This document shows, one piece after another, positions 1 to 64,000 of a DNA stretch of 64,000 nucleotides; within the stretch, counting starts at the first letter, position 1, and each line of letters opens with the position of its first letter. Below the pieces are notes generated by a model, which searched no databases, was not told where the DNA came from, and was given only the letters and a program-made list of their open reading frames with translations. Source of the stretch: a virus. The position numbers and the translations under genes were made by a program. The stretch is taken from the IMG/VR virus record IMGVR_UViG_3300035156_000206, positions 62,001 to 126,000 of that record; one strand, written 5' to 3'.

Positions 1-186
1 TGGAACCTACCGTCGTGGAAGGCAGCAATGAACTTCCATGCTGATTACGTGAACAAACACAACATCGGCATTGTAAAGATTCACAACCGTGTGGTTGTGA
101 CTGAGATGAGCAAGAACGCAAACAGGCCTACACGCAGACAACGCATCAACCTGGCACTTGCTCGTACGAAATACCCTTTGCGATAG
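1..186 (+). CDS. C-terminal fragment of an unidentified phage protein
   Basis: The window opens inside a reading frame that runs from base 1 to a TAG at 184-186, giving 61 residues of C-terminus. The fragment is basic (KNANRPTRRQR near the end) and begins with WNLPSW. I do not recognise a family. It lies 38 bases upstream of nadV on the same strand, so it could be part of the same transcription unit, but the N-terminus is outside the window and function cannot be judged. Confidence 0.6.
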   Translation, partial: WNLPSWKAAMNFHADYVNKHNIGIVKIHNRVVVTEMSKNANRPTRRQRINLALARTKYPLR

Positions 187-224
187 ACGCACTGGGCCTA
201 CCAATTTGTTAAAGGAGTTTTAAC

Positions 225-1862
225 ATGAACACCATCGAAACCAAAATGAACACCATTGCAGCATCAGTCCGTCACGGATTTGAATCCATTCAAGACCAAA
301 TCCAATCACTGCGCGGTGCATTGACAAGCGACTACAACGTTGCTCTTGATACCGATAGCTACAAACCATCGCACTTCCTGCAGTACCCGCCTAACACGGA
401 ATACGTGTTCTCGTACGTCGAAGCTCGTGGATCGAGCGACAAGCCGTCGTCGAAGATCATGAAGTCCTTGGAAAACTACCTAACGCCAGAGATGCTGAAG
501 CTGTTCAAGGCAGAGAATACCACTCAGCCATTCAACTTCACACTGATGTTCGGTCTCCAGTACATCAACAAAATGTACCTGAGCAAGCGCGTCACCAAAG
601 AAATGGTCGATTACGCTGCCAAGGAATGGAAAGCTCACGGCGAGCCATTCAACTACGACGGTTGGATGTACATTGTCAATGAGCTGGAAGGCAAGTTGCC
701 AGTTCGCATTCGTGCAGCCAAAGAGGGAGCCATCATCCCTCTCAAGAACGCGCTGATCACAGTTGAGAACACCGATCCCAAATGCTTCTGGCTGACTTCG
801 TACATTGAGCCAGCAATCCTCCGCGTATGGTATGGCATCACTGTTGGTACACTCAGTTGGACCATCAAGCAGATCATTGCTGCATACCTGCGCAAGAGCT
901 CAGATACCATGGATGGCCTGCTATTCAAGCTGCACGACTTCGGCTCACGTGGCGTCAGCTCGTACGAAAGTGCGGGCATTGGTGGTGCTGCTCACTTGGT
1001 CAACTTCATGGGCAGTGACACAATGCGTGCCATCCAGGTGCTGAAAGAGATCTACAATGTGGGCGAGGATGAAATGCCTGCATACTCGATCCCAGCTGGT
1101 GAACACAGTTCGTTCACTTCATGGCGCAAGGAATTCGAGAAAGAAGCTTACCGCAACATGATCGTCCAGTTTGGTAAGCCAGGCGCCTTGTTTGCTGCAG
1201 TGTCTGACTCGTACGACATCTTCAATGCAGTCGACAATATCTGGGGCAAAGAGCTGAAAGACGAACTGATTGCATCCGGTGCCACCGCAGTCATTCGCCC
1301 TGACAGTGGCGAACCAAAGGACATCGTCCTCAAAGTTGTGCAACTGCTGGACAAGAACTTCGGTTCGACCATCAACAGCAAGGGATACAAAGTGTTGCAC
1401 CCTTCAGTGCGTGTCATCCAAGGGGATGGCATTAACCTGGATAGCGTTAGCGAAATCTACGACACGCTGCTGGCTGCTGGCTATAGTGCAGACAACGTCG
1501 CCCTGGGAATGGGTGGTGGACTGCTGCAAATGGTCAATCGTGACACATTGCAGTTCGCAATGAAGTGCTCGGCTGCAAAGGTTGCTGGCGAATGGGTTGA
1601 CGTATACAAAGACCCAATCACCGACAGTGGCAAGCGCAGCAAGCGTGGCCGTGTTGGTCTGTTCCAGAACACGGTAACCAGCGAATATGCCACCATTCGC
1701 CTGGATGAAGTCACAGAGCTGAATGGAGAATTCGAGCACAAGGGCGAGATCTACATCGATGCGATGGACACCGTATTTGAGAATGGTGAAGTGCTTGTCG
1801 ATGAAAAGCTGGATGTCATCCGGGCACGATCGAACGATCACTACTTTATCGTCAGCCGTTAA
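225..1862 (+). CDS. nadV: Nicotinamide phosphoribosyltransferase (NAMPT/NadV)
   Basis: Converts nicotinamide and PRPP to nicotinamide mononucleotide, the first step of NAD salvage. Visible family motifs: DTDSYKPSH (42-50), DFGSRGVSS (238-246), AGEHSS with the expected catalytic His294, SDSYDIFNAVDNIWG (327-341), RPDSGEP (358-364) and GMGGGLLQ (428-435). At 545 residues it is slightly longer than the usual 460-500 because of a 37-residue N-terminal extension. The ATG at 225 has a strong AAGGAG site 8 bases upstream; an internal ATG at 246 is a weaker alternative. It is followed by a terminator. NAD kinase lies 0.7 kb downstream and an NAD-dependent ligase further on, so this phage invests in NAD supply. 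No adenylyltransferase (NadM/NMNAT) is seen in the window. Confidence 0.96.
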   Translation: MNTIETKMNTIAASVRHGFESIQDQIQSLRGALTSDYNVALDTDSYKPSHFLQYPPNTEYVFSYVEARGSSDKPSSKIMKSLENYLTPEMLKLFKAENTTQPFNFTLMFGLQYINKMYLSKRVTKEMVDYAAKEWKAHGEPFNYDGWMYIVNELEGKLPVRIRAAKEGAIIPLKNALITVENTDPKCFWLTSYIEPAILRVWYGITVGTLSWTIKQIIAAYLRKSSDTMDGLLFKLHDFGSRGVSSYESAGIGGAAHLVNFMGSDTMRAIQVLKEIYNVGEDEMPAYSIPAGEHSSFTSWRKEFEKEAYRNMIVQFGKPGALFAAVSDSYDIFNAVDNIWGKELKDELIASGATAVIRPDSGEPKDIVLKVVQLLDKNFGSTINSKGYKVLHPSVRVIQGDGINLDSVSEIYDTLLAAGYSADNVALGMGGGLLQMVNRDTLQFAMKCSAAKVAGEWVDVYKDPITDSGKRSKRGRVGLFQNTVTSEYATIRLDEVTELNGEFEHKGEIYIDAMDTVFENGEVLVDEKLDVIRARSNDHYFIVSR

Positions 1863-1867
1863 GAACC

Positions 1868-1893
1868 AGAGAGCCCGCAAGGGCTCTCTTTTT
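1868..1893 (+). terminator. Rho-independent terminator after nadV
   Basis: A perfect 9-bp stem, AGAGAGCCC (1868-1876) with GGGCTCTCT (1881-1889), has a GCAA loop and runs into a T tract. It starts 6 bases after the nadV stop. Confidence 0.93.
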
Positions 1894-1906
1894 ATCTGGA
1901 GCTCCC

Positions 1907-2059
1907 ATGCTATCCTTTCTTGGTAATATTGCTGGACTGTTGTGTTTGATGATTTTTATGTTTACAATCTTTCCTGCGATCACTATATTACAGATGACAT
2001 ACGTTTTCCTGTTCTATGCATGGGAAGAGATCGAATACTACTGGCGCAAGTACACCTAA
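1907..2059 (+). CDS. Small single-span membrane protein
   Basis: Encodes 50 residues. Most of it (about residues 4-38) is hydrophobic, with one or two possible membrane segments, followed by a charged aromatic tail (EEIEYYWRKYT). The ATG at 1907 has TGGAG six bases upstream and the frame closes with TAA at 2057-2059, just before the next membrane-protein gene. There is no recognisable family. Size and position suggest one of the small inner-membrane proteins common in T4-like early regions. It would be missed by a 60-residue cutoff. Confidence 0.7.
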   Translation: MLSFLGNIAGLLCLMIFMFTIFPAITILQMTYVFLFYAWEEIEYYWRKYT

Positions 2060-2075
2060 CTAACTGGACACAAAA

Positions 2076-2543
2076 ATGAAGCCTTTTAAAATCTCCGAGA
2101 CCTCCTGGCACTACCGACTCACCCTGCAATTCTACAGGGACACTAACCGATGCTACGACTTCTGCTCATACGCGCGGCGGGTGTTCTGGTCTATCCTGAT
2201 CGCCACCGTATTCCTAGTCATTGGGTTGTACCTGTTGTTCTGCCCACTTGACCTCGGTTACTTCATCTACCTCCAAATTACCGAAGGCGGGTACAAACCA
2301 GGTGGGCCAGCATTGATTGCAATGGTCGTGCTTATTTTAGGTACGATCATATTCACTTTTAATTACCTGTACGATCGGCACAGGATCTGGAAGAATGACA
2401 GGGCTAACAAGAAGTACGCGCAGGCAATGAAAGCACGAGGTGAGCATGTAGTGCCTGTACCAAAAGAGCCAGGCTTCTTGTCTACATGGTACAGCACATA
2501 TCGTGGCAAGTTCTGCATGAACATCGAATACACATCGGAGTAA
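2076..2543 (+). CDS. Two-span membrane protein of unknown function
   Basis: Encodes 155 residues with two clear membrane segments: about 38-60 (FWSILIATVFLVIGLYLLF) and about 80-102 (ALIAMVVLILGTIIFTF). A basic cytoplasmic-type tail follows (YDRHRIWKNDRANKK). It lies between another small membrane protein and NAD kinase, 4 bases from the latter, so the three are probably co-transcribed. No family is recognised. Confidence 0.75.
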   Translation: MKPFKISETSWHYRLTLQFYRDTNRCYDFCSYARRVFWSILIATVFLVIGLYLLFCPLDLGYFIYLQITEGGYKPGGPALIAMVVLILGTIIFTFNYLYDRHRIWKNDRANKKYAQAMKARGEHVVPVPKEPGFLSTWYSTYRGKFCMNIEYTSE

Positions 2544-2547
2544 CACC

Positions 2548-3381
2548 ATGATCAAATCTTTTTACATCGTCAGGAAACTGAACGGTCCTTCCTCAGATGC
2601 TGTTGAATCGGTAGTCTCGGACATTGAGCGGTTCGCCGATAAGCATGACATCGACTTGGCAGATGACCTTTTGGATTGCACCGAGGATACGCTATTCATT
2701 GCAATCGGTGGCGACGGCACTGTCATCCACGCTGCTAAGCTGGCTTTGGATCACTCTGCCTCGGTGCTCGGGTTCAATCTGGGCAAGGTTGGCTTCTTGG
2801 CCGACTTTGAGACCAAGAACGTAGCTGCCACACTGCATGCTGCGTACGAAGGGCTGTTAGCCGAAGACGAACGCACTGTAATTGAGATCAAGGCGGGAGA
2901 GTTTTCATATCTCGCCCTCAATGACTTTGTGCTGTCTGCCAAGTTTTCAGACACCACACTGTCATATGACCTGTTTGTTGATCAGCACTTTGCTGGATCA
3001 CACACCGCAAATGGCGTGATCGTGTCCACTCCCACCGGTTCAACTGCATATGCTTTGTCAGTTGGTGGCTCGATCATCATGCCTACAGGCGCGGACGTAC
3101 TTCAAGTTGTGCCAATTGCAGCACAAACGTTGACATCCCGGCCACTGATCGTGCCAGCTGAACCCGGTGTATCGATCAAATTCCCGTACAGTTCCAACCG
3201 GCCAGTTACACTTCGAGCAGATGGCCAACAAGTTCGAGAGTATGGTGCCGATGGTAGTTGTGATCAGACGTACTATGATACCATTACCATTTCTCCATTG
3301 TTCAAGAAGGTCAAGCTGCTGCATCACGACAACTGGAACCACTTCGATGTGCTGAACAAAAAGCTCAACTGGAACAAGTGA
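2548..3381 (+). CDS. nadK: NAD kinase (ATP-NAD kinase family)
   Basis: Phosphorylates NAD to NADP. The 277-residue protein shows the diagnostic GGDGT loop at 54-58 (AIGGDGTVIHAAK), GFNLGKVGFLADF (75-87), the ND dipeptide of the NE/D motif in LALNDFVLS (122-130), and the strongly conserved TPTGSTAYALS (161-171). Length is normal for bacterial NadK (about 270-300). It overlaps the next gene at TGATG and lies downstream of nadV. In the phage it may replenish NADP for nucleotide reduction (NrdAB, ThyA/DHFR) or shield the NAD pool from NAD-depleting defences; that role is inference. Confidence 0.95.
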   Translation: MIKSFYIVRKLNGPSSDAVESVVSDIERFADKHDIDLADDLLDCTEDTLFIAIGGDGTVIHAAKLALDHSASVLGFNLGKVGFLADFETKNVAATLHAAYEGLLAEDERTVIEIKAGEFSYLALNDFVLSAKFSDTTLSYDLFVDQHFAGSHTANGVIVSTPTGSTAYALSVGGSIIMPTGADVLQVVPIAAQTLTSRPLIVPAEPGVSIKFPYSSNRPVTLRADGQQVREYGADGSCDQTYYDTITISPLFKKVKLLHHDNWNHFDVLNKKLNWNK

Positions 3382-4352
3382 TGGATATCATTGATGAACG
3401 CATCTCCTCCCTGATCAACCTGAGCCGAGAGTTTCAGCTTGAGTTGACACAAAGTATTACTGAGCACGGTGATCGGGAACGGTTAGCACGTGCACAGAGA
3501 GCAACCACGATTGGAGTGGAGATAGAAGTGCGGTTTAGTTCGTACTTCCCTGGCTTGTTCAAGCAGTTCGGGTTGGACGAACATTCGTATGAGTCGTTAT
3601 CGGCATACGACAAGTCCAGGCTAACACTCCTCACAAATGAAGCAGAACAGCCACTGCAGAAGAACCTCAAGCGGACCGTTCTTTGTGGTGTACCTAAAGG
3701 GAAGGACCGTTACTGGGAATTTGCCAATCGTCCCACATACCATCCGTACACCTTATCAGAAGAGGTGTTTCTGCTGAAGCGTGCTAATCTGATACCGTAC
3801 AATCAAAAGCACTCGCTCCATATCACCGTGGGTGGACTTCCATTTGGCACGGATGCAGGGATCCTCCTAATGATATTGGAAATGCTTGGATACACGTCTA
3901 AAGAGCGTTTGTTGAGTGGCATCAATCCGGATAAAGCTATCAGTTGGGGACGGAAGGGTCGAGGCGGGATGCGTAGGCGTACCACTGACTTGGAATTTGG
4001 GTACACGGAAGCGGTGGAGCTACGGACTTTAGAGATGCCTAAGGACCATGCTCGGTTTGAAGAATTGTTGTACATCACCTGGTTCCTGGCTGAAACGATT
4101 CGTAGGCCTGATCTTCGTGACTCGTGGCGCGCGGTAAGAAGGGTGGCAGTAGAGCTGGCGGACGCTTACAACATTGATGCCTCATGTAATTGGGGTCCCG
4201 GCTTTGAAAATGTTGACAAATGGACTAAACTAGCAGATAGTATCACCTCTATGGATAATACCCCATTGTGGCGAGTGGTCAAAGAAGTGATCAACTACCA
4301 GGATAAACTTTCATCCAAAAACTACTACCTGCGAGACTCAATCTCCTGGTAG
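3381..4352 (+). CDS. Amidoligase-like protein (COOH-NH2 ligase fold, tentative)
   Basis: Encodes 323 residues from the ATG that overlaps the nadK stop (TGATG); a GTG one codon earlier is possible. Elements in the order expected of the glutamine-synthetase-fold amidoligase family are visible: TIGVEIEVRFSS (about 42-53), YWEFANRPTYHP (about 111-122), HSLHITVGG (about 142-150) and AVELRTLEM (about 208-216). That matches the family's GxEiE, WElxsxP, HvHixxG and vExR strands. If correct, it would form an amide or isopeptide bond using ATP. Translation coupling to nadK suggests a shared context, but the substrate is unknown. The assignment is from motif pattern only. Confidence 0.45.
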   Translation: MDIIDERISSLINLSREFQLELTQSITEHGDRERLARAQRATTIGVEIEVRFSSYFPGLFKQFGLDEHSYESLSAYDKSRLTLLTNEAEQPLQKNLKRTVLCGVPKGKDRYWEFANRPTYHPYTLSEEVFLLKRANLIPYNQKHSLHITVGGLPFGTDAGILLMILEMLGYTSKERLLSGINPDKAISWGRKGRGGMRRRTTDLEFGYTEAVELRTLEMPKDHARFEELLYITWFLAETIRRPDLRDSWRAVRRVAVELADAYNIDASCNWGPGFENVDKWTKLADSITSMDNTPLWRVVKEVINYQDKLSSKNYYLRDSISW

Positions 4353-4383
4353 TTTCAAATACACATATTCATAAGGATATACT

Positions 4384-5103
4384 ATGTCATTCAAAGATAA
4401 ACTCGCACAAGCAGCAACCCTCGCTGAGGGCCTACTCGATAGCGTCAAAAAGGCTTTCCCAGAAGCCGCGGCTGAAGTAGCCGAAAACACCACTGGCCTG
4501 CTGGAAGAAATGAAGACCGAACTGACGGAAGTGGTTCAAGTCACAAAAGAGCGTGCCGACTTCATTCTCGAATCGGTACAGAAGGCTTGGCCTTTCCCAA
4601 CCAGCACGGGCCGCCAGTTCGGGGAAGATATGACCGAGCCAGAAGCACCAGTTGCTGCTGCAGCCAAGGCACCACTCGATCACTTCCAGCTGTTCCGCCA
4701 CGTACGCGATGGTTCAGTCGTTGAAGGTCGTGGCATCACATCGCCACATGGTGGCCTGTCGTTCTACATCGACGTGAAACACAAGCCAGAGCCTGTGATC
4801 GAGTTCGCCACGTGCGTACAAGGTCTGGATCGCAACTTCCAGTACCGACTGGGCCGCAACGTATCACGAGGTCGCTTTGTTGCTGGCCAAACGATCACAG
4901 CAAAGTACGACCCGAATCTGTCACTGCTGTCGAACATCCAAGCTGCACTGGATGATGTATCGGCTCGTGCCACTACTGATCTGGGCTTCCGCAAGGCAAT
5001 GCTGGAACTCAAAGTCGATCCCGTCATGGTGCAGACTGCAAGCAATATGCTGCGCGTGTTTATGGAGTCGCTGCCACGTGAATACCCAGGCGATCCAAAG
5101 TAA
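4384..5103 (+). CDS. Conserved phage protein of unknown function
   Basis: Encodes 239 residues. The N-terminal 70 residues are helical, charged and alanine-rich (likely coiled coil: AEVAENTTGLLEEMKTELTE). An alanine/proline linker (EAPVAAAAKAP, about 85-95) leads to a compact C-terminal domain of about 140 residues without a motif I recognise. ATG at 4384 follows AAGGA spaced 7 bases. The stop overlaps the next start (TAATG), so it heads a short operon of three. Confidence 0.6.
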   Translation: MSFKDKLAQAATLAEGLLDSVKKAFPEAAAEVAENTTGLLEEMKTELTEVVQVTKERADFILESVQKAWPFPTSTGRQFGEDMTEPEAPVAAAAKAPLDHFQLFRHVRDGSVVEGRGITSPHGGLSFYIDVKHKPEPVIEFATCVQGLDRNFQYRLGRNVSRGRFVAGQTITAKYDPNLSLLSNIQAALDDVSARATTDLGFRKAMLELKVDPVMVQTASNMLRVFMESLPREYPGDPK

Positions 5104-5285
5104 TGTTTGATCCTGACAAGCTGCATTTGCTGACTGACGATATGTTGGAAGATATTGGGTTGTGTTTGCGCGACGCAATGTCTAACTACCACGGCAGTCT
5201 CGATACTCCCGACTATGCGGTCCGGGTCGCAAAGCTGGTATGCAAATTGCCACAAGGAAAGAAGGATGACCTACTGGACAGCTGA
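5103..5285 (+). CDS. Small acidic protein of unknown function
   Basis: Encodes 60 residues, beginning MFDPDKLHLLTDDMLEDIG. Its ATG shares an A with the upstream TAA (TAATG), typical of translational coupling, and its 3' end overlaps the next gene by 20 bases. It appears helical with many Asp and Leu residues. No family is recognised. Confidence 0.6.
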   Translation: MFDPDKLHLLTDDMLEDIGLCLRDAMSNYHGSLDTPDYAVRVAKLVCKLPQGKKDDLLDS

Positions 5286-5409
5286 GCAGATTGAGGATTT
5301 TCGCAAATGGCACGAGAATCGTCTGAAGGAGTTGCGCTATCCTGAAGAGATTGAGCGCAAGTTGCGAAACGATCGGGAGAAGTGGTTCCCCAGAACGTCA
5401 AGGAACTAA
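5266..5409 (+). CDS. Small charged helical protein
   Basis: Encodes 47 residues (starts MTYWTAEQIEDFRKWHENR). The ATG at 5266 is preceded by AGGAAAGAAGG and overlaps the upstream gene by 20 bases in another frame. A longer frame opens at 5155, but this start has the ribosome site and gives the compact arrangement seen throughout. Highly charged, mostly helical, probably cytoplasmic. It ends just before a strong terminator. Confidence 0.55.
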   Translation: MTYWTAEQIEDFRKWHENRLKELRYPEEIERKLRNDREKWFPRTSRN

Positions 5410-5430
5410 ACAATTTAACTGTTGCACCTA

Positions 5431-5468
5431 AACGTGGATCAATGTGATAATTGATCCACGTTTTCTTT
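5431..5468 (+). terminator. Strong rho-independent terminator
   Basis: A perfect 13-bp stem, AACGTGGATCAAT (5431-5443) with ATTGATCCACGTT (5450-5462), has a six-base loop and is followed by TTCTTTT. It separates the 4384-5409 operon from the next gene, whose ATG follows within 10 bases. Confidence 0.95.
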
Positions 5469-5469
5469 T

Positions 5470-5874
5470 ATGGAGCACAGATTGGATAGTAACACAAAAA
5501 TAATCGCTACGGCCGACGAGGTCAACCAAAATGGTCGAAGGTACCTCCACTCAACTCTCGTTGAGATAGTGAACAGCCATGGCATGCGGGAAGTAATGGG
5601 AATGATTGACTCAGGAGGCACATCCCCATCATTCTCCGTTGACATCTCTCGTGTTTCTCACATTGTAAATAACCTTCGGATGGAAGGCAACCATCTCGTT
5701 GGTGACGTGAAGGTAATTCGTTCACCAGCTGGCGACATGCTCAACTCCCTGATGACAGCAAACGTCGATGTGCAATACACTCTATCAGGGTGTGGCAACG
5801 TCGAGATGATTGATGGCATCCGAACCATCACCAATTACCAACTTCGCAGTATTGATGTATCACCACTCAAATAG
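5470..5874 (+). CDS. Prohead-protease (gp21/S77)-like protein, probably catalytically degenerate
   Basis: Encodes 134 residues that follow the T4 gp21 protease fold in order: NQNGRRYLHSTL (19-30, like NxNGRxYPxxvL), VDISRVSHIVNNLRMEGN (57-74), LVGDVKVIRSPAGDML (76-91) and the segment where gp21 carries its catalytic serine. In active members a His lies in a GxxxHP turn and the Ser in SSRG. Here the corresponding places read GMIDSGG (44-50, no His) and TLSGCG (104-109, a Ser but no Arg). It is shorter than gp21 (about 210) and sits among early genes, not in the head cluster. Loss of catalysis is inferred by eye. Confidence 0.6.
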   Translation: MEHRLDSNTKIIATADEVNQNGRRYLHSTLVEIVNSHGMREVMGMIDSGGTSPSFSVDISRVSHIVNNLRMEGNHLVGDVKVIRSPAGDMLNSLMTANVDVQYTLSGCGNVEMIDGIRTITNYQLRSIDVSPLK

Positions 5875-5881
5875 GAACTAA

Positions 5882-6106
5882 ATGGATAACCAACACCAAA
5901 AAATCAAGGGATACCGTGAACTCTCACAGGTAGAAATCGACGCTATGAACATCATCAAGGAACATGGCGTCAAGCTGGGCGTACTAATTGACAACCTCGA
6001 GATGATTGAGGGAATCGATAAGCGCTGGCTGGCCATGGCAAAGAGTGACCTGCAAAAAGGCATCATGTTTGCTGTTCGCTCTGTTGCCCAACCAACTACA
6101 TTCTAA
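5882..6106 (+). CDS. acb2: Acb2/Tad1-type cyclic-nucleotide sponge (anti-CBASS/anti-Thoeris)
   Basis: Encodes 74 residues with the hallmark pattern of the Acb2/Tad1 helical-hairpin family. KIKGYRELSQVEIDAMN (8-24) is followed by a second helix, RWLAMAKSDLQKGIMFAVRSVAQ, and the invariant C-terminus QPTTF. Family members form oligomers that sequester cyclic di-/trinucleotides and some gcADPR signals, blocking CBASS or Thoeris effectors. ATG at 5882 lies 7 bases after the previous stop, and the stop abuts the next ATG. Which ligand this one binds cannot be read from sequence. It is encoded in the same genome as an Acb1-type enzyme (32240-32755). Confidence 0.82.
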   Translation: MDNQHQKIKGYRELSQVEIDAMNIIKEHGVKLGVLIDNLEMIEGIDKRWLAMAKSDLQKGIMFAVRSVAQPTTF

Positions 6107-6361
6107 ATGAAGGACCCCATGCAACTCAATCACATTTGGGGATCCACGGATGGGTTAGTTCGCTACGATGAGTCAGCGGGTGCTGGCCAGAAGTATGTAC
6201 AGATTACTGAAATTGTAGTACCTACTGAATACGACAAGCAGCAGTTGCTTCTTGCATTCCGGTACATCCATGATCTCAAAGAAGCTGACAGTGACTTGAT
6301 GGCAGTGAATACGATCATGCATCTGTATACCTGTCCTGATATGATCAAGGTGGCTGGATAA
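6107..6361 (+). CDS. Small protein of unknown function
   Basis: Encodes 84 residues, starting directly after the TAA of the sponge gene and ending in an overlap (TAATG) with the next start. Mixed alpha/beta composition, no membrane segment, no known motif. Tight coupling places it in the same early operon as the putative anti-CBASS gene, so a counter-defence role is possible but unsupported. Confidence 0.6.
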   Translation: MKDPMQLNHIWGSTDGLVRYDESAGAGQKYVQITEIVVPTEYDKQQLLLAFRYIHDLKEADSDLMAVNTIMHLYTCPDMIKVAG

Positions 6362-6585
6362 TGCCATTCATCCCATTTGTAGATGCCAAAGCAAAACCAC
6401 ACGAGCTCAGAGTAGCGGCTGAGCATGTGGAGACGGCGAAAATGGTCATGAAGAATCAGCTGTTAGAGATTCTTCTTGACTACCTATTGGGGAAACCCAA
6501 CAACGAACAGACAGCATATGAAGCTGACCAGATCACCATGCAGTATTGGAAAGACCTGGTAACAAGAGGAGGTATCGAATGGTAG
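6361..6585 (+). CDS. Small helical protein of unknown function
   Basis: Encodes 74 residues, ATG overlapping the upstream stop. Predicted largely helical (HELRVAAEHVETAKMVMKNQLLEILLDYLLG). It overlaps the next gene by 7 bases. No family recognised. Confidence 0.6.
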   Translation: MPFIPFVDAKAKPHELRVAAEHVETAKMVMKNQLLEILLDYLLGKPNNEQTAYEADQITMQYWKDLVTRGGIEW

Positions 6586-6842
6586 TACTAAAAAAGATCG
6601 AGATTCGTCAGGTATTCAACCCTGACAATGGCGACGATGAAGGGTTTGGTGGCGATTACATCAAAGTGCAAGTGTTGATCGATCACGTGGTAGTTCAGAC
6701 GTATGGGGACTATTACCATGACAAGGGTGATTCCAAGGCCGAAGCATTTGTTCATGGTTATATTTACGCAATTCTGGGTTCAGATGACCGGACGAAATAC
6801 ACTGTTGAACGCACTTACGGATTAGATCGAACTGGGACCTAA
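6579..6842 (+). CDS. Small acidic protein of unknown function
   Basis: Encodes 87 residues from the ATG at 6579, which has an excellent AGGAGG site (AGAGGAGGTATCG). An upstream in-frame ATG at 6546 lacks such a site. It looks like a compact beta-rich domain (KIEIRQVF, YIKVQVLIDHVVVQTYGDYY). Last gene of the 5.9-6.8 kb cluster; a promoter follows. Confidence 0.6.
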   Translation: MVVLKKIEIRQVFNPDNGDDEGFGGDYIKVQVLIDHVVVQTYGDYYHDKGDSKAEAFVHGYIYAILGSDDRTKYTVERTYGLDRTGT

Positions 6843-6849
6843 AAAGTTG

Positions 6850-6878
6850 TTGACGTACAACTGAAACAACAGGATGAT
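6850..6878 (+). promoter_or_regulatory. Sigma70-like promoter upstream of rnlA
   Basis: TTGACG (6850-6855), 17-bp spacer, GATGAT (6873-6878), about 30 bases before the rnlA start. The -10 is poor but the -35 and position fit the other promoters of this genome. Confidence 0.5.
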
Positions 6879-6910
6879 ATGCTCTGTTACTAACACGGAG
6901 CATATCAACC

Positions 6911-8137
6911 ATGAACGAGCGTCAAATCCAACTGTTTTCACACTTAAAGAACCTCGTCGCAACGACTGAAGTGTTCCTTACAAAAATCCACCAACTCGAT
7001 GACTGTTTCTTCCAGGTATTTGACTACCGCCTGGCTCGATACTCTGACTTCCTGCTGCCTGATGCGCGGGAAGCACGTGGTATCATGTTCGAAGTTGACC
7101 GTGATGGTATGCCTCTGCGGTTGGCTTGCTGGATGCCTTCCAAGTTCTTCAACCTGAACGAAAATCCAATGACGATGGACCTCGACCTGTCTGATGCTAA
7201 CATCAGCGGTGTGATGGAGAAGCTTGATGGTTCAATCATCTCGACGATGATGCACAAAGGCAAGATGATCCTGAAGTCGAAGACCTCCCTGAGCTCAGAG
7301 CACGTCGCAGTGGCACAAGCATACCTCGAAAAGAACTCGTACTTCCGTGAGATCCTAGAATACCCAACAAAGAACGGCTATTCAGTTCACATGGAGCTGA
7401 CAAGTCCCGACCTGCGCATCGTGCTGGGCTACCCAGAAGTAAAGCTGACCATACTGTCGATGCGTCGTCTGTCCGATGGTGCAATGGTGAATCGTCATAA
7501 CTTCTACGATCACTTCCCATGTGATTACCGTGATGGCTTCCAACTTGATCAATGGGTCAAAGATATGGACCCAATTCAGTTTGCTGGTAAGGGCATCCCA
7601 TTTGATAACCAAGTGACTTTGTTCAAGCTGCGAGGCGTCGATCACAATGATACCATGTACGTATCGAAGTTCATTGATGCCATCAAAGCAATGGTAGGCG
7701 TGGAGGGCTACATTGTCCGATTGGTTAATGGTGAACACATCAAGATCAAGTGCGATTGGTACTGTGCATTGCATCACACCAAGGACTCAATCTCTGCACC
7801 CCGCCGTTTGTTTGAATGCATTCTGAATGGTGCTGCTGATGACCTGAAGGCTATGTTTGCAGTTGATCCAATTACGTGTGCACGCATCGTGGAAATGGAA
7901 GACAAGGTTGTTGCAAAATATAACTCGCTTGTCAACAAAGTTGAAACGTTCTACGATAGCAATCGCTCGCTCGATCGTAAGTCATACGCGATTGCAGCTA
8001 CCGCAGAAAAAGAAGACAACCTGATGGGCTTGAAAATGGCTTTGTATTTGGGCAAGACCAACGACTACAAAGAGTTCTTCTTGAAGCACCCAGAGATGTT
8101 TGGCATCAATGCAAAGGATGAAGGTTTCCCAGAATGA
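6911..8137 (+). CDS. rnlA: T4 RNA ligase 1 homologue (RnlA)
   Basis: ATP-dependent RNA ligase that in T4 reseals tRNA cut by host anticodon nucleases. The 408-residue protein has the nucleotidyl-transfer motif EKLDGSII with Lys104 as predicted AMP acceptor (T4 uses Lys99), YSVHMELTSPDLRIVLGY (about 156-173), and the motif IV/V pair VEGYIVRL and HIKIKCDWY. The C-terminal helical domain typical of Rnl1 follows. Length is near T4 gp63 (374). It has its own promoter and ends in an ATGA overlap with a small zinc protein. With the HAD phosphatase, CCA-adding enzyme and 2H protein encoded elsewhere here, it forms an RNA-repair set. Confidence 0.93.
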   Translation: MNERQIQLFSHLKNLVATTEVFLTKIHQLDDCFFQVFDYRLARYSDFLLPDAREARGIMFEVDRDGMPLRLACWMPSKFFNLNENPMTMDLDLSDANISGVMEKLDGSIISTMMHKGKMILKSKTSLSSEHVAVAQAYLEKNSYFREILEYPTKNGYSVHMELTSPDLRIVLGYPEVKLTILSMRRLSDGAMVNRHNFYDHFPCDYRDGFQLDQWVKDMDPIQFAGKGIPFDNQVTLFKLRGVDHNDTMYVSKFIDAIKAMVGVEGYIVRLVNGEHIKIKCDWYCALHHTKDSISAPRRLFECILNGAADDLKAMFAVDPITCARIVEMEDKVVAKYNSLVNKVETFYDSNRSLDRKSYAIAATAEKEDNLMGLKMALYLGKTNDYKEFFLKHPEMFGINAKDEGFPE

Positions 8138-8334
8138 AAATCCTGTTCCAAGGAAAGATACCTGCAGAGCGCGAATACGTTTGCACCTGCAGTACTTGCA
8201 GCACCAAGTTTGAGTTCCAACAAAAAGAAGGAACCTACATCTCAGACCAACGAGATGGGGACTCAATATCAATCGCTTGCCCAACATGCAAAAAGACATG
8301 CTGGGTAAGTGCAAGCATGTACAAGAGGAATTAA
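8134..8334 (+). CDS. Small zinc-ribbon-like protein
   Basis: Encodes 66 residues. It contains cysteine clusters CTCSTC (about 17-22) and CPTCKKTC (about 49-56), which could ligate one zinc as a ribbon. The ATG overlaps the rnlA stop (ATGA) and the stop overlaps the next ATG. Function unknown; nucleic-acid or protein binding is plausible from the zinc ribbon alone. Confidence 0.65.
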   Translation: MKILFQGKIPAEREYVCTCSTCSTKFEFQQKEGTYISDQRDGDSISIACPTCKKTCWVSASMYKRN

Positions 8335-8711
8335 TGCTACCAAGTGAACTCCTGATTGCGGCGAAAGCCGTGATCACTTCTCCAGAATGCTGGACAACAG
8401 ATACATTTGCGCGTAATGCACAAGGAATGCCAGTATCTCCTTGGGCACCAACAGCCACATGTTGGTGCTCAGTTGGGGCAATGCAGAAAGTAGGATACAA
8501 GCCAATGGAAGATGGCGCCCCCAACCCTGGGCTACTGTATGGGGATGATGAAGGTGATACGGAACTGATTCAGAGTACCGCTATTCACTTTTTGTTCCAT
8601 GCCTTTGGCCCGGACGGAATTGGTACAAATAACGACCGATTGTCACATTCAGGAGTAATGGCTGTCTGGGACAAAGCTATCGAAGCAGCGAAACGAAAGG
8701 AAGTGGAATGA
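8334..8711 (+). CDS. DUF6197-like protein, paralogue 1 of 3
   Basis: Encodes 125 residues from the ATG at 8334 (AGAGGAA upstream, TAATG overlap). Shared pattern with the next two genes: an N-terminal helix LLIAAKAVITSPECWTTDTFARN, then CWCSVGAMQK, and near the end a G/HP-x-V-x-x-WDKAIE helix (SGVMAVWDKAIEAA). This resembles the DUF6197 family found in phages and actinobacteria, function unknown. The three genes are in tandem and diverged, so they arose by duplication. Confidence 0.65.
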   Translation: MLPSELLIAAKAVITSPECWTTDTFARNAQGMPVSPWAPTATCWCSVGAMQKVGYKPMEDGAPNPGLLYGDDEGDTELIQSTAIHFLFHAFGPDGIGTNNDRLSHSGVMAVWDKAIEAAKRKEVE

Positions 8712-9058
8712 CCACACCACTTGACCTACTAGTAGAAGCTCGTGCCTTAATTGCTGAGCGTAAGAACTGGATTTCTGGTGCATACGCTCAGAACGAGCAT
8801 GGCCGTGAAGTGAACCCTCGCAGTGAGCAGGCTTGCAAGTTCTGCTCATTGGGTGCAATCCAGCGAGCCTATGCAAATCGCAACATTGTTGACCCGTCAG
8901 TTGGGCTCTTTGTTGACTACGAAGCGCGTCACGCATTGGAGAAGGTTGTGGGATCCATCGCCTTGTTCAATGACAAGCATGGTCACCCTCAAGTGTTGGC
9001 TGCTTGGGACAAAGCAATTGAATCACTACGATTGGAACAAAATGCAAACGACAGCTGA
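8708..9058 (+). CDS. DUF6197-like protein, paralogue 2 of 3
   Basis: Encodes 116 residues; ATG overlaps the upstream stop. Same domain as its neighbours: LLVEARALIAERKNWISGAYAQN, KFCSLGAIQRAY, FNDKHGHPQVLAAWDKAIES. This copy is closest to the published family pattern (ARALIA...W...ayA, WCalGAl, FND..gh..Vl...d.AI). Cytoplasmic, no catalytic motif evident. Confidence 0.65.
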   Translation: MTTPLDLLVEARALIAERKNWISGAYAQNEHGREVNPRSEQACKFCSLGAIQRAYANRNIVDPSVGLFVDYEARHALEKVVGSIALFNDKHGHPQVLAAWDKAIESLRLEQNANDS

Positions 9059-9428
9059 TCTGTTAAGGGCCGCTAAGGCAGAGATCGCAGATGAGACCAA
9101 GTGGACCCAATATACATTGGCTCGTGATTCCAATGGGAACGCACTCGAGATAGCTTGTGACCCAGGAGCCGTGTGTTTTTGCACTTTTGGGGCCATTATG
9201 AAGGTGTCTGGTTACAACGTAGAGCAGGCATATTGGAACCATTCGATACCAGCTTTGGACGAAACGAAGCGTCTGCACATGCTTGTGCAAGCGGTAGAGA
9301 ACCTGCGCGAGTACGCGAAGAAGGAAATGATTGGCGACACCAACGATTCATCTACCCATCCTCAAGTGATGGAATGGTTCGACAAAGCAATTGAACGTGC
9401 AGTACAACGGGAGGCAGAATATGGTTGA
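9042..9428 (+). CDS. DUF6197-like protein, paralogue 3 of 3
   Basis: Encodes 128 residues from the ATG at 9042 inside the 3' end of paralogue 2; upstream in-frame starts would overlap that gene by more than 200 bases. Shared elements: LLRAAKAEIADETKWTQYTLARD, CFCTFGAIMKV and STHPQVMEWFDKAIERA. It has a short insertion in the middle relative to paralogue 2. Function unknown. Confidence 0.62.
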   Translation: MQTTADLLRAAKAEIADETKWTQYTLARDSNGNALEIACDPGAVCFCTFGAIMKVSGYNVEQAYWNHSIPALDETKRLHMLVQAVENLREYAKKEMIGDTNDSSTHPQVMEWFDKAIERAVQREAEYG

Positions 9429-9747
9429 GTTATCACAGGTCAAGTTCGTCAAGGTGTATGCTGCCCATGGCGATGGTGGTGAACGTGCGCAAGGGCCAAT
9501 TATTGGGTACTTCTCAAGTGCATTCAAGGCATCAAACTACGCACGCAATGCTGGCTTCTATGGCAGTGATGGAGGTACTAGCATTGTGCCAGCAGTGAAC
9601 ATCGATGGCAAGATTTACGTCCTATCACAAGAAGGTGCAATTGACTTAGATGGTGAGCAGGTACAACGCGACGCCAATCTCCGTGCTCAAACCATTGCAT
9701 CGCTCTCAGTTGAGCAGTTGCGCGTTCTTGGGTTGCTACAGCCATGA
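9421..9747 (+). CDS. Conserved phage protein of unknown function
   Basis: Encodes 108 residues from the ATG at 9421 with GGGAGG nine bases upstream; a frame-compatible ATG at 9391 lacks this. It begins with a beta-rich part (KFVKVYAAHGDGGERAQGPIIGYFSS, then NARNAGFYGSDGG) and ends in a helix (RDANLRAQTIASLSVEQLRVLGLL). I recall similar proteins in other large phages but no assigned function. Confidence 0.6.
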   Translation: MVELSQVKFVKVYAAHGDGGERAQGPIIGYFSSAFKASNYARNAGFYGSDGGTSIVPAVNIDGKIYVLSQEGAIDLDGEQVQRDANLRAQTIASLSVEQLRVLGLLQP

Positions 9748-9950
9748 GCATATTCGAAGTTGCAATCATTTTGTTCATCCTGTGTATCCTTGCCTGTGTT
9801 GGTGTATCAGGGTACCACGAAGTTACCACCCCTCAGCCACCACTGGTGTACGAATGCTACAAGGGATTGACGTACGAAGTCAAACCAAATGGTGTCCGTC
9901 AAATCATCTACGCTGACCGTCGTAGCACTTTTATAACTTGCAAAGGATAA
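9744..9950 (+). CDS. Small membrane-anchored protein, paralogue A
   Basis: Encodes 68 residues: one N-terminal membrane span (about 5-23, VAIILFILCILACVGVSGY) and an outside domain with YECYKGLTYEV...FITC. Two cysteines could form a disulphide in the periplasm. The next gene encodes the same layout (span, then C-x-K-G-x-x-Y...C), so the two are tandem duplicates. ATGA overlap with the gene before. Confidence 0.62.
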   Translation: MSIFEVAIILFILCILACVGVSGYHEVTTPQPPLVYECYKGLTYEVKPNGVRQIIYADRRSTFITCKG

Positions 9951-9953
9951 TAT

Positions 9954-10145
9954 ATGGATAAGTTTATTTACGCAGTGATCGCAGGGCTGATCACATTGAT
10001 GTTTGTTGGGGCATACCTTCAGCATGAAGAAAACAAAGGATCGGTTATGGTTTGCCATAAAGGGTTCCAGTACCTGCAAAACCCAGATGGTGCATTACAT
10101 CTACAGACGGATGAAAATGGCAACAAGGAACGTTGCACTGAGTAG
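9954..10145 (+). CDS. Small membrane-anchored protein, paralogue B
   Basis: Encodes 63 residues: N-terminal span (about 4-22, FIYAVIAGLITLMFVGAYL) and a domain with MVCHKGFQYLQNPDG...ERC, matching the pattern of the preceding gene. ATG at 9954 has AAAGG eight bases upstream. Probably a periplasm-facing inner-membrane protein; function unknown. Confidence 0.62.
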   Translation: MDKFIYAVIAGLITLMFVGAYLQHEENKGSVMVCHKGFQYLQNPDGALHLQTDENGNKERCTE

Positions 10146-10151
10146 TAACCG

Positions 10152-10180
10152 TTGACTTCAGTTGAATATTATGTTAAGGT
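10152..10180 (+). promoter_or_regulatory. Promoter of the CCA-adding enzyme gene, overlapped by a hairpin
   Basis: GTTGACTT at 10151-10158 matches the -35 of other promoters here (TTGACT 10152-10157). The best -10 at 17-bp spacing is TAAGGT (10175-10180), weak, and it lies in the loop of the palindrome at 10161-10196. The site may depend on or be blocked by a factor binding that palindrome. Confidence 0.45.
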
Positions 10181-10196
10181 GAACATAATATTCAAC
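10161..10196 (+). promoter_or_regulatory. Perfect 15-bp inverted repeat upstream of cca
   Basis: GTTGAATATTATGTT (10161-10175) and AACATAATATTCAAC (10182-10196) are perfectly complementary, separated by AAGGTG. There is no T tract after it, so it is not a terminator. It ends 13 bases before the ATG at 10210 and abuts the AGGG ribosome site. It could be a DNA operator over the promoter or an RNA hairpin controlling translation. Confidence 0.8.
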
Positions 10197-10209
10197 TACA
10201 AGGGTAATC

Positions 10210-11346
10210 ATGTCAATGCATCAAGGCTACGTGTGGGATCTCGAAGTACCGCGCCGGATCGGCGATGCCAAGGTGTACATTGTTGGTGGATGGGTCCGAG
10301 ACAAGTTCATGGGTTGTCCATCACAGGACAAGGACTTCCTGGTCGTGGGTGGCACTCATGAACTGATGATCGAGCATGGTTACAAGCAAGTTGGTTTGGA
10401 CTTTCCTGTATACTTGCATCCAGAATCCGGTGATGAGTACGCACTCGCTCGCACTGAACGCAAGACTGGGCCCGGTTACGGTGGCTTCAGTACTGACAGC
10501 TCCCCTACTATTACAGTAGAAGAAGATCTGATGCGCCGTGACTTGACGATCAATGCGATGGCATTGGACCTCGAGACGGGTGAACTTATCGATCCGTGTG
10601 GTGGCCGCCACGACATGAACCGGACGTTCTTGCGCCACACAAGTGATGCATTCATGGAAGATCCAGTTCGCATCCTCCGTACGGCACGATTCGCTGCCCG
10701 CTACAACTTCAACGTTCACAAAACAACTAACGACTTCATGCGTGGCATGGTACTTGCGGGTGCCATGAACGAATTGGAGCCACATCGCGTATGGGCGGAA
10801 ATGTCACGCGGCCTGATGGAACGCAACCCACGCCAACTGTTTCAAGTCCTCGATGACTGTGAAGCACTGCGGGCAATGGAGCATCCGTGGGTTGGTGGCG
10901 TATACGCATCTGGCATCTGGATGACTGGTTACCCACTCAGCCCTCTTACCCTCCCTCAACGGTTCGCATTGATCTCCGAGCACTTCAGCCCAGAAGACTT
11001 GAAGAAGGCCCGTATTCCTACAGATTGCGCGCGGTTGAGTACAATCCTGCACGAATGGAAACACAGCGTTCCATTATATGATCAGGCAACTTCAGACACC
11101 AAGTTGAGGATGTTGGCCGGAGTAGGAGCAATTGGCAAAGATCGTGCCACTGATTTGTTCCCAAGATTCATCAGCACATTCTTGGCATGGGGTGATACAC
11201 GGTTTGATCAATTTCGTATTCCACAGATTGATCGCATGCAAACCCATGCCAATCACATTAACCTCCTTGTGCCACCAGCAGATCTCCCAGTTAAGCGGAT
11301 CCCTGAGTGGATGCTCACATCAAAGCGGGAGATTGTTCGTGGATGA
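10210..11346 (+). CDS. cca: CCA-adding tRNA nucleotidyltransferase
   Basis: Adds or repairs the 3'-CCA of tRNA. The 378-residue protein has the class II nucleotidyltransferase head: YIVGGWVRDKFMG (23-35), DKDFLVVGG (about 40-48, the metal-binding DxD region reads DKD), EEDLMRRDLTINAMALD (about 101-117), GGRHDM, and FMEDPVRILRTARFAARYNF. The C-terminal part is helical; the HD phosphohydrolase domain of E. coli Cca (412 residues) is not evident. The gene sits behind a hairpin regulator. A phage copy would restore tRNAs trimmed by host nucleases and mature phage tRNAs. Confidence 0.94.
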   Translation: MSMHQGYVWDLEVPRRIGDAKVYIVGGWVRDKFMGCPSQDKDFLVVGGTHELMIEHGYKQVGLDFPVYLHPESGDEYALARTERKTGPGYGGFSTDSSPTITVEEDLMRRDLTINAMALDLETGELIDPCGGRHDMNRTFLRHTSDAFMEDPVRILRTARFAARYNFNVHKTTNDFMRGMVLAGAMNELEPHRVWAEMSRGLMERNPRQLFQVLDDCEALRAMEHPWVGGVYASGIWMTGYPLSPLTLPQRFALISEHFSPEDLKKARIPTDCARLSTILHEWKHSVPLYDQATSDTKLRMLAGVGAIGKDRATDLFPRFISTFLAWGDTRFDQFRIPQIDRMQTHANHINLLVPPADLPVKRIPEWMLTSKREIVRG

Positions 11347-11728
11347 TCCATTTGTCATTTACAAAGAGTGGCCGATTGATACAATCAAGGATGCTCTGGA
11401 AGACTTCAAGCGCCAGATGTACAGTGGTGCTACATCCTCCGAGCTCCGCGCAGGCATGCAGTGCTTTGACTTCCTGACTCGGCGCACAGATTTGCCAAGG
11501 CTGGTAATGATCATGATCGGTGCTGCAATGGATGAAGCCGAGATGCGGATCACGGTGATGGATGAAGTCGATTCCATGGCAATTGACCAGGAAGAAGCAC
11601 GGCAAGCACTCATCATGAGCATCAAGATAATGGACATGACGATGAAGCGCGTGATGGATCATGCCCGCAATATGTCTGAGGAGAACCTCAGAGCAGCCGT
11701 AAAACGCAGGGCAGAATTCTATGGATGA
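11339..11728 (+). CDS. Conserved helical protein, tandem paralogue 1
   Basis: Encodes 129 residues from a GTG at 11339 (GGGAG nine bases upstream). This start is chosen because the encoded MDDPFVIYKEW aligns with MDDNPLQVYKAW of the next gene. Shared core: FKRQMY...ELRAGMQCFDFLTRRTDLP...MDEAEMRITVMDEVD. Helical, acidic, rich in methionine. The family is unknown to me. It overlaps the cca stop by 8 bases. Confidence 0.62.
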   Translation: MDDPFVIYKEWPIDTIKDALEDFKRQMYSGATSSELRAGMQCFDFLTRRTDLPRLVMIMIGAAMDEAEMRITVMDEVDSMAIDQEEARQALIMSIKIMDMTMKRVMDHARNMSEENLRAAVKRRAEFYG

Positions 11729-12134
11729 CAATCCTCTCCAGGTATACAAGGCTTGGCCAGAATCGACTGTGCGGGAGGCGTTTGATGAATTCAAACGCCA
11801 GATGTACGACGATGCTGGTCAGGAAGAGTTGAGAGCAGGTATTATGTGCTTCGACTTCATTACCAAGCGCAGTGACCTTCCCGAGCAGTTAATCGAGTCG
11901 ATCGAATACAGCATGATGGAAGCCCGGTGGCGCATTTCATTGCTGGACGATTACGATGCCGATCAACGGCAGAAGGTATCGACGGAGGAAACAATTGACC
12001 GTGCCATTGAGGTCATGGCCCACATGAAAAGGAGCATACAAGGTTTACGCACTGTGATCACTATGCATGCTCCAGACGACCCATTGGGATATATCCGCAG
12101 AATGAACCGTGAACGCCAAAATAAAGCCTCCTAG
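11721..12134 (+). CDS. Conserved helical protein, tandem paralogue 2
   Basis: Encodes 137 residues, ATG at 11721 with AGGGCAG upstream, overlapping the previous gene by 8 bases. Core FKRQMYDDAGQEELRAGIMCFDFITKRSDLP...MMEARWRISLLDDYD repeats that of its neighbour, so the pair is a tandem duplication. Its final codons run into a terminator stem. Function unknown. Confidence 0.62.
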   Translation: MDDNPLQVYKAWPESTVREAFDEFKRQMYDDAGQEELRAGIMCFDFITKRSDLPEQLIESIEYSMMEARWRISLLDDYDADQRQKVSTEETIDRAIEVMAHMKRSIQGLRTVITMHAPDDPLGYIRRMNRERQNKAS

Positions 12135-12150
12135 TGAGGCTTTTCTTTTT
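12123..12150 (+). terminator. Rho-independent terminator
   Basis: AAAGCCTC (12123-12130) pairs with GAGGCTTT (12136-12143) and runs into TTCTTTTT. The stem includes the last codons of the preceding gene. Confidence 0.9.
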
Positions 12151-12169
12151 CTACTTGTTGAAATAATTG

Positions 12170-12197
12170 TTGACTTCATGGGAAAAAGCCGTATAAT
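12170..12197 (+). promoter_or_regulatory. Sigma70 promoter for the HD hydrolase operon
   Basis: TTGACT (12170-12175), 16-bp spacer, consensus TATAAT (12192-12197). Immediately downstream of a terminator and 31 bases upstream of the next ATG. Confidence 0.85.
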
Positions 12198-12228
12198 GAT
12201 CTTATTGATTAAATATTGAACGGATTTA

Positions 12229-12864
12229 ATGATGGAGTTAGCGTTAACACCTGCTCAGTTGCATGCCAAGCACAAGAATACGCTGTACTGGCAGCTTCAT
12301 GGACTCAAAATGTACCGAGCTCTGGATGCGTTCCACTTTGTTGAAACTCGGATGGCTGGTTCATTCCGAAAAGACGGTGTTACTCCATCGTTCTTCCACC
12401 AGGTAAGCCAGTGCTTACGGGCGTTTACTCTCCGCAAGGTAATCGACTTCGAAGGTCTGATCTGCACCATTTTGCTGCACGATGACCTGGAAGACTACGA
12501 TACTGACTTCGACTGGTTCAAAATGAAATTTGGCCAGGACATCTACGACTCGGTGTGGCCGATGTCAAAAACGTACATGGGATTCGTAAAAGATCCACAG
12601 CAAGTGTTCTGGGAGATTGGCAACAACCATAATTCCTCACTTGCTAAGATGTTGGACCGGGCTGACAACTTCTCCACCATGAATGGTGTATTCAGCCCGG
12701 CCAAGCAAGTCGAGTACATTGACGAAGGCGTACATCTGTTCTTGCCGATGTCGAAACGTGCTCGAAAGAAGTTCCCGCAGCAAATCTACGCGCATATTGG
12801 CGTGGAAGGGTTTTTGAAGTCGCAGATCCAACTGCTTAAAATAATCAACAATATTACCAACTGA
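12229..12864 (+). CDS. HD-domain hydrolase of SpoT/MESH1 type, probable (p)ppGpp hydrolase
   Basis: Encodes 211 residues with the layout of the Rel/SpoT hydrolase domain: His57 (SFFHQVSQCLRAF), the HD pair at 84-85 in ILLHDDLEDYDTDFDWFKMKFG, and Asp143 in SSLAKMLDRADNFSTM. The HD-x-x-ED signature and the K-x-x-DR-x-DN helix are typical of pyrophosphohydrolases that remove the 3'-pyrophosphate of ppGpp. There is no synthetase or TGS domain, as in small alarmone hydrolases. It has its own strong promoter. Likely roles are to blunt the stringent response or to counter alarmone-synthesising abortive-infection toxins; both are inference. Confidence 0.72.
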   Translation: MMELALTPAQLHAKHKNTLYWQLHGLKMYRALDAFHFVETRMAGSFRKDGVTPSFFHQVSQCLRAFTLRKVIDFEGLICTILLHDDLEDYDTDFDWFKMKFGQDIYDSVWPMSKTYMGFVKDPQQVFWEIGNNHNSSLAKMLDRADNFSTMNGVFSPAKQVEYIDEGVHLFLPMSKRARKKFPQQIYAHIGVEGFLKSQIQLLKIINNITN

Positions 12865-12875
12865 AGGAAAGCGCC

Positions 12876-13205
12876 ATGACTACCAATTCCGTATCCAACA
12901 TCGCCCGCGGTTCCAATGTACCTGTGCTGAAGCAGTCACCAGCGCCAGTCAAATTCGATCCGGACAACAAGGCTCACCGGATGGCTTTCGCCAAATTCCT
13001 GGCAACTGGCAAATGGGAACAAGGCGCTCTCCGCTTCGAGACCGAATGGCCGCACACCAGCGCCATCACCACGATCCACACCAGCCTGGTCAAATGGGCT
13101 CTCCGCAAAGAGACCTCGAAGATTGAAGGCGAAAAGGCTGTTGCGACGATGAAGATCGTGCCAAAGACGATGGTTAAGCAGGCACAGCCAGAAATGGTCA
13201 ACTAA
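12876..13205 (+). CDS. Protein of unknown function
   Basis: Encodes 109 residues with GAAGGAAAG before the ATG. A disordered Ser/Pro N-terminus is followed by a basic Trp-containing core (FAKFLATGKWEQGALRFETEWPHTS). Basic overall; possible nucleic-acid binding, but no family recognised. Co-transcribed with the HD hydrolase. Confidence 0.6.
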   Translation: MTTNSVSNIARGSNVPVLKQSPAPVKFDPDNKAHRMAFAKFLATGKWEQGALRFETEWPHTSAITTIHTSLVKWALRKETSKIEGEKAVATMKIVPKTMVKQAQPEMVN

Positions 13206-13207
13206 CC

Positions 13208-13450
13208 ATGAAGGTCACCAAAACAGTGGCCCATGAGCTGACACCGGAGGAGATTGAGTCCATCCTGTGCCAGCACCTGAAGCTTGACCCAAAAGAAATC
13301 ACCTTCAAATATGTGCTGCATGACGTCAGTGACAATGATTCTCGGTTTCCACAAATGGAAGTGAAGCATTTGACGATGACCCACACATTTGTGCGAGAAG
13401 TACCTGATGGAACTTCAATGGCGCGCATCATCGCCAAATTTGGCGAATAG
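13208..13450 (+). CDS. Small protein of unknown function
   Basis: Encodes 80 residues, two bases after the previous stop. An N-terminal helix (HELTPEEIESILCQHL) precedes beta strands. Soluble. No family recognised. Confidence 0.58.
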   Translation: MKVTKTVAHELTPEEIESILCQHLKLDPKEITFKYVLHDVSDNDSRFPQMEVKHLTMTHTFVREVPDGTSMARIIAKFGE

Positions 13451-13458
13451 GGCATACC

Positions 13459-13728
13459 ATGCTGATGTCAGTTGCAGAGATACAAGTAGCATCTGAGCCT
13501 TACAATGAGTGCATCGACAGCACTCAAGGTGAGCGACATGACCTCGCCATGGGTACTACTCGGGAAGAACATTTTGGTTGGTTCTGTCAAGAGTGCTACC
13601 GACGGTACCATACGGACAACGACATTATGGTTCAGTACCAAGGCAGTAACACCTTTGTGTGTTGGGACCAGAATGGTAACATCCACGCCATTCTCGATTT
13701 TGATGCATTTGTAGCAAATTTTGGATAA
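13459..13728 (+). CDS. Small protein of unknown function
   Basis: Encodes 89 residues. One CxxC pair lies in GWFCQECYRRYH (about residues 41-52), which may bind metal, but the second ligand pair is not obvious (a single later Cys in FVCWDQNGN). Beta-rich C-terminus. No family recognised. Confidence 0.55.
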   Translation: MLMSVAEIQVASEPYNECIDSTQGERHDLAMGTTREEHFGWFCQECYRRYHTDNDIMVQYQGSNTFVCWDQNGNIHAILDFDAFVANFG

Positions 13729-13740
13729 CAGGAGCAGTAA

Positions 13741-14469
13741 GTGATTCGTTTGTTAGCACTCCCCTTGGCAGTCGCGTTGGTTGCCCCAGCTCAGGCACAG
13801 TCTTTTGACAAGTGCAAGAAGTTCTTCATCAATGGCTATGTGACGGATTTCGTCAAGCCTCCTCATGGTCAGCTCAAAGACCTGTGCTTCGATTCATTCG
13901 CAGTACTCTATTCAGGCCAAACCAAGACAGCAGTGTTCGTTGTTGAGCGCCTCAACAAGGCTCAACTCGAAGACGCTTCGGACGAAGAGCGATCCAACAA
14001 GTTCTATGAAGAAGCCCGTTTGCCATCTGCATACCGGGCTACCCTTGCTGACTACAAGGGACAAGCTGGCGAACAGATGTACGACCGTGGCCACATGGCT
14101 CCAGCGGGCGATATGCCGAATGTGCAATCCATGGCTCAGAGCTTTTCCTTGGCCAACATGGTGCCACAAGCGTCGAAAAACAATCGTGGCCCATGGCGCA
14201 GCCGTGTCGAAATGGCAACGCGCAAGTATGTGATGCGCGCCAAAGGTGATGTGATCGTCTTCACTGGTCCTGTATTCGAAACGGTACAGACTCTTGGTCC
14301 AAACAAAGTGTGGATCCCAACGCACCTGTTCAAACTGGTGTATGATGTTGAAACAGGACGCTCGTGGGCACATTGGATTGAAAATACCAACGCCGCAAAG
14401 GCTGGTCCTCCAATTACTCACGAGGAACTGATGAAACGTACAGGCATTCGGTTCATTCCACAAGAATAA
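13741..14469 (+). CDS. Secreted DNA/RNA non-specific endonuclease (NUC1 family)
   Basis: Encodes 242 residues from a GTG with AGGAG six bases upstream. Residues 1-20 are a classic Sec signal peptide ending AQAQ. The mature part holds the His-metal finger of the Serratia/EndA/NUC1 family: DRGHMAP (115-121, catalytic His118), SLANMVPQ (137-144, Asn139 metal ligand) and NNRGPW (147-152). These enzymes cut single- and double-stranded DNA and RNA with Mg2+. Export places it in the periplasm, where it could degrade DNA of superinfecting phages or released nucleic acid. It closes the operon that starts at 12229. Confidence 0.92.
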   Translation: MIRLLALPLAVALVAPAQAQSFDKCKKFFINGYVTDFVKPPHGQLKDLCFDSFAVLYSGQTKTAVFVVERLNKAQLEDASDEERSNKFYEEARLPSAYRATLADYKGQAGEQMYDRGHMAPAGDMPNVQSMAQSFSLANMVPQASKNNRGPWRSRVEMATRKYVMRAKGDVIVFTGPVFETVQTLGPNKVWIPTHLFKLVYDVETGRSWAHWIENTNAAKAGPPITHEELMKRTGIRFIPQE

Positions 14470-14473
14470 CTCG

Positions 14474-14501
14474 TTGACTTCTTTGTGCAAAGCAGTATAA
14501 T
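14474..14501 (+). promoter_or_regulatory. Sigma70 promoter for the lipoprotein gene
   Basis: TTGACT (14474-14479), 16-bp spacer, TATAAT (14496-14501). The inferred transcript start near 14508 argues for the downstream ATG at 14550 rather than the ATG at 14508. Confidence 0.85.
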
Positions 14502-14549
14502 CTTTACATGCCGCACGACGGCAAAATCCTTTACAACAGAAAGAACACA

Positions 14550-15245
14550 ATGAATTCATTCAAGACCAAGAATACAGTACTGTTCGCCGCCGTGCTGGCA
14601 GCGATGGTTTCAGGCTGTAGCGATCCGAAGCCGCCAGTCCAACCGATGCAACCGCAAGTTGCCATGGTACAGCAGTGCGGCCAGAATACCCAGACCGGCC
14701 AAACGGAATGCATCATGGTTCCAGCTCAAGGGCAATATCAGCAAGGCCAGTACCCGCAACAAGCACAACAAAACAACGGCATGGGTGTTGGTACCGTACT
14801 CGGTGCAGCAGCTCTCGGTGGCGCGGCGGGTTACTACGCTGGCAAGAACAGCGGCCAATCGCAACCACAATATCAACAGCCGAATGGTATCAATTCGCCA
14901 TCGACTGGCTTGCGTTACCGCAGCGACCAACAAACGCGTAGCAACTTCGTTCCAGGTCCTGGTCCAATTGGCACCCAATATCGTCAGGTTGGTCAGCCAG
15001 CAGTTCCAGTAGCGCCGGCATTCAAGCCACAAGCTGCCGCAGTGCAAGGTACCGTGAAGCCGATGTCGATTCCACCTTCCGCAGCGCGCCCAACGTTTGC
15101 GCAACCGGCGGCCGTTCGTCCAGCCTTCACTTCGGCGCCTGCTCGCACGTCGTCGTTCTCGGCTCCACCGGCCCGTTCGACTTTCACCCCAACGCGTTCA
15201 GCTCCGCGCTCGACGTTCTCGTCATCTTCCGCACGTAAGCGTTAA
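14550..15245 (+). CDS. Lipoprotein with glycine-zipper segment and low-complexity tail
   Basis: Encodes 231 residues. A lipoprotein signal peptide ends at the lipobox VSGC (about 21-24). A Gln/Pro-rich region follows, then a glycine-zipper stretch GVGTVLGAAALGGAAGYYAG (about 78-97), as in outer-membrane Gly-zipper lipoproteins, and finally a basic Ser/Pro/Thr/Ala-rich tail ending SSSSARKR. Likely exported and lipid-anchored by the host. A longer frame starts at 14508 but would place charged residues before the signal. The role may be envelope modification or superinfection exclusion, which is inference. Confidence 0.75.
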   Translation: MNSFKTKNTVLFAAVLAAMVSGCSDPKPPVQPMQPQVAMVQQCGQNTQTGQTECIMVPAQGQYQQGQYPQQAQQNNGMGVGTVLGAAALGGAAGYYAGKNSGQSQPQYQQPNGINSPSTGLRYRSDQQTRSNFVPGPGPIGTQYRQVGQPAVPVAPAFKPQAAAVQGTVKPMSIPPSAARPTFAQPAAVRPAFTSAPARTSSFSAPPARSTFTPTRSAPRSTFSSSSARKR

Positions 15246-15248
15246 GCC

Positions 15249-15890
15249 ATGAGCAAAGCATGCCACATTTGCGGACACGCCGAAGGTCAACTTGGCAGTG
15301 TGTTCTGTTCGTCTGGCATGCATTTGCCAGCCCAATCTGCCTACCCTGGTATGATCATCGTGCCTGAAGTAAAGCCAGCATTGAAGCGCGCCAAACGGCG
15401 GTCTGACTTGTGCGATGCCGACTACGCCATCTTCTTTGACATTGATGGCTGCTTCCATCCCCAAGGCGCCCCAAAATGGGCTCGTGATGGTGACCTGTTG
15501 CCAACAAGTGACCCACTCTTCATCTGGGCAGAGGCATTCGAGGAGATCATCAAGCCGTACCACAACGTTCCGTTGATCTGTCACAGCATGTGGCGGATGA
15601 TCACAACGCAGGGTGTCCTGTATCGTGCATTACCACCTGTGATGCAGTCCCGTTATTTGGATTGCACCAGCGGCAATGATCGTTACGGCTCGATCCAAAG
15701 CTTTGCCGAGGCGTTCGGGTTCAAGAAGTACATCATCATTGACGACGATGCAAGCGAGTTCCCAAAGAAGCTGGACAACTTCGTTGAATGCAATTCCCAC
15801 ACAGGGATGTCCTGTTCGACGGCACAAGCATCGCTTCGCCACAAACTGCTCACTCTGTTCGGCCCGCCCCCGCCGCCAGAAGAGGACTAA
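15249..15890 (+). CDS. HAD-family phosphatase of the RNA-repair (Swiss-army-knife) type
   Basis: Encodes 213 residues. The N-terminus has a zinc-knuckle-like CHICG...FCSSGMH (6-25). The HAD core shows motif I FFDIDGCFHP (about 62-71, nucleophile Asp in DxD), motif II LICHSMWR and motif III YIIIDDDASEFP. The DIDG...SxWR arrangement matches the HAD domain found in phage RNA-repair proteins, related to the 3'-phosphatase of PNKP. With RnlA it could heal and seal broken tRNA, but no kinase is in the window. It ends in a proline run (PPPPPEED). There is no clear ribosome site, so translation may be coupled to the lipoprotein gene 3 bases upstream. Confidence 0.75.
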   Translation: MSKACHICGHAEGQLGSVFCSSGMHLPAQSAYPGMIIVPEVKPALKRAKRRSDLCDADYAIFFDIDGCFHPQGAPKWARDGDLLPTSDPLFIWAEAFEEIIKPYHNVPLICHSMWRMITTQGVLYRALPPVMQSRYLDCTSGNDRYGSIQSFAEAFGFKKYIIIDDDASEFPKKLDNFVECNSHTGMSCSTAQASLRHKLLTLFGPPPPPEED

Positions 15891-15894
15891 ATAG
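15887..15894 (+). promoter_or_regulatory. Late-promoter-like box before the tRNA-like element
   Basis: CTAAATAG matches the core of the late-type boxes elsewhere in this window (ATAAATA with C in place of A). It lies within GGACTAAATAGTCC, itself a 5-bp inverted repeat, so its role is uncertain. Confidence 0.35.
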
Positions 15895-15903
15895 TCCACA
15901 ATT

Positions 15904-15990
15904 GCGACTTGTCCCGGTACCAGCCTTCTAAGCTGATGACGTTAAATAACTGGAAGGAGTCCAGAGGTTCAATTCCTCCAGGTCGCACCA
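15904..15990 (+). tRNA. tRNA-Arg(UCU)-like element with encoded CCA and no normal D-arm
   Basis: Acceptor strands GCGACTT (15904-15910) and AGGTCGC (15980-15986) pair over 7 bp with one G-U, followed by A and an encoded CCA (15988-15990). A TpsiC-like arm has loop TTCAATT (15968-15974) on a 4-of-5-bp stem. An anticodon-like arm has loop CTTCTAA (15925-15931), identical to that of E. coli tRNA-Arg(UCU), on a 4-bp stem. Oddly, only 10 bases separate the acceptor from the anticodon stem, too few for a D-arm. A long variable region contains a hairpin CTGGA/TCCAG (15950-15964). It is either a highly aberrant tRNA or a tRNA-like decoy RNA. Confidence 0.55.
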
Positions 15991-16015
15991 CTCATTTCTC
16001 AAATCGGATATCTAA

Positions 16016-16468
16016 ATGCGCCTGTATTGCTTCTCCCTAACTCAACTCAAACAACTGCACCAAGGTGTGCAGAACACACACTCATCTGTCGAGCTGTTCG
16101 TCAAGTACACAAACCGTGAACAGCCGCAGCAAATGTATGACATGTTATACGACTGGGCCGTTAACCACAAAACCGCAATCTTCCTAGATGGTGGCTTTGC
16201 TTTCAATCTGGTTAACCTGCGCGATGCATTAGCGGACAGCCCATATCCATGGGCTCCGTTCCATGAAGACGAAGCGACGCTGTATGGCATCATGACGTCC
16301 ATCAGCATCGTCTTGCCAGAACGGATCTACAAAGCTGCTGAATTCGTTCGGGGCGGTGGAACACTGATGTTATCTACATCAGGGAAGGTATTCTTCGACG
16401 GTAGTGTTCTGACGCAATGGGACATCAAGTTCATCGAACTGCTGAACACATTCCGCATGGCCGTGTAA
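16016..16468 (+). CDS. Conserved phage protein of unknown function
   Basis: Encodes 150 residues. The start RLYCFSLTQLKQLHQGVQNTHSSVEL and the following KTAIFLDGG faintly recall the small peptidyl-tRNA hydrolase (Pth2) fold, which begins with a strand and a helix containing Q-x-x-H. The match is weak, and I treat it as a conserved phage protein of unknown function. Overlaps the next start (TAATG). Lies just after the tRNA-like element. Confidence 0.6.
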   Translation: MRLYCFSLTQLKQLHQGVQNTHSSVELFVKYTNREQPQQMYDMLYDWAVNHKTAIFLDGGFAFNLVNLRDALADSPYPWAPFHEDEATLYGIMTSISIVLPERIYKAAEFVRGGGTLMLSTSGKVFFDGSVLTQWDIKFIELLNTFRMAV

Positions 16469-16971
16469 TGTCTATTCGCTATGTTGCAGGGATAGGTGCA
16501 CGTGATGCACCTTTTCCCATATTGCAGAAGATGATTCGTATTGGCACAGAACTGGCTAATGATGGATGGCATTTGCGATCGGGTGGAGCCAAAGGTGCTG
16601 ATAGTGCTTTTGAGAAGGGTTGGACGCTTTCCAATTTCCCCAACAACAAGCAGATCTTTCTTCCCTGGAAAGGGTATAACGGCAATTCTAGTGCATTGAT
16701 ATACGCACCTCAGTCCGCTTATGATCTGATTGACAGCATGTGGGATGATGTTAAAGATCGTCCATCTGATACACGCGATTACTTCGCCCGCAACTGCCAA
16801 CAAATTCTTGGTCCCAATTTGGATGAGCCTTCTGATCTCGTGATCTGTTGGACCAAAGGTGGGAAAGTAGTTCGTGGTACTGGCAGGGCAATGCAAGTGG
16901 CCATGAAGTACGACATTCCCATTGTCAACCTGGCTGTAGAAGACTTCAATCCTACATTGTTCGGCTTCTAA
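16468..16971 (+). CDS. SLOG-domain (DprA/LOG-like) nucleotide-binding protein
   Basis: Encodes 167 residues. The start YVAGIGARDAPFPILQKMIRIG and the Rossmann-type loop LRSGGAKGADSAFEKG (about 36-51) are typical of the SLOG superfamily (DprA, LOG, TIR-associated sensors), which bind nucleotides or nucleotide-derived ligands. TKGGKVVRGTGRAMQ near the end matches the second conserved GG-T element. It is short and single-domain. Phage SLOG proteins are of unknown role; ligand sequestration or cleavage is conceivable. ATG overlaps the upstream TAA. Confidence 0.72.
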   Translation: MSIRYVAGIGARDAPFPILQKMIRIGTELANDGWHLRSGGAKGADSAFEKGWTLSNFPNNKQIFLPWKGYNGNSSALIYAPQSAYDLIDSMWDDVKDRPSDTRDYFARNCQQILGPNLDEPSDLVICWTKGGKVVRGTGRAMQVAMKYDIPIVNLAVEDFNPTLFGF

Positions 16972-16978
16972 AAAATTG

Positions 16979-17007
16979 TTGCTGTTCTGTTTGTGTTCCT
17001 GTACGAT
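16979..17007 (+). promoter_or_regulatory. Sigma70-like promoter for the MazG-like operon
   Basis: TTGCTG (16979-16984), 17-bp spacer, TACGAT (17002-17007), 36 bases before the ATG at 17043. Imperfect hexamers but correct geometry. Confidence 0.55.
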
Positions 17008-17042
17008 GTGTTCTTGTTCGAAACACACCAACAGGAATACAA

Positions 17043-17606
17043 ATGGATTTCAATAAAGACTACCTCCCACAAGCCCTCCGCACCGAAAGCGTTATCGCAC
17101 CAATCACATTCAACAAGAATGTTCTCGACGGTGTTGTTGACCTTGCCATCAACGTTGGCAACCTCGCTGACCTAATCAAAAAGAATGTGGCCTATGGCAA
17201 ACCAATCCCACAAGATGTATGGGATAGTGCTCTGGCTGACATCGTCCACATGGCGACAGTTGTTACTCGCTTCGATCACACCGAGGCAACTCCAGCTTCC
17301 CCACTCAATACCCGTATCTTCCACGGCATCTTTGGTATCTTCACAGAAGCAACCGAACTGATGGAAGCATTCCAGGCAGCATCAATTGGTGGCGAAGAAC
17401 TCGACTTTGTGAACATTCAAGAAGAGATTGGCGACATCTCGTGGTACGAAGCGATTCTGCTCGATGAGATGAAAGCCAGCTTCAATGACATCAATCAGCG
17501 TGTGCTCAACAAGCTGAAGGCTCGCTACCCAGACAAGTTCTCTTCGGAGAATGCGATCACACGTGATCTCGTCACGGAACGTGCAATCCTGGAAGGCAAG
17601 GCATAA
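17043..17606 (+). CDS. MazG-like nucleoside triphosphate pyrophosphohydrolase
   Basis: Encodes 187 residues from ATG at 17043 (AGGAATAC upstream). The all-alpha NTP-PPase core is seen as GIFTEATELMEAF (about 98-110, the ExxE helix) and NIQEEIGDISWYEAIL (about 120-135, the ExxD helix), followed by RVLNKLKARYPDKFS and a conserved ER-x-x-LE tail. Enzymes of this family hydrolyse NTPs or dNTPs to NMPs, often damaged or signalling nucleotides. In phages they may limit dUTP-like pools or alarmones. The next gene starts in the overlapping TAATG. Confidence 0.82.
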   Translation: MDFNKDYLPQALRTESVIAPITFNKNVLDGVVDLAINVGNLADLIKKNVAYGKPIPQDVWDSALADIVHMATVVTRFDHTEATPASPLNTRIFHGIFGIFTEATELMEAFQAASIGGEELDFVNIQEEIGDISWYEAILLDEMKASFNDINQRVLNKLKARYPDKFSSENAITRDLVTERAILEGKA

Positions 17607-17944
17607 TGAGCGAATACACACCTGATTCCTGGGTAGTAGTAAAGCTGGCCGAGTCAGATGCACAAGACCCAGTGTATAAGGTGTTGGCTGGGTGGAGTGG
17701 CAGTTATCTGTATGGCGATAGCTGGAAACTGAACTCTGGTATCACGAAGATCGAGCGGGATGGACCCATATTCCGATTTCATGGTACCTCAGGCAGTGTT
17801 TATGTATGCCATGAGCTTGCGTATGGTCTGTCAAGAATTACCAGTTCTATGATGGCTCAATTCAGGAGTATTGCAGATGAAACTCCAGGCACTATAGTCG
17901 AAATGCTAACGCCAGCGGATGCATTCTCTCTCACCATCAATTAA
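17606..17944 (+). CDS. Conserved phage protein of unknown function
   Basis: Encodes 112 residues. The motif WVVVKL...YKVLAGWSGSYLYGDSWKLNSGIT...FHGTSGSVYVCHELAYG is one I recognise from many unrelated phages as a conserved small protein without assigned function. It is coupled to the MazG-like gene and followed by a terminator. Confidence 0.68.
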   Translation: MSEYTPDSWVVVKLAESDAQDPVYKVLAGWSGSYLYGDSWKLNSGITKIERDGPIFRFHGTSGSVYVCHELAYGLSRITSSMMAQFRSIADETPGTIVEMLTPADAFSLTIN

Positions 17945-17947
17945 AAG

Positions 17948-17974
17948 AAAGGCCAGTTCGTCTGGCCTTTTCTT
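17948..17974 (+). terminator. Rho-independent terminator
   Basis: AAAGGCCAG (17948-17956) pairs with CTGGCCTTT (17962-17970), loop TTCGT, followed by TTCTT. Confidence 0.93.
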
Positions 17975-17981
17975 CGTCAGG

Positions 17982-17989
17982 CATAAATA
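17982..17989 (+). promoter_or_regulatory. T4-type late promoter box
   Basis: CATAAATA with flanking G, close to the T4 late consensus TATAAATA. It sits just after a terminator and 34 bases before the ATG at 18023. Confidence 0.65.
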
Positions 17990-18022
17990 GTCATTATGCC
18001 TACATATCAAGGAGCAATACAC

Positions 18023-18565
18023 ATGAAATTCGCACTTATCGAAAGCCTGGACACGATCCGTACAGAGACCGATCAAACAGCCCAGTACATTATGGAATCG
18101 GTGCTAACACACCCAGATCGCGACGTGATCATCGAGTCTGCAGACAGTGTGCTTGGTATTCTTGCTGCAAAGCTGAAAGCCGGGAAACCACTGCAACCAG
18201 CTGAAGTAGATGAATACGCCCAACTATACGCAAGTCTGTCGCTGCTGGCTCAGAACAGCGTTCGCCATGGCTACAACATTGACATCGCCACCCCAGAAGG
18301 TAAAGCCAAGTTCGGCCGCATCGTATCCAAGGTTGGTGAAGATCAGGCTGCTACCGAGAACCTGAAGAAGGTAGCCAACGTGAATGGCCAGTCGCACCTG
18401 AAGCAGATTCGTACTGACCTTGGCAACTTCCCAGCAATGGATCCAGCCAAGCAACAGATCTACATCAATTCCATCAACAAACTGCGTCTCAGCTACGAGC
18501 GCGTCAAGAACCAATTGAGCGCTGCAGTTGCTGCACCTGCTGCTCCGATGGGCGTTCCCGCTTAA
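18023..18565 (+). CDS. Putative late (virion-associated) protein
   Basis: Encodes 180 residues from the ATG at 18023, chosen for its AAGGAG site 8 bases upstream; an ATG at 17996 lies too close to the late promoter. The protein is almost entirely helical (SADSVLGILAAKLKAGKPLQPAEVDEYAQLY) and ends in an Ala/Pro-rich tail. A late box directly upstream suggests a structural or assembly role. No family recognised. Confidence 0.65.
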   Translation: MKFALIESLDTIRTETDQTAQYIMESVLTHPDRDVIIESADSVLGILAAKLKAGKPLQPAEVDEYAQLYASLSLLAQNSVRHGYNIDIATPEGKAKFGRIVSKVGEDQAATENLKKVANVNGQSHLKQIRTDLGNFPAMDPAKQQIYINSINKLRLSYERVKNQLSAAVAAPAAPMGVPA

Positions 18566-18570
18566 ACTCG

Positions 18571-18599
18571 TTGACTTTTCATCTCACTTACAGTATAAT
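18571..18599 (+). promoter_or_regulatory. Sigma70 promoter
   Basis: TTGACT (18571-18576), 17-bp spacer, consensus TATAAT (18594-18599). Drives the small gene at 18632. Confidence 0.88.
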
Positions 18600-18631
18600 G
18601 AATTATTGTCTACTGATAAGTGAGGTGTCCC

Positions 18632-18817
18632 ATGAGTACCGGTTTGAATAGGAATTCGGATGGCAGTGGCACTTCCGAATATGATACACAGTACGCCAAA
18701 GAGTTTCCTGATATTTACATATGCGATCGACCGCGAATCGTTCAGGAAGCCGTAACGTACATGTCAGATCAGCACATGGACAACGAATTTGCACTTATAA
18801 AAAAGCTCCTAAGTTAG
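18632..18817 (+). CDS. Small protein of unknown function
   Basis: Encodes 61 residues with GAGGTG before the ATG. It is a monocistronic unit between a consensus promoter and a terminator whose stem overlaps its final codons. It has a Ser/Gly/Asp-rich N-terminus, then IYICDRPRIVQEAVTYM. The strong dedicated promoter suggests early expression to high level. No family recognised. Confidence 0.62.
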   Translation: MSTGLNRNSDGSGTSEYDTQYAKEFPDIYICDRPRIVQEAVTYMSDQHMDNEFALIKKLLS

Positions 18818-18829
18818 GAGCTTTTTTTA
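18804..18829 (+). terminator. Rho-independent terminator
   Basis: AGCTCCT (18804-18810) pairs with AGGAGCT (18816-18822), flanked by A and T runs, followed by seven Ts. Confidence 0.93.
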
Positions 18830-18856
18830 TACCTACAACCCGTCCCAAAATAATCG

Positions 18857-18885
18857 TTGATTTTTCTATAATATTATAGTAAAGT
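18857..18885 (+). promoter_or_regulatory. Sigma70-like promoter of the lipoprotein cassette
   Basis: TTGATT (18857-18862), 17-bp spacer, TAAAGT (18880-18885) in an A/T-rich stretch. About 130 bases of leader precede the gene at 19012; no other convincing element is seen in that leader. Confidence 0.5.
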
Positions 18886-19011
18886 TATTTTACTGCGGGC
18901 ACACGTCTCGCATTTTACAACTAGAACTTGGAGGTGACGCACTTGCCCAATATAATACGTCCCATGGTTAATTCTTGTACTGCATTTATTGTACTTTTTG
19001 AGGATTAGAAC

Positions 19012-20340
19012 ATGAAACATCGTATAGCTACAATAGCTGGGTTAATATCTGTTATATGGGGAGTTACAGGCTGCGGCGGTACTGCAGATGATCCCAACAC
19101 CAGCAAACTCGCGGCGGCTCCTGCTGCGCCCACAACCAAAACCCTGGGCACCGTCGTCCAGTCATCCGCAGCCATAGTTAAAGTGTGTGCCGGTCCCAAT
19201 TCGGCTCCAACTTGCAAATCTGGCCCCCTACCAAAGGCCGCCGGCAATGTTCGCAACATGGTCCGCGGCAACTTCGTTTCCCCAGTAACAGCAAGCGCCA
19301 GCTGGCTAGCACTTACTAAAACGCACGCGAGTATTTGCTATATGGGGACTCGCTCCACAACTGTGTCGTGTCTTCCCGTTAAAGCCAATGTTCCGAAGGA
19401 CGTCGACGTCAGCTTCATTGATGCCGGCAGCGGACGAAAGGCTTTGGTCTTTACTACTAAAGCCGGCGCCACTGCAACCAAAGCAGAAATACAGCGTTCC
19501 GTGAGAACGTTCGTGAATGCTTTGGAGCCAGTATCCAAGGCGGTACAGACGCACGCGAAGAAAACATACACGGCAAGGCTACATGCGCTTGGTGGTCATC
19601 CAAGTTACGTATCGCCAATGCTAATCGACGCCGGTGGCGGGTCTTGCAGCTACAGTGGTGATTGGGGATCCTGTGATGGGGGTGGCGGCGGCTACGACGG
19701 TGGTGGCAGCTGGGATACCTGGGACGCAAGTGCAGACCAGTGGGACTATGACACCACGTCATGGGAAACATCAGCCGCAGAATCGGCCGCTGATACGTGG
19801 GGATACCCAGGCAGCGATTGGGAACCAGCTGCTGAAGATCCCTACGCATCGGAATTTCCAGACTTCTCGTCGATCTGGGAGGAACCACCGGTGGTGGCTC
19901 CTGACATACCGCCATCACCTTCCCCATTTCCTGAAGGTGAAATATCGCAGGCAGGGTGGCCAGGGTGCACAGCAAGTGGACCAATAATCATTTGCACATC
20001 TCCACGCCCAGAACCCGTCCCTATTGACCCGTACGATATAGTACCGGTGCCACCACCAACACCGTGGTTCCCTGCTATCCCAACGTGGAGCCTGTGCTCG
20101 GCATTCGGGGTATTCTGCAGTGACAATGACCGAGGCGATGGCGCGGTTCACGGCGGCCGCACTGTGGAACAGCTGAAGCAAGCTTGCTGGGGCACATACG
20201 AGACGGAAGTCGATGTGTGCAATGCCAATGGTGCAATGGGCGACTGGCGGATGCAGCAGGCATGCTTGGACAAAGCATTTTCTCGCTATTCATCGTGCCT
20301 CAGGACTGCTGACAGCGCCGGCAGTGATAGCAATCGATAA
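19012..20340 (+). CDS. Host-like lipoprotein of unknown function
   Basis: Encodes 442 residues. The lipoprotein signal ends at VTGC (about 18-21). A 180-residue N-terminal region contains paired cysteines (VKVCAGPN...TCKSG; ICYMG...VSCLP). A Gly/Ser/Trp/Asp-rich stretch (DGGGGGYDGGGSWDTWD) and a Pro-rich region follow, and a C-terminal helical domain has four cysteines (QLKQACWGTYETEVDVCN...QQACLDKAFSRYSSCL). Visible base use is richer in GGC/GCC than neighbours, and it stands alone between its own promoter and a perfect terminator. I infer a moron-type gene taken from a bacterial host; the function is unknown. Confidence 0.75.
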   Translation: MKHRIATIAGLISVIWGVTGCGGTADDPNTSKLAAAPAAPTTKTLGTVVQSSAAIVKVCAGPNSAPTCKSGPLPKAAGNVRNMVRGNFVSPVTASASWLALTKTHASICYMGTRSTTVSCLPVKANVPKDVDVSFIDAGSGRKALVFTTKAGATATKAEIQRSVRTFVNALEPVSKAVQTHAKKTYTARLHALGGHPSYVSPMLIDAGGGSCSYSGDWGSCDGGGGGYDGGGSWDTWDASADQWDYDTTSWETSAAESAADTWGYPGSDWEPAAEDPYASEFPDFSSIWEEPPVVAPDIPPSPSPFPEGEISQAGWPGCTASGPIIICTSPRPEPVPIDPYDIVPVPPPTPWFPAIPTWSLCSAFGVFCSDNDRGDGAVHGGRTVEQLKQACWGTYETEVDVCNANGAMGDWRMQQACLDKAFSRYSSCLRTADSAGSDSNR

Positions 20341-20359
20341 GTAGTCGATTGCAATTTGG

Positions 20360-20390
20360 AAAGGGATTTAACGCGCGTTAAATCCCTTTT
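20360..20390 (+). terminator. Perfect palindromic terminator after the lipoprotein gene
   Basis: AAAGGGATTTAACGC (20360-20374) and GCGTTAAATCCCTTT (20375-20389) are fully complementary. The A and T ends make it potentially bidirectional. Confidence 0.9.
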
Positions 20391-20413
20391 ACTTTGGGTT
20401 TTAGGAGGATAAA

Positions 20414-20836
20414 ATGAAATTACCGTATGTGTGTATTAATGTGAATGCAAATGGCAACTTGAACTTTAGCCACTTTACAACTAACCCAGATGATCCTTTG
20501 GAAGTAGAGCACTCCTTAAGCGATCTCAATGGGCGTGGGTTCGAAGACACATCCCAGAGTATTGGCCGCACCGTGCTTGCATTAATGGGAAATTGGTTCC
20601 CCGATGTGATGCGGCAGTATCCTAGCTTGGCCGTCCCGTACGATGATCAGGACGACTTGAACCTTCTGCAAATGTTGATTAGCAGATCAGCCCGCGAACG
20701 AACCACAGTTCACTTCCCATCGATTGACACCATTGTGGCTCAAGTCGTGAAAGGCAATCCAAATGCAATAACGCACTCGGTCATCTCAACGTGGCCAGAT
20801 ATCCGAAAGAACATCGCGGAACGTGCACACATCTAG
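20414..20836 (+). CDS. Protein of unknown function
   Basis: Encodes 140 residues with a near-ideal TAGGAGGATAAA before the ATG. Starts with a beta strand (LPYVCINVNANGNLNFSHF), rest mixed. Soluble. No family recognised. No promoter is obvious between it and the preceding terminator. Confidence 0.6.
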   Translation: MKLPYVCINVNANGNLNFSHFTTNPDDPLEVEHSLSDLNGRGFEDTSQSIGRTVLALMGNWFPDVMRQYPSLAVPYDDQDDLNLLQMLISRSARERTTVHFPSIDTIVAQVVKGNPNAITHSVISTWPDIRKNIAERAHI

Positions 20837-20855
20837 TCTTCCGCAGCAACAATAT

Positions 20856-20878
20856 GAGCCTCTTCGGAGGCTCTTTTT
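20856..20878 (+). terminator. Rho-independent terminator with TTCG tetraloop
   Basis: GAGCCTC (20856-20862), TTCG loop, GAGGCTC (20867-20873), then TTTTT. Confidence 0.92.
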
Positions 20879-20906
20879 GTACCTGGGCACCCCTGAAAAA
20901 TAAAGG

Positions 20907-20937
20907 TTGACTAGTCTGTTTCGCTCCTGTATAAATA
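20907..20937 (+). promoter_or_regulatory. Promoter of phoH; the -10 also reads as a late box
   Basis: TTGACT (20907-20912), 17-bp spacer, TATAAA (20930-20935). The sequence 20930-20937 is TATAAATA, the exact T4 late consensus, so the gene may be transcribed both early and late. Confidence 0.75.
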
Positions 20938-20978
20938 CCCCTGTTGTTGTTATTATTAAACACTTAGGAGTATTTAAT

Positions 20979-21746
20979 ATGAGTCGTAAAGCAGGGCGTA
21001 CCCGGGCAAAACCCACACGTGAAGTTGATGTCAGATTTGAACAGTTTGCAGCCGCTGCTGAAGGTCCGCAGCGTAAGAAAAAGTGGACAAAGCATGACGT
21101 AAAACCTATCCATCCCCTCACAGAAAACCAAAAAAGCATGTTTGTGCATTTCTATCAAGGCGACAATCTCGCTGCGATTGGATCAGCTGGCACAGGCAAG
21201 TCCTTCCTCAGTTGCTTCTTAGCAATCAGTGATGTAGTCGATCACACCAAAGACCAAAAGCAAGTTATCCTAGTTCGCTCGGCTGTTCAGTCGCGTGACG
21301 TTGGTTTCATGCCTGGTACTCTGGAAGAAAAGAACTCGTACTACGAAACGCCTTATCGGGACATCTTTGGTGAACTGTTTGGCCGTGCTTCGACGTACGA
21401 TGACATGAAAGAAGCTGGTATGATTCAATTCATGACCACCTCATTCATTCGTGGACTAACATGGGACGATTCGATCATTGTGATCGATGAAGCACAGAAT
21501 ATGACTTGGGAAGAGATCAACACGATCATGACTCGAGTTGGTAAGAATAGCCGCATTATCGTGTGCGGTGACGTCAAGCAAAACGACCTCATCAAAAAGA
21601 AGAGCGAAGTTAGTGGCATTACCAAGATGTTCGCTGTTCTAAAGCGTATGAACGACTTCTCCACAATCACCTTCACCCGCGACGACATCGTTCGTAGCGA
21701 ATTTGTCAAGCAATGGATCATTGCTACAGAATCGGTTGAAGATTAA
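20979..21746 (+). CDS. phoH: PhoH-like ATPase
   Basis: Encodes 255 residues from ATG at 20979 (TTAGGAG upstream). A basic N-terminus of about 50 residues precedes the P-loop IGSAGTGKS (about 70-78). ILVRSAVQSRD, a Walker B region SIIVIDEAQNMTWEEI and the sensor-like IIVCGDVKQNDL follow. PhoH proteins are common in large myoviruses and are thought to be RNA-dependent ATPases or helicases; their phage role is not settled. It lies between a promoter and a bidirectional terminator. Confidence 0.93.
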   Translation: MSRKAGRTRAKPTREVDVRFEQFAAAAEGPQRKKKWTKHDVKPIHPLTENQKSMFVHFYQGDNLAAIGSAGTGKSFLSCFLAISDVVDHTKDQKQVILVRSAVQSRDVGFMPGTLEEKNSYYETPYRDIFGELFGRASTYDDMKEAGMIQFMTTSFIRGLTWDDSIIVIDEAQNMTWEEINTIMTRVGKNSRIIVCGDVKQNDLIKKKSEVSGITKMFAVLKRMNDFSTITFTRDDIVRSEFVKQWIIATESVED

Positions 21747-21816
21747 CATCTGCTACTCATAGCGGATGAAATACAAATGGCCCTCACGGGCCATGCAGAT
21801 AACAACAACACAACGT

Positions 21817-21843
21817 AAAAAAGGGCCTAAATGGCCCTTTTTT
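21817..21843. terminator. Bidirectional terminator between convergent genes
   Basis: AAAAAAGGGCC (21817-21827), loop TAAAT, GGCCCTTTTTT (21833-21843). A and T runs on both sides serve phoH (+) and the minus-strand gene ending at 21842. Confidence 0.93.
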
Positions 21844-22144
21844 ATTTTGCTTTGATAGTCTGTCTGATCTCTAGTGCTTGGCTACGAAGCTTCAAGTCTT
21901 GGATGTCCTTATTAATCCCATCCAAACTGCCTTGCACCTTCTCCATTTGTACTTTGTACTCGATGATCTTCTGTTCCTGAACCGAAAGTCTCATTGTGTA
22001 GAACGTCCACGATGACACGATTGTGATTAGCGCCGTAACGATGACCACCACGTCTTTGATCGTGATGCTTGTTGGCATGACCACTTGCAGACTAGGGCCT
22101 GGTGGTACTACCGGTAGTACTGGTGGTGGTGCGCGAGTTGCCAT
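21842..22144 (-). CDS. Membrane protein with coiled coil, late-expressed; possible lysis or virion role
   Basis: Encodes 100 residues from the minus-strand ATG at 22144, chosen for AGGAA seven bases upstream and the late box beyond; a longer frame to 22222 would include that promoter. Proline-rich N-terminus (APPPVLPVVPPGPS), one membrane span (about 31-50, DVVVIVTALITIVSSWTFY), then a coiled coil (LSVQEQKIIEYKVQMEKVQGSLDGINKD). It forms an isolated minus-strand unit. The plus gene at 22314 encodes the same span-plus-coil layout. Confidence 0.68.
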   Translation of the reverse strand: MATRAPPPVLPVVPPGPSLQVVMPTSITIKDVVVIVTALITIVSSWTFYTMRLSVQEQKIIEYKVQMEKVQGSLDGINKDIQDLKLRSQALEIRQTIKAK

Positions 22145-22170
22145 AATAGTGTTCCTAACCGTTGTGATCG

Positions 22171-22178
22171 TATTTATA
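22171..22178 (-). promoter_or_regulatory. T4-type late promoter (minus strand)
   Basis: On the minus strand this reads TATAAATA, the exact T4 late consensus, 27 bases before the ATG at 22144. Confidence 0.75.
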
Positions 22179-22276
22179 GGCCCTGACTGAATAACCAAAA
22201 ATTGTTCTGGTACACACGGCAAAAGTGCTCGTACAGTGGGAATCGTCCCAAAAGTATAGGTCTATTCCCATGTTCG

Positions 22277-22284
22277 ACTAAATA
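22277..22284 (+). promoter_or_regulatory. Late-promoter-like box (plus strand)
   Basis: ACTAAATA in GACTAAATAC, 30 bases before the ATG at 22314. It is divergent from the minus-strand late box about 100 bases away. Confidence 0.5.
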
Positions 22285-22313
22285 CTGGCAATACTTTTTG
22301 GGATGCATATATC

Positions 22314-22583
22314 ATGGCAGAAACAATTATCGCGTACAGCGGGCATATCCGCTACTGGACATACATTCTTGTGACGGTCTTCTTATTTGGCAGCTTGTTA
22401 GGTGCGGCAGGGGTGGTTAGGCTTAAAAACCTACCAGCTCTTACTTTGATCGATAGTTCTACCAAGGCTCAAATCAATACGGCGGTGAACGAAAATGGTA
22501 ACCGCTTGATGTTACTCGAACGCCGTGTGACTGATCTGGAAGACAAGAACAAGACACGTGCTAACCCGGCGAACATCAAATAA
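22314..22583 (+). CDS. Membrane protein with C-terminal coiled coil
   Basis: Encodes 89 residues: one membrane span (about 14-36, YWTYILVTVFLFGSLLGAAGVV), then an amphipathic coiled-coil tail (INTAVNENGNRLMLLERRVTDLEDKNK). The layout resembles the minus-strand gene next door, though sequence identity is not obvious. A late box precedes it. The membrane-plus-coil form suits a spanin- or holin-accessory role, unproven. Confidence 0.62.
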   Translation: MAETIIAYSGHIRYWTYILVTVFLFGSLLGAAGVVRLKNLPALTLIDSSTKAQINTAVNENGNRLMLLERRVTDLEDKNKTRANPANIK

Positions 22584-22599
22584 TAGGGACATACTCATA

Positions 22600-22923
22600 A
22601 TGGAATATATTTTCAACTTACTCCCGGTCATTTACGTGTACTGGGCGGGGATCCTGGCAGTTTGGAGCCTCATTAACGGTGGGATGATGTTCAAGATCAT
22701 CGCCTCCGCTTGTATTCAATCATACACAAAACAGTCATACCTGATTCTTCTCATCACGGTACTGATTGGAGGTGGCCTTTTGGTTACGTCTGTGTTCATG
22801 ATACCTCAAGTAACAGTTCTCTTCATTGAGATTGCCTGTATGCTCGCTCTTTGGTATACAGTGTTCTTAATTACAGTAAGCCACCTCAACATCGTGGCAT
22901 ATTTGCACTTCCCCGTACGCTAA
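22600..22923 (+). CDS. Three-span membrane protein
   Basis: Encodes 107 residues from ATG at 22600 (AGGGA upstream). Hydrophobic segments at about 4-25, 45-68 and 75-98 make it an integral inner-membrane protein. It follows the span-plus-coil protein by 16 bases and is probably co-expressed late. Holin is possible from size and topology, but another holin candidate lies at 43067-43369. Confidence 0.6.
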   Translation: MEYIFNLLPVIYVYWAGILAVWSLINGGMMFKIIASACIQSYTKQSYLILLITVLIGGGLLVTSVFMIPQVTVLFIEIACMLALWYTVFLITVSHLNIVAYLHFPVR

Positions 22924-22948
22924 AAAACCGTACAACTGAAGTTGCCTG

Positions 22949-22977
22949 TTCTCTTCTGAGACCGATTGGTGTATGAT
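22949..22977 (+). promoter_or_regulatory. Weak sigma70-like promoter
   Basis: TATGAT (22972-22977) is a good -10. The hexamer at 17 bp spacing (TTCTCT) is poor, and TTGCCT at 22942 is too far. 30 bases before the ATG at 23007. Confidence 0.4.
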
Positions 22978-23006
22978 GTATCACCATCGTAACTTAGAAG
23001 AGAACC

Positions 23007-23234
23007 ATGTCTTACTCCCCAGCAGACTCCACCGAAAACAAGATTGACAAGTCGAAGACCTACGTCTTTGAAAATGTCGAAGTGCGCCTTACGGGCCGCA
23101 TCGCAAAGAAACCCTCCACTGTGAACAACAAGATCATACTGATCCAGTATGAGGTCACTCCTGCAGACGAAGAAGGCATCACTTGGAAGAAGTGGGCCAA
23201 AGAATCTGATCTGTTCACCATCTCCGAAGAATAA
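23007..23234 (+). CDS. Small protein upstream of thymidylate synthase
   Basis: Encodes 75 residues: beta-rich (KTYVFENVEVRLTGRIAKK, KIILIQYEVTPADEEGITWKKW). The repeating pattern of aspartate, valine and polar turns suggests a small barrel. It precedes thyA by 8 bases. No family recognised. Confidence 0.6.
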   Translation: MSYSPADSTENKIDKSKTYVFENVEVRLTGRIAKKPSTVNNKIILIQYEVTPADEEGITWKKWAKESDLFTISEE

Positions 23235-23242
23235 GGACTCCC

Positions 23243-24280
23243 ATGTCAAATGTAATCAACTCGCACACGTTTCACGATTTCCAATACCTCGACCTACTGA
23301 GCGATGTGTACAACAATGGCCGCAAAAAAGAAGACCGTACAGGGACAGGCACCATCTCTGTCTTTGGACGTGAGATGCGGTTTGATATCCGCAATAACAT
23401 CATCCCTGTTCTCACTACCAAGAAGATGTACCTTCCAGCTCTCTTCCATGAGATCATCTGGTATCTGTCAGGCACAGGCAACATCAAGTACCTGCGCGAC
23501 AATGGCATCCGCATCTGGAATGAATGGGCTGACGAGAATGGCGATCTGGGTCCTGTATACGGATATCAATGGCGTAACTGGCCTGGACAGCTCAAAATGC
23601 AGCCAACCCATTCAACAACAGATCAATGGGAGACATTAACTTCTGCTGACCTGACTAGTGAATTTTCATTTCACGAAGGTTTCTTGAAGCAAGAAAGCAT
23701 CGACCAGATTGCGGAAGTGATCAAGACTCTCAAAACGAATCCTGATTCCCGTCGTATCATGGTGAATGCATGGAACGTTGGTGAGCTGGATGAAATGAAA
23801 CTGCCTCCATGCCACTTCACATTCCAGTTCTACACAGAAGAGATGACTCTCGATGAGCGCATCTGGTGGTGGTCACGTGAGAGTGGCCTCAATGGCAGCA
23901 GCGTTACTACCATAGGAACCCACGAAGGTCTGGATTTCTTGGCTGTTCCACGTCGTTATCTGAGCTGCAAGATCACCCAACGTTCTGCAGATATGTTCTT
24001 GGGTGTGCCATTCAACATCGCTCAGTACAGCATGCTGACAGCAATGATTGCACAAGTAACCGGTATGGCTGCACGTGAACTGATCTGGAGTGGTGGTGAT
24101 TGTCACATCTATCTGGACCACTTTGAACAAGTCAAAGAGCAATTGCGCCGTGCACCTGTGGCATCCCCAATTCTGGTACTGAATAAGACTGTTGACAATA
24201 TTGACAATTTCGTGTATAGTGATTTCAGCTTGAAGGATTATCGCTCACACGGAGCCATTGCAGCAAAAGTGGCCGTGTAA
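23243..24280 (+). CDS. thyA: Thymidylate synthase (ThyA)
   Basis: Methylates dUMP to dTMP using methylene-tetrahydrofolate. The 345-residue protein has DRTGTGTISVFGREMRFD (about 30-47), NEWADENGDLGPVYGYQWRNW, SRRIMVNAWNVGELDEM, the catalytic cysteine in LPPCHF, and the folate/dUMP part LGVPFNIAQYSMLT...GDCHIYLDH. It is longer than E. coli ThyA (264) through insertions: one of about 45 residues before IDQIAEVI and one near the active site (MTLDERIWWWSRESG). DHFR is encoded at 32752, completing the phage dTMP cycle. Confidence 0.96.
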   Translation: MSNVINSHTFHDFQYLDLLSDVYNNGRKKEDRTGTGTISVFGREMRFDIRNNIIPVLTTKKMYLPALFHEIIWYLSGTGNIKYLRDNGIRIWNEWADENGDLGPVYGYQWRNWPGQLKMQPTHSTTDQWETLTSADLTSEFSFHEGFLKQESIDQIAEVIKTLKTNPDSRRIMVNAWNVGELDEMKLPPCHFTFQFYTEEMTLDERIWWWSRESGLNGSSVTTIGTHEGLDFLAVPRRYLSCKITQRSADMFLGVPFNIAQYSMLTAMIAQVTGMAARELIWSGGDCHIYLDHFEQVKEQLRRAPVASPILVLNKTVDNIDNFVYSDFSLKDYRSHGAIAAKVAV

Positions 24281-24654
24281 TGAATAGCCTAGGCTTTGTA
24301 TTCAGAGCCTTGGTTCGTGTATACATGGAGGACTGCTACAATCCTCCACGTCTCTGTCACGAATCATTGGTCGAAGAGATGATTACCAAGAGTTACGATT
24401 ACGACGGCAGTGAAGAACGAGAATTCATGCTGGAGGATATCGTGTGGCCGGGGGAAGGATATTTCTCTGTGTGGATCGTTGGTGACATTGTGTGGACCAC
24501 AGACTACTTTGGTGAGTGCGATATGGATATCGAGCCAGACATCTGCGAGATCACCCCTGCACATACAAGAGATATGGAAATCGTTACAGGGTATACTTGC
24601 TACGACAAACCACAACCAGACAATAAGATCGCTGGTATGTTCAAATTTACATAG
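24280..24654 (+). CDS. Acidic protein of unknown function
   Basis: Encodes 124 residues, ATG overlapping the thyA stop (TAATG). Very acidic middle (DYDGSEEREFMLEDIVWPGEG, DIEPDICEI), rich in aromatic residues. Soluble. Probably co-transcribed with thyA; function unknown. Confidence 0.6.
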   Translation: MNSLGFVFRALVRVYMEDCYNPPRLCHESLVEEMITKSYDYDGSEEREFMLEDIVWPGEGYFSVWIVGDIVWTTDYFGECDMDIEPDICEITPAHTRDMEIVTGYTCYDKPQPDNKIAGMFKFT

Positions 24655-24663
24655 GAGACTATC

Positions 24664-25077
24664 ATGTCAGAAAATACCGCTCAACTGTCCTGCAATCAAG
24701 TACGGGAATTAATGATGGCTTGTTTGGTCAAAGACCCGGCGGTGGAATCATTTCCGATCACCGAAGGGCTCGTCCGCAAGTATATGTTCCATCCTGAACG
24801 GATCCAGGAACACAAGAAGGATATCTACAACCTTTTGATGGAACTGGATCCTACGTTCCGTAAAAGTGTTGGCGGTGGGTGGTCATTCCTGCAAATGCCT
24901 GCAAATAAGGATGGGGAGCAGTGGGGCGGACAGATTAACGCTGAAGAGTTGCTTGTCCTCGGCATTGCAGCTGGCCTGATGGAGTACGGGATGCCCCGCG
25001 AAATGTGGAACATTCTGCCAGGCGGTGTACCTTATGTAGTATTCAACGACGATGTTACCTTTAAGGAACCACAATGA
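24664..25077 (+). CDS. Conserved phage protein of unknown function
   Basis: Encodes 137 residues with TAGGAGAC before the ATG. The segment GGGWSFLQMPANKDGEQWGGQINAEELLVLGIAAGLMEYG resembles a conserved phage protein with an (A/V)EQLL-x-LGIA helix whose role is unknown. The stop overlaps the ligA start (ATGA), so expression is coupled to the DNA ligase. Confidence 0.62.
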   Translation: MSENTAQLSCNQVRELMMACLVKDPAVESFPITEGLVRKYMFHPERIQEHKKDIYNLLMELDPTFRKSVGGGWSFLQMPANKDGEQWGGQINAEELLVLGIAAGLMEYGMPREMWNILPGGVPYVVFNDDVTFKEPQ

Positions 25078-27080
25078 TTGATCGAGAAGTACAACAACTG
25101 ATTGCGGAACTGCAAGAACTGGATAAGTTAATTGGTTCGGCCGTTACCAGCGATGACTTGCCAGTTACGGCATTAGACACCATCATCAATGTTGCTAGAA
25201 TCGCAGATGATGCGTACGAGAACGGTGACGATCCGCTGTTCAGCGATGCATTGTATGATGCAATTCGCGCCCATGTGCGGGCGAACGCCACTCTTGCTGC
25301 TATTGAATACAGCGATACTGTGGGCAGTGACGTGCGCGGCGGTAAGATTGCACTGCCAAATGCTATGGGATCGCTCACCCAAGCATATGATCAAGGAGAT
25401 CTGGTGGCGTGGGCACAGAAGCATCGCTTGCCTCCAGAAACAGAACTGATCATTACCGAGAAGGAAGACGGCATGAGCTCGTCTGTCCACAACGGTAGTA
25501 CGGGTGAGTTCCGAATCGCCTACAGCCGTGGCAATGGCACGGAAGGTGCTGATATGTCCCGCCATATCAAGCATATTAAAAGCATGCCGAAGAAGGTTAC
25601 AGCAGGACTGGAAGTGCGGGCAGAGATCATCATCTCCAATCCCAACTTCGAAATTCTGAAGACCAAGATCTTCCGTAGCGACGGTTCGGTATACAAGAAC
25701 CCACGCAACATGATCTCGGGCCTGATGAACAAATCCGAAATTGACCCAATCGCATATCAATACATCGATGCGATCGTCTACCACGACTGGAACGAGACAG
25801 ACGAGTCCAAAGAAGAGCAACTGAAACGCTTTACCAAGCTTGGCTACCAGGTACCATACTGGGAAAAGATCACGGTTGCTGACCTGTCAGATAAGTTCCT
25901 GACCGAGCGCCTCAATCACATCCGCGACACATCGAAATACCTCGTCGACGGTATTGTGATCGAAGTCAACGATGCCAAGTTGCGTAACCGCATCAACCCA
26001 AGCAAAGCCACTCTGAATCCAGAGTACGCTCGCAAATACAAGGTTGCTGATGCGGCAAACAACGCGATTGCAACGGTGGATTATGTCGAGAATCGTGTTT
26101 CCAAACACGGTTACATCATTCCGCGCGTCCACTTCCATCCGATCCCTTTGGCAGGCGTTACTGTCACCCACGCGACGGCTCACAACTACGCGTACGTGAT
26201 TGAAAACGGTATCTCGCCCGGTGCCAAGGTTCGCATTACTCGCAGTGGCGATGTGATTCCTTATATCATTGACGTCGTCGAGAAGGGTCCATACACGGAC
26301 GAAGACTTCGACGAGCAGTTGCAAGATGTTGGTGAATACACCTGGACGGTGAATGCTAAAGGCCAGCGCGTACATGCTGTGTTGACTGGTGACCACAAGA
26401 ACATCGGCATCAAACAGGCAGCATCGTTCTTCGAAGCCATTGGCGTTGAAGGTCTGAAGCTGGGTAACGTCACACGCCTCTGTGAATGTGGGTTCGATAC
26501 CATCGAAAAGATCGTCAAGGCATCGGCCGATGAACTGGCTTTTGCTATCGGTTCACCTTCGGTCGCTGATGAGATCTTCACCAGCATCCACAAGCAACTG
26601 AAGCTGCAGACACTTCCGCAGTTCATGGGTGCTTCTGGCAAGTTCGGCCGTGGCATGGGCAAGCGCAAGATCCAGCAGGTATACGACGTGTTCGGCGATA
26701 GTCTGCTGGATGTCACGGTGGATCAGCTGCTGCCCGTCGACAAATTCAATGTCAAGACTGCAACCAAGTTCGTCAGCGGTCTCCCCGTCTATCTTGAATT
26801 CTATGAGTCCATTGCGGACTATGTGGAGTTCGTGGAAAAGAAGGTTGTCGAGGGCGGTGCACTGAATGGCCAAGTGTTTGTGTTCACAGGGTTCCGCAAT
26901 AAGGCACTCGAAGAACGCATCACTGCAGCAGGCGGCGAAGTTGCTGCCAGTTACTCCAAAAAGGTGACGACGTTGATTGCGGCTGACCCAGACGAGCGCA
27001 GTACAAAGCTGGATAAGGCACGAAAAGATCGCTGCAAAGTGATTGGCCTGGTAGATGTGGACTTGCTTTTCGAAGAGTAA
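25074..27080 (+). CDS. ligA: NAD-dependent DNA ligase (LigA)
   Basis: Seals nicks using NAD+, unlike the ATP ligase of T4. The 668-residue protein has the adenylation motif EKEDGMSSSV (catalytic Lys near residue 129) with SRGNGTEGADMS, and a GLMNKSEIDP region. An OB-fold part (HATAHNYAYVIENGISPGAKVRITRSGDVIPYI) follows, then helix-hairpin-helix repeats and a C-terminal BRCT domain (about 590-668, GQVFVFTGFRNKALEERITAAGG). Length is as in bacterial LigA (about 670). The four-cysteine zinc finger of bacterial enzymes is not evident; only CECG is seen in that area. It consumes NAD, tying replication to the phage NAD genes. Confidence 0.95.
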   Translation: MIDREVQQLIAELQELDKLIGSAVTSDDLPVTALDTIINVARIADDAYENGDDPLFSDALYDAIRAHVRANATLAAIEYSDTVGSDVRGGKIALPNAMGSLTQAYDQGDLVAWAQKHRLPPETELIITEKEDGMSSSVHNGSTGEFRIAYSRGNGTEGADMSRHIKHIKSMPKKVTAGLEVRAEIIISNPNFEILKTKIFRSDGSVYKNPRNMISGLMNKSEIDPIAYQYIDAIVYHDWNETDESKEEQLKRFTKLGYQVPYWEKITVADLSDKFLTERLNHIRDTSKYLVDGIVIEVNDAKLRNRINPSKATLNPEYARKYKVADAANNAIATVDYVENRVSKHGYIIPRVHFHPIPLAGVTVTHATAHNYAYVIENGISPGAKVRITRSGDVIPYIIDVVEKGPYTDEDFDEQLQDVGEYTWTVNAKGQRVHAVLTGDHKNIGIKQAASFFEAIGVEGLKLGNVTRLCECGFDTIEKIVKASADELAFAIGSPSVADEIFTSIHKQLKLQTLPQFMGASGKFGRGMGKRKIQQVYDVFGDSLLDVTVDQLLPVDKFNVKTATKFVSGLPVYLEFYESIADYVEFVEKKVVEGGALNGQVFVFTGFRNKALEERITAAGGEVAASYSKKVTTLIAADPDERSTKLDKARKDRCKVIGLVDVDLLFEE

Positions 27081-27096
27081 GCAAATTGTACCTCAC

Positions 27097-27120
27097 AGAG
27101 GGGGCTTCGGCTCCCTTTTT
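27097..27120 (+). terminator. Rho-independent terminator after ligA
   Basis: AGAGGGGGC (27097-27105), TTCG loop, GCTCCCTTT (27110-27118) with G-T wobbles, then more Ts. Confidence 0.88.
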
Positions 27121-27133
27121 TGTTGTCTGGTTG

Positions 27134-27161
27134 TTTACTTTTTTGAAATTTTGTGTATAAT
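27134..27161 (+). promoter_or_regulatory. Sigma70 promoter
   Basis: TTTACT (27134-27139), 16-bp spacer, TATAAT (27156-27161), 29 bases before the next ATG. Confidence 0.8.
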
Positions 27162-27190
27162 GATTATACAATCACTCGAAAGGATATAAC

Positions 27191-27628
27191 ATGGATAAGG
27201 TCATCCCCATTGCAGCAGTGAACAATTATCAGTGCCCAGGTTGTATTCATGGCCCAGATGCTGAAACGTGCCCCAAGTCTAATGTCACGAACCAAGGATG
27301 TACCAATCACTATCCAGGTACTATCATGTTGGGACGTGGAACAATTGCGCTTGGTCTCCCCGTTGGGTTCAATCGCTTTGGCCCTAATCCAACAGCTGCG
27401 GTTGAAGTGCACGCATCATATGATGAGATGTTGGAAATCCACCAAAACTTGAAATCGAAGTACAGTCTTCCTATCTGGAAGCACCTTGATGCCCAGGGCA
27501 ATACAATCACACGTTGGTTCAGCCCGCGGACAAACATGGGGTGGTCGAGTGTGATTCTGGGCAATTGCCTGGACCGTATGCCAACGGCTGTGGAGTTGTT
27601 CCAATCAGATATTGATGATATGGATTAA
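27191..27628 (+). CDS. Cysteine-rich protein of unknown function
   Basis: Encodes 145 residues with GAAAGGA before the ATG. The first 40 residues contain CPGCIHGPDAETCPKS...QGCTNHYPG, a possible zinc site or iron-binding loop. The rest has no recognised motif. Monocistronic: own promoter in front and another promoter behind. Confidence 0.6.
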   Translation: MDKVIPIAAVNNYQCPGCIHGPDAETCPKSNVTNQGCTNHYPGTIMLGRGTIALGLPVGFNRFGPNPTAAVEVHASYDEMLEIHQNLKSKYSLPIWKHLDAQGNTITRWFSPRTNMGWSSVILGNCLDRMPTAVELFQSDIDDMD

Positions 27629-27635
27629 GCCTCCG

Positions 27636-27663
27636 TTGACTATTGTCAATTTTTCTGTATAAT
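27636..27663 (+). promoter_or_regulatory. Sigma70 promoter for the 27.7-30.3 kb operon
   Basis: TTGACT (27636-27641), 16-bp spacer, consensus TATAAT (27658-27663). 55 bases of leader precede the ATG at 27718. Confidence 0.88.
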
Positions 27664-27717
27664 GGATCTTAATCGGTCAATTACAGTCGATTCCATAGAA
27701 ATTAACCAAGGATAATT

Positions 27718-29739
27718 ATGTCAGAGTTTGCTCCGTTTGCGGCGCTCATCAAGAATCAATTTGATGAGATGGCCAAGGGCGAGTTGTACATTGTTGGCAA
27801 CGACAACCAGTTTGTCTGGGACATGTACCTCGCTTCTTACCCAGAAGGGACTAACGAGATCTACCGCGTCCGTTCCGAAAATGACTGCGCCTGCTGCCGC
27901 AAGTTCGTAAAGAACGTGGGCAATGTGGTGTCAATTGGTACTGACGGCTCCGTTACTACCGTCTGGGACGTAGTTGGTGCCGAAGAGCCATACGCCACCG
28001 TCGCTGCCAACATGGCGGCCGTCATCCGAGAAATGAAAATCAGCTCGGTATATCGCATGTCCGAAAAGAAGTACGGCGAAGAAATCAACTACGAGCGTCT
28101 CAGTGACGGCACTACCCAATCGTGGAACCACTTCTACGCAGTGCTGCCACAAAAGTTCCTGGCTGAATCGATTGCTGCGGCCCGTGCCGAATTCAATGTT
28201 GGCGCAAGCATGCTGCGCGACGGTCTGAAGATCATGTCGATTGATGCCCTCGATACCGTGATTGATCTGATCCAAAGCGATGCTCTGTACCGCGGCGCCG
28301 AAAAGCTGCCAGTTGTTACTGCATTCGCTGCATTGTATCGCGCGCACGCAAAACTGAAGACCGACGCAGCGCGTAACCAATTTGTGTGGCTGAACGCTAC
28401 CGCCTTTGGTGCCAAGTTCAAGAACGACGTGGCCGGCACACTGGTTGAAGCGTTGTCCAGTGGTGAAGACCTGGAAGTGGCTGTCGCCAAGTTCGAGTCC
28501 AAAGTCGACGCGACCAATTACAAGCGCACAACTGCACTGATTACGCCAGGCATGGCAAAAGCCGCATACAAGACCATCCAAGAGCTGGGCCTGGAATCGG
28601 CATTGCATCGCCGGCACGCTAAGCTGTCCGATGTAAGCGTCAACAATGTGCTGTGGGTCGATAACACGGTACAGGGCAAGATGAAGGATGGCATCGAAGG
28701 CCTGTTGATGAGCGTGGCAACGGCACCGAAGGTAACCAATCCCGAAAAGGCCGAGACTATCTCGGTTGAAGACTTCCTGACGAATGTATTGCCACAAGCA
28801 AGCTCAATGGAAGTGCTGGTTACTGGTGGGATGCAAGGTAACATGATGAGTGTCACGGCACCCATCGATCCAACATCGGCGCCATTGTTTAAATGGGACA
28901 ACAACTTTGCCTGGTCGTATAACGGCAACGTAACTGACTCGATCAAAGAACGCGTCAAGAAGGCCGGCGGCAGCATCGTTGGCGATTTGTGCTGTCGTCT
29001 GGTGTGGGACTACACCGACGATCTGGACTTCCACATGACGGAACCAGGTGGCTACAAGATCTGGTTCCGTACCATTCGGCAAAAATCGCCAAGTGGCGGC
29101 ATGCTGGACATCGATGCCAACGGCATGGACGGCATGAAAGATCACCCAGCAGAGAACATTTTCTATGCTGACCGGAACAAAATGAAGGAAGGCACGTACC
29201 GCCTGGAAGTGAATAACTTCAACCGGCGCAGTGCAAATGGTGTTGGATTCGCCGTACAGGTGGAGTTCGACGGCAAGACGATCGACATGACGTACGACCG
29301 CGTTGTGCCGGGATCCACCACGATGCATGTGGCTGATATCACGTACTCGAAGAAGGCCGGCTTTGCCATCAGCCCAATGATTCCGTCGCGTGCGAGCAGT
29401 GTGGACAAGTGGGGCATCAAGACGGAAACCTTCGTCAAGGTGAACACGCTGATGAACAGCCCGAATCACTGGGATGGGAATGCTGTGGTGCAGAAGCATT
29501 GGTTCTTCATCCTGGACGGCTGCGTGAATGACGAGCCGACTCGTGGCATCTATAACGAGTTCCTGCGCCCCGAACTGGACAAGCATCGCAAGGCGTTCGA
29601 AATGCTGGGCAACGAAACCAAGTGTCAGCCTGCTGATGAACAGCTCAGTGGTGTTGGCTTCGCAAGTGCCAAGGGCGACAGCGTTTTGGTCAACGTTACT
29701 GGCACCAAGCTGCGCAAAACGTACAAGATCACGTTTTAA
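27718..29739 (+). CDS. Large conserved protein with a C-terminal beta-sandwich domain; role unknown
   Basis: Encodes 673 residues. The N-terminal third includes a cysteine pair (NDCACCRKF). The middle is helical (residues 140-300). The C-terminal part from about 420 contains WDYTDDLDFHMTEPGGYKIWF, DIDANGMDGMKDHPAENIFYAD and EGTYRLEVNNFNRRS. This matches the D-x-D-x-H-x-x-x-P pattern of YfaP/DUF2135-like beta-sandwich domains, where acidic residues bind calcium. It is codon-rich in C/G at third positions. I recall homologues in phages and bacteria paired with a small partner like the gene at 29892. Strong promoter. Function not known. Confidence 0.7.
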   Translation: MSEFAPFAALIKNQFDEMAKGELYIVGNDNQFVWDMYLASYPEGTNEIYRVRSENDCACCRKFVKNVGNVVSIGTDGSVTTVWDVVGAEEPYATVAANMAAVIREMKISSVYRMSEKKYGEEINYERLSDGTTQSWNHFYAVLPQKFLAESIAAARAEFNVGASMLRDGLKIMSIDALDTVIDLIQSDALYRGAEKLPVVTAFAALYRAHAKLKTDAARNQFVWLNATAFGAKFKNDVAGTLVEALSSGEDLEVAVAKFESKVDATNYKRTTALITPGMAKAAYKTIQELGLESALHRRHAKLSDVSVNNVLWVDNTVQGKMKDGIEGLLMSVATAPKVTNPEKAETISVEDFLTNVLPQASSMEVLVTGGMQGNMMSVTAPIDPTSAPLFKWDNNFAWSYNGNVTDSIKERVKKAGGSIVGDLCCRLVWDYTDDLDFHMTEPGGYKIWFRTIRQKSPSGGMLDIDANGMDGMKDHPAENIFYADRNKMKEGTYRLEVNNFNRRSANGVGFAVQVEFDGKTIDMTYDRVVPGSTTMHVADITYSKKAGFAISPMIPSRASSVDKWGIKTETFVKVNTLMNSPNHWDGNAVVQKHWFFILDGCVNDEPTRGIYNEFLRPELDKHRKAFEMLGNETKCQPADEQLSGVGFASAKGDSVLVNVTGTKLRKTYKITF

Positions 29740-29742
29740 GTG

Positions 29743-29889
29743 ATGCACAGCAAGAGTCACATCCGTTTCATCCTCGGCTTCCCGTTTGGATTGGTTGCCG
29801 AGACCTTTGCACGTCTTGCCATTTGGATCAGTGGGAACCAGCTCGACGTGGATTTCAATTATTTAAGACCACCAACCAACAAGGAATAA
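29743..29889 (+). CDS. Small amphipathic protein between the two partners
   Basis: Encodes 48 residues (starts MHSKSHIRFILGFPFGLVAETFARL). ATG at 29743, three bases after the preceding stop; a GTG one codon upstream is an alternative. A hydrophobic segment (about 8-30) could associate with the membrane. No strong ribosome site, so translation may be coupled. It ends 2 bases before the next start. Confidence 0.5.
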   Translation: MHSKSHIRFILGFPFGLVAETFARLAIWISGNQLDVDFNYLRPPTNKE

Positions 29890-29891
29890 TC

Positions 29892-30299
29892 ATGGACATG
29901 AACATTTTCGAATTTGCTACCAAGAACAAACTGCGTTTCCCTTCAGCCAAGGGCGATCTGACCGTCGAGCAGCTGTGGGAACTGAAACTGCAATCTGCCG
30001 GCCGCGACGACCTGGACACCATCGCCAAGGGCATCAATGCACAGCTCAAGGCAACCGCCGAAGAAAGCTTCGTTACCACGACTCCGTCGAAGGCTAACGC
30101 CACACTGACGCTGAAGCTGGAAATCCTGAAGCACATCATCGCGGTCAAGAAACAAGAAGAAGCTGACAAGCTGAACAAGGCTGCCAAGGACGTGAAGCGC
30201 CGTACACTCACCGAACTGCTGGGCCGCAAGAACGCCGAGAAGGACGAGCAGATGACGCCAGAGCAAATCATGAAGGAACTGGAAAAGCTGGACGACTAA
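29892..30299 (+). CDS. Conserved small partner protein
   Basis: Encodes 135 residues from ATG at 29892 (AAGGA upstream). Starts NIFEFATKNKLRFPSAKGDLTVEQLWELKL, continues with EESFVTTTPSKANATLTLKLEILKHIIAVKK and a Lys/Glu-rich helical C-terminus (EQMTPEQIMKELEKLDD). I recognise it as a widespread conserved protein of phages and bacteria of unknown function, often beside a large protein like the one at 27718. It is basic and coiled-coil-like. Confidence 0.7.
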   Translation: MDMNIFEFATKNKLRFPSAKGDLTVEQLWELKLQSAGRDDLDTIAKGINAQLKATAEESFVTTTPSKANATLTLKLEILKHIIAVKKQEEADKLNKAAKDVKRRTLTELLGRKNAEKDEQMTPEQIMKELEKLDD

Positions 30300-30315
30300 G
30301 CTTGCCAGGACCTGG

Positions 30316-30341
30316 AAGGGAGCCTACGGGCTCTTTTCCTT
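30316..30341 (+). terminator. Rho-independent terminator
   Basis: AAGGGAGCC (30316-30324), TACG loop, GGCTCTTTT (30329-30337), with two G-T pairs. Confidence 0.85.
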
Positions 30342-30368
30342 CTATCTAACAACCTAGTAGGAGATCCC

Positions 30369-30647
30369 ATGGATTTAGACGATGTTACAAATGACCCAAT
30401 GGTCGAAGAACAGAAGCGTAATGCCTCACAAGGTGCCTCAGACTATGTCGAAACTGCCATCGAGGCCGTTGGCGAAGTCATTGGCGTTGGCATCGACGCT
30501 GCTTGTGGCGCTGGGGGAGCAGTTGTTGAATTTGGTGGCGCTCTTATCGGTGGCCTTGCTGATGGTGCAGGGGCTGTACTGGGCGGTGTTGCTGACGCAG
30601 GCGGCGCTATCCTTGAAGGGATCGGATCGATCCTCGGTAACCTGTAA
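30369..30647 (+). CDS. Glycine/alanine-rich hydrophobic protein (glycine zippers)
   Basis: Encodes 92 residues. An acidic 27-residue N-terminus is followed by about 65 residues of repeated small-residue helices (AVGEVIGVGIDAACGAGGAVVEFGGALIGGLADGAGAV and so on) with many GxxxG spacings and few charges. Such sequences pack in membranes or form pores, as in some bacteriocins and Gly-zipper proteins. ATG follows AGTAGGAGATCCC. The stop overlaps the next ATG (TAATG). Possibly a membrane-active or inhibitory protein; inference only. Confidence 0.62.
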   Translation: MDLDDVTNDPMVEEQKRNASQGASDYVETAIEAVGEVIGVGIDAACGAGGAVVEFGGALIGGLADGAGAVLGGVADAGGAILEGIGSILGNL

Positions 30648-31018
30648 TGTACAAGCAAGTGATCGTGCTGCGCAAAGATTTGAACATGCGCAAGGGCAAG
30701 ATGATAGCCCAGGGGGCCCACGCATCCCATATGGCACTGGGCTTCACCTTTCCGATTGGGTGGAAGCTTTTCAAAAACCTGCGTGTTAAGTTGCGTTGGC
30801 TACGGGACGGGCATAAAAAGATTGCTGTATCTTGCCGAGATAGTGTAGAATTACTAAATATCTACGAAGCTGCCGTAAAGGCGGGGCTTCCGGTATCCTT
30901 TGTTATTGACAATGGGCACACCGAATTCAAAGGTGTAAAGACCAGTACTTGTTTGTGTATTGGTCCTGCACTTTCAACCGAAATTGACAAAATCACGGAA
31001 GATCTGCCACTATTATGA
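30647..31018 (+). CDS. Peptidyl-tRNA hydrolase 2-like protein
   Basis: Pth2-type enzymes release peptides from stalled peptidyl-tRNA. The 123-residue protein begins YKQVIVLRKDLNMRKGKMIAQGAHASHMAL, the family's first strand plus the Q-x-x-HA helix. It contains IAVSCRDSVELLNIYEAA and VIDNGHTEF, and ends with CIGPALSTEIDKITEDLPLL, matching the GPa-x-x-x-id-x-iT-x-x-L terminus. Length is typical (about 115-125). It would sustain tRNA recycling during the burst. The end overlaps the next ATG (ATGA). Confidence 0.88.
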   Translation: MYKQVIVLRKDLNMRKGKMIAQGAHASHMALGFTFPIGWKLFKNLRVKLRWLRDGHKKIAVSCRDSVELLNIYEAAVKAGLPVSFVIDNGHTEFKGVKTSTCLCIGPALSTEIDKITEDLPLL

Positions 31019-31947
31019 TCAAACGCTTCTTGGGATGCTTCGCCATCCTCGCTACTCTCGCTGCTCCTGCTTCTGCTGCTACTAACGTAGTGAATGGGTG
31101 CGGGTGGAACCATCCTGGAACGAATCCTTACAAGGGTGGTTCCATCAAGGCGTTGGATGACTACACGGACATCCCAGAGTACGCGATGATCAAGCTGAAG
31201 CAGCGCATCGCCAAGGAGCAGTACGACAAGATCGTGGACATCAAGCGCGACAGCATCTCGGGCGGCTTCTTGCCAGAAATCACGGACATGCACTTCGCGG
31301 CCAATACTGTATGCCGCTACGTCAATCGCACCGTGTGGAAGCCTGATCACGTAGAAACGGCCCAAGTATACTGCGAAGGTAAGTACTGCGTATTGATCCC
31401 AAAAGTGTGTGGCAATGTCAGTCGCGTTCGTCCGTTGCCAAAGGTTACTCCGGGAACACGTCCTCCCGTGCTGGTAGTGGTGCCTTTCATCCCGGTTCCT
31501 CCTGTTGATGGAATTGTTCCTCCAGGAAATGAAGTGCCTGTATCGAAGCGACCTGTACCAAATGTGCCGGTCCCACCTCCAACCGTCCCACCATTTCCAA
31601 TGTTTGGTGACCATCCGGTGTTTCCCAGGCCAACCCCAGTGATTCCTAGGCCCGTACCAACACCAACACCAACACCAACACCAACACCAACACCAACACC
31701 AACACCAACACCAACACCAACACCAGTTCCACCGCCGCCTTATGTGCCGCCTCCGCCGCCTTATGTGCCGCCTCCACCGCCTTATGTGCCGCCTCCACCG
31801 CCTTATGTGCCGCCTCCACCGCCTTATGTGCCGCCACCACCGCCTTATGTGCCGCCACCGATACCTGACACACCAACGCCGATACCAGAACCTTCGACGA
31901 TGCTGTTGATGGGACTTGGGGTTGCTATCTTGCTGGCACGCAAATGA
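31015..31947 (+). CDS. Secreted protein with Pro-rich repeats and a C-terminal PEP-CTERM sorting signal
   Basis: Encodes 310 residues. Signal peptide 1-21 (ending APASA) is followed by a cysteine-containing domain to about residue 140 (MHFAANTVCRYVNRT, VYCEGKYCVLIPKVCGNVSRV). A long proline region comes next, with about a dozen Pro-Thr dipeptides and six copies of a seven-residue YVPPPPP repeat. The end reads PEPSTMLLMGLGVAILLARK: a PEP motif, a hydrophobic segment and a basic terminus, the tripartite PEP-CTERM signal recognised by exosortase. The protein would be exported, held, then processed by the host exosortase onto the surface or into exopolysaccharide. Confidence 0.82.
   Translation: MIKRFLGCFAILATLAAPASAATNVVNGCGWNHPGTNPYKGGSIKALDDYTDIPEYAMIKLKQRIAKEQYDKIVDIKRDSISGGFLPEITDMHFAANTVCRYVNRTVWKPDHVETAQVYCEGKYCVLIPKVCGNVSRVRPLPKVTPGTRPPVLVVVPFIPVPPVDGIVPPGNEVPVSKRPVPNVPVPPPTVPPFPMFGDHPVFPRPTPVIPRPVPTPTPTPTPTPTPTPTPTPTPTPVPPPPYVPPPPPYVPPPPPYVPPPPPYVPPPPPYVPPPPPYVPPPIPDTPTPIPEPSTMLLMGLGVAILLARK
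31657..31725 (+). repeat. Hexanucleotide repeat (CCAACA)n
   Basis: About 11.5 perfect tandem copies of CCAACA encode the Pro-Thr linker of the PEP-CTERM protein. Such a perfect array is prone to length change by slippage; in-frame unit length (6) keeps the reading frame. Confidence 0.95.
31733..31861 (+). repeat. 21-bp coding repeats (six YVPPPPP units)
   Basis: Near-identical 21-bp units (CCGCCTTATGTGCCGCCTCC with small changes) repeat six times and encode the proline-tyrosine stalk. Lies within the coding region. Confidence 0.93.
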
Positions 31948-32060
31948 GCCGGAACAAGCGAGAAGGCCGCTACTGCGGCTTCTACTCTGATGATGGACGG
32001 CACCATCGCACGGGTGGATGTGGTGTGTCATTAAAGGAATGGTCACGTATGTCTAAGTAA
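31944..32060 (+). CDS. Very small basic protein
   Basis: Encodes 38 residues (starts MSRNKREGRYCGFYSDDGR; ends KEWSRMSK). The ATG overlaps the preceding stop (ATGA), the arrangement used by most real genes here. Two cysteines and three histidines (RHHRTGGCG) could bind metal. It ends 12 bases before a terminator. Short length keeps confidence moderate. Confidence 0.5.
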   Translation: MSRNKREGRYCGFYSDDGRHHRTGGCGVSLKEWSRMSK

Positions 32061-32072
32061 CACTCGGCACAA

Positions 32073-32098
32073 AGAGCTCACTTTGGTGGGCTCTTTTT
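32073..32098 (+). terminator. Rho-independent terminator
   Basis: AGAGCTCAC (32073-32081) pairs with GTGGGCTCT (32086-32094, one T-G pair), then TTTTT. Confidence 0.9.
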
Positions 32099-32110
32099 TC
32101 GTCTGTAGTA

Positions 32111-32235
32111 GGTCCTGTTCTGCCCGGCCTGATGTTTGTTGTATGATCCTGATCTATAAGAGGATCTGTTCATTGTTCTGCTCACTAAATATGTGTTCGC
32201 AGAGAAGGAACATCCAATGAACACAGAACAGGACC
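32111..32235 (+). repeat. 12-bp inverted repeat bracketing the acb1 leader
   Basis: GGTCCTGTTCTG (32111-32122) and CAGAACAGGACC (32224-32235) are perfect reverse complements, 101 bases apart. The left copy overlaps the -35 region and the right copy lies just before the acb1 ATG (32240), inside the leader ORF. They could be a paired operator or a long-range RNA stem hiding the start. Confidence 0.75.
32119..32147 (+). promoter_or_regulatory. Sigma70-like promoter for acb1-dhfr
   Basis: TATGAT (32142-32147) is a good -10; the -35 at 17-bp spacing is TCTGCC, weak. A CTAAATAT at 32185-32192 in the leader is a possible second, late-type element. Confidence 0.42.
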
Positions 32236-32243
32236 CGTCATGA
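32217..32243 (+). CDS. Eight-codon leader peptide overlapping the acb1 start
   Basis: ATG at 32217 follows AAGGA at ideal spacing and encodes MNTEQDPS before a TGA that overlaps the acb1 ATG (ATGA at 32240-32243). This is the only good ribosome site near acb1, so ribosomes finishing the leader would restart on acb1. A translational-coupling or attenuation device is likely; it has not been tested. Confidence 0.5.
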   Translation: MNTEQDPS

Positions 32244-32755
32244 CCTTACTTGAACTATCCCCTCCAGTTAATACCACAGGCACATATGCTGCCGTAACCT
32301 TCTCTCCAAAGACAATCGCTAAGCTTATACGCTTTTGCGAGGAAAACGGCGTAAAGAACGTTTTAAACGCTGACAAATTCCATACAACGCTAATTTACAG
32401 TCGTAAAGAAATGCCAGATTATAAAGCAGCTGGTGACCTAAAAACCAAACTAATCGGTGAGCCTGAAGAGCTGTTGATCTGGAAGACGCGAAGCGAAGAC
32501 AAAGATAAGAAGCCCTCCAACTGCTTGGTATTGAAGTACAAATGTCCGGCCCTGGTGGCACGTCACAATCAGCTGATGAAAGAACATGAAGGCACCTACG
32601 ACTTTGATGAGTTTACTCCACACATCACTCTGTCGTACAATATCGGTGATGATTCGATCGACCATCTCCAAGAGAAGCTGAAGGAGTTTGGGGAGATCGA
32701 GATTGACCACGAGTATACCGAGAAACTAGATCTAAACTGGGCAACGAAAAAATGA
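32240..32755 (+). CDS. acb1: Acb1-type anti-CBASS 2H phosphodiesterase
   Basis: Encodes 171 residues with two HxT motifs, FHTTLIYS (His48, Thr50) and PHITLSYN (His128, Thr130), at the spacing of the 2H phosphoesterase fold. Further blocks specific to T4 gp57B/Acb1 are present: GTYAAVTFSP (14-23), SRKEMPDYKA (54-63), NCLVLKYKCPALVARH (94-109) and HEYTEKLDLNW (157-167). Acb1 hydrolyses the cyclic oligonucleotides used by CBASS, silencing the effector. Length is close to T4 Acb1 (152). It is co-transcribed with DHFR, whose ATG overlaps its stop. Confidence 0.88.
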   Translation: MTLLELSPPVNTTGTYAAVTFSPKTIAKLIRFCEENGVKNVLNADKFHTTLIYSRKEMPDYKAAGDLKTKLIGEPEELLIWKTRSEDKDKKPSNCLVLKYKCPALVARHNQLMKEHEGTYDFDEFTPHITLSYNIGDDSIDHLQEKLKEFGEIEIDHEYTEKLDLNWATKK

Positions 32756-33291
32756 TTAAACAACTGAAGGACGTCCACCTGCAAATGATTGTGGCGATGG
32801 ACGAAGGTGGTGGGATTGGTTATCAGGGGATGCTCCCTTGGCCAAAGAACACCAAGGACTTTAAATTTTTCCAGGAGAAAACAAAAGGCTCAATCGTAAT
32901 CATGGGCCGAAAGACATACGAAGAAATTGCACAAATTAATCAACAACGTGGCAAAAAGGACGGCCCACTTCTTCCCAATCGGGTGTCAATTGTCATCTCG
33001 AGTGAAGAAATTGTGAGCGCCTACGAAATTACTGTTGAAAAGTCTCTACTATCCGCTATACAATATCGTATAGAAGAAGATGATAAGCCGGTATTCATCA
33101 TAGGTGGCCTTCAGTTGTACACAGAAGCATTACCGTTTGTGAAGACGTTATATGTGACTGTGTTTAAGGGAACGTACCAATGTGATCGTTATCTTCCGAT
33201 TAAGTACCTTACACAGAACTTTGACATAGTAGAGGGTACGGATGAAAAAGACCTCTACTTCCTGAAACTGAACCGTGTAAAGAACTTGTAA
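32752..33291 (+). CDS. folA: Dihydrofolate reductase
   Basis: Reduces dihydrofolate to tetrahydrofolate with NADPH. The 179-residue protein shows QMIVAMDEGGGIGYQGMLPWP (8-28), the NADPH-binding IVIMGRKTYEEI (about 47-58), RVSIVISS and FIIGGLQLYTEAL. Length is typical. It serves the folate used by the phage ThyA. ATG overlaps the acb1 stop (ATGA). Confidence 0.93.
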   Translation: MIKQLKDVHLQMIVAMDEGGGIGYQGMLPWPKNTKDFKFFQEKTKGSIVIMGRKTYEEIAQINQQRGKKDGPLLPNRVSIVISSEEIVSAYEITVEKSLLSAIQYRIEEDDKPVFIIGGLQLYTEALPFVKTLYVTVFKGTYQCDRYLPIKYLTQNFDIVEGTDEKDLYFLKLNRVKNL

Positions 33292-33354
33292 TAGGAAGCT
33301 CCTGAAGAAACAAGTGGCGCTGCAACAAACCAAGAAACCTAGAGGAATACGCAA

Positions 33355-34158
33355 ATGAGCAACAGAAATGACATCCGCAGCAAGAACAACGACGATGACG
33401 ACGAAGAGGGTCCAGGCCAGAACCGAGTGCTTATGCAAGTTCAAGCCCCCTTCAAGACATACGAAGCCGTCCGTACCCAGCGTATTACCACGTTTTACCT
33501 GAGCAAGATCATCGGCGATCCTGATCAGTACACTGACATGATCCACAAGATTCGTGTTGCTGCCCCATCAGACATCGTATACATTCACCTGAACACTGGT
33601 GGTGGCCGTCTCGATACCGGCATTCAACTGATCAACGCAATGAAAGATAGTGCTGCTCGCATTATCGCAGTGCTTGATTCAAAGGCCTACTCCCTGGGCA
33701 CTCTCATCTTCCTGGCCGCGGACGAATTCATCGTTCACGACAACTGCATGTTCATGATCCACAACTACTCGTCCGTGACCGGCGGTAAAGGAAATGAGCA
33801 GAAGAGCGAGCTGCTGGCTACGGAAGCCTGGTTCAAAAAGCTCGCGAAGAAGTACTACTTCCCGTTCTTGTCGCACGACGAGATCGATAAGGTACTGAAC
33901 GGCCATGATATTTGGATGGACTCGGACGAAATCAAAAAGCGTCTGAAAAATATGGTCAAGCTGCAAGAAGAAGCAATGGCTGATGCTGATGCACCGAAAG
34001 TCCCACGTCGCCGTCGTGCTGACAAGACCCCTGCGGTGATTTCACTCGAAACCGGCGTGCTGCCAGAGCCAACTACAATTCAAACGACGGCTGGCATTGC
34101 CAGTCCTCCTGCAACACCTCCAACAGTCGTCGCCATTGTTCCTGCAAAGGCGAAGTAA
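33355..34158 (+). CDS. ClpP-like serine protease
   Basis: Encodes 267 residues. An acidic disordered N-terminus (NDDDDEEGPG) precedes the ClpP core: YIHLNTGGGRLDTGIQLINAM (76-96), the nucleophile Ser113 in DSKAYSLGTLIFLAAD, and His136 in CMFMIHNYSS. The C-terminus is a long Ala/Pro/Thr-rich tail with a basic RRRR segment. The family (S14) degrades proteins or processes capsid components in some phages. Here it lies between DHFR and primase, not in the head cluster, so a regulatory role in replication or host takeover is equally plausible. AGAGGAA site before the ATG. Confidence 0.82.
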   Translation: MSNRNDIRSKNNDDDDEEGPGQNRVLMQVQAPFKTYEAVRTQRITTFYLSKIIGDPDQYTDMIHKIRVAAPSDIVYIHLNTGGGRLDTGIQLINAMKDSAARIIAVLDSKAYSLGTLIFLAADEFIVHDNCMFMIHNYSSVTGGKGNEQKSELLATEAWFKKLAKKYYFPFLSHDEIDKVLNGHDIWMDSDEIKKRLKNMVKLQEEAMADADAPKVPRRRRADKTPAVISLETGVLPEPTTIQTTAGIASPPATPPTVVAIVPAKAK

Positions 34159-34195
34159 CTCAACAAGTAGTATCCTCTAGGGTAAGTGGTCCGTT

Positions 34196-35218
34196 ATGTC
34201 AGATGATTTGCAGTTTATTGTTCGACAATACGTTCCACTCCCATCAAATCCATCCAGCAAGGGATGGTATCTCACCAAGTGCAGATTGTGCAACGACTAC
34301 AAAAAGCGAGCCGGGTTCAAGTTTGAGCCCGGTGCTGTCGTTTACAACTGCTTCAATTGTGCTTTCGGCGCAAAGTTTATCCCATCTGAACACAACTCCG
34401 TTCCTGACAAGATGCAGGCCGTATTTGATGCGTTTGCCATTCCAAAAGAAGAGTTTGCTGTACTCATCTTCAAAGGGTTTGTAAAGCGTACTGACGGCGC
34501 AAAGAAGGAAGATTCGGACGCTCCAGACGCAATCCCTCTCAAGTATAACAACCTAGTTCTTCCTGACTACATCCGTCCCTTGGTAACTGATGGTACTGGT
34601 GACGTATATGATGAACTAGCTTGTGCGTATTTGGAAACTGAACGTGAAATTGATCCCAAGTCCTACCCCTTCATGTTGGCCAACAAGGCTAAGGCTACTC
34701 CAAAAGAGTACGAGAAGTGGAAAGGCCGGTTGGTTATACCCTACTACCGCAACGGGAATCTGATCTTTTACCAAGGTCGTGACATCCTCAATTCAGACCG
34801 AGTTCGCTATACCGCACCACCAGATTCACGCGATACGGTACTGTTCGGATATGACGAGATATATTCCTACTCCGAAAAACCACTCTATATACAAGAAGGT
34901 TTCTTTGATGCTCACCTGTTGGGAGATAGTGTAGCCACTTTCACCAACAAGATGACTGAGCAACAAATTGAGATCCTCAACCGGTGTCGCAGGCCCAAGG
35001 TGGTAATACCTGACCGTAAAGGTAAGGGATACATCCTTGCATTGCAGGGCCTAGAAAACGGTTGGAGTGTCAGTATACCTGATGTGGGCGAGTCCTGCAA
35101 GGATATCAATGATGCGATCATTAAGTACGGACGCCTTTACGTTTTAAGGAGTTTGGTGGATAATACAGTTTCGGGTTTTGCTGCAGAGACCCTAATCAAG
35201 CTACAATGCAAGGACTAA
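34196..35218 (+). CDS. DNA primase (T4 gp61/DnaG type)
   Basis: Makes RNA primers for lagging-strand synthesis. The 340-residue protein has an N-terminal zinc site (Cys29, Cys32, Cys52, Cys55: CRLC...CFNC), a linker, and a Toprim domain with YIQEGFFDAHLL and PDRKGKGY. FYQGRDILNSDRVRY before it is also typical of phage primases. Length agrees with T4 gp61 (342). The helicase partner is encoded at 52398. Confidence 0.9.
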   Translation: MSDDLQFIVRQYVPLPSNPSSKGWYLTKCRLCNDYKKRAGFKFEPGAVVYNCFNCAFGAKFIPSEHNSVPDKMQAVFDAFAIPKEEFAVLIFKGFVKRTDGAKKEDSDAPDAIPLKYNNLVLPDYIRPLVTDGTGDVYDELACAYLETEREIDPKSYPFMLANKAKATPKEYEKWKGRLVIPYYRNGNLIFYQGRDILNSDRVRYTAPPDSRDTVLFGYDEIYSYSEKPLYIQEGFFDAHLLGDSVATFTNKMTEQQIEILNRCRRPKVVIPDRKGKGYILALQGLENGWSVSIPDVGESCKDINDAIIKYGRLYVLRSLVDNTVSGFAAETLIKLQCKD

Positions 35219-35219
35219 C

Positions 35220-35486
35220 ATGTCAGAATTTAATAAGGACGACCCACGTACTTGGGGGCCTGCCATATTTTTCAAAGCGGTTGAAGTTACCGGCCCGGTG
35301 ATATATTACAAGAACAAGCAATATATTGGATCAAGGCACGGCCAGATCTCAAAGATCACCTGCATCAAGGGTGGCAAGTCAACCAATACCCTAAACCCTC
35401 CAATCTTTTTCATCGCAGGTGCAACATTTGCATTCGAGGTCAAAGTATTCGATTGGATCATGGAGCCCCCACATGTTAACACCTGA
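35220..35486 (+). CDS. Small protein of unknown function
   Basis: Encodes 88 residues, one base after the primase stop (AAGGA upstream). Beta-rich: KAVEVTGPVIYYKNKQYIGSRHG, then FFIAGATFAFEVKVFDW. Overlaps the next gene by 14 bases. No family recognised; co-transcribed with primase and topoisomerase. Confidence 0.58.
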   Translation: MSEFNKDDPRTWGPAIFFKAVEVTGPVIYYKNKQYIGSRHGQISKITCIKGGKSTNTLNPPIFFIAGATFAFEVKVFDWIMEPPHVNT

Positions 35487-35874
35487 TGACTACCAAGAAG
35501 CAGTCGATATGCTCGCGCTTGAGTTTGGTTGGAAGCGAGCTCCTGGTGATACTCTTCTCTGGCTGGATGCAGATGAGGGCGTTATGGTGGCCAACTGGTT
35601 TTACGATGTGCCATCCCTTCATGCCTTGATGCTGCAACACACGTCAGGCTACTATGAGACTCGCCAAGGCTCCAGTGACCACTGCATCGTGATTGGCATC
35701 CAGGATCACAAGAAAATATGCTTTGAGCCCACCGTCGTTGTGTATCTTCGGGACCACGAAACAAAAGACAAAGCTTTTGCATACGCTATCATCGTGGCAG
35801 TACACCGTGGTTTGCGCAACATCAAGGCAGTAGATGCATTTTTAGAAAAAAGAGAGAAGCGGAATGGCAGCTAA
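35473..35874 (+). CDS. Protein of unknown function
   Basis: Encodes 133 residues from ATG at 35473 (TGGAG upstream); an upstream in-frame ATG at 35419 would overlap the previous gene further. Mixed alpha/beta (ALEFGWKRAPGDTLLWLDADEG, FEPTVVVYLRDHETKDKAFAYAIIVAVHRG). Overlaps the topoisomerase start by 11 bases. No family recognised. Confidence 0.58.
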   Translation: MLTPDDYQEAVDMLALEFGWKRAPGDTLLWLDADEGVMVANWFYDVPSLHALMLQHTSGYYETRQGSSDHCIVIGIQDHKKICFEPTVVVYLRDHETKDKAFAYAIIVAVHRGLRNIKAVDAFLEKREKRNGS

Positions 35875-37747
35875 AGAAAAAGAATACACAGGCGCGGATA
35901 TTCAGGTCCTAACCGATCGTGAGCACGTACGGTTACGGACCAATGTATATCTTGGGAACATGAACAAGGTTGCGTACCCGTATCCTAAGATTTCCCCTGG
36001 TAAGTTCAGCATCGAGAACTACGAGTTTGTCCCTTCGGTCTTTAAGGCCGTAGGTGAGATTTACGACAACTCGATCGACGAATTCACCAAGAATCGCGGA
36101 ACCAACAAAACGCTGACACTCATTGCTGATCCCGAAAAGGGCGAGCATACCATTGCAGATAATGGTCGTGGAATTCCTATCGACATGCACGCAACCGGTA
36201 AGTACACTCCCGAAGTGGCACTTGGGTCCCTACGCTCTGGCCGTAACTTCTCTGACGAGAAGGAAGCAGGCGTTATCGGCGCAAATGGTGTTGGTTCGGC
36301 TTGCACTAACTATTGCAGCGTCAAGTTCGAAGTTGTCATCCATCGCGACAACAAGAAATACGTGCAGACCTTCACGGATGGCGCTGCAACCGTTTCGGAA
36401 CCAAAGATCACACGTAAAGCTGGTGAGACCGGTACGTCTGTGTCATTTAAGCTCGATCCAGCCGTATTCAAGGATGTCTCCCTACCGTATGAGATGGTTC
36501 GAAGCCGTGCACAAGGCATCGCGTTCAACAACCCAGACATCACGGTTGACTTCAATGGCGAAGAGTTCCGATACAAGAAGGGCTTTGAAGAGCTGTTAAA
36601 GACCGTATCTGATTCGTATTTCAAGATACCGGGTGAACTGGGTGACTTCTATGTATGCTTCGACAAGTACCAGGGGCTTGACGAGCAAATGTTCACTTGG
36701 GTCAATAGCTCACTCCTGTTGGATGGTGGTATCTGCAACACACAGTTCATGAATGCTTTCTCCGCGAAGGTATGTGAACATTTGGCCTCCGCAGCCAAAA
36801 AACAGAAGTGCGAAGTCACGAAGAATGATGTAAAGAAGGATCTGCTGGTCTTTGGTATTCTCAAGGTATCCAATCCTGAGTACGATGCACAGTCGAAGAC
36901 GCGTCTGACTGGCCCGAATATGCGTAAGCCTATCGAACAAATGATTGATGCGGCATGGGCTGCATTCGCACGCAAGCACAAAGTGTGGCTGGAGTTGGTC
37001 CTGGCCAGCGCCGCAAAGCGCCACCATGGCAGTAAAGACAAAGACGCAGCTGATGCGCACATGAAGTCGCTCAAGAAGAAGGTCCCTGGCCTAATGGATG
37101 CAACTGGCAAGAACCGCTTGCGTTGCCAGCTCCTAATCTGTGAGGGATTATCTGCAGCAGCACAGATCTGTGAAGTTCGTAATCCGGAAACTACAGGATC
37201 CTTTCCGTTGACTGGTAAGATCAACAACGTGTACGGTTCTACTATCGCTCAGTTATTGAGCATGGGTAAGGTGACAGATCTGCTCGCGGCCATTGGGTTA
37301 GTTCCAGGCAAACGGGCATCACGTGTCGCTCTGAATTTTGCTCGAGTTGTCATCTCTACGGACGCAGACGTCGACGGTGGTAACATCTTTACCCAGCTCA
37401 TCAACATCTTCTACCAGTTCTGGCCTGAGATGTTCGATCCTGAGAATGAGGCAATTGTATATCGATTGCAGGCACCAAACGTTGTCGCATCAAAGGGCAA
37501 CAAGCGCATTCACTATGTGAACCGCGAAGAGTACGAAAAGAAGAAAGATACCCTGAAGGGTTACACTATCGAGTACATGAAAGGATTGGGTAGTATGTCG
37601 AAGGAAGACTGGGTAATGATCCTGGACAATCCCGAGAAGTACCAAACTCCTATCTTAGACGATGGCAGAATGAAAGAGACGTTGAAGCTGTTGTTTAGCC
37701 CAGACTCCGATGCACGAAAAGAATGGTTGAAAGCAGAGAATGACTAA
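35864..37747 (+). CDS. Type II DNA topoisomerase, ATPase (GyrB/gp39-like) subunit
   Basis: Encodes 627 residues. The GHKL ATPase is clear: GEIYDNSIDE (64-73), ADNGRGIPIDM (98-108) and VIGANGVGSACTNY (137-150). The Toprim half carries LLICEGLSAAAQ and the metal-binding VISTDADVDGGNI, followed by KGLGSMSKEDW. It pairs with the DNA-cleavage subunit at 39499. T4 splits its topoisomerase in the same way. Two unrelated genes separate the subunits here. Confidence 0.93.
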   Translation: MAAKEKEYTGADIQVLTDREHVRLRTNVYLGNMNKVAYPYPKISPGKFSIENYEFVPSVFKAVGEIYDNSIDEFTKNRGTNKTLTLIADPEKGEHTIADNGRGIPIDMHATGKYTPEVALGSLRSGRNFSDEKEAGVIGANGVGSACTNYCSVKFEVVIHRDNKKYVQTFTDGAATVSEPKITRKAGETGTSVSFKLDPAVFKDVSLPYEMVRSRAQGIAFNNPDITVDFNGEEFRYKKGFEELLKTVSDSYFKIPGELGDFYVCFDKYQGLDEQMFTWVNSSLLLDGGICNTQFMNAFSAKVCEHLASAAKKQKCEVTKNDVKKDLLVFGILKVSNPEYDAQSKTRLTGPNMRKPIEQMIDAAWAAFARKHKVWLELVLASAAKRHHGSKDKDAADAHMKSLKKKVPGLMDATGKNRLRCQLLICEGLSAAAQICEVRNPETTGSFPLTGKINNVYGSTIAQLLSMGKVTDLLAAIGLVPGKRASRVALNFARVVISTDADVDGGNIFTQLINIFYQFWPEMFDPENEAIVYRLQAPNVVASKGNKRIHYVNREEYEKKKDTLKGYTIEYMKGLGSMSKEDWVMILDNPEKYQTPILDDGRMKETLKLLFSPDSDARKEWLKAEND

Positions 37748-38666
37748 TAAAAACAAACTGTACGCACTTCAGAAAGAGATGAAGGATTCCTTCACTCTTA
37801 TCAAGGAGAATGGGCCTGATATGGGCTTTGTGATGAATCATATCACTAAGATGTCTAAAGCCATCGACATGCTCATTACCGAAGCAGTAGGCCCGAACCA
37901 CATGTTCGATAACCACATGGAAATGTTGGGCACAGTCCCTGATGGGTATCCTCGTCAGCAAGTGTCAATCGTCCAACATTGGCGTGATCTTGGACGTACG
38001 ATCAAAGCTGGCAGTGAAGTAGACCTGTCGCAGATCGACCCAAAGGAGTTGATGTTCTGGAGCGACCAGCACTTTGGCCACAAGAAGATCATCGAATTCA
38101 GCAACCGTCCATTCGGTAATCTGGAACACATGCACATGGAAATGGCAAGACGGTACAAAGCACGTACCAAGCCTGGCCAAGTGGTGGTTTGGTGCGGCGA
38201 CGTATCGTTTGTTGGCTCTATTGAACTGCACGACATCATGAAGGATTATGCTCACACGTACAACGTACTTGTTGTTGGTAATCATGACATCGATCGTGAT
38301 GGCAAATTGCGCAGCAAGCTGACAGAACACTTCGATGAGATTCACACATCGTTGGTGTTTGGTGACTATGTGATTACTCACCACCCATGGGTCAACATGC
38401 TTCCACAGGGAATGGTCAACATCCATGGTCACTTGCACGATCGTCCATTTTCGATGGATCGTCACCTGTGCGCCTGTGTAGAGCTGACACAGTACGAGCC
38501 AGTGTCCTTGGCAGAGCTGATCACCAAAGGTGAACGGGACACGATCAAACGCAACGCACCAGTTGATGCACCGCCGCGCTTGCCAACAGATGACGAGAAA
38601 GAGCCTCCTATGAGCCTTGAGTACTACAAATCCTTGGCGGCACAATTCGTGGAACCTAAAAAATGA
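37740..38666 (+). CDS. Calcineurin-like metallophosphoesterase
   Basis: Encodes 308 residues. After a helical N-terminal 100 residues, all five metal-binding motifs are visible: FWSDQHFGH (about 107-115), WCGDVSF, VVGNHDIDRD, YVITHHPW and NIHGHLHD. Such enzymes hydrolyse phosphomono- or diesters. The start overlaps the topoisomerase stop by 8 bases and its end overlaps the next gene, so it is embedded in the topoisomerase operon. Possible roles include nucleotide hydrolysis or RNA/DNA end processing; the substrate is unknown. Confidence 0.87.
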   Translation: MTNKNKLYALQKEMKDSFTLIKENGPDMGFVMNHITKMSKAIDMLITEAVGPNHMFDNHMEMLGTVPDGYPRQQVSIVQHWRDLGRTIKAGSEVDLSQIDPKELMFWSDQHFGHKKIIEFSNRPFGNLEHMHMEMARRYKARTKPGQVVVWCGDVSFVGSIELHDIMKDYAHTYNVLVVGNHDIDRDGKLRSKLTEHFDEIHTSLVFGDYVITHHPWVNMLPQGMVNIHGHLHDRPFSMDRHLCACVELTQYEPVSLAELITKGERDTIKRNAPVDAPPRLPTDDEKEPPMSLEYYKSLAAQFVEPKK

Positions 38667-39502
38667 GCGACAATTTCGAGAAGACTAAGGCCTGGGCAGT
38701 AGCTACACGCGATGACTTTGCCTTGCGTGCGGCCAAAGCTAGAGCCGGTATGGAAGGCAAAGAATGGCCTTCTGTCCTGGCCGGGAAGATCAGTGACAAA
38801 GATCTGATGTGGATCACCTACACCACGAGCCATTACCTGTATGAAAGTCCATGCTTTCTGCCATACATGATGATGCATTTGCCACGCGAACAACGTTGGG
38901 TTTATGTCAAGCGGTTTGAAGTTGCGCTGGCTACTCTTGTTTGCAGTGCAATTGGTGGCAAGATTCTCGCTGTCAGCGAAGGCAATGAGCCAGGGTACGA
39001 CCTGATCATCGAAACAGATGAGGGCGTGCAGAAGACAGAGATCAAGTCAACAGAGAAGCATGCCATCTTTATTGAAGGTGGGCGCTACGATATGTCCGCT
39101 TCGGGACTCAGCTTGACGGAGTCTGATATCTACCTGATCGTTTCTCGTGATCAACAAATGCATCCGGATGGAACATTCTCGTATGTAGGCAAGGTGCGAG
39201 CCGTATTTACATATCAGCTCGTCGAAGAGTACATGCGCATTGCTGGTCACAGCGAGCGAGTATTCTTGCCAGATGCAAATGGTCCAGGCAGTCGTGGTGT
39301 CAAGATGGACATGAAGAAGGAAGACATCCCTCATGTGTGGATTGGTGATATTGCATGCAAGGTTGATCAGTACGGAAATACGGTGTATGATACATCAGCA
39401 TTTGTTCGCCAGCCTGCAACTGAAAACCAGGCTCGTGCACAATTTAACAAAGGCGTCAGACTGATGGAGAAATTTGACTGCCGCCAAGAGGAGCTAGAAT
39501 GA
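38663..39502 (+). CDS. Unknown protein, possible PD-(D/E)xK nuclease fold
   Basis: Encodes 279 residues. The segment EPGYDLIIETDEGVQKTEIKSTEKH (about 112-136) has an Asp, a strand and an E-x-K triad, the arrangement of restriction-endonuclease-like folds. The rest is unassigned. It overlaps its neighbours on both sides (ATGA), lying between the metallophosphoesterase and the topoisomerase cleavage subunit. A nuclease role would fit the context but rests on this one motif. Confidence 0.5.
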   Translation: MSDNFEKTKAWAVATRDDFALRAAKARAGMEGKEWPSVLAGKISDKDLMWITYTTSHYLYESPCFLPYMMMHLPREQRWVYVKRFEVALATLVCSAIGGKILAVSEGNEPGYDLIIETDEGVQKTEIKSTEKHAIFIEGGRYDMSASGLSLTESDIYLIVSRDQQMHPDGTFSYVGKVRAVFTYQLVEEYMRIAGHSERVFLPDANGPGSRGVKMDMKKEDIPHVWIGDIACKVDQYGNTVYDTSAFVRQPATENQARAQFNKGVRLMEKFDCRQEELE

Positions 39503-40854
39503 AAAAACCTTTTACATCGTCTGATTACCTACTACAGGAAGGAAGAAGTTATGCGCTCTACACGATCCAGTTCCGTGCTATTCCATATATCACCGATGGA
39601 GTTAAGCCAGGCATGCGCCGGGTACTCTGGTGCGCTCGAAATGGCGATAAGTATAAGTCAGCGACGCTCGCCGGCCTTGCCGTCCCGCTCCATCCCCATG
39701 CTCCTCCGGAAGATTCCATTGACACCATCACAGGTGGATATGTCAACAACATCCCACTGTTCGACGGGTACGGTGTCTTCGGAACACTCATCAACCCAAC
39801 CGCATTCGGTGCATCACGATACACATCAATCAAAGTAAGCTCATTTACCAAAGATGTTGTGTTCCGTGATATTGAGATCATTCCGATGGTCCCAAACTAC
39901 GATTCGACCGAAATGGAGCCAAAGCACTTCTTACCTTTGATCCCAGTTGCAATTCTGAATCCAACGTCAGGTATTGCAATGGGCTACGCAACAGACATCC
40001 TGCCGCGTACCCTAAAAGACATCGTTGAGTCACAGCTTGAGCACTTAGCAGGCAAGGAAGTCAAAGAGCGTGCACCACACTTCCAACCAACACACAATCC
40101 TGCGATCGCTCGATTGGTGGATAAAAAGGGTGTTGTGCGTTGGCACTTCCGTGGTGAGTACAAGACCATCAACACTACTGAGGTCCAGATCACCAAACTG
40201 CCTTACGGCGTTGGCCACCAAGAGTTCATTGACCATTTGCATGGCCTACTGGAAGCAGTGGACAAAGAAGGTAAGGATATCTCCATCCTAAACGACGTGA
40301 TTGATTCGTCCAAAGACGTCATCAACATCCTCGTGAAGTTCAAGCGCGGTGCACTAGCTGACATGTCCAAAGAGAAGCTTGACCTATTCTTGGGCATCGA
40401 TAAGGCGAAGACGGAGAACCTCACCCTTGTTGATTTTAGCGGTGATGCAGTTACACGGTTGGGTTACGTCGACATCATCAAGCAGTTCACTGATTGGCGT
40501 CTCCAATGGTACACTCCACGATATGAGCGTCTGCTAGCTATGATCGAGGTAGACATCAGGAAGTACGACGACATCATTCTGTCCATCAGAAAGAACGTTG
40601 CTGGTGCCAGTAAGAAGACTGCTGACCGTACCGAACTGAAAGAGTACATCGAGGCAATTGGTGTGTTCTACGTAGATTACATCGCTGATCTACCAATCTA
40701 CAAGTTTACGGAAGAGGAACTCCGCAAGGTTGAAGAGAAGCGTCTGGCTGCACTTGTTACAAAGCAAGAGTATCAAGACATCATCGGCAGCGATACAAAG
40801 CGTAAAAACATTTACATTTCCGAGCTGAAAGAAGTATTGAAGAAGTTTGGATAA
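39499..40854 (+). CDS. Type II DNA topoisomerase, cleavage (GyrA/gp52-like) subunit
   Basis: Encodes 451 residues. DGVKPGMRRVLW (33-44) and GGYVNNIPLFDGYGVFG (79-95) match the winged-helix region. The catalytic tyrosine is Tyr108 in FGASRYTSIKVSS. IIPMVPNYDSTEMEP and IAMGYATDILPRTL follow as in T4 gp52/GyrA. A long coiled-coil tower (340-440) ends the protein. It is shorter than GyrA because the C-terminal wrapping domain is absent, as in T4 gp52 (442). Confidence 0.93.
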   Translation: MKKPFTSSDYLLQEGRSYALYTIQFRAIPYITDGVKPGMRRVLWCARNGDKYKSATLAGLAVPLHPHAPPEDSIDTITGGYVNNIPLFDGYGVFGTLINPTAFGASRYTSIKVSSFTKDVVFRDIEIIPMVPNYDSTEMEPKHFLPLIPVAILNPTSGIAMGYATDILPRTLKDIVESQLEHLAGKEVKERAPHFQPTHNPAIARLVDKKGVVRWHFRGEYKTINTTEVQITKLPYGVGHQEFIDHLHGLLEAVDKEGKDISILNDVIDSSKDVINILVKFKRGALADMSKEKLDLFLGIDKAKTENLTLVDFSGDAVTRLGYVDIIKQFTDWRLQWYTPRYERLLAMIEVDIRKYDDIILSIRKNVAGASKKTADRTELKEYIEAIGVFYVDYIADLPIYKFTEEELRKVEEKRLAALVTKQEYQDIIGSDTKRKNIYISELKEVLKKFG

Positions 40855-40859
40855 CCCTG

Positions 40860-40887
40860 AATACACGCTAAATAATGCGTGTATTTT
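40860..40887 (+). terminator. Terminator after the topoisomerase operon
   Basis: AATACACGC (40860-40868) pairs with GCGTGTATT (40877-40885), loop of 8 bases, then TT. The T tract is short, so efficiency may be moderate. Confidence 0.75.
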
Positions 40888-40915
40888 CATTCTCACATCG
40901 TATTGAAAGACAATT

Positions 40916-41137
40916 ATGGAATCATTGAATCCTACCACTGCAACAACAGGTGTACCAGAAACATTTGAAATGAAGCTGAATATCACTGATGGTGCTGGTG
41001 TTGTTCACGAATTAGAGATCACTAAGGTTGAAGGTCAACAGCCTCTCATTCACATGTTTGGCAACAACATCAAGTTAGTCAGCCGTCTCCGCATGGCTCT
41101 GGACATCGTGGAGCGGGCCGAAGGCGCACTAATTTAA
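40916..41137 (+). CDS. Small protein of unknown function
   Basis: Encodes 73 residues. Two beta segments (ETFEMKLNITDGAGVVHELEITKVEG) and a C-terminal helix. The upstream sequence is poor in ribosome-site character (ATTGAAAGACAATT). Ends just before a promoter. Confidence 0.55.
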   Translation: MESLNPTTATTGVPETFEMKLNITDGAGVVHELEITKVEGQQPLIHMFGNNIKLVSRLRMALDIVERAEGALI

Positions 41138-41140
41138 CTG

Positions 41141-41169
41141 TTGATTTTGTCCAAGTGATGAATTACAAT
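41141..41169 (+). promoter_or_regulatory. Sigma70-like promoter
   Basis: TTGATT (41141-41146), 17-bp spacer, TACAAT (41164-41169), 30 bases before the ATG at 41199. Confidence 0.7.
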
Positions 41170-41198
41170 TGTCCAATAAACTTTTGATGAGAATTCAC

Positions 41199-41633
41199 AT
41201 GACCACATTATTACAAACATTGCAGGACGAACTGTTGGCTGCACGCAAGCTGCGCCTCGATGAAGTTCGAATCGAGCTTCTCAAGGTCGTCATCAATCGT
41301 GCAGAAGCTGAAGGCAAGAAGGAACTGCGTGCACCTACCGAAGCTGAAGTGTTGGACGCAATCAAGTACTACAGCAAGGGTGCCAAAGAGACAGTCGCAT
41401 TGATGGCTAAAGGCGGGATGCTTTCGGATCCACGCTTTGATGTAGCACGCCGCGAAGTCGACATCCTGGCAGCTTTCTTACCAACGCAAATTGGCGATCC
41501 CGAATTGCTGGCTAGTATCCGCGAAATCGGTCTGACCAACATTGGTCTGGTGATGAAGGGCTTGAAAGCCAAATACGGCGACAGCTTCGATGCAGCGCGC
41601 GCCAAGCAGTTGTTCACCAAAGAAACATCCTAA
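41199..41633 (+). CDS. GatB/YqeY-domain protein
   Basis: Encodes 144 residues. The helical YqeY fold is recognisable from LRLDEVRIELLKVVINRAEAEG (about 17-38), a K-rich middle, and REVDILAAFLPTQIGDPELL (about 85-104), matching the E-x-x-il-x-x-y-lP-x-q signature. It ends with GLVMKGLKAKYGDSFDAARAKQL. YqeY proteins resemble the tail domain of GatB, which binds tRNA; their own role is unclear. ATG at 41199 is chosen; one at 41187 is possible. Confidence 0.82.
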   Translation: MTTLLQTLQDELLAARKLRLDEVRIELLKVVINRAEAEGKKELRAPTEAEVLDAIKYYSKGAKETVALMAKGGMLSDPRFDVARREVDILAAFLPTQIGDPELLASIREIGLTNIGLVMKGLKAKYGDSFDAARAKQLFTKETS

Positions 41634-41654
41634 ACAAGAGGTTTAAGTCTTAAA

Positions 41655-41891
41655 ATGAGTCGTCATAACGCATCAAAGTCGTATGAAATTCAATCCCTGG
41701 TAAAACAGGTGAACGAAGCAACGGAGCAAGAGCTGTACGATCTCCATGGTATTGAAGTGTCCGATGGTACTGTCTATGACATGTGCTACGATCAACACTT
41801 CGATTCTGTGGTAGAATGGGCAACCTTCAACATTGAACAAGAAGCGCTAGAGGACGACTCATCCTCAGCATATGGAGCACTCGATGATTAA
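41655..41891 (+). CDS. Small acidic protein of unknown function
   Basis: Encodes 78 residues, 21 bases after the YqeY-like gene. Acidic C-terminus (EALEDDSSSAYGALDD). Overlaps the next start by 8 bases. No family recognised. Confidence 0.58.
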   Translation: MSRHNASKSYEIQSLVKQVNEATEQELYDLHGIEVSDGTVYDMCYDQHFDSVVEWATFNIEQEALEDDSSSAYGALDD

Positions 41892-42138
41892 GCTGTTAAC
41901 AATTGTAGTTGCAGTATCCCTGCTCACGGGGTGTATTCGGCGTGAAGTCCCAGCCGTGGAGATGATTACCATGTTGTCTCCAGAGCAATTGTTTGCTCTG
42001 CAATCACGCTGCGAGGAGTTGGGGTTGATCTCCCGCGTGGTGACTGACAATCGCAACAGGCCGATAGTGGCCCAATGCCATGCCAAACGCACCCCAGTCA
42101 ACCAACCAGTTGTAGTCAAACCGGTACCTTTGTCATGA
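41884..42138 (+). CDS. Small lipoprotein, tandem paralogue 1
   Basis: Encodes 84 residues. Lipoprotein signal with lipobox LLTGC (about 13-17). The mature part carries LQSRCEELGLISRVVTDNRNRPIVAQC, two cysteines about 23 apart that are probably bridged in the periplasm. ATG at 41884 follows TGGAG. The next gene repeats the same layout. Possibly a superinfection-exclusion type of lipoprotein, unproven. Confidence 0.7.
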   Translation: MIKLLTIVVAVSLLTGCIRREVPAVEMITMLSPEQLFALQSRCEELGLISRVVTDNRNRPIVAQCHAKRTPVNQPVVVKPVPLS

Positions 42139-42341
42139 TCAAGAAGCTCCTTATCGTCGCAACATGCTTTGCATTGACTGCCTGTTACAACAGCGTAGGC
42201 ATGTCTATCGAAACTGCTGGCAAAGTGCAAACGGCTTGTGCCGAGCTCAAGTTGGTATCCACGGTGGAACGTGGCAATGGCAACACAATTCGAGCTGTCC
42301 GGTGTTCCACAGCTGATCAGGCCAGTAGCGTGTCGCAATAA
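42135..42341 (+). CDS. Small lipoprotein, tandem paralogue 2
   Basis: Encodes 68 residues from ATG at 42135 (ATGA overlap). Lipobox LTAC at about 14-17. Mature part VQTACAELKLVSTVERGNGNTIRAVRC aligns with its neighbour, including both cysteines, so this is a tandem duplicate. Followed by a bidirectional terminator. Confidence 0.7.
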   Translation: MIKKLLIVATCFALTACYNSVGMSIETAGKVQTACAELKLVSTVERGNGNTIRAVRCSTADQASSVSQ

Positions 42342-42370
42342 ACAAAAGCCACCCTAGGGTGGCTTTTGTT
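42341..42370. terminator. Bidirectional terminator between convergent genes
   Basis: AACAAAAGCCACCC (42341-42354) and GGGTGGCTTTTGTT (42357-42370) are perfect complements. It ends both the plus lipoprotein genes and the minus-strand lysis gene (stop at 42369). Confidence 0.92.
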
Positions 42371-43064
42371 ATGGGAATGACGAAATGTACTTCTTACGTC
42401 TGATGAAAAACACATTTCGGACGTAACCTCGGTTGATTTCAAAGGCTGATTGTCCGTATCCATGCTGTTTGATACGTGTCTTGAAGCTGTACTTCTCTAC
42501 ATTGTCAAACCACTTATCTGGATCACATCCCGGCATGGCTGTACAAAGCGTGCGATCTTGGATAACACCACGCAATCCTCCGTTGTACCCGGACATCATA
42601 AACGCATAGTGCTCAATGTCAGTTGTTGGCCACTTTATGCTGTTGTATAGACCTTTGTCCATCAGCACAACGGTCTTCAACTGATACGAAGGATCATAGC
42701 GGTTTTCCCACTTCCAAGCGCGAAGTTCAGGGAACCTTGCCTTCATTTCTTCAAAGTTGTTGAACCGAACAGTACCATCCTTGCGGTAAGCAATAGTCAA
42801 CTGTCCTAGTCCAAAGCCATACTCCACAGGCGTCTTCAGTTCTGTGGTTGGATTCCAACATTTCTTGCTCTTCAGGGAAGCACAACTCTCCTGCTCGATC
42901 TGAGCAGCAATCAGTGACTGACTTTGCATAGATGGCCAAATATCAACCATCACACGCTTCAGATCAGGCAAATACTGTACCGCACGTTCAGGCAGAGTTT
43001 GCGGTACGGAGTTCGTGCAGAAACCTAAGGCTACAACAACTACGAGTGCCTTTAGGATGTTCAT
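42369..43064 (-). CDS. Lytic transglycosylase/endolysin with N-terminal signal
   Basis: Encodes 231 residues. An N-terminal signal or signal-anchor (about 3-20, ILKALVVVVALGFCTNSV) precedes an SLT-like domain: IAAQIEQESCAS with the predicted catalytic Glu59 before Ser60, YGFGLGQLTIAYR, and FMMSGYNGGLRGV. It would cleave peptidoglycan to release progeny. It lies three bases downstream of the holin candidate on the minus strand, both under a late box, which is a classic lysis pair. Confidence 0.8.
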   Translation of the reverse strand: MNILKALVVVVALGFCTNSVPQTLPERAVQYLPDLKRVMVDIWPSMQSQSLIAAQIEQESCASLKSKKCWNPTTELKTPVEYGFGLGQLTIAYRKDGTVRFNNFEEMKARFPELRAWKWENRYDPSYQLKTVVLMDKGLYNSIKWPTTDIEHYAFMMSGYNGGLRGVIQDRTLCTAMPGCDPDKWFDNVEKYSFKTRIKQHGYGQSAFEINRGYVRNVFFIRRKKYISSFP

Positions 43065-43066
43065 GG

Positions 43067-43369
43067 TTAGCTCAGTAGTACTACACCGGCAACAACGAAG
43101 ACCGATAGGATGATGCTGAAGCTGAGAAACACTACAGCGGCTGACATTGGTGTTTCCAAAGCACGTTCTGCATAGTGACGCAGATTAATGTAAGGAAACA
43201 TGATTTTACGCAGGATATGCGACGCGGCCGCGAGAGCGATTGTGATACCCAACGAGTAGATCACGACGAGGCTGCCATGGTCTGGAATGAGAATCATCCC
43301 AGCTATAAGCAACATTGGGATAATACGTTTGGATTCTTTTTTGAGGTAGTTAAAGATACTGTTGAGCAT
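43067..43369 (-). CDS. Holin candidate (three-span membrane protein)
   Basis: Encodes 100 residues with hydrophobic segments at about 17-34, 36-52 and 76-99. The conserved middle HILRKIMFPYINLRHYAERALETPMSAAVVFLS recalls a family of putative holins in large phages (R-K-x-x-FPYid...A-ETP-x-x-Aa-vf). AAGGA before the ATG. It precedes the transglycosylase under a late promoter, so a role in timing lysis is likely. Confidence 0.68.
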   Translation of the reverse strand: MLNSIFNYLKKESKRIIPMLLIAGMILIPDHGSLVVIYSLGITIALAAASHILRKIMFPYINLRHYAERALETPMSAAVVFLSFSIILSVFVVAGVVLLS

Positions 43370-43394
43370 AAGGGTCCTTGCTAAGGTTGTGTGG

Positions 43395-43403
43395 CTATTT
43401 ATG
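43395..43403 (-). promoter_or_regulatory. T4-type late promoter (minus strand) for lysis genes
   Basis: Reads CATAAATAG on the minus strand, 26 bases before the holin-candidate ATG at 43369. Confidence 0.7.
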
Positions 43404-43435
43404 ACCCTTAGTTTGGACGAATACTATACCCTAAT

Positions 43436-43465
43436 AAAGAAAAAGCCCAGATGGTCTGGGCTTTT
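43436..43465 (-). terminator. Terminator after the tail-fibre assembly gene (minus)
   Basis: AAAAGCCCAGA (43441-43451), loop TGG, TCTGGGCTTTT (43455-43465). On the minus strand it runs into TTTTTCTTT, three bases after the stop of the gene at 43469. Confidence 0.92.
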
Positions 43466-43468
43466 GTA

Positions 43469-44065
43469 TTAGGTGGCAGCAAACATCGGTGGCCATCCTG
43501 ATGTAAAGTCCATCTTTGCAGGTGCCTTGGATTCAAGTAATGCCTCATGGTAACCTTCCGCTACCGCAAAAACTTGTGCTTGCAGCTGTTTGGCAGCAGC
43601 AACAATGTCATTACCCAATTGGATTGTCATAGGGACCATTGTGCCATCCATGGTCTTCCACAATACTGGATATCCTGCAACTGTAATAACGTCCGTCAGT
43701 GCACCACCAGCATCTAGCATATCGCGTCCACTATCTTTCAAGCTCAGGTACAATACCTTGCTGTCCAGGTCCGTATGGAACCAATGTTCACCTACCTGAA
43801 CGCCACCAGCATAGTGTGCGTCCCGAATCTGCTGAATACGACTCCAGATTGCATCTAAGTCCACAGGTGGTGCAGCACTTTTCCATTTACCTTTAACCAA
43901 TGATACAACCTGCAAGCGAGATGCTGCTTCACGCACAAATTCTTCATCGATCTTGCTGATTTCTACCAAGTCAGTTGGCCAAGTGCCTGCTCGTTCATAT
44001 AGGTCTCGGTGCTCATCCAGGTAAAAACCTCCCTTTGAGGGCGAGTAGTATTTTTTAGTGTTCAT
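43469..44065 (-). CDS. Tail-fibre assembly-like protein (DUF4376-type C-terminus)
   Basis: Encodes 198 residues from minus ATG at 44065 (AAGGA upstream; a start at 44086 lies before that site). It begins KKYYSPSKGGFYLDEHRDLYERAGTWPTDLVEIS, the form of phage tail-fibre assembly proteins. The C-terminal domain (DAIWSRIQQIRDAHYAGGVQVGEHWFHTDLDSKVLYL) matches DUF4376. It lies immediately downstream of the tail-fibre gene and probably acts as its chaperone. Confidence 0.75.
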   Translation of the reverse strand: MNTKKYYSPSKGGFYLDEHRDLYERAGTWPTDLVEISKIDEEFVREAASRLQVVSLVKGKWKSAAPPVDLDAIWSRIQQIRDAHYAGGVQVGEHWFHTDLDSKVLYLSLKDSGRDMLDAGGALTDVITVAGYPVLWKTMDGTMVPMTIQLGNDIVAAAKQLQAQVFAVAEGYHEALLESKAPAKMDFTSGWPPMFAAT

Positions 44066-44075
44066 GTAATGATCC

Positions 44076-45263
44076 TTAGTATCCAATTACGAGTACATGT
44101 GGGCGCGATTGCGAGTTGTATTGACCACTGTAACGCTGACGTTGTGTATATATGGACGATGTTGATGGGTACACCGTTTGGTACCACCAGTCACTCCAGT
44201 CCCCAGTTGATGAAACCTCCATCGACACGTACGCTGCAAGGAAGGCATTTGGGAACGTAATAGGGTAGGCAAGATATTGATATGGTTCATTGCCGTTAGC
44301 GGCTTCCCAATTTCCGCGAATCCATTGGACGATGAGACCACTTGGTAAACGTGTCCATCCTGATGTACCATATGAGCCTGTAAAGGCTGATTGGATGCTG
44401 GACGCAATATCAGAATCCATGACGATGTTACCCATGTCCGTATTGTCGACCGTGATCTTTGTTCTCGATCCTGACCATCCCATCTTTACTGTATTGGTGG
44501 ATTGACCAATTCCTGTACCTTGTTGTACTGGAGTAAAGCCGAATGATGCTGTATTGCCAGGAACGCCTTGTGGGCCCTGAGGACCTGGAACATTTGATGC
44601 TGGACCAGTTGCTCCGGTAATCCCTTGAGGTCCTTGCGGCCCTTGAGGACCCTGTGGCCCTGTTGCTCCTGTTCCACCAGTTGCGCCTTGTGGACCTTGT
44701 GGGCCCTGAGGACCTGGAACACTACTATTCAATCCAGCTGGGCCTTGAGGACCTGTTGGACCAGGAGTCATGGCCCTGTTGTCGACATATTGCTTCGTTG
44801 CCGCGTGCAGTGGGGATGTTGGATTGGCATTGAGTGTCAGGAAGCCAGTCATTGTGTCGCCTGACCGAGCAACTTTGGCTGCAATGGCTGCCGTAACAGC
44901 ACCACCAGTACCGTTGTCACCCACGAAGTTCCACGATCCTGTGGTACCATCATGTGAATACACTTTCAGTAGACGCACCGAATAGTCGAACCAAAGCTGG
45001 CCAACAGTTGGAGCTACGGGTGCAACACCAGCACTAGCAAAGTTCTCAAGGATGTGAACGATTGCTTCGCCGATGCGTTCACCATACTGGGTGATCCCCA
45101 TTCCTGGAATGGTAATAGACGTGTTATACGACGTTGCAGTTGAGTCAGGTGCAGCTGTGATTGGCGTTAGAGGGCCATTCGTTGTATTCGGGTCAATCGT
45201 AAAAGGCGCTTTGCCTGGGACCGATTCGTCCGTGAAATTGATGTTATATGGAATTCCGAGCAT
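44076..45263 (-). CDS. Tail fibre protein with collagen-like repeats
   Basis: Encodes 395 residues. The N-terminal domain (about 1-110, [33 protein letters not shown]) resembles the virion-attachment domain of T4-like fibres. A linker [28 protein letters not shown] follows, then about 80 residues of Gly-x-y triplets ([19 protein letters not shown]) that would form a collagen-type triple helix. The C-terminal domain of about 150 residues has [19 protein letters not shown] and is probably the receptor-binding tip. A late box lies 25 bases upstream of the ATG. Confidence 0.88.
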
Positions 45264-45287
45264 GTTCTACCTCATTTTAGATATTGT

Positions 45288-45296
45288 GTATTTATG
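45288..45296 (-). promoter_or_regulatory. T4-type late promoter (minus strand) for tail fibre genes
   Basis: Reads CATAAATAC on the minus strand, 25 bases before the tail-fibre ATG at 45263. It overlaps the 3' end of the gene above. Confidence 0.72.
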
Positions 45297-45546
45297 GAGC
45301 GCAGTCCAATACCATTTCACCCTTGATGATTCTAAGGATTACTCGTGGGTCCACAACCTTGCAATGGGCTTGCACTTCTGCAATCCGTCGCTTGGGAATA
45401 TCGTAGTGAGGATATGAACTACCTCTATGGAACCAGCACCGATTGATATTTAGTTCAATTGCCATCCGGTGCAGATTCTCAATAGAATACGGCACACAAA
45501 CGAGGTGCCGCATTTCATCACAGTAGTACATTAGATCAGGACTCAT
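45292..45546 (-). CDS. DUF4031-family protein
   Basis: Encodes 84 residues: YYCDEMRHLVCVPYSIENLHRMAIELNINRCWFHRG, then HYDIPKRRI. This matches DUF4031, a small family with a D-x-x-R-H-l-x-c-x-P-y-s pattern found in phages and bacteria, function unknown. It overlaps the preceding minus-strand gene (ATGA type) and ends in the late promoter of the tail fibre. Confidence 0.75.
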   Translation of the reverse strand: MSPDLMYYCDEMRHLVCVPYSIENLHRMAIELNINRCWFHRGSSYPHYDIPKRRIAEVQAHCKVVDPRVILRIIKGEMVLDCAP

Positions 45547-45995
45547 AGTCTACCTATGGTTAGGTGAAACCAACGCTTCGTAGTTGGATGACCATAAAAA
45601 CCACGAACACTAGTCAGATCATCACACAGTGCATTCAACCACCAATGGTTTCCATTGGTGTAGACATCATGTGTATATTGTACAAGTACTTCTTTCCCAT
45701 CATCATGCCCCCACTCCGGGCCATTGATGAGTGAGGGCTCACCACGGATGGCTGATACATGGGCACCCCATTGTGTTTTGTGTTGAAGTTTGATTCCAAA
45801 TCTGACGTATACCATTTGAGCATAGTACCGAGCGATCTCGTCGTCAACGCGGACTAATAACCAATCGTCGATGTACTGAAGAGTGCCAACTACACTATGA
45901 ATGTAGTTGTCACCCTCCCGGTCACGGTATGTGGTGTTGAGACGCCCAAAGGAACTGCCCAGTACATGGGTCCCTTGTGACGTATCGATATGCAT
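45543..45995 (-). CDS. 2H phosphoesterase-like protein (Swiss-army-knife RNA-repair type)
   Basis: Encodes 150 residues. Two histidine motifs, GAHVSAIRGE (about 87-96) and a C-terminal FHLTIGRL, form the HxS...HxT pair of 2H phosphoesterases. VGTLQYIDDWLLVRVDDEIARYYAQMV and NGNHWWLNALCDDLTSVRGF are shared with phage proteins described as Swiss-army-knife RNA-repair-like. It could open 2',3'-cyclic phosphates at broken RNA. It is distinct in sequence from the Acb1-type enzyme. Its stop and start overlap its neighbours, next to NrdB. Confidence 0.72.
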   Translation of the reverse strand: MHIDTSQGTHVLGSSFGRLNTTYRDREGDNYIHSVVGTLQYIDDWLLVRVDDEIARYYAQMVYVRFGIKLQHKTQWGAHVSAIRGEPSLINGPEWGHDDGKEVLVQYTHDVYTNGNHWWLNALCDDLTSVRGFYGHPTTKRWFHLTIGRL

Positions 45996-46996
45996 CAGAA
46001 GTCTTCATCAAACGAAACTGATCCAGCTGTGTCAACAGAATACTCTGTTACCTTACGCTCGAAGAAGTTCGTCAGTGGTTGCATACTTTGCAGGATCATG
46101 AAGTCGAATGGGTTGGCTACATTGTATTGTGCTTGGTAACCTAAACGGACAGCACGCTGGTCTGCACTGAATTTGAGGAAGTTTTCCATGTCGTTGATTG
46201 TGAAGCCAAGTACGCCCAAGCTAAGTGCATCCTTAGAGAACATCAACTCACAGCCAATTGCTTCAGCCATCATCGCGTGTACTTGAGCTTCCAAGTCAGC
46301 ATCAAACAGATCGGGCTCTTCACGACGAATCGTGTCAATGACCATGAATGCAAAGCGCATGTGGAATGATTCGTCACGGAACACCCAGTCAGTACCTTCA
46401 GCTAAGCCAGGCAGGAGGCCTTTGCTGCGGAGGTAGTAAACGTAGGCAAATGCACCCATGAAGAACAGACCTTCAATCGCACAAGCAAATGCAATGATAC
46501 CCATTAGGACGTCTTGCTTGTCCTTGCGCGTTACAATGCGGTCAATCGTCACGAGACGGTCAATCCATTTTTGTGCGAAGTCTGCCTTAGCTTTAATTGA
46601 TGGAATGTTGTCTACGGCCGCAAATGCTTCCGCTCGTTCTTTTTCGTCCGGGATGTACGATTCGAGCAACTGCAGATAGAAGTCGACGTGTACGGATTCT
46701 TCGAAAAGCTGACGCGAGTAGTACAGGCGTGCTTCTGGAGAATTGACGTGTTTGTACAGATTCAACACGAGGTTGTTCGATACGATGCTGTCGCCCGTAG
46801 CAAAGAAGGCTACCAGCCGTTTAATGAGGTGAGCTTGGCCTGGTGCGACCTTGTGGCGGAGATGCTCCAGATCTTGGGAGAAGTTGACTTCTTCCGGTGT
46901 CCAGCGGTTCTTGATGGCTTGTTTATAAGCCTCATAGAACTCTGGGTATTTCATTGGTCGTAATGTAAGATCAAATCCTGGATCTAGGAGTGACAT
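45995..46996 (-). CDS. nrdB: Ribonucleotide reductase beta subunit (class I NrdB)
   Basis: Carries the diiron-tyrosyl radical cofactor used by NrdA. The 333-residue protein has FFATGDSIVSNNLVL (first acidic ligand), LFEESVHVDFYLQLLESY (Glu-x-x-His ligands and the radical Tyr four residues after the His), AFACAIEGLFFMGAFAYVYYLR, and FRDESFHMRFAFMVID (second E-x-x-H). The C-terminus ends SVSFDEDF, the kind of tail that docks into NrdA. It has a separate promoter downstream of the nrdA terminator. Confidence 0.95.
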   Translation of the reverse strand: MSLLDPGFDLTLRPMKYPEFYEAYKQAIKNRWTPEEVNFSQDLEHLRHKVAPGQAHLIKRLVAFFATGDSIVSNNLVLNLYKHVNSPEARLYYSRQLFEESVHVDFYLQLLESYIPDEKERAEAFAAVDNIPSIKAKADFAQKWIDRLVTIDRIVTRKDKQDVLMGIIAFACAIEGLFFMGAFAYVYYLRSKGLLPGLAEGTDWVFRDESFHMRFAFMVIDTIRREEPDLFDADLEAQVHAMMAEAIGCELMFSKDALSLGVLGFTINDMENFLKFSADQRAVRLGYQAQYNVANPFDFMILQSMQPLTNFFERKVTEYSVDTAGSVSFDEDF

Positions 46997-47031
46997 GGGT
47001 TATCCTTGTTGATGCGTAATATAGTCCTGAC

Positions 47032-47061
47032 AGTATACAGCAGTTCCTGTTCTAGTTGCAA
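47032..47061 (-). promoter_or_regulatory. Sigma70-like promoter for nrdB (minus)
   Basis: On the minus strand: TTGCAA (47056-47061), 18-bp spacer, TATACT (47032-47037), about 35 bases before the nrdB ATG. It follows the terminator, allowing nrdB expression independent of nrdA. Confidence 0.65.
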
Positions 47062-47076
47062 CCGCTTGCAGGATAA

Positions 47077-47104
47077 AAATAAGGGGCTCGTGAGCCCCTT
47101 ATTT
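47077..47104 (-). terminator. Terminator between nrdA and nrdB (minus)
   Basis: AAATAAGGGGCTC (47077-47089) and GAGCCCCTTATTT (47092-47104) form a perfect stem; the minus-strand transcript runs on into TTTTTATCC. Lies 3 bases after the nrdA stop. Confidence 0.9.
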
Positions 47105-47107
47105 ACC

Positions 47108-49504
47108 TTATTGACAAGACTCGCAAGACTCTGGGTTCTCCAGACTACATACGATGATCTCATCATCCGTGTACTCCTTTTTAGGAGTTGGAACAGCGTC
47201 AACTGCTCCGGAGACCAACTTCTCTACACGCGTTCCAGCACGGCTACGCAGGTAGTAAGTCGTCTTCAGGCCAAGCTTCCACGCCTTCATGTACATTGAC
47301 GATGCTTTGCCAATGGTGCAATTTTCCATGAACAGATTCAGGCTCTGTGATTGATCGATATAACGGCCACGAACAGCAGCGAGCGTCATGATCGGCATCA
47401 TCGAATATTCCCATACCGTACGGTGCTTACGCGCCAGACGATCAGGAATGCCACGGATGTTCTGTACTGATCCATCAGCAGCAATGATCTGTGCGCGTAC
47501 TTCTGCTGTCCACATGCCGATTGCTTTCAGGTCACGTACCAGTTCAGCACTCACCTGTGTGAATTCGCCTGACAATGTCTGACGAGAGAACAGATTCGAG
47601 ATGGTTGGTTCTGTGCATTCGCCCACACCAACGATCGAAGCAATCGTAGCTGTTGGAGCAATTGCGATACAGAGACTGTTGCGAGTACCGTGTGTACGGA
47701 TGTCTTCGCGCAGTTGTTCCCAATTCATGTCACCAATCACAGGCGGTGCAAACTCACCCTTGCCCAGCAGTTCGTCTTGCAGATCAAATTGCAGCTTACC
47801 TTCAGCCAGACGTGAGATCTTGAAGTTCGGGAACGGGCCAAACTCTTTTGCCATTTCAACCGATGCCTTCATTGCGTGGTAGTAGATGAAGCCGTGCACA
47901 TCGTTGACCAGCTGCAGAGTCTCAGGATCATCAAATACCAAATCCATCTTGTGCAACATCTCTTGGGTACCCATTACGCCGAGACCAACAGGACGCCACG
48001 CGTGGTTGGAGTTCTTTGCTTCGTGACGTGGGTAGAAGTTCTTGTCGATGACACGGTCTAGACCACGCATTGCTTGACGCACAACAACAGCCAAATCAGC
48101 CCAATTTACTGTACGGTCAGCATTGATGTAGGCACTCAGTACAATCGAGCCAAGGTTACATACTGCAATGTTGTCCTTGTCAGTAACTTCCAGGATCTCG
48201 GTGCACAGATTTGAGCTGTGTACGGTGTGACCATTGGTTTCTGTGACTTGATTGCAGAGAGCGTTGGAACGGTCTTTGAAGTTCATCCAACCATTGCCTG
48301 TCTCGCATAGAGTCTTCATCATGCGGAACCAAATAGTCTGCGCAGGAATACGCTTATACCATTTTGGCTTCTTCTCCATAGCTTCGTACTTCGCTTCCAG
48401 AGCCTCATATGCAACATCAAAGCGATCGCCCCATAAGTCGTTCAGAGCCATCACTTCTGGGTCAACGGTGGAGAACAATGACCAGTCACCTTTTGCTTCG
48501 ACGCGGCGCATGAACAGATCAGGTACCCAGTTAGCCAGATTCAGATCGTGAGCACGACGCTTTGGATCGCCAGTGTTGTCACGCAGTTCTAGGAATTGGA
48601 TCAAGTCGCCGTGCCAGGTTTCGAGGTATACAGCTGCGGCACCCTTACGTTTCCCGCCCTGATTTACAGCATTCACCAAAGCGTCTTGCGCATGGATGAA
48701 TGGAATAATTCCGTTGGATAAGCCGTTTGTGCCCTTGATCAGTGAGTCAGTCGAGCGTACGCGCGAGAATGGCAGACCGATACCACCAGCCCACTTTGAC
48801 AGCAAACCAACAGCTTTGTAGCCATCGTAGATTGCATCCAGATCATCATCTGGCGAAGGCAACAGATAGCAGGAGCTCATCTGTGTGTGCATCGTACCAG
48901 AGTTGAACAGTGTTGGCGTCGATGTGAAGTACTTGTGCTGTGCCAGGATGGTGTAGAATGCGATTGTTTCTTGCACATCACCTGTGTAGATGCCGGCTGC
49001 TACGCGCATCAGGAAGTACTGTGGCGATTCCAATACTTTGCGGGTCTCAGGATGCTTCAGCAAGTAACGATCGTACACCGTCTTGAGACCAAAATACTCA
49101 TACTTGTCATCCAGGGAAGAATCGATCGAAGCGTTCAGCTTACGAGCGTTCTTTTTGACAAATGCTGCAACTTCGGCACTGACTAGGTCAACACTGTGTG
49201 ATGCTGCGATACACTGGGAGAAAGATTGAATCTCTTGGTTTTGTACTTCTTTGTTGATGACATTCATCAAGATGCGTGCACAGAACTTGCTGTGATCAGG
49301 CTCTTCGTTTGTCAGCCACAGGGCTTTATCAATCGACAGTTCATCGATCTGTTGAGTTGTAGCACCATCATATAGCCCACCAATGACTTTAGTGGCGATG
49401 GTGAACGGATCAACGTTCAGGCCTACGGCAACCTTGGTCATCGACTTGACAATCTTGTTCAGATTGGCTTCTTCCTTGGTACCGTTTCTTTTTACTACAT
49501 GCAT
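47108..49504 (-). CDS. nrdA: Ribonucleotide reductase alpha subunit (class I NrdA)
   Basis: Reduces ribonucleoside diphosphates for DNA synthesis. The 798-residue protein starts with an ATP-cone-like segment (MHVVKRNGTKEEANLNKIVKSM). It contains TPTLFNSGTMHTQMSSCYLL, NLCTEILEVTDKDNIAVCNLGSI, IAPTATIASIVGVGECTEP and MYMKAWKLGLKTTYYLRSRAGT, and ends CESCQ, the terminal cysteine pair that accepts electrons from thioredoxin or glutaredoxin. Length is close to E. coli NrdA (761). A terminator separates it from nrdB. Confidence 0.96.
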   Translation of the reverse strand: MHVVKRNGTKEEANLNKIVKSMTKVAVGLNVDPFTIATKVIGGLYDGATTQQIDELSIDKALWLTNEEPDHSKFCARILMNVINKEVQNQEIQSFSQCIAASHSVDLVSAEVAAFVKKNARKLNASIDSSLDDKYEYFGLKTVYDRYLLKHPETRKVLESPQYFLMRVAAGIYTGDVQETIAFYTILAQHKYFTSTPTLFNSGTMHTQMSSCYLLPSPDDDLDAIYDGYKAVGLLSKWAGGIGLPFSRVRSTDSLIKGTNGLSNGIIPFIHAQDALVNAVNQGGKRKGAAAVYLETWHGDLIQFLELRDNTGDPKRRAHDLNLANWVPDLFMRRVEAKGDWSLFSTVDPEVMALNDLWGDRFDVAYEALEAKYEAMEKKPKWYKRIPAQTIWFRMMKTLCETGNGWMNFKDRSNALCNQVTETNGHTVHSSNLCTEILEVTDKDNIAVCNLGSIVLSAYINADRTVNWADLAVVVRQAMRGLDRVIDKNFYPRHEAKNSNHAWRPVGLGVMGTQEMLHKMDLVFDDPETLQLVNDVHGFIYYHAMKASVEMAKEFGPFPNFKISRLAEGKLQFDLQDELLGKGEFAPPVIGDMNWEQLREDIRTHGTRNSLCIAIAPTATIASIVGVGECTEPTISNLFSRQTLSGEFTQVSAELVRDLKAIGMWTAEVRAQIIAADGSVQNIRGIPDRLARKHRTVWEYSMMPIMTLAAVRGRYIDQSQSLNLFMENCTIGKASSMYMKAWKLGLKTTYYLRSRAGTRVEKLVSGAVDAVPTPKKEYTDDEIIVCSLENPESCESCQ

Positions 49505-49519
49505 CTATTTCTCCTAATT

Positions 49520-49975
49520 TCAGCTGGGGGTGTCTAATTTCGTGACCGGAATGTAATGGCGATTGAGGTAATCAATGCCTTCAGGTGTACGGTCATATTC
49601 TCGTTTGTAAAACACACGTGCGATGCCAGCGGCTGCTATCAGCTTGGCGCAGTCGAGACACGGTGAGTATGATACATATAGGTCAGCACCTTCAACTGCG
49701 ATACCATGTCTGGCAGCGAACCCAATCGCATTTGCTTCACCGTGAAGTTCATTCTCGATGCTAAATTGGCGATGGGCCACATCCATAGTGGCTGAGTCGT
49801 AATCGGGGAAGTGCTCACAACAATGTTTGGCTCCTGCAAGTACACCATTCCATCCTGACACAATGCTTCGTCCGTTCTTGACGATGGTGCAGGCAACTTG
49901 GATACGTGCGCAGGTGGAGCGACGTTCATACACACTGAGGATATCTCGGTATGTGTCTTGGTCTTTTTGGCTCAT
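49520..49975 (-). CDS. dCMP deaminase
   Basis: Deaminates dCMP to dUMP for ThyA. The 151-residue protein has the zinc-dependent deaminase motif HGEANAIGFAARHG (His and catalytic Glu) and the PCxxC site YSPCLDCAKLIAAAG, plus SGWNGVLAGAKHCCEHF near the N-terminus as in T4 gpCd. It is the first gene of the minus-strand nucleotide cluster (cd-nrdA-nrdB) behind a sigma70-like promoter. Confidence 0.94.
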   Translation of the reverse strand: MSQKDQDTYRDILSVYERRSTCARIQVACTIVKNGRSIVSGWNGVLAGAKHCCEHFPDYDSATMDVAHRQFSIENELHGEANAIGFAARHGIAVEGADLYVSYSPCLDCAKLIAAAGIARVFYKREYDRTPEGIDYLNRHYIPVTKLDTPS

Positions 49976-50005
49976 TACAGGTCCGGGTTAGTTACAATCA
50001 CGTCC

Positions 50006-50035
50006 ATTCTAACCGATGAAACATGTTCGAGTCAA
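50006..50035 (-). promoter_or_regulatory. Sigma70-like promoter for the dCMP deaminase-nrdA operon (minus)
   Basis: On the minus strand: TTGACT (50030-50035), 18-bp spacer, TAGAAT (50006-50011), 31 bases before the deaminase ATG. Confidence 0.75.
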
Positions 50036-50073
50036 GAAATTTGTTCAACTATTTATTCCGCTCTCAAGTGGCG

Positions 50074-50082
50074 CATAAATAA
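50074..50082 (+). promoter_or_regulatory. T4-type late promoter
   Basis: CATAAATAA, divergent from the minus-strand early promoter and about 52 bases before the ATG at 50134. Confidence 0.6.
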
Positions 50083-50133
50083 CCTTGTAAGGAAACACAT
50101 CTTGCGCCTTTTCAACAACTTGGGAACCTATTT

Positions 50134-50367
50134 ATGGACAACTCAATCGATCAGTCGATCAAACAACTCTCCTCTGCATTCTACAAGGCCACTCGTGGGT
50201 CAGGTGAAAAAGCAGTCCGTGGCACCAACCTGTTTCGTCTGCAAAACGAATTCTCGTACCTGGTTGATGGTATCAAGCGTGGGCCAGCGTATATCGCCCC
50301 TAAGCTGATCTCAGCAGCCAACGAGTTCATCAATGTTGAAGTGCCACGTGTACTGTCAGCAAAGTAA
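50134..50367 (+). CDS. Small late protein of unknown function
   Basis: Encodes 77 residues, helical (SIDQSIKQLSSAFYKATRGSG, ISAANEFINVEVPRVLSAK), basic. First gene of the rightward cluster after a late box, so probably a virion or assembly component. Four bases separate it from the next gene. No family recognised. Confidence 0.6.
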   Translation: MDNSIDQSIKQLSSAFYKATRGSGEKAVRGTNLFRLQNEFSYLVDGIKRGPAYIAPKLISAANEFINVEVPRVLSAK

Positions 50368-50370
50368 GAC

Positions 50371-50907
50371 ATGCATCTCTCTGAGATCTTGGATGTGCGG
50401 CGAAAGCCGCATTTGGAGCAGCTGTTCCTACTAAGGAATAGTTGTTCTGAATACTTGCATGAATCTAAGGGCTTGCCCATTTTCAAGCAAATCCCTGCGG
50501 GGATAACTGACTCGATCGCTAGAATCAAGGTGAGACACAAGTCGAACCCTATTAATAAGTACTTTGGTGAATCTGTTCTTCAATCCAGTAATGGTGGCAA
50601 AACAATCATCGAGTCAAGGTCATCCCCCTACCCCGCCGGTCAAAACTTTTGGATGTTTCCCATAAATGGATATAGGTACCTCTATAGCCCAGAAGTCCAA
50701 GATTACAGATCGAGCATCAAACATATATTAGAACAAACGTCTGATCAGGACATAATTCGTGAGATGGTGCAGGAGATGCACATCAGTACAAACCTGGTTG
50801 AAGGCATCGCATCTGCGACAGAAATTCTGTGGTATGGAATTTCGTCCTATTATGCGGTTGACTGTTCTAGTTTCATGGACTACAATGAGCTGTTGACACT
50901 ATTGTAG
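50371..50907 (+). CDS. Protein of unknown function
   Basis: Encodes 178 residues. Helical N-terminus (ILDVRRKPHLEQLFLLRNSCSEYLHE), a mid-region GGKTIIESRSSPYPAGQNFWMFPINGYRYLYSPEVQDYR, and an acidic helical end. Soluble. Position behind a late box suggests a virion-related role; no family recognised. Confidence 0.6.
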   Translation: MHLSEILDVRRKPHLEQLFLLRNSCSEYLHESKGLPIFKQIPAGITDSIARIKVRHKSNPINKYFGESVLQSSNGGKTIIESRSSPYPAGQNFWMFPINGYRYLYSPEVQDYRSSIKHILEQTSDQDIIREMVQEMHISTNLVEGIASATEILWYGISSYYAVDCSSFMDYNELLTLL

Positions 50908-50918
50908 CAGTCCAAGAC

Positions 50919-51155
50919 ATGAAAATTATGCAAGCCGTGAAATGGTTGGGAACAGCCATTATTGTTGTGGGTGCTGCCACTTTGGCAATTAGTCCAGAGT
51001 TCGCACACACATCAATTGTACCATTCCTGATGATGTTGATTGGTCAAACGATCTACATCTTCTGCTCCTTGCAGATCAGAGACTGGCCTACTATTGCGAT
51101 GAGTGTAGGGTTCATGTGTATCGACCTATATGGTGTTTTTGTTCGACTAACTTAA
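50919..51155 (+). CDS. Three-span small membrane protein
   Basis: Encodes 78 residues with hydrophobic segments at about 8-24, 32-52 and 57-75, separated by a short charged loop (QIRDWP). Looks like an inner-membrane protein; a holin-like or antiholin-like role is possible but unsupported. Followed within 17 bases by the Sm-like gene. Confidence 0.6.
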   Translation: MKIMQAVKWLGTAIIVVGAATLAISPEFAHTSIVPFLMMLIGQTIYIFCSLQIRDWPTIAMSVGFMCIDLYGVFVRLT

Positions 51156-51171
51156 ATAATGGAGTAACACA

Positions 51172-51456
51172 ATGAATGTAGTAGCATATCGTATGGTAAA
51201 CGGCGACGAGATCCTTGGTCGCGAAGAAGGCCAGGACACTAACCGGGGTACTGTTACCCTGACCAAGGTTCGCCATCTGATCGTACAGCGTACGCAAGAA
51301 GGCCTTGGTGTGACGTTGATGCCTTGGGTATTCAGCGACATTGACACTGCCGTGACGGTATACACCGCCCACATTATGGCCACATTTGAGCCATCTGCAG
51401 AGACGCTCGCGTCATATCTGCAACAAACTACCGGAATCGCTCTCGCCAGCGCATAA
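51172..51456 (+). CDS. Small beta-barrel (Sm-like) phage protein
   Basis: Encodes 94 residues. It starts NVVAYRMVNGDEILGREEGQD and continues TVTLTKVRHLIVQR...GLGVTLMPWVFSDID. This Y-R-x-v-x-Gd-x-i-x-G...L-x-x-p-x-x-i...L-x-PW pattern is shared by a family of small T4-like phage proteins with a predicted Sm/Hfq-like barrel; the role is unknown. GGAG before the ATG. Confidence 0.65.
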   Translation: MNVVAYRMVNGDEILGREEGQDTNRGTVTLTKVRHLIVQRTQEGLGVTLMPWVFSDIDTAVTVYTAHIMATFEPSAETLASYLQQTTGIALASA

Positions 51457-51462
51457 GAACCA

Positions 51463-52401
51463 ATGAAGAATGATACTTTCACCTGCGATACATGTAAAAA
51501 GGCTATTGACCTAATCAACAAGCCTTCGGGAATCACTGCGTACCCACGTTGTGTGATTACCAAGAATTGCCGAGGCCTAATGAGCCAAGTCAATAAGCTG
51601 TTTGTATCCGATGAACAGTATCACAATTCCGGAACCTCATCGGCTGCTTGGTCAAAGCGGCCTTTGATCTACGATCACAAGCAGCTTGCTGCGCGTAAAG
51701 TGTGGAACTTCGATCACAATCTTGGCACCCAGCCAATTTTGAATGTGTATGCCGAAGATCTGGAAGGAAACCTCCAGCAACTCGACAGCAGTCAATACAC
51801 AGTGACGTTGCTGTCAGACTCAAAGGCTATCATTGCCTTTGGGACTGCACTAACTGGTACTGTACAGTGTCTCGTACGTCAGTCAGCCAACAAGGTTGTC
51901 TACTCGACAACTGAAGCTACTGCCGCACCTGTAAAGACACGTCTTCTGTACAACCAAACAATTGTGCTAGCTTCTAAAGTAGCAAACATCTCGACCCTCA
52001 CCCTCGTTGTAAACTCATCCCCTCAAAAGGTGGTGACATTGAGTACTGATCCCTCAGCCTTGGCCAAAACACCATGGGTCGACATCCAGTATGTTACAAT
52101 CAATAATGAGCGGTACAAGCTATTCAGCATTGATGCTTCTAGCCTGTCCGCCGGCGAATCAACAACCGCGTCCTTCTGGTTTTCCCTTGTTTCAGGAGCT
52201 GTTCCTGTACGTGGTGAGACGTATGTGCTGCTCGCAAAAGAGCCATATGCGCACAGTGTGGATAAGTTATTATCAAGCGTGGTCGATATTTCGGTGGTTA
52301 ATCCCACATTCCAGAGCTTCACATCTTTGGTCGCCAATACCCTGTATTGTGATCCAAAGTTGGTAGCTTCCGTCTATCCTCCTATGGAACTATCTGAATG
52401 A
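51463..52401 (+). CDS. Putative virion protein with N-terminal zinc-binding motif
   Basis: Encodes 312 residues. The first 40 carry FTCDTCKKAI...YPRCVITKNCRG, four cysteines as in a zinc ribbon. The rest is beta-rich and repetitive (ARKVWNFDHNLGTQPILNVYAEDLEGN, YTVTLLSDSKAIIAFGTALTGTVQC), a form seen in phage baseplate or fibre-associated proteins. I recall similar N-termini in T4-like virion proteins. The end overlaps the helicase start (ATGA). Confidence 0.62.
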   Translation: MKNDTFTCDTCKKAIDLINKPSGITAYPRCVITKNCRGLMSQVNKLFVSDEQYHNSGTSSAAWSKRPLIYDHKQLAARKVWNFDHNLGTQPILNVYAEDLEGNLQQLDSSQYTVTLLSDSKAIIAFGTALTGTVQCLVRQSANKVVYSTTEATAAPVKTRLLYNQTIVLASKVANISTLTLVVNSSPQKVVTLSTDPSALAKTPWVDIQYVTINNERYKLFSIDASSLSAGESTTASFWFSLVSGAVPVRGETYVLLAKEPYAHSVDKLLSSVVDISVVNPTFQSFTSLVANTLYCDPKLVASVYPPMELSE

Positions 52402-53705
52402 ATAACAAGAAGCAAAAACTGTTATTAGAATACCTCGCATCATCCCCAGACCTATTCGCACTTTGCTCTGGGATCGTTAAACCAAAGTACTTCGATCCAG
52501 AATATCGCTCTGCGATGACCTTCATCCAGAAGTATTATCTAGAACACAACGCCATCCCAGACACAGATCAAATCGAAGCTGAGACTGACGTTGTGATCAC
52601 CACGAAGCCAATTACCAAAGACCAATTCAAGTACTGTTCGAAAGAGATCGAAGCATTCTGCAAGCAGAGTGCTATGATCGAGGCTGTACGCTCGGCTCCA
52701 GCATTGATTGACACCGAAGACTACGGTGCTTTGGAAACAAACATCAAGAACGCAGTGACCGTGTCTCTGAATAAGAACATGGGTGTCGACTTCTTTGCAG
52801 AAGCACGTGCAACACTGGAACGCTTGCTGTCATCAGGGCAAACAATCAGTACTGGTTGGGCTGACGTTGATGAAGTGCTGTTTGGTGGCCTACAACGTAA
52901 GCAACTGATTCTCTTCTCGGCTGGTTCGGGTGGTGGTAAATCAATCACCATGCAAAACTTAGGGCTAAACCTAGTTGCACAAGGGCTAAACGTCCTGTAT
53001 TTCAGTCTTGAGCTGTCAGAGGAACTACTGTCAGAACGTATGGCATATCTGCTGTCTGGTGTTGGTAAGCTGCAGATGCGTGAGAAGTTTGAAGACATGA
53101 TGTATGGCATTAGCCAGTTTGCAGCAGCTCAGACCACCGGTAAGATGATGTTCAAGCAGATGCCAGCCGGTATCAATGCAAATGACATGAAGGCCTACTT
53201 GAAAGAGTACGAGCTGATGTATGGTCACGTACCAGACGCAATCATTTGCGATTACCTGGATCTGATGTCTCCTTGCGACAAAGTATCAGCGGACAATGTG
53301 TTTGAAAAAGACAAACGTGTAGCAGAAGAACTGCGTAATATTGGTATTGAATACAACCTGATGATGATCACAGCATCCCAGCTGAATCGTTCGTCTGTTG
53401 GTGCCGATGTGATTAACCACAGCATGATTGCAGGTGGTATCTCCAAGATTAACACAGCTGACGTGTACATCACAATTATCCTGAGCGAAGCACTGAAAGC
53501 TGCTGGCGAGATTGCATTCAACTACCAGAAGACTCGTAACAGTGATGGTGTGGGTAAGACAACCTATCTTGGGTGGGGTAAGTCAAACCTACGAATATCC
53601 AACAAGGACAAGAACGAATCAAGCATCCTCAAGCCTGTAATTGCAGCGGTTGATAAGCGGGGCAAGAGTCGTCTGGTTGGTATGTTTGATGATATGGATG
53701 ACTGA
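52398..53705 (+). CDS. Replicative DNA helicase (DnaB/gp41 type)
   Basis: Unwinds DNA at the fork with the primase encoded at 34196. The 435-residue protein has an N-terminal helical domain and a RecA-type core: TGWADVDEVLFGGLQRKQLILFSAGSGGGKS (Walker A GSGGGKS near residue 180), VLYFSLELSEELLSERM, IICDYLDLM (Walker B), MMITASQLNRSSVGAD, and the arginine-finger region. Length is close to T4 gp41 (475). Confidence 0.92.
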   Translation: MNNKKQKLLLEYLASSPDLFALCSGIVKPKYFDPEYRSAMTFIQKYYLEHNAIPDTDQIEAETDVVITTKPITKDQFKYCSKEIEAFCKQSAMIEAVRSAPALIDTEDYGALETNIKNAVTVSLNKNMGVDFFAEARATLERLLSSGQTISTGWADVDEVLFGGLQRKQLILFSAGSGGGKSITMQNLGLNLVAQGLNVLYFSLELSEELLSERMAYLLSGVGKLQMREKFEDMMYGISQFAAAQTTGKMMFKQMPAGINANDMKAYLKEYELMYGHVPDAIICDYLDLMSPCDKVSADNVFEKDKRVAEELRNIGIEYNLMMITASQLNRSSVGADVINHSMIAGGISKINTADVYITIILSEALKAAGEIAFNYQKTRNSDGVGKTTYLGWGKSNLRISNKDKNESSILKPVIAAVDKRGKSRLVGMFDDMDD

Positions 53706-53712
53706 TCTTAGG

Positions 53713-53760
53713 CATAAATACATCTTAAATGGCACTTCTCGAAGCGCCTTCAATAAATAA
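53713..53760 (+). promoter_or_regulatory. Two late-promoter-like boxes before the prohead-core-like gene
   Basis: CATAAATAC (53713-53721) and AATAAATAA (53752-53760) lie 62 and 23 bases before the ATG at 53783. The first fits the consensus better; either could drive the head gene cluster. Confidence 0.6.
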
Positions 53761-53782
53761 GCCATACATTAAGAGGACGATT

Positions 53783-54985
53783 ATGACCCATCAACACAAA
53801 AGTAACACTTGCCCTGGATGCAAAGCAGTCGAAAATTACCGCTGCATGTCCAAGGACAAAGTAATGACCACTGAAACTTGCATCAAGTGCAAGGCCAAGG
53901 CTATCACCGAAGAAGCAGCAGCTGGCTCGTCAAGTGCTACTGCTGTTGCTGGCTTTCAAGGACGCATGTTCATGGGTGCAAAGAAGCTAGCCCGCCGTAA
54001 GGTGCCAGGCGAAGCTGCTCCAATCCCTATCATCCAATACTCAAACAAGAAGCTGTCTGAAGCAACTCGTCATTCGTTTAGCGCGTTCCTCGGTGAAGGC
54101 GATGACAACTTTGACTCGGTGGATGTGATCTCAAAACTGTCACAGAACTCCAAAGTTGCTGATGAGCTAGATGGTGATGAATTGGCAGTATTTGGTATGG
54201 AAGCAGATGACGGATCGATTACCAAGGTATACATCCCACACGAGCAAGCCAAAGAATTCGAGCGTGCTCTGGGCGATCGTCTGAAGGATACCAAAGATGC
54301 AACTGGCGAGGAAGAGATCGCAGGCATTCTATTTGACCTCAAGGATCGCTTCAAGATTGTTGACGTTAAGTGGCCAACAGTGCAAGAAGATGAAGAACAA
54401 GCTCCTGCTGCTGGTGCCGCTCCTGGCGCTGACCCAATGGCTCCTGGTGCACCTGGTGCTGATCCGATGGCTGCTCCTGGCACAGATCCAATGGCTGCTC
54501 CTGGTGCTGTAGGCCCTGATGGTGCTCCTGTTGACCCAATGGCAGATCCAAATGCTGACCCAATGGCTCCTGGTGCCGCTGCTCCTGCAGACACTGGCGA
54601 CATGATTACCCAGATCTTGGATATGTTGCGTCAAGATGCTGAAGCTCGCAAGGCTGATGCCGAAGCCAAGACTGCTGATGCAAAAGCCCGTGAAGCCGAT
54701 GCTGCTGCTCGTACCGCTGCTACCAAACTGCAAGGTGAGGAAGAAGTGATGGATGCAGAAGCCCACTTCAAGGAGAAGAAGGAAGAAAAGAAAGAGGGCG
54801 AACGTCTCAAGATGATCGCACGCTTCCGTCAAGAGACCAAGATGGATCAGGACTCACGTGCACCAATGCCAGCTCCTAAAGAGCAGGAACAAGGGCCAAA
54901 TGACGAAGAACCTAAGGCTGAGGAAGAAGAGTCTGTAACCATGACCCGTCAGACCCTCCTGAATATTTTACGTGGGGGTCGCTAA
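53783..54985 (+). CDS. Prohead core/scaffold-like protein
   Basis: Encodes 400 residues from ATG at 53783 (AGAGGA upstream). Two CxxC pairs open it (CPGCKAVENYRC...CIKCKAK). The central block ELDGDELAVFGMEADDGSITKVYIPHEQAKEFERAL...AGILFDLKDRFKIVDVKW resembles a prohead core protein of T4-like phages. An Ala/Pro/Asp linker with six DPMA units (about 213-275), long Ala/Lys/Glu coiled coils (275-360) and an acidic end follow. Such a charged helical design suits a scaffold. Late boxes precede it. Confidence 0.62.
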   Translation: MTHQHKSNTCPGCKAVENYRCMSKDKVMTTETCIKCKAKAITEEAAAGSSSATAVAGFQGRMFMGAKKLARRKVPGEAAPIPIIQYSNKKLSEATRHSFSAFLGEGDDNFDSVDVISKLSQNSKVADELDGDELAVFGMEADDGSITKVYIPHEQAKEFERALGDRLKDTKDATGEEEIAGILFDLKDRFKIVDVKWPTVQEDEEQAPAAGAAPGADPMAPGAPGADPMAAPGTDPMAAPGAVGPDGAPVDPMADPNADPMAPGAAAPADTGDMITQILDMLRQDAEARKADAEAKTADAKAREADAAARTAATKLQGEEEVMDAEAHFKEKKEEKKEGERLKMIARFRQETKMDQDSRAPMPAPKEQEQGPNDEEPKAEEEESVTMTRQTLLNILRGGR

Positions 54986-54986
54986 T

Positions 54987-55274
54987 ATGTTGCTTAACGA
55001 ACTCACAGATATGCAGGTAGCTGGTGCATTTATCGACAAGGACATGACACAACGTCGTGTTGACAATGCTAAGACGCCTCAGCAGTTGGCCAAAGAACGC
55101 GGTGCTCAAATCACCGCCGATAAGGTCAGCAAGGACCCTCTGAAGATTCGGATTGCCCAGTTGCGTCAGCAACTGGCAGCTCTGATGATTCAAGACCAGA
55201 AGAAAACACAGGATGCGGCAAAACTTGGTGGAGCTCAATTGGGAGCTGCGCCTGGTGGTGTAGCACAACCGTAA
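54987..55274 (+). CDS. Small helical protein of unknown function
   Basis: Encodes 95 residues from ATG at 54987 (GGGGGT upstream). Helical, basic/Gln-rich (IRIAQLRQQLAALMIQDQKKTQDAAKLGG) with a Gly/Ala/Pro tail. Lies between the core-like protein and the nuclease and probably belongs to head assembly. Its stop overlaps the next start (TAATG). Confidence 0.6.
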   Translation: MLLNELTDMQVAGAFIDKDMTQRRVDNAKTPQQLAKERGAQITADKVSKDPLKIRIAQLRQQLAALMIQDQKKTQDAAKLGGAQLGAAPGGVAQP

Positions 55275-55951
55275 TGAAGAAGCGGTTCAACCATACCCCG
55301 ATCACAGATACCGATCTCGATGCTTACATGAAGCATGGACTTCGGTTCTATGTGACACCCGAAGGCGATTATCCGTCCATTACAACCATCTTAGGCGGAA
55401 CAGCTGACAAGGGATGGTTGGATAGCTGGAGAACGTCACTTGGTGCATCAAAGGCTGATGCTGAGACACAACGCTGTGCTGATCGTGGCACAGCGGTCCA
55501 CCTATTGGCCGAAAAGTATCTCCAGAACGACGAGAACTATGACGCTAAGCAGCGGTACGAGAACGTCAAGCTGTTCAACCAGATCAAGATTCACGTCAAC
55601 AAGATCAACAACATTCTGGGCCAAGAGATTGCTTTGTATAGCACTCTACTAAGGCTTGCTGGGCGTTGCGATGTGATTGCTGAATACGATGGAGTGCTGT
55701 CGATCATCGACTTCAAGACATCGAATGGCAACAAAGACACGCACATGATCGAAGACTACTTCCTGCAATGTACGGCATATTCGCTGATGTTCGAAGAGAT
55801 GTTTGGTATTACGATTGACCAGATTGTGGTCATCATCTCTGTCGAAAAAGGACTCAGTGGTCAGGTTTTCAAACGTGACCGTGCTCCTTACATCACACCA
55901 CTAATTAAAAGGGCTAAGAAATTCCATGAATCAAGAAAAACCAAAGGCTGA
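55274..55951 (+). CDS. PD-(D/E)xK exonuclease (RecB-like)
   Basis: Encodes 225 residues. Motifs: DRGTAVHLLAEKYL (His76), AGRCDVIAEYDGVLSIIDFKTSN with Asp133, Asp146 and Lys148 as catalytic residues, and DYFLQCTAYSLMFEE (Q-x-x-x-Y). This is the RecB-family exonuclease fold found in many T4-like phages. It probably degrades or processes DNA ends during packaging or recombination; the placement in a head-gene cluster is notable. Confidence 0.85.
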   Translation: MKKRFNHTPITDTDLDAYMKHGLRFYVTPEGDYPSITTILGGTADKGWLDSWRTSLGASKADAETQRCADRGTAVHLLAEKYLQNDENYDAKQRYENVKLFNQIKIHVNKINNILGQEIALYSTLLRLAGRCDVIAEYDGVLSIIDFKTSNGNKDTHMIEDYFLQCTAYSLMFEEMFGITIDQIVVIISVEKGLSGQVFKRDRAPYITPLIKRAKKFHESRKTKG

Positions 55952-56654
55952 GCGTTACTACCCAGCAGAAGAAGCAGAGAAGGAAGACCCAAAGGATAGC
56001 CATGTTGGTGTTAATCTAGACATCACTCTGACTGGCTTCAATGGTGACCAACCGATCCGTGCAAAGATTGACACTGGTGCTCAGGCATCCAGTCTCCACG
56101 GAGAGAACATCAAAGTGGTATCAAGCGATGTAGAAGGATCCAGCTACGTATCGTTCTCGTACGGCGAGTTCCAGTACAAGATGCGCGTGGATAGCTTCCA
56201 AGCGATCACCAGTGCTGATGGCGGAACCGTCAACCGGCCTGTTGTGTGTATTTCAGCACGCATCCACGGTAAGTACATCGAAGGTGCTAGATTCAACCTG
56301 AACGATCGTGGAAACATGGACTACCCCGTTCTGATCGGTCTAGACTTGATTAAGACGGCTGGACTGACTATCGATCCAAGTATGTCAGAGATGGAAGTAT
56401 CCTTTGGGCCAAACGGCTTTGAAAAGGTAGAAGGATCTGATGAATCTGACGCCGTCCCAGATGCTGGGAGTGATTCCGTTGACATTTCATCTGATGTAAA
56501 GGATAATGATGTTTACAGTGATATTTCGCTCGCAAAGATCATGACTGAATGGTTGGCGGCAAATAAACACAAGACAGTGCAAGAAGTGTTTGCACATTTG
56601 TTTTTAATCGACGGCCCTAAACCAGCCACAGACTTTAATGACCCAACAAAGTAA
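55926..56654 (+). CDS. Retropepsin-like aspartic protease (RimK-associated type)
   Basis: Encodes 242 residues. After an acidic leader, the central domain has AKIDTGAQASSLHG (47-60) with the D-T-G-A active-site turn, a flap-like strand region, then NLNDRGNMDYPVLIGLDLI. This matches the single-domain retropepsin-like family often annotated as ATP-dependent zinc protease. The C-terminal 70 residues are acidic and probably separate. Encoded among capsid genes, it is a candidate head-maturation protease; that is inference. It overlaps both neighbours. Confidence 0.75.
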   Translation: MNQEKPKAERYYPAEEAEKEDPKDSHVGVNLDITLTGFNGDQPIRAKIDTGAQASSLHGENIKVVSSDVEGSSYVSFSYGEFQYKMRVDSFQAITSADGGTVNRPVVCISARIHGKYIEGARFNLNDRGNMDYPVLIGLDLIKTAGLTIDPSMSEMEVSFGPNGFEKVEGSDESDAVPDAGSDSVDISSDVKDNDVYSDISLAKIMTEWLAANKHKTVQEVFAHLFLIDGPKPATDFNDPTK

Positions 56655-57264
56655 ATCGCCCTTCTATGTGATCCCCGAATTCATTTCGCCCTTGATGTGC
56701 GAAGAAATTGTGGATCAGCTAGATTTCATTGTGCCAGACGTTAGCCCGTCTGGCGCACTTTTGCCGTCTGTCAAGACAGAGGCTGATTATGAAGCTTACC
56801 TGTTTGGTCAGTTTCTGAAGTATAAGGATTCGATTGCTGCCTACTTCGACAGCGATCACAGAGCAACATCAGAATTCACCTTCACGTGGTACCCAACTGG
56901 TGCCCATGAGCCAATGCACGCCGAAAACAGCATCTACCAAAATGGAAAATGGTTTCGTGTGAAAGATCGTGACCTCACGTGTGTATTGTTCCTCTCGGAC
57001 TACCAGGACAAACCACCATTTGATGATGAGTACGAGGTCTATGGTGGGAAGCTTGAATTCCCACAGCATGGCTTCGGTTTCAATCCACAGCGGGGTACTC
57101 TCGTTGTGTTTCCAAGCGTCCCACAGTTTGTCAATGGGATCGCACCCATCTTAGCAGGTAGCTTATATCTGGCTAAGTTTCACTTCGCTACAAAGACTCC
57201 GCTCATGTACGATCCTCGGAAGTTTCCTGGAAACTACACGACTTGGCTGAGAGAATTCGAGTAG
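56638..57264 (+). CDS. 2OG-Fe(II) oxygenase-fold protein, distal His apparently missing
   Basis: Encodes 208 residues. FYVIPEFISPLMCEEIVDQL opens a prolyl-4-hydroxylase-like double-stranded helix: YPTGAHEPMHAEN (HxE at 94-96, where HxD/E binds iron), DLTCVLFLSDY, EVYGGKLEFPQHGFGFNPQRGTLVVFPS. The position expected for the second iron His reads VPQFVNGIAP (Asn166) and the 2OG-binding Arg position reads GSLYL. It therefore looks like an inactive or altered family member, perhaps a structural protein. Confidence 0.68.
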   Translation: MTQQSKSPFYVIPEFISPLMCEEIVDQLDFIVPDVSPSGALLPSVKTEADYEAYLFGQFLKYKDSIAAYFDSDHRATSEFTFTWYPTGAHEPMHAENSIYQNGKWFRVKDRDLTCVLFLSDYQDKPPFDDEYEVYGGKLEFPQHGFGFNPQRGTLVVFPSVPQFVNGIAPILAGSLYLAKFHFATKTPLMYDPRKFPGNYTTWLREFE

Positions 57265-57284
57265 CATAACAATTAGGAGGTAGT

Positions 57285-57959
57285 ATGTCAACTCTTATTA
57301 CTAAGAGGTCGCAATTCCTTTGCGCCAAATTTTTGATAGGTGTTACGTTAGTTACATCATTAACCACATTTCCAGGTATGGTCCACTCGGAAACAACCCA
57401 AATTAACGACCTGTTTGAAACATTCGTAGCAAAGTTCCGGCTTACGAATGTGCAAGTGACCAATCTCAAGTTGGTTAAGGAACGAGCCAAAAACCCAGAG
57501 GCGCTTCAAGGTATCATGTTGCAGGAGAGCGGTGCTGGACTCAACACTCGATCGTCTGGTGGTTGTCACGGACCATTCCAGATCAAGACGAGTACCGCGG
57601 TGGGTTTCCTGAAAGGGAACGACGAAGTACGCACTTTGTACTTTGGGAATAGTAATCCTACGCCTAAGCTAGTTGCATCGAAACTGAAAAATGATGTACT
57701 ATTCAGTATCGACGTTGCTGACGGGTTATACGCAGGATCACTAGAAAGAAGCAAGGACCATAATCGTGCACTCATGGCTTACAACCAAGGAGAACGCAGA
57801 ATGATGATCGAGCGGAATCCTACAAGATTCAAGTATGTACGCGAAGTATCAGCGAAGATTCAGAACATTATTAAGCCTTTCAATGCTGCACTGGCTCAAC
57901 CTGCTCCTCCCGCTGATATGGTGACAACCTTAGAAACCATCAAGGAGGTGCTCTTCTAA
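57285..57959 (+). CDS. Lytic transglycosylase-like protein with signal peptide
   Basis: Encodes 224 residues with TAGGAGGTAGT before the ATG. Signal peptide about 1-34. The SLT domain shows GIMLQESGAGLNTRSSGGCHGPFQIKT with predicted catalytic Glu81, and ALMAYNQGERRM. Placement in the late head cluster rather than beside the holin suggests a virion-associated or second lysis enzyme. It differs in sequence from the enzyme at 42369. Confidence 0.8.
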   Translation: MSTLITKRSQFLCAKFLIGVTLVTSLTTFPGMVHSETTQINDLFETFVAKFRLTNVQVTNLKLVKERAKNPEALQGIMLQESGAGLNTRSSGGCHGPFQIKTSTAVGFLKGNDEVRTLYFGNSNPTPKLVASKLKNDVLFSIDVADGLYAGSLERSKDHNRALMAYNQGERRMMIERNPTRFKYVREVSAKIQNIIKPFNAALAQPAPPADMVTTLETIKEVLF

Positions 57960-57967
57960 GGAACAGT

Positions 57968-59155
57968 ATGTCACGTCTCACCCAAGTCAAACATGGCTTA
58001 AAGCAAATCTCCCAAGGCACCCAGCGTGTCTTGGGTCTCACGAAGATCATGTCTCTTCTGAGCCCTTATTTCAAATCCCTATCGAAAAATACCTCTGTTG
58101 GTTACGCCCAGATTGCTGAAGGCGTCAAGCACATCTTTGGTCAAACTAAGGACCAGCTCCGTGACAAGTGGCTCCACCGTCTGATGGTCGACATGGATGA
58201 AAAGAAGCGTAAAGATTGGTTCTCCGTCTATCAAAACTGGTATCGTTATTACCACGATGAAGCAGCCGGTCGTCTCCTCCATGAGCGATCCAGTCGTTGT
58301 CCGTTTACAGCCAAAGAGTTTGTTGCTTTGGCGCATGGCATCATGCAAGGTCTTGGCACCTCCAAGCTAATTGGAGTACAACCTTTCATTGCATCCCATG
58401 GGCTTGTGTATCGGATGGGATTTGTTATGCCTGAGGTGGAACCGGTTGAACAGGTAGAAAATCCATCAGCTCTTGATCATGTTCCAGCGAATCCTCATTC
58501 ATTTGAGTTCCAGGGCAGGTTCGAAATCACCTCCAATACAATCGAGACTCGCTATAGGAAACTGGCGGCCCGGGTACACTACGATGCTTCACAAGTAACA
58601 GAATCAGATCAGAAGCAGTTGATCCTAGCATTTTTGGCATCGGACATCGCTATGGATATCGATCAAGAACACCTGTCCAACATCGAAGATTTGGCTATTC
58701 CAACCGAAGATTTGCCAGACCACTACCTAGCAGTAGGCATTTGCAAGGCTTCTAACCAAATCGCACAACGTGCCCGTCGTGGTGCTGGCAACTGGGCGAT
58801 CGTTAGTGCTAAAGCAAAAGCCGTGTTGCAGGAAAGCCGAGCAGTAAAATGGTTTGATCAGCCTACCGAAAGTGGCATTTTGACTCACATTGGTACTCTC
58901 AATGATACTATTGCCTTGTACGAGCGTAATGATCTGAACCCTGGCGAGCCGTATGGCAGTGATGTGTTGGTTGGGTACAAAGGATCGTCTGATGTCGATG
59001 CTGGTTACATATTTGCTCCACAGATTCCCGCTGCGATGTCTGGGGTGCTGATTGACCCCAACACATTCCAGCCAGTGTGGTCAATGATGACACGCTATGG
59101 TACCTACAAGTCTAAAGATGCCGAGAACTACTTCACAAAGTTCAATCTGATCTAA
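57968..59155 (+). CDS. T4 gp23/gp24-like capsid protein
   Basis: Encodes 395 residues. The C-terminal half carries the gp23/gp24 signature: NQIAQRARRGAGNWAIVSAKAKAVL (about 265-289), YGSDVLVGYKGSSDVDAGYIFAPQIPAAMSG and DPNTFQPVWSMMTRYGTYKSKDAENY. This is the HK97-fold core that builds the head shell. The N-terminal 60 residues are basic and helical and may be a processed propeptide. Whether it is the major or the vertex protein cannot be settled here. It closes the late head cluster. Confidence 0.82.
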   Translation: MSRLTQVKHGLKQISQGTQRVLGLTKIMSLLSPYFKSLSKNTSVGYAQIAEGVKHIFGQTKDQLRDKWLHRLMVDMDEKKRKDWFSVYQNWYRYYHDEAAGRLLHERSSRCPFTAKEFVALAHGIMQGLGTSKLIGVQPFIASHGLVYRMGFVMPEVEPVEQVENPSALDHVPANPHSFEFQGRFEITSNTIETRYRKLAARVHYDASQVTESDQKQLILAFLASDIAMDIDQEHLSNIEDLAIPTEDLPDHYLAVGICKASNQIAQRARRGAGNWAIVSAKAKAVLQESRAVKWFDQPTESGILTHIGTLNDTIALYERNDLNPGEPYGSDVLVGYKGSSDVDAGYIFAPQIPAAMSGVLIDPNTFQPVWSMMTRYGTYKSKDAENYFTKFNLI

Positions 59156-59158
59156 TTG

Positions 59159-59187
59159 TTGCATTTGTTCGTGTTCTGTTCTATACT
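59159..59187 (+). promoter_or_regulatory. Sigma70-like promoter
   Basis: TTGCAT (59159-59164), 17-bp spacer, TATACT (59182-59187), 37 bases before the ATG at 59225. Confidence 0.7.
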
Positions 59188-59224
59188 GTGTGTTCTCAAT
59201 AAACAACACCTGTATAGGACAAAC

Positions 59225-59578
59225 ATGAGCATCGAAGAAAACCCAGCAATCACCAGTATCTCCAACCCAGCGGATCGTAAGAAACTCCGCGGTATGCTGG
59301 AAGAGATCATCGTCGTGTTCTACCGCCAAGAGGCAGACAAGACTGCCATCAAGGTAATCAAGGATGAAATCAAGAAGCAGTTCAACCTCTCCCCTAAGCA
59401 TGCCGGCGCCCTAGCCCGTACCATGTACAAGGACAACTTCGAAGAAGTTCAAGCGTCACAGAGCGACTTCGAAACACTGTACGAGAACATCGTTCGTGGT
59501 TTCACCCCAGCGAAAGCTGAATTTAAGAGCACCGATCAAGCAGACGATTCGGACGACGGCGACGATTCTGACGAATAA
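59225..59578 (+). CDS. DsbA-like dsDNA-binding protein
   Basis: Encodes 117 residues from ATG at 59225 (AGGAC upstream; an upstream frame lies before the promoter). LEEIIVVFYRQEADKTAIKVIKDEIKKQFNLSPKHAGALARTMYKDNFEEVQASQSDFETLYENI follows the shape and spacing of T4 DsbA, a small protein that binds DNA near late promoters. The C-terminus is very acidic (DDSDDGDDSDE). A role in late transcription or DNA handling is inferred. Confidence 0.6.
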   Translation: MSIEENPAITSISNPADRKKLRGMLEEIIVVFYRQEADKTAIKVIKDEIKKQFNLSPKHAGALARTMYKDNFEEVQASQSDFETLYENIVRGFTPAKAEFKSTDQADDSDDGDDSDE

Positions 59579-59582
59579 ATAC

Positions 59583-59606
59583 AAGAGGACGCTCCGGCGT
59601 CCTTTT
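59583..59606 (+). terminator. Rho-independent terminator
   Basis: AAGAGGACGC (59583-59592), TCCG loop, GCGTCCTTTTT (59597-59607). An AATAAATAC box (59575-59582) just upstream might serve the next gene. Confidence 0.88.
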
Positions 59607-59622
59607 TAACTGAGATAACCAA

Positions 59623-59838
59623 ATGTTTACACCAAGATTCGATGAAAAAGCATTTTTAGAAAACTTGCTGCTAGATGAAAGCCGTGATGCATATCAAAGC
59701 ATGAGTCCCGCTCAGCGAGCTGTCGTCCATAAGGCTTATCTGTGTGGTCACGCTAAGTGTCTCCACTTTGTGAAGACGCAAAGTGGTGGCAAGATAGGTA
59801 GTATGACCTGGGTTGAAGCAGCACCCAAACCTGTTTAA
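59623..59838 (+). CDS. Small protein of unknown function
   Basis: Encodes 71 residues: helical FDEKAFLENLLLDESRDAYQSMSPAQRAVVHKAYLCGHAKCLHFVKTQSG. Two Cys and two His (CGHAKCLH) could bind zinc. Sits between DsbA-like and DNA polymerase genes. No family recognised. Confidence 0.58.
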   Translation: MFTPRFDEKAFLENLLLDESRDAYQSMSPAQRAVVHKAYLCGHAKCLHFVKTQSGGKIGSMTWVEAAPKPV

Positions 59839-59859
59839 CTGCAACACAAAGGCTAATTG

Positions 59860-62553
59860 ATGAGTTATATTTCCACATGGCGCAATCGGGATACGATTGT
59901 CGTTTGGGAACGTACCGAAGAAGGCCGCATCACAAAGAACTACCCTTCCCCGTACTACTTCTACATTGAGAACCCTGACGGCAAGTTTAAGTCGATCTTC
60001 GGCAAGAACCTTAGCCGCCTAAAGTTCAAGACGCAGGATGAATTCAAGGAAGCTGTTCAAGAATGCTTGGATGATGACATCCCTGTATACGAGTCTGACA
60101 TTGGTCCAGACTTGAAAGTGCTTGCGACGCACTACTTCGAAGTTGAGCCACCGAAGCTGAATACCACACTGTTAGACATTGAGGTCGATTACGACCCATT
60201 GATTGGTTTCAGCTCGATCACCAACCCTTACGCTCCTATCAACGCGATTGCGTTACACCACTACTGGTCTAAAGAATCAGTCGTGTATGCTGTACCCCCA
60301 CCACACTGGGATCCAAGTACCTTCGATGAGTCGCTGCGACTCCTGTCGAAGATCGTTATATGCAAGAACGAACGTGAGCTGTTGCAGCACATGCTGCGTG
60401 AATTCAAAGACTCTGACTGCCTATCTGGCTGGAACAGCGACTTCTTTGACTTGCCGTACATTTGTAAGCGCATTGAGCTCGTGCTCGGTAAGACAGAGCT
60501 TGACAAGATGTCCTTTCCAAACTGTGGCAAGAACACAGTTCGTTGGCGCGAAGTTGAGAAGTTTGGTAAGATCTCACACACGGTAGAACTGCGTGGCCGG
60601 ATCAAGCTCGACTATATGGAACTGTTCAAGAAGTACGAGATGGACAAGCGAGCCAATTACAAGTTGGAAACCATTGCTGAAGAGATCTTACCAGAGCTGA
60701 AGAAGCTGACGTACGATGGATCACTGGCTCAACTGTACCGCAACGACTTCAACCATTTCATTCGATACAACATTCGAGATACGGAGATTCTGAAGGGCTT
60801 TGAAGACAAGCTCGGTTACATCGACTTGGCTAACGTAATGTATCACTCCGCATGTGGTCAAGCCTCACAAGTGTTCGGTACTGTGCGTCTAGCTGACTTA
60901 TCGATTATCAACTACTGTCACAACACCATGAACGTAAAAGTTCCTGACTGGGTGGCAAAGGAAGACGGTTCAATTGAAGGAGCTATTGTGCTGTTGCCTC
61001 AAGTAGGCATGCACGATTGGACGGGATCTGTCGACATTGGATCCCTGTATCCATCAGCTATCCGAAGCATTAACATCTCACCTGAGACATTGGTCGCACA
61101 GTTTTCTGCTAAGGCAGATGCGTGGTTAGCCATTGCCAAAGGTCTGGATACTGAACTTCTGTTGGAGTACAATGATGGTAGCACTGAGCTGCACACTGCA
61201 GATGAATGGCGCACAATCATTCATGATAACAAGTGGGCTGTGTCAGGGTACGGAACGATCTTTAGGCAGGACAAACAAGGCGTAGTTCCAGCACTGCTAA
61301 CCGATTGGTTCTCAACTCGTAAGAAGTACCAGAAGTTGAAAGTCGAATGGGGCGACAAATATCGTGAGTTGGAGAAGCTGGGCTTGAAGGATACGCCCGA
61401 GTACGAAGAGGCTAAGATGAAGACAGCCTACTTCGATCGCTTGCAGTATGTCTACAAGATCAAACTGAACTCGACTTATGGTGCGTTGACCAACTATCGA
61501 TTCCGGTTCTTTGACCTGCGTACGGGTGAATCAACGACTGCAACTGGTCGACAGATTCTGTTCCACCAGGTCCGCAAGATTGCTGAGACATTGGATGGTA
61601 ATTATGATGTGGATTTCCCACAGTACAATACTACCAAAGACTGCGACGAGAAAGGCATGCCACACCACTTAGCTCTTCACGGTCCTAAGTTCAATGGCGA
61701 GTTCCAAACAGAATCAGTCATCTATGGCGACACTGACTCTTGTTACTTCCTTACACACGCGGATAACGAGGCAGATGCGATTAAAATGGCGGACTACGTT
61801 GCAGATGTTGTCAACAAGTCTTTCCAGGAATTCATGCAGAGGTCGTTCTTGTGTCACCCAGGCTTTGATAACCTGATTAAGGCAGGCCGTGAAGTGGTGT
61901 CTGATCGTGGGATCTTTGTCGATAAGAAGCGGTATGTACTTCACCTAGTGAACCTGGACGGCAAGCCTGTTGATAAACTGAAGGTGATGGGTCTTGAAAT
62001 GCGTAAGACCACTACTCCAAAGGTCATCCAGAACTTCTTGAAAGAGATCGTATCACGCATCCTTCGCGGCGAAGACTGGGACGAAATCAATGATCAGATC
62101 ATTGAATATCGTGACCATGTTGTCACCAAGATGGATTTGCTGGATATTGGACTTCCTAAGGGTTGCAACAAGATGGAGGAGTATGCTCTCAAGAAGGCAG
62201 CTGGCAGGGACTCAACAGGGAAGAAGTACACTATTCCTGGACACGTTGCTGCTGCACTGCACTACAACGAGGCGCTGAAGATATATGGCGACTTGGAGAG
62301 CCCAGAGATTGTTTCAGAGATGAAGGTGAAGGTGTTCTACTTGGACAAGCCCGTAAATGGTTTCAAGAGCATTGCACTGCCAACAGATCTGGATCGAGCT
62401 CCTGATTGGTTTACAGAGAACTTCAATATCAACCGTGGCGATCACGCACAACGATTGATTGACAATAATCTAGGCCACATCTTTAAAGCGATCGGCAAAG
62501 AAGTACCAACAAGACAAACACTGCTGTTTAACAGCCTCTACAGCTTCGAATAG
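59860..62553 (+). CDS. DNA polymerase, family B (T4 gp43 type)
   Basis: Replicative polymerase with proofreading. The 897-residue protein (from ATG 59860; a TTG one codon earlier is possible) has ExoI LLDIEVD (near 105), ExoII WNSDFFDLPYI (near 190) and ExoIII YNIRDTEIL (near 302). The polymerase motifs are A, SVDIGSLYPSAIRSI (near 392), B, KLNSTYGALTNYRF, and C, YGDTDSCYF (near 621). Length matches T4 gp43 (898). The last residues, RQTLLFNSLYSFE, probably bind the clamp encoded next door. Confidence 0.97.
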   Translation: MSYISTWRNRDTIVVWERTEEGRITKNYPSPYYFYIENPDGKFKSIFGKNLSRLKFKTQDEFKEAVQECLDDDIPVYESDIGPDLKVLATHYFEVEPPKLNTTLLDIEVDYDPLIGFSSITNPYAPINAIALHHYWSKESVVYAVPPPHWDPSTFDESLRLLSKIVICKNERELLQHMLREFKDSDCLSGWNSDFFDLPYICKRIELVLGKTELDKMSFPNCGKNTVRWREVEKFGKISHTVELRGRIKLDYMELFKKYEMDKRANYKLETIAEEILPELKKLTYDGSLAQLYRNDFNHFIRYNIRDTEILKGFEDKLGYIDLANVMYHSACGQASQVFGTVRLADLSIINYCHNTMNVKVPDWVAKEDGSIEGAIVLLPQVGMHDWTGSVDIGSLYPSAIRSINISPETLVAQFSAKADAWLAIAKGLDTELLLEYNDGSTELHTADEWRTIIHDNKWAVSGYGTIFRQDKQGVVPALLTDWFSTRKKYQKLKVEWGDKYRELEKLGLKDTPEYEEAKMKTAYFDRLQYVYKIKLNSTYGALTNYRFRFFDLRTGESTTATGRQILFHQVRKIAETLDGNYDVDFPQYNTTKDCDEKGMPHHLALHGPKFNGEFQTESVIYGDTDSCYFLTHADNEADAIKMADYVADVVNKSFQEFMQRSFLCHPGFDNLIKAGREVVSDRGIFVDKKRYVLHLVNLDGKPVDKLKVMGLEMRKTTTPKVIQNFLKEIVSRILRGEDWDEINDQIIEYRDHVVTKMDLLDIGLPKGCNKMEEYALKKAAGRDSTGKKYTIPGHVAAALHYNEALKIYGDLESPEIVSEMKVKVFYLDKPVNGFKSIALPTDLDRAPDWFTENFNINRGDHAQRLIDNNLGHIFKAIGKEVPTRQTLLFNSLYSFE

Positions 62554-62560
62554 GCAACAA

Positions 62561-63298
62561 ATGAAACAAACAATTAAACTAAGCCCTGACCTGGTTGCAT
62601 ATATCAAGAAGGTCCTAAAGACCGCACAAGTCCTAAAGTTTGAGGATATTGTGATTGGTCGTGATATGGTACGTGGGTGCAATCCGGTTCGTACTGCTGT
62701 GATTGTCGATCTGGATGTTCCAGAGCTGCCATTCGAAGGCATTGGCATTGGTGGTGTAGGACGACTGTTGACCCGTATGGGTCTGATGGAGAACTACACT
62801 GCCGAAGTCGAGCTGGTGAACAACTTCGTGATGAATTTGGAACTGAAGGTCAAGGGAATGTCAGTGAAATATCGCTGTGCGAACCCGAATGCAATCAAGT
62901 CTCCAAAGTCTCTCAAGGACGTTGATGGTTGGACAATGGAGCTCAGTCCAGAAGTGATTGCTCAGCTCACCAAGGGCGCGGCTGCAATGGGTTGTGAGAT
63001 CATCACATTCAAAGTGGTCGAAGATGAGTGCTCACTGACTATGGTCGACTCAAACCGCGACTCATACACCCAGGAATTTCAGGGATATATAGAATCACTG
63101 TTCGGTCACGAAGACACTAGTTCGTTCACGTTCCATTATGACTTGCCTACGCTGCTGAACGTGCTGAAGTTCTGTGACAAGCCAAAGAAGGTTGAGGGAC
63201 CAGAAGGCTCCCTCAAAGTAGTAATCGGTCAAGGTGGATCAATGGTTTGCACCTTGAATTCAATCAAAGTCAGTGTCGCTCCGAGGTCAGTATTATGA
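62561..63298 (+). CDS. DNA sliding clamp-like protein (T4 gp45 type)
   Basis: Encodes 245 residues, 7 bases after the polymerase. Begins IKLSPDLVAYIKKVLKTAQVLKF, the first helix and strand of gp45. The repeating beta-alpha pattern (TAVIVDLDVPELPFEGI, TAEVELVNNFVMNLELKVKG, ELSPEVIAQLTKGAAAMGC) matches a two-domain clamp half. T4 gp45 has 228 residues. Adjacent location strongly supports the call. Clamp loader genes are not in the window. Confidence 0.68.
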   Translation: MKQTIKLSPDLVAYIKKVLKTAQVLKFEDIVIGRDMVRGCNPVRTAVIVDLDVPELPFEGIGIGGVGRLLTRMGLMENYTAEVELVNNFVMNLELKVKGMSVKYRCANPNAIKSPKSLKDVDGWTMELSPEVIAQLTKGAAAMGCEIITFKVVEDECSLTMVDSNRDSYTQEFQGYIESLFGHEDTSSFTFHYDLPTLLNVLKFCDKPKKVEGPEGSLKVVIGQGGSMVCTLNSIKVSVAPRSVL

Positions 63299-63492
63299 AC
63301 ATCGCAATGGTATTTCTGGTTTTCTGGGTCAATGGTGCAACTATGCCTACGGCCAAATTCATTCGCAGCTTTCCTGATATGGACTCCTGCACTAAAGCAA
63401 AAGAGATTGGGAAGCGAGACCCTGACCTCAAAGATGGCTTAGCTTGCATACAAATCCTGGGTACCTTGCCTGATGCTGGCGAACCATTCTAA
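63295..63492 (+). CDS. Small protein with N-terminal hydrophobic segment
   Basis: Encodes 65 residues from ATG at 63295, overlapping the clamp stop (ATGA). Hydrophobic N-terminus (NIAMVFLVFWVNGAT) is a probable signal or anchor. Two cysteines (SCTKAKE...LACIQ) may be bridged outside. No family recognised. Confidence 0.58.
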   Translation: MNIAMVFLVFWVNGATMPTAKFIRSFPDMDSCTKAKEIGKRDPDLKDGLACIQILGTLPDAGEPF

Positions 63493-63512
63493 TTACACAG
63501 TAAGGACATACA

Positions 63513-63776
63513 ATGTTTAAATATATGAAATCCATCCCTGAGCGCTTCGTCCGTTGGTTCGAGCGCCGCAAATACAAACACTCAAGCGAGCCTTGGATCT
63601 CGATCATTGGCGACGTTGAAGATGCCAAGAAAGGCCTAAAGCTGGATATGGATTGGAATGATGCGTTCATCCAATACCTACGCCAGAATGGCATCATCGG
63701 CATCTCTGATGAAGAAGTGGTAGCTCGTTGGATCACCACCCTCCACTCACAACTGTTAGATGAGAGTGATGAATAA
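63513..63776 (+). CDS. Small protein of unknown function
   Basis: Encodes 87 residues: basic start (FKYMKSIPERFVRWFERRKYKHS), acidic end (DESDE). A compact alpha/beta core lies between. Its stop overlaps the exonuclease start (TAATG), so it is co-expressed with replication genes. Confidence 0.6.
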   Translation: MFKYMKSIPERFVRWFERRKYKHSSEPWISIIGDVEDAKKGLKLDMDWNDAFIQYLRQNGIIGISDEEVVARWITTLHSQLLDESDE

Positions 63777-64000
63777 TGGCCAAGAGAGAACATCACTTAG
63801 TTCTTGATGCGTCACACTTGCTGTACCGTGCGTACTACGCCAACCCAAATGAACAGTCTGAAATCATTATGGGTCTGGCGATGCACTCAGCATTTCTGGT
63901 AATGAACAAGTACTACAAGAAGTTCAAGCCGGATCGCATTGTCATGTGCTTCGACCGTAACAACTGGCGCAAGGACTACACCTTGTCAGATGAGTGCTAC
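63776..64000 (+). CDS. 5'-3' exonuclease/FLAP nuclease, N-terminal part
   Basis: The frame runs off the window end after 75 residues. HLVLDASHLLYRAYYAN (7-23) and DRIVMCFDRNNWRKDY (about 53-68) are the first two acidic motifs of the FEN/T4 RNase H family, which removes RNA primers and flaps. The small ATG overlap with the preceding gene fits the T4-like replication cluster (polymerase, clamp, exonuclease). Confidence 0.88.
   Translation, partial: MAKREHHLVLDASHLLYRAYYANPNEQSEIIMGLAMHSAFLVMNKYYKKFKPDRIVMCFDRNNWRKDYTLSDECY

What the first reader, a model, noticed from the sequence alone, without database searches (positions are those of the whole stretch)
15904..15990. tRNA-Arg-like RNA lacking a D-arm, with encoded CCA
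Acceptor, anticodon-type loop identical to E. coli tRNA-Arg(UCU), T-arm and CCA are present, but the D-arm is absent and a variable hairpin is present. UCU tRNAs are targets of some anticodon nucleases, so a decoy is an attractive idea; a functional odd tRNA is the alternative.
Basis: partly seen in the sequence, partly recalled or inferred. Interest (0 to 1): 0.68.

Follow-up and report, generated by a model that had tools for sequence, protein, structure and literature searches.

The report
Phage tRNA with a relocated D-loop
A phage gene that looked like a broken arginine tRNA belongs to a large, unrecognised family of phage tRNAs in which the D-loop sits after the anticodon arm instead of before it, so it probably reads arginine codons with a fold that is not the cloverleaf.

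Summary
The element at 15904-15990 is real. It has acceptor stem, UCU anticodon loop, T arm and CCA, and no canonical D arm; no cloverleaf register exists. It is not decaying: 52 non-redundant relatives (class I) keep it with compensatory changes. Instead the 5' 'D' strand pairs with the variable region (H2), and the strand after the anticodon arm pairs with the strand before the T arm (H3): a pseudoknot. A D-loop-like AAGGA lies between. A second class (153 non-redundant) has UAAYUGG(A/U) in the same displaced position, with Arg and Ile anticodons and a few CAU, UAC, CUU. The base after GG is A in 124 of 124 Arg rows and 0 of 29 others; A20 is the main E. coli ArgRS determinant (PMC9976931). 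Many genes abut canonical tRNAs. In 12 of 13 phages scanned, it is the only Arg(UCU) tRNA found. Best reading: a functional AGA-reading tRNA-Arg with a rewired D arm. Lab phages phi92 and Bas60 carry one. No expression or charging data exist here.

The parts
15904..15911 (+). acceptor stem, 5' strand (8 nt, with position 8 paired to 65)
   Evidence: 8:65 pairs in 51 of 52 class I rows; helix 98.6% paired, 7 of 8 pairs covary
15914..15918 (+). H2, 5' strand (CCGGU), where the D stem would start; pairs with 15949-15953
   Evidence: 100% paired in 9 rows, 3 of 5 pairs covary; shuffles
15920..15936 (+). anticodon arm; loop 15925-15931 CUUCUAA, anticodon UCU 15927-15929
   Evidence: stem 97.8% paired, 5 of 5 pairs covary
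15938..15940 (+). H3, 5' strand (GAC); pairs with 15959-15961 and makes a pseudoknot with H2
   Evidence: 100% paired, 2 of 3 pairs covary; shuffles
15949..15953 (+). H2, 3' strand (ACUGG)
15954..15958 (+). displaced D-loop-like AAGGA (GG = G18 G19, A = A20 by analogy)
   Evidence: GG followed by A in 50 of 52 class I rows (read); class II counterpart UAAYUGG(A/U)
15959..15961 (+). H3, 3' strand (GUC)
15964..15978 (+). T arm: 4-bp stem 15964-15967/15975-15978, loop 15968-15974
   Evidence: 100% paired, 3 of 4 pairs covary
15979..15986 (+). acceptor stem, 3' strand
15987..15990 (+). discriminator A73 and encoded CCA
   Evidence: sequence; CCA encoded in 41 of 52 class I and 78 of 153 class II rows
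15249..15890 (+). context: gene just upstream, HAD domain of 'Swiss Army Knife RNA repair proteins'
   Evidence: PF18143, E 9.8e-13
10210..11346 (+). context: tRNA nucleotidyltransferase (CCA-adding enzyme) gene
   Evidence: PF01743 E 1.9e-19; phrog_2244 E 3.2e-86

Best explanation
The element is a working tRNA-Arg that reads AGA (perhaps AGG by wobble), built on a rewired core. The 5' strand of the D stem does not fold back on itself. It runs into the anticodon arm and pairs with a strand that follows that arm (H2). The D-loop, with the GG that would dock into the T loop and the A20 that ArgRS reads, comes next, just before the T arm. In the window's class (8-bp acceptor, 4-bp T stem) a further helix, H3, makes this a pseudoknot. 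The host ArgRS would charge it through A20, C35 and U36. It would be cut out of transcripts like other tRNAs and used to translate phage genes, standing in for the canonical tRNA-Arg(UCU) that the phage lacks. Shown: the sequence, the covarying helices, the association of A20 with Arg anticodons, the tRNA arrays, the lack of a canonical counterpart, AGR meaning Arg. Inferred: the L shape, the GG/T-loop docking, processing, charging, decoding.
For: Covariation of all helices in class I and class II, and shuffle tests. A after the relocated GG in 124 of 124 class II rows with Arg anticodons and 0 of 29 others; A20 is the main determinant for E. coli ArgRS (PMC9976931, passages). Anticodon-open class I scan gives only UCU (19) and CCU (3) among 22 true members of 27 stretches. 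12 of 13 phage records have this and no canonical Arg(UCU). 13 of 22 such genes lie within 17 nt of a canonical tRNA on the same strand. AGR aligns mostly with Arg in these phages. Found in named phages of E. coli, Caulobacter, Brevundimonas, Streptomyces, Bacteroides and Acinetobacter.
Against: No expression, processing or charging data. The window copy stands alone, 72 kb from the nearest canonical tRNA. Two Acinetobacter rows (L003, L004) have U, not A, after GG. U73 is the commonest discriminator in class I rows that encode CCA, 26 of 41. 75 of 153 class II and 11 of 52 class I rows encode no CCA. No control set of tRNA-rich phages was scored for canonical Arg(UCU), and 12 of the 13 records were picked through an Arg or AGR-type member. 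G015 has both kinds.
Confidence: 0.72

Rival explanations
1. Decoy or sponge: a non-translating tRNA mimic that absorbs an anticodon nuclease aimed at tRNA-Arg(UCU).
For: The anticodon loop is fully kept; phages are thought to face tRNA-cleaving defences (PMC10264068, abstract).
Against: Many anticodons including Ile, A20 kept with Arg anticodons only, tandem CCU and UCU, lack of a canonical counterpart, position in tRNA arrays. A decoy needs none of these.
Confidence: 0.07
2. Working tRNA whose odd fold was selected because host tRNA-targeting defences (nucleases, CRISPR effectors that cut tRNAs) cannot recognise it. This adds to the best explanation and does not replace it.
For: Seen in phages and, in two samples of bacterial genomes, only in one phage-like contig. 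Phage tRNAs have been proposed to evade such defences through anticodon-loop changes (PMC10264068, abstract). An RNA-repair-type gene lies next to the window copy.
Against: No defence was tested. The anticodon loop, where most such nucleases cut, is unchanged. The upstream neighbour differs in ME3.
Confidence: 0.2
3. Working tRNA of another identity: it reads AGA but carries an amino acid other than Arg, so AGA is recoded or mistranslated.
For: The core is unusual; class I has an 8/4 acceptor branch as in allo-tRNAs, which can carry Ser (PMC7609411, section 7).
Against: A20 with C35 and U36 (PMC9976931); AGR codons align with Arg, next Lys.
Confidence: 0.04
4. Another tRNA-like role: primer, RNA regulator, or virion or enzyme-binding RNA.
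For: tRNA-like RNAs have such roles elsewhere (recalled). G000 has another tRNA-like RNA with no 7-nt anticodon loop.
Against: Anticodon diversity with matching identity base, and complementarity to the canonical set.
Confidence: 0.06
5. Chance, a decayed tRNA or a misread canonical tRNA.
For: ARAGORN and Rfam (gathering) do not call it; single-sequence fold z -1.31.
Against: 52 + 153 non-redundant relatives with covarying helices in phages of six or more host genera; no cloverleaf register.
Confidence: 0.01

Closest known systems
Canonical bacterial tRNA-Arg (cloverleaf, Rfam RF00005)
   Same: acceptor, anticodon loop, T arm, CCA; D-loop motif with GG and A20
   Different: the D-loop lies after the anticodon arm; the D-stem 5' strand pairs across that arm; class I is pseudoknotted. 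RF00005 fits the phi92 copy only by skipping the D arm and inserting 20 bases
Allo-tRNA (8/4 or 9/3; PMC7609411, section 7)
   Same: class I has the 8/4 acceptor branch; odd anticodon sets; irregular tRNAs reported in soil metatranscriptomes
   Different: allo-tRNAs are described as cloverleaves with a D arm and mostly Ser or Ala identity; here no D hairpin and Arg-type identity
D-armless metazoan mitochondrial tRNA-Ser(UCU/GCU)
   Same: no D hairpin; reads AGN codons
   Different: there the D arm is lost; here its 5' strand and its loop are kept and rewired; phage, not organelle
Engineered mini HisT (PMC11551756)
   Same: a tRNA without a D arm that E. coli can use
   Different: artificial deletion of bases 11-25, no displaced D-loop
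tRNA-Sec (RF01852) and the tRNA-like domain of tmRNA
   Same: tRNA-Sec: best Rfam hit, long acceptor branch and long variable region. tmRNA: a long helix stands in for the D and anticodon stems (recalled)
   Different: tRNA-Sec has a 6-bp D hairpin and scores below its cut-off here; tmRNA carries a tag reading frame and has no anticodon loop (recalled)
Circularly permuted tRNA genes (PMC3978253)
   Same: order of tRNA segments changed in the gene
   Different: there the mature tRNA is a normal cloverleaf after processing; here ends and CCA are in normal order and the mature RNA itself would have the changed order

Membership tests
canonical cloverleaf tRNA | 7-nt anticodon loop with U33 on a stem; T arm with TTCRA loop; acceptor stem; CCA end | tested here: met
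canonical cloverleaf tRNA | D hairpin between acceptor and anticodon arm | tested here: not met
   (0 registers); H2 pairs across the anticodon arm
canonical cloverleaf tRNA | Rfam RF00005 or ARAGORN call | tested here: not met
   window. The class II copies of phi92 and Jay2Jay do pass RF00005 gathering (38.6 and 30.8 bits), those of phiCbK, tikkala and Kabachok do not
tRNA-Arg (functional) | bacterial Arg identity set: A20, C35, U/G36, A/G73 | tested here: met
   window has AAGGA, UCU, A73 by sequence; class-wide; U73 is common in relatives
tRNA-Arg (functional) | aminoacylation and decoding | not testable with these tools
   needs biochemistry
tRNA-Sec | UCA anticodon, 6-bp D hairpin, score above family cut-off | tested here: not met
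   anticodon UCU; 31.8 bits against 47
allo-tRNA | 8/4 or 9/3 acceptor branch | tested here: met
   8/4 in class I; class II is 7/5
allo-tRNA | cloverleaf with D arm | tested here: not met
tmRNA | tag reading frame; no anticodon loop | tested here: not met
   87-nt element with anticodon loop; ARAGORN calls a separate tmRNA at G000 8,650-9,044
circularly permuted tRNA gene | 3' half encoded before 5' half | tested here: not met
   acceptor 5' strand first and CCA last
anticodon-nuclease decoy | bound or cut by a nuclease in place of the host tRNA | not testable with these tools
   needs biochemistry; indirect evidence is against

The most novel reading that the evidence does not exclude
Phages encode a whole structural class of working tRNAs that are not cloverleaves: the D-loop, with its T-loop-docking GG and the A20 that ArgRS reads, has been moved to the far side of the anticodon arm, in one branch with a pseudoknotted core. 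It serves the Arg codons and at least Ile, replaces canonical isoacceptors in phage tRNA arrays, is carried by laboratory E. coli and Caulobacter phages, and may persist because host tRNA-targeting defences cannot grip it.
Probability: 0.62. Interest if true: 0.93.

Novelty: new variant of a known kind. Interest (0 to 1): 0.87.

Why it matters
The order of arms in the cloverleaf is held to be near universal; a 2024 paper states that all known bacterial tRNAs adopt it (PMC11551756, abstract). A natural tRNA set with the D-loop displaced would show that the L shape and an identity element can be kept while the order of segments is changed. That bears on tRNA evolution, on what ArgRS, IleRS, RNase P, EF-Tu and the ribosome really read, and on the design of orthogonal tRNAs. 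It also means that phage tRNA repertoires are under-counted: a published list of 16 tRNAs for the phi92-like phage BME3 has no Arg (PMC12210895). Because phi92 and Bas60 grow on E. coli, the question can be tested now.

Tried and rejected
Variable hairpin 15950-15964: rejected, not conserved. Decoy: disfavoured. Canonical register: rejected. A 9-bp acceptor with position -1 paired to 73, seen in the first four sequences (note): dropped after reading more rows. A pairing of the anticodon loop with GGAAGG: dropped, since in most rows GGAAGG is half H2 strand and half D-loop. AGR recoding: no sign. One search placed H3 in the wrong columns by mistake (18.5% paired for that helix); the right columns are. 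An early table gave, for Arg anticodons, 126 A and 4 not A, and for the rest 3 A and 35 not A. The 4 were mis-anchored matches (their printed rows show GGA), two of the 3 were GCG (Arg) and one was a chance row; one search uses the 3'-most motif. Plasmids: one record, a 29-base match. E. coli genomes: none. The first viral scan mostly caught ordinary tRNAs and was not used further for counts of the class. A blast of a second odd RNA of G000 matched at most about 42% of it in the rows listed. The promoter and terminator scan gave no promoter and nothing useful.

Rows dropped before counts: class I 62 to 52 and class II 166 to 153 by 90% similarity. Rows with anticodons other than Arg, Ile, CAU, UAC, CUU, and L070, were removed as noise before that. 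Class II membership required a D region that starts TA, so invariant U8 and A9 are by construction; T loops had to read TTCRA. Ninety of the 321 rows were left unclassed. For A4 I aligned 23 of the 26 equal-length class II rows listed, and for A3 the window plus 8 of the 9 class I rows listed there (L195 left out because its D-loop spacing differs).

Full report
What was claimed.

Checking it. The sequence is as described. ARAGORN finds no tRNA in the 64-kb window, Rfam finds nothing at gathering score, and the only credible sub-threshold match is tRNA-Sec at 31.8 bits against a cut-off of 47. A search for any cloverleaf register with a D hairpin in 15861-16040 gave none. Folding one sequence proves little: MFE -24.6 kcal/mol, z -1.31, 23 of 200 shuffles as stable. 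The window lies in a 291,967-base virus record, G000.

Relatives. blastn finds the element, unannotated, in Acinetobacter phage ME3 and, weakly, in R2096-like and Saclayvirus phages. Pattern scans of IMG/VR then gave 19 stretches, 27 with the anticodon left open and 76 with the stem left open. Of the 27, as read, 22 are true members and 5 are unrelated; the 22 carry UCU (19) or CCU (3) and nothing else, so class I is an AGR-reading set. Record G004 has CCU and UCU copies in tandem at 66,812-66,899 and 66,906-66,990.

Structure, class I. In 52 non-redundant members the acceptor is 8 bp and the T stem 4 bp: 8:65 pairs in 51 of 52 as G-C, C-G, A-U, U-A or U-G, whereas 49:65 pairs in 3 of 52. The strand where the D arm should start pairs, over 5 bp in most rows, with a strand in the variable region (H2). 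The strand just after the anticodon stem pairs with the strand just before the T arm (H3). H2 and H3 interleave, so this is a pseudoknot. With Watson-Crick pairs only, the mean longest helix is 4.58 against 3.44 in 1000 shuffles for H2 (highest shuffle 3.77), and 3.56 against 2.36 for H3 (highest 2.71). On a gapless alignment of nine 99.1% of 225 cells pair, 20 of 25 pairs change on both sides, and the covariation score is 0.831 against at most 0.122 when partners are slid.

Structure, class II. A scan that asked only for CUUCUAA and a long gap, and one that ignored the anticodon, brought in a second, larger class: acceptor 7 bp, T stem 5 bp, U8 A9, a short H2 strand, the anticodon arm, the other H2 strand, then UAAYUGG(A/U), then the T arm. 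On 23 gapless sequences 93.5% of 460 cells pair and 18 of 20 pairs change on both sides; H2 is 100% paired with all three pairs covarying. Over 153 non-redundant rows the H2 shuffle test gives 2.73 against 1.78, highest shuffle 1.99. UAAYUGG is the usual D-loop motif A14 R15 Y16 Y17 G18 G19 (numbering recalled), placed after the anticodon arm instead of before it. In class I the corresponding motif is shorter: AAGGA, AUGGA or ACGGA.

Identity. In class II the base after GG is A in 124 of 124 rows with Arg anticodons (UCU 82, ACG 19, UCG 12, CCU 8, GCG 2, CCG 1), and in 0 of 29 with UAU 15, GAU 9, CAU 3, UAC 1, CUU 1 (27 U, 1 C, 1 G). Among the 75 rows that match the anticodon-blind pattern it is 57 of 57 and 0 of 18. 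Rows are related, so these are not independent events. For comparison, canonical tRNAs of 13 phage records have A there in 7 of 8 Arg and 17 of 200 others (275 found, 67 without a motif match). In class I, A follows GG in 50 of 52 rows (read by eye); in the 31 rows of the AAGG type, where the scan pattern left that base free, it is 29 of 31. The identity review says that A20 in the D loop is the main determinant for E. coli ArgRS, with C35, position 36 and A/G73 (PMC9976931, passages). The displaced loop therefore still looks like one that ArgRS reads.

Genomes. In 13 phage records read whole from stretches (G000, ME3, CRR8, R2096, G001, G003, G004, G005, G006, G011, G012, G013, G015) 12 have a displaced-D-loop Arg(UCU) and no canonical Arg(UCU) by ARAGORN; G015, with 67 canonical calls, has both. 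Several are otherwise rich: G000 has 29 calls plus tmRNA with only Arg(ACG), G004 has 34 covering all 20 amino acids with only Arg(ACG), R2096 has 17 with no Arg. Of 22 such genes in these records 13 lie within 17 nt of a canonical tRNA on the same strand; in R2096 one base separates the CCA from tRNA-Thr. The window's own copy stands alone, 72 kb from the nearest. With AGR codons masked, they align chiefly with Arg (25.9%) and Lys (14.9%); CGN gives 36.1% and 14.5%. The window phage also encodes a CCA-adding enzyme.

Named phages. Class II members sit in or beside tRNA arrays of E. coli phages phi92, PaulScherrer (Bas60) and cardinal (UCU), Caulobacter phiCbK and Brevundimonas Kabachok (ACG), and crAss-like 'tikkala' (GAU); Streptomyces Jay2Jay has a GAU copy. 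They are unannotated there, except 'tRNA-OTHER' in cardinal and three other rows. The general tRNA model of Rfam does score the phi92 one (38.6 bits, cut-off 29), but only by skipping the D arm and inserting 20 bases after the anticodon arm: the rearrangement as seen by a model that cannot express it. A published tRNA list for the phi92-like phage BME3 has 16 tRNAs and no Arg (PMC12210895, passages).

Bacteria. Model R1 at E <= 1e-7 matched 0 of 185 genomes of the class of G019 and 1 of 198 of the phylum of G020. The second search held a known positive, which is the one that matched; the first held none, so its empty answer is weak. The match is a MAG contig with phage-type protein families. 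Only 24-25 candidates per genome were scored. This suggests, and does not prove, that the fold is confined to phages.

How it most likely works. Acceptor and T stem stack as usual (12 bp together in both classes). H2 stacks on the anticodon stem in place of the D stem. At its far end the chain leaves as the displaced D-loop, whose GG would dock into the T loop to make the elbow and whose A20 would face ArgRS; then comes the T arm. This is inference from the anatomy. That E. coli's machinery can use a tRNA with no D arm at all was shown with an engineered tRNA-His (PMC11551756, abstract and passages).

Literature. Ten searches and the review of non-canonical tRNAs (PMC7609411: outline, passages, section 7; no occurrence of 'phage' in its text) showed no description of this class. 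Only open-licence PMC papers were searched. Mukai et al. 2017, on allo-tRNAs and irregular tRNA-like RNAs, was known to me here only through that review and should be read first.

Noticed in passing
G000 267,892-267,966, minus strand (L336 7892-7966 -), outside the window: A second tRNA-like RNA of the same phage, between tRNA-Leu(UAG) and tRNA-Ala(UGC): 7-bp acceptor, 5-bp T arm, ACCA, a possible CCCGC/GCGGG helix, but a tetraloop hairpin where a 7-nt anticodon loop should be. 38.5 bits with the class II model; ARAGORN misses it.
   Followed up: partly
window 15249-15890 +: The gene that ends 13 nt before the element has a HAD domain of 'Swiss Army Knife RNA repair proteins' (PF18143, E 9.8e-13). 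A link with tRNA repair is possible; the neighbour in ME3 is different.
   Followed up: partly
G000 8,650-9,044, minus strand, and window 10210-11346 +: The phage encodes a tmRNA by ARAGORN (tag ANDSQFKVAAYA) and its own CCA-adding enzyme, besides 29 ARAGORN tRNAs.
   Followed up: no
L361 4-80; L447; L343, L360, L388: Single or few displaced-D-loop tRNAs with UAC (Val), CUU (Lys) and CAU (Met or lysidine-modified Ile) anticodons, all with U after GG: the class may reach beyond Arg and Ile.
   Followed up: partly
L460 (Bacteroidota MAG contig, 14,031 bases): The only contig of the bacterial samples that rang; two class II copies on it, probably phage DNA binned with the MAG.
   Followed up: partly

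Follow-up and report, generated by a model that had tools for sequence, protein, structure and literature searches.

A phage-encoded MHFG-family PEP-CTERM protein that may be sorted by the exosortase of its host

The window analysed here is a stretch of 64,000 nucleotides (positions 62,001 to 126,000) of the IMG/VR virus record IMGVR_UViG_3300035156_000206, which is 292 kb long. An open reading frame of 310 amino acids with an ATG start is located at 31015-31947 on the plus strand and encodes a PEP-CTERM protein. The gene, its parts and its surroundings are as follows:

30314..30339, plus strand: terminator-like hairpin upstream of the putative cassette (consensus match only)
30369..30647, plus strand: short 92-aa ORF rich in Gly and Ala, which may open a three-gene cassette (ORF list)
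30647..31018, plus strand: Pth2-type peptidyl-tRNA hydrolase, the upstream neighbour (PF01981, 3e-30; phrog_1866)
31015..31947, plus strand: gene of the phage MHFG-family PEP-CTERM protein, 310 aa (ORF; NF038119, 167.8 bits against a cut-off of 100; own-genome search concordant)
31015..31077, plus strand: residues 1-21, MIKRFLGCFAILATLAAPASA, forming a Sec-type signal peptide with the cut predicted before ATN (read from the sequence)
31096..31452, plus strand: residues 28-146, the MHFG domain, with five conserved Cys and with MHFA replacing MHFG (profile, alignments, AlphaFold2)
31453..31881, plus strand: Pro-rich stalk, holding both repeat arrays (sequence)
31656..31725, plus strand: (ACCAAC)11.7 repeat, translated as PTPTPT... 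(tandem-repeat scan)
31735..31856, plus strand: 21-bp repeat, 5.8 copies, translated as PPPPPYV (tandem-repeat scan)
31882..31944, plus strand: PEP-CTERM tail IPEPSTMLLMGLGVAILLARK (TIGR02595 and PF07589 above their curated cut-offs)
32071..32096, plus strand: terminator-like hairpin, 11 pairs and a T run, downstream of the PEP-CTERM gene (consensus match only)
32240..32755, plus strand: gene of the anti-CBASS protein Acb1, directly downstream and listed as context only (PF23474, 8.2e-34)

The PEP-CTERM gene is real and belongs to a phage operon. Its ATG lies within the end of pth2, a gene of the archaeal-model Pth2 type, with an overlap of 4 nt. Given this overlap and the flanking terminator-like hairpins, which were about as common in shuffled sequence (3 in the region against 2.5 expected), it may close a small cassette at 30369-31947. 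Profile and PHROG searches gave no family match for the 92-aa ORF. The GC3 of the PEP-CTERM gene was 0.66 and lay inside the range of the neighbouring genes (0.47-0.67).

The initial annotation had described the protein as a signal peptide, a Cys-rich domain, a PT/PPPPPY stalk and a terminal PEP tail, and all four parts were confirmed. The signal peptide has a charged n-region (K, R), a hydrophobic stretch with a maximal KD9 of 2.6 and an AxA cut site, and the predicted cut lies between MIKRFLGCFAILATLAAPASA and AT. The tail, about residues 289-310 of 310, scored 20.8 bits with TIGR02595 (cut-off 16) and 28.6 bits with PF07589 (cut-off 20.7). This match is not a product of chance, because the independent full family model NF038119, 'MHFG family PEP-CTERM protein', also matched the protein with an E-value of 5.6e-49; the earlier proposal that a phage encodes a true PEP-CTERM protein is thereby upheld. 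TIGR02595 matched no other ORF of the 292-kb record. A search of the record for an exosortase was negative, so the protein would have to use that of the host. No match of the protein was obtained with PHROG or PADLOC.

The window protein reads MHFA instead of the literal MHFG. MHFA also occurs in bacterial members that score above the NF038119 cut-off (L172, L173); the name motif is thus no strict requirement, and the family membership of the window protein stands. Its five Cys residues are conserved among the phage and bacterial relatives, and the domain alignment of the phage sequence with 43 bacterial sequences has 25 invariant columns, 5 of which are Cys. An AlphaFold2 model of residues 22-155 reached a pLDDT of 90.7 and a pTM of 0.81. 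No fold match to the domain model was found in the PDB or in the viral library at E <= 0.001, and a profile search against the PDB sequences gave no match to the domain, which leaves no structural hint of its activity.

A screen of 394 genomes from a single Burkholderiales family gave chromosomal copies of NF038119 in 85, and the known bacterial range of the protein family rests on this one bacterial family. These genomes were selected with a 16S query, which we take to be of the Oxalobacteraceae type, and the identity of the bacterial family is presumed accordingly. NF038119 was absent from all 399 genomes sampled from the order to which both this bacterial family and the betaproteobacterial MAG G001 belong, and an order-wide search with alignment A1 gave 0 of 330 genomes. 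In about 13 of the 20 regions examined the gene was flanked on one side by map and glnD and on the opposite side by rpsB, tsf, pyrH and frr, so that these copies are chromosomal and not prophage genes. The bacterial proteins share with the window protein the domain with its Cys residues and MHF core, a Pro/Ala-rich linker and the PEP-CTERM tail. They are mostly encoded between map and rpsB and mostly have a short N-terminus and a PExxTWAMLLAGL-type tail, whereas the phage copy lies beside pth2, reads MHFA, ends in the tail PEPSTMLLMGLG and has a repeat-built PT/PPPPPYV stalk. An exosortase (PF09721) was encoded in 85 of 85 MHFG-positive genomes and in 154 of 309 MHFG-negative genomes of the same bacterial family (Fisher p about 5e-22, a value which overstates independence as the genomes are related). 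The initial annotation had predicted a host with an exosortase, and this fits the co-occurrence in all 85 genomes.

The window protein alone as a query retrieved no relatives from viral contigs. The domain alignment A1 yielded 19 IMG/VR contigs and the wider alignment A2 another 5, giving 24 in total, among them contigs of 342, 238, 170 and 369 kb. The gene was complete in 23 of these, L206 being a cut copy of L207. All ten viral homologues scanned in NCBIfam passed NF038119. The tail scored above a curated cut-off in 19 of the 23 complete proteins (PF07589 for 14 of the first set, TIGR02595 for the 5 later ones) and below it in L208, L210, L211 and L212. The initial annotation had missed that NF038119, a bacterial family already on record, includes this domain, and that the domain is not a one-off in viruses. 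One domain family is common to chromosomal proteins of exosortase-bearing Burkholderiales and to at least 24 other viral contigs. Single-protein searches of INPHARED gave no match in isolate phages, and PLSDB gave none in plasmids. No exosortase was found in the viral contigs with alignment A3 and two short Oxalobacteraceae-type patterns. Two sets of candidates were rejected. The genome_contigs match L003 shares only the signal peptide with the window protein, and seven IMG/VR contigs retrieved with a PEP-CTERM tail pattern (L115-L121) encode unrelated PEP-CTERM proteins, which may be viral or belong to host flanks.

The existence of a close cellular family would suit a recently captured host gene carried as a functionless passenger. 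In line with this, 50 virus records have a neighbour of the MHFG gene, primase-like or phrog_1735, in common with the window, and PF07589 detected a PEP-CTERM tail in none of them, which places the MHFG gene outside that conserved gene set. A passenger is nevertheless very hard to reconcile with the best identity of only about 48% between the window domain and the bacterial copies (range about 38-48%), or with a base composition inside the range of the neighbouring genes and an open frame that has been kept. The MHFG domain is also under purifying selection in those phage pairs that could be compared. The dN/dS ratios of L200/L203, L196/L201, L198/L201 and L196/L198 were about 0.14-0.30 (Nei-Gojobori, short sequences); they describe homologues of other phages, the window gene having no close relative.

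In a tree of 83 domains most phage sequences fell outside the bacterial ones and were more diverse, and the window protein, on a long branch, came close to one group of bacterial sequences, a position with no firm support. As this tree was rooted at the midpoint and built from a short alignment in which long branches meet, it leaves the direction of transfer unfixed. It is conceivable, at a low probability, that phages own a diverse, early-expressed family of exosortase-sorted proteins and that the bacterial MHFG copies between map and rpsB descend from phages and were kept for their effect on infection.

The gene neighbourhoods of the viral relatives bear on the time of expression. In the smaller phages examined the MHFG gene was accompanied by genes for SSB, YqaJ, RecT, DNA polymerases A and III and helicase. 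It followed the SSB gene in L202, with an identical gene order in L212, and the YqaJ and RecT genes in L207. A DNA polymerase A gene lay upstream in L201, and polymerase, helicase or AAA genes occupied the same strand in L211, L208 and L205. Because the gene of the smaller phages resides in this replication and recombination block, usually away from structural genes, its product is probably made early, as judged by gene order only. Other phage hallmark or replication genes nearby were a DNA polymerase gene in L203, a DNA ligase gene in L231, tRNA nucleotidyltransferase genes in L195 and L215, a tail protein gene in L229, and portal and terminase genes in L209. A structural component of the virion, or a spanin-like envelope protein active in lysis, could likewise be envelope-directed and carry a proline-rich stalk. 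This explanation is highly improbable, since the genes of L201, L202, L211 and L212 stand with replication and recombination genes while the large tail-like proteins (judged by size and order, not by profile) are encoded on the opposite strand, and since the protein has no PHROG match at all.

The N-termini of the viral homologues were heterogeneous. A standard signal peptide is present in the window protein and, as judged by eye, in L202, L212 and L213, and many others have only a short uncharged hydrophobic N-terminus. Judged by the available start codons, no hydrophobic stretch precedes the domain in L208, L209, L228, L230 and probably L211; some homologues of this kind still end in a PEP-CTERM tail. 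Not all viral homologues would thus be exported through a standard signal peptide. These proteins, together with the four tails below the cut-off, would agree with a tail that is a mere membrane anchor or a vestige, the MHFG domain acting at the inner membrane or in the cytoplasm without any exosortase. This is improbable, because the PEP motif was kept in most phage and bacterial members despite a diverging linker, an exosortase was encoded in every family-positive bacterium, and the signal peptide of the window protein is canonical.

The overall reading which we prefer, at a probability of about 0.5, is a phage-borne MHFG PEP-CTERM protein that is produced early and, once sorted by the exosortase of the host, changes the infected cell at its surface. 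The PEP-CTERM/exosortase (EpsH) system was described in bacteria that possess their own exosortase, and phages are not mentioned in that report (Haft et al. 2006, PMC1569441). The window protein has the same elements, namely a signal peptide and a C-terminal PEP motif followed by a hydrophobic helix and a basic end. The features that define the system (PMC1569441), together with the exosortase co-occurrence, make the following route very probable for it in the infected cell: export by Sec, retention in the inner membrane through the PEP-CTERM helix, recognition by the exosortase of the host, and release to the envelope or into extracellular polysaccharide. There the protein would alter the cell surface, perhaps most plausibly by keeping competing phages from adsorbing or entering. 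Superinfection exclusion is favoured as the purpose on account of the early-type gene placement and the envelope-directed product.

The main rival to superinfection exclusion is a modification of the matrix. The sorted protein would then join the exopolysaccharide and alter flocculation or biofilm formation, which would favour spread or shelter infected cells. PEP-CTERM proteins have been linked to exopolysaccharide (PMC1569441), and PepA has a part in floc formation in Aquincola (PMC9850573); moreover, the tail of L230 scored weakly, below the cut-off, on the PepA model. The homology to PepA is, however, limited to the tail, and the position among early genes suggests an action within one infection cycle, so that we regard this purpose as rather unlikely. 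The window protein shares the type of sorting tail with PepA and gave no match to the PepA model. PepA is the product of an RpoN (sigma-54)-dependent host gene (PMC9850573), whereas sigma-54-like motifs in the window were no commoner than chance.

Phage proteins that depend on a host sorting route for exclusion are familiar from another system. T5 Llp and phi80 Cor are phage exclusion proteins that rely on host lipoprotein sorting. The window protein would be their exosortase counterpart, exclusion being hypothetical in its case. The likeness to Llp and Cor, as well as to P22 SieA and CwpV, is one of envelope location, with no sequence relation shown. SieA is an envelope-located superinfection-exclusion protein (PMC10883804), and CwpV is an envelope-located host protein of Clostridioides difficile that stops phages (PMC4737114).

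Phages thus appear to borrow the exosortase sorting system of bacteria. No viral protein on the PEP-CTERM/exosortase route was described in the open-access literature searched. If the preferred reading of an exosortase-sorted phage protein is true, phages turn a Gram-negative surface-sorting system of poorly understood function to their own use; they offer a new handle on the role of exosortase clients and, in the MHFG domain, a target for structural study that has no solved relative. The gene might also serve as a host-range marker, as phages carrying it should infect exosortase-bearing bacteria.

Several further genes were observed in the window and in the related contigs. Acb1 is followed in the window by a DHFR gene and then by a gene for a ClpP-like protease, and a nicotinamide phosphoribosyltransferase gene (phrog_448) is located at 225-1862. 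The region 27718-30299 holds phrog_1735 and phrog_2018 genes. As phrog_2018 was present in 45 of 50 viral contigs carrying phrog_1735, mostly directly after it, the two form a conserved two-gene module, to which no function is assigned. In the 238-kb phage (region L210:3141-10771) a phrog_1735 homologue precedes the MHFG gene by 5 kb, as it does in the window, and the gene order around phrog_1735 and MHFG is possibly common to both. Two contigs encode a second PEP-CTERM protein that lacks the MHFG domain (L199:17613-18509 and L213:9318-9896), and one of these genes is located directly upstream of the MHFG gene. The gene adjoining MHFG at L204:8668-9948 encodes a 2-aminoadenylosuccinate synthetase (PurZ-type), which suggests that this phage has a modified-base genome.
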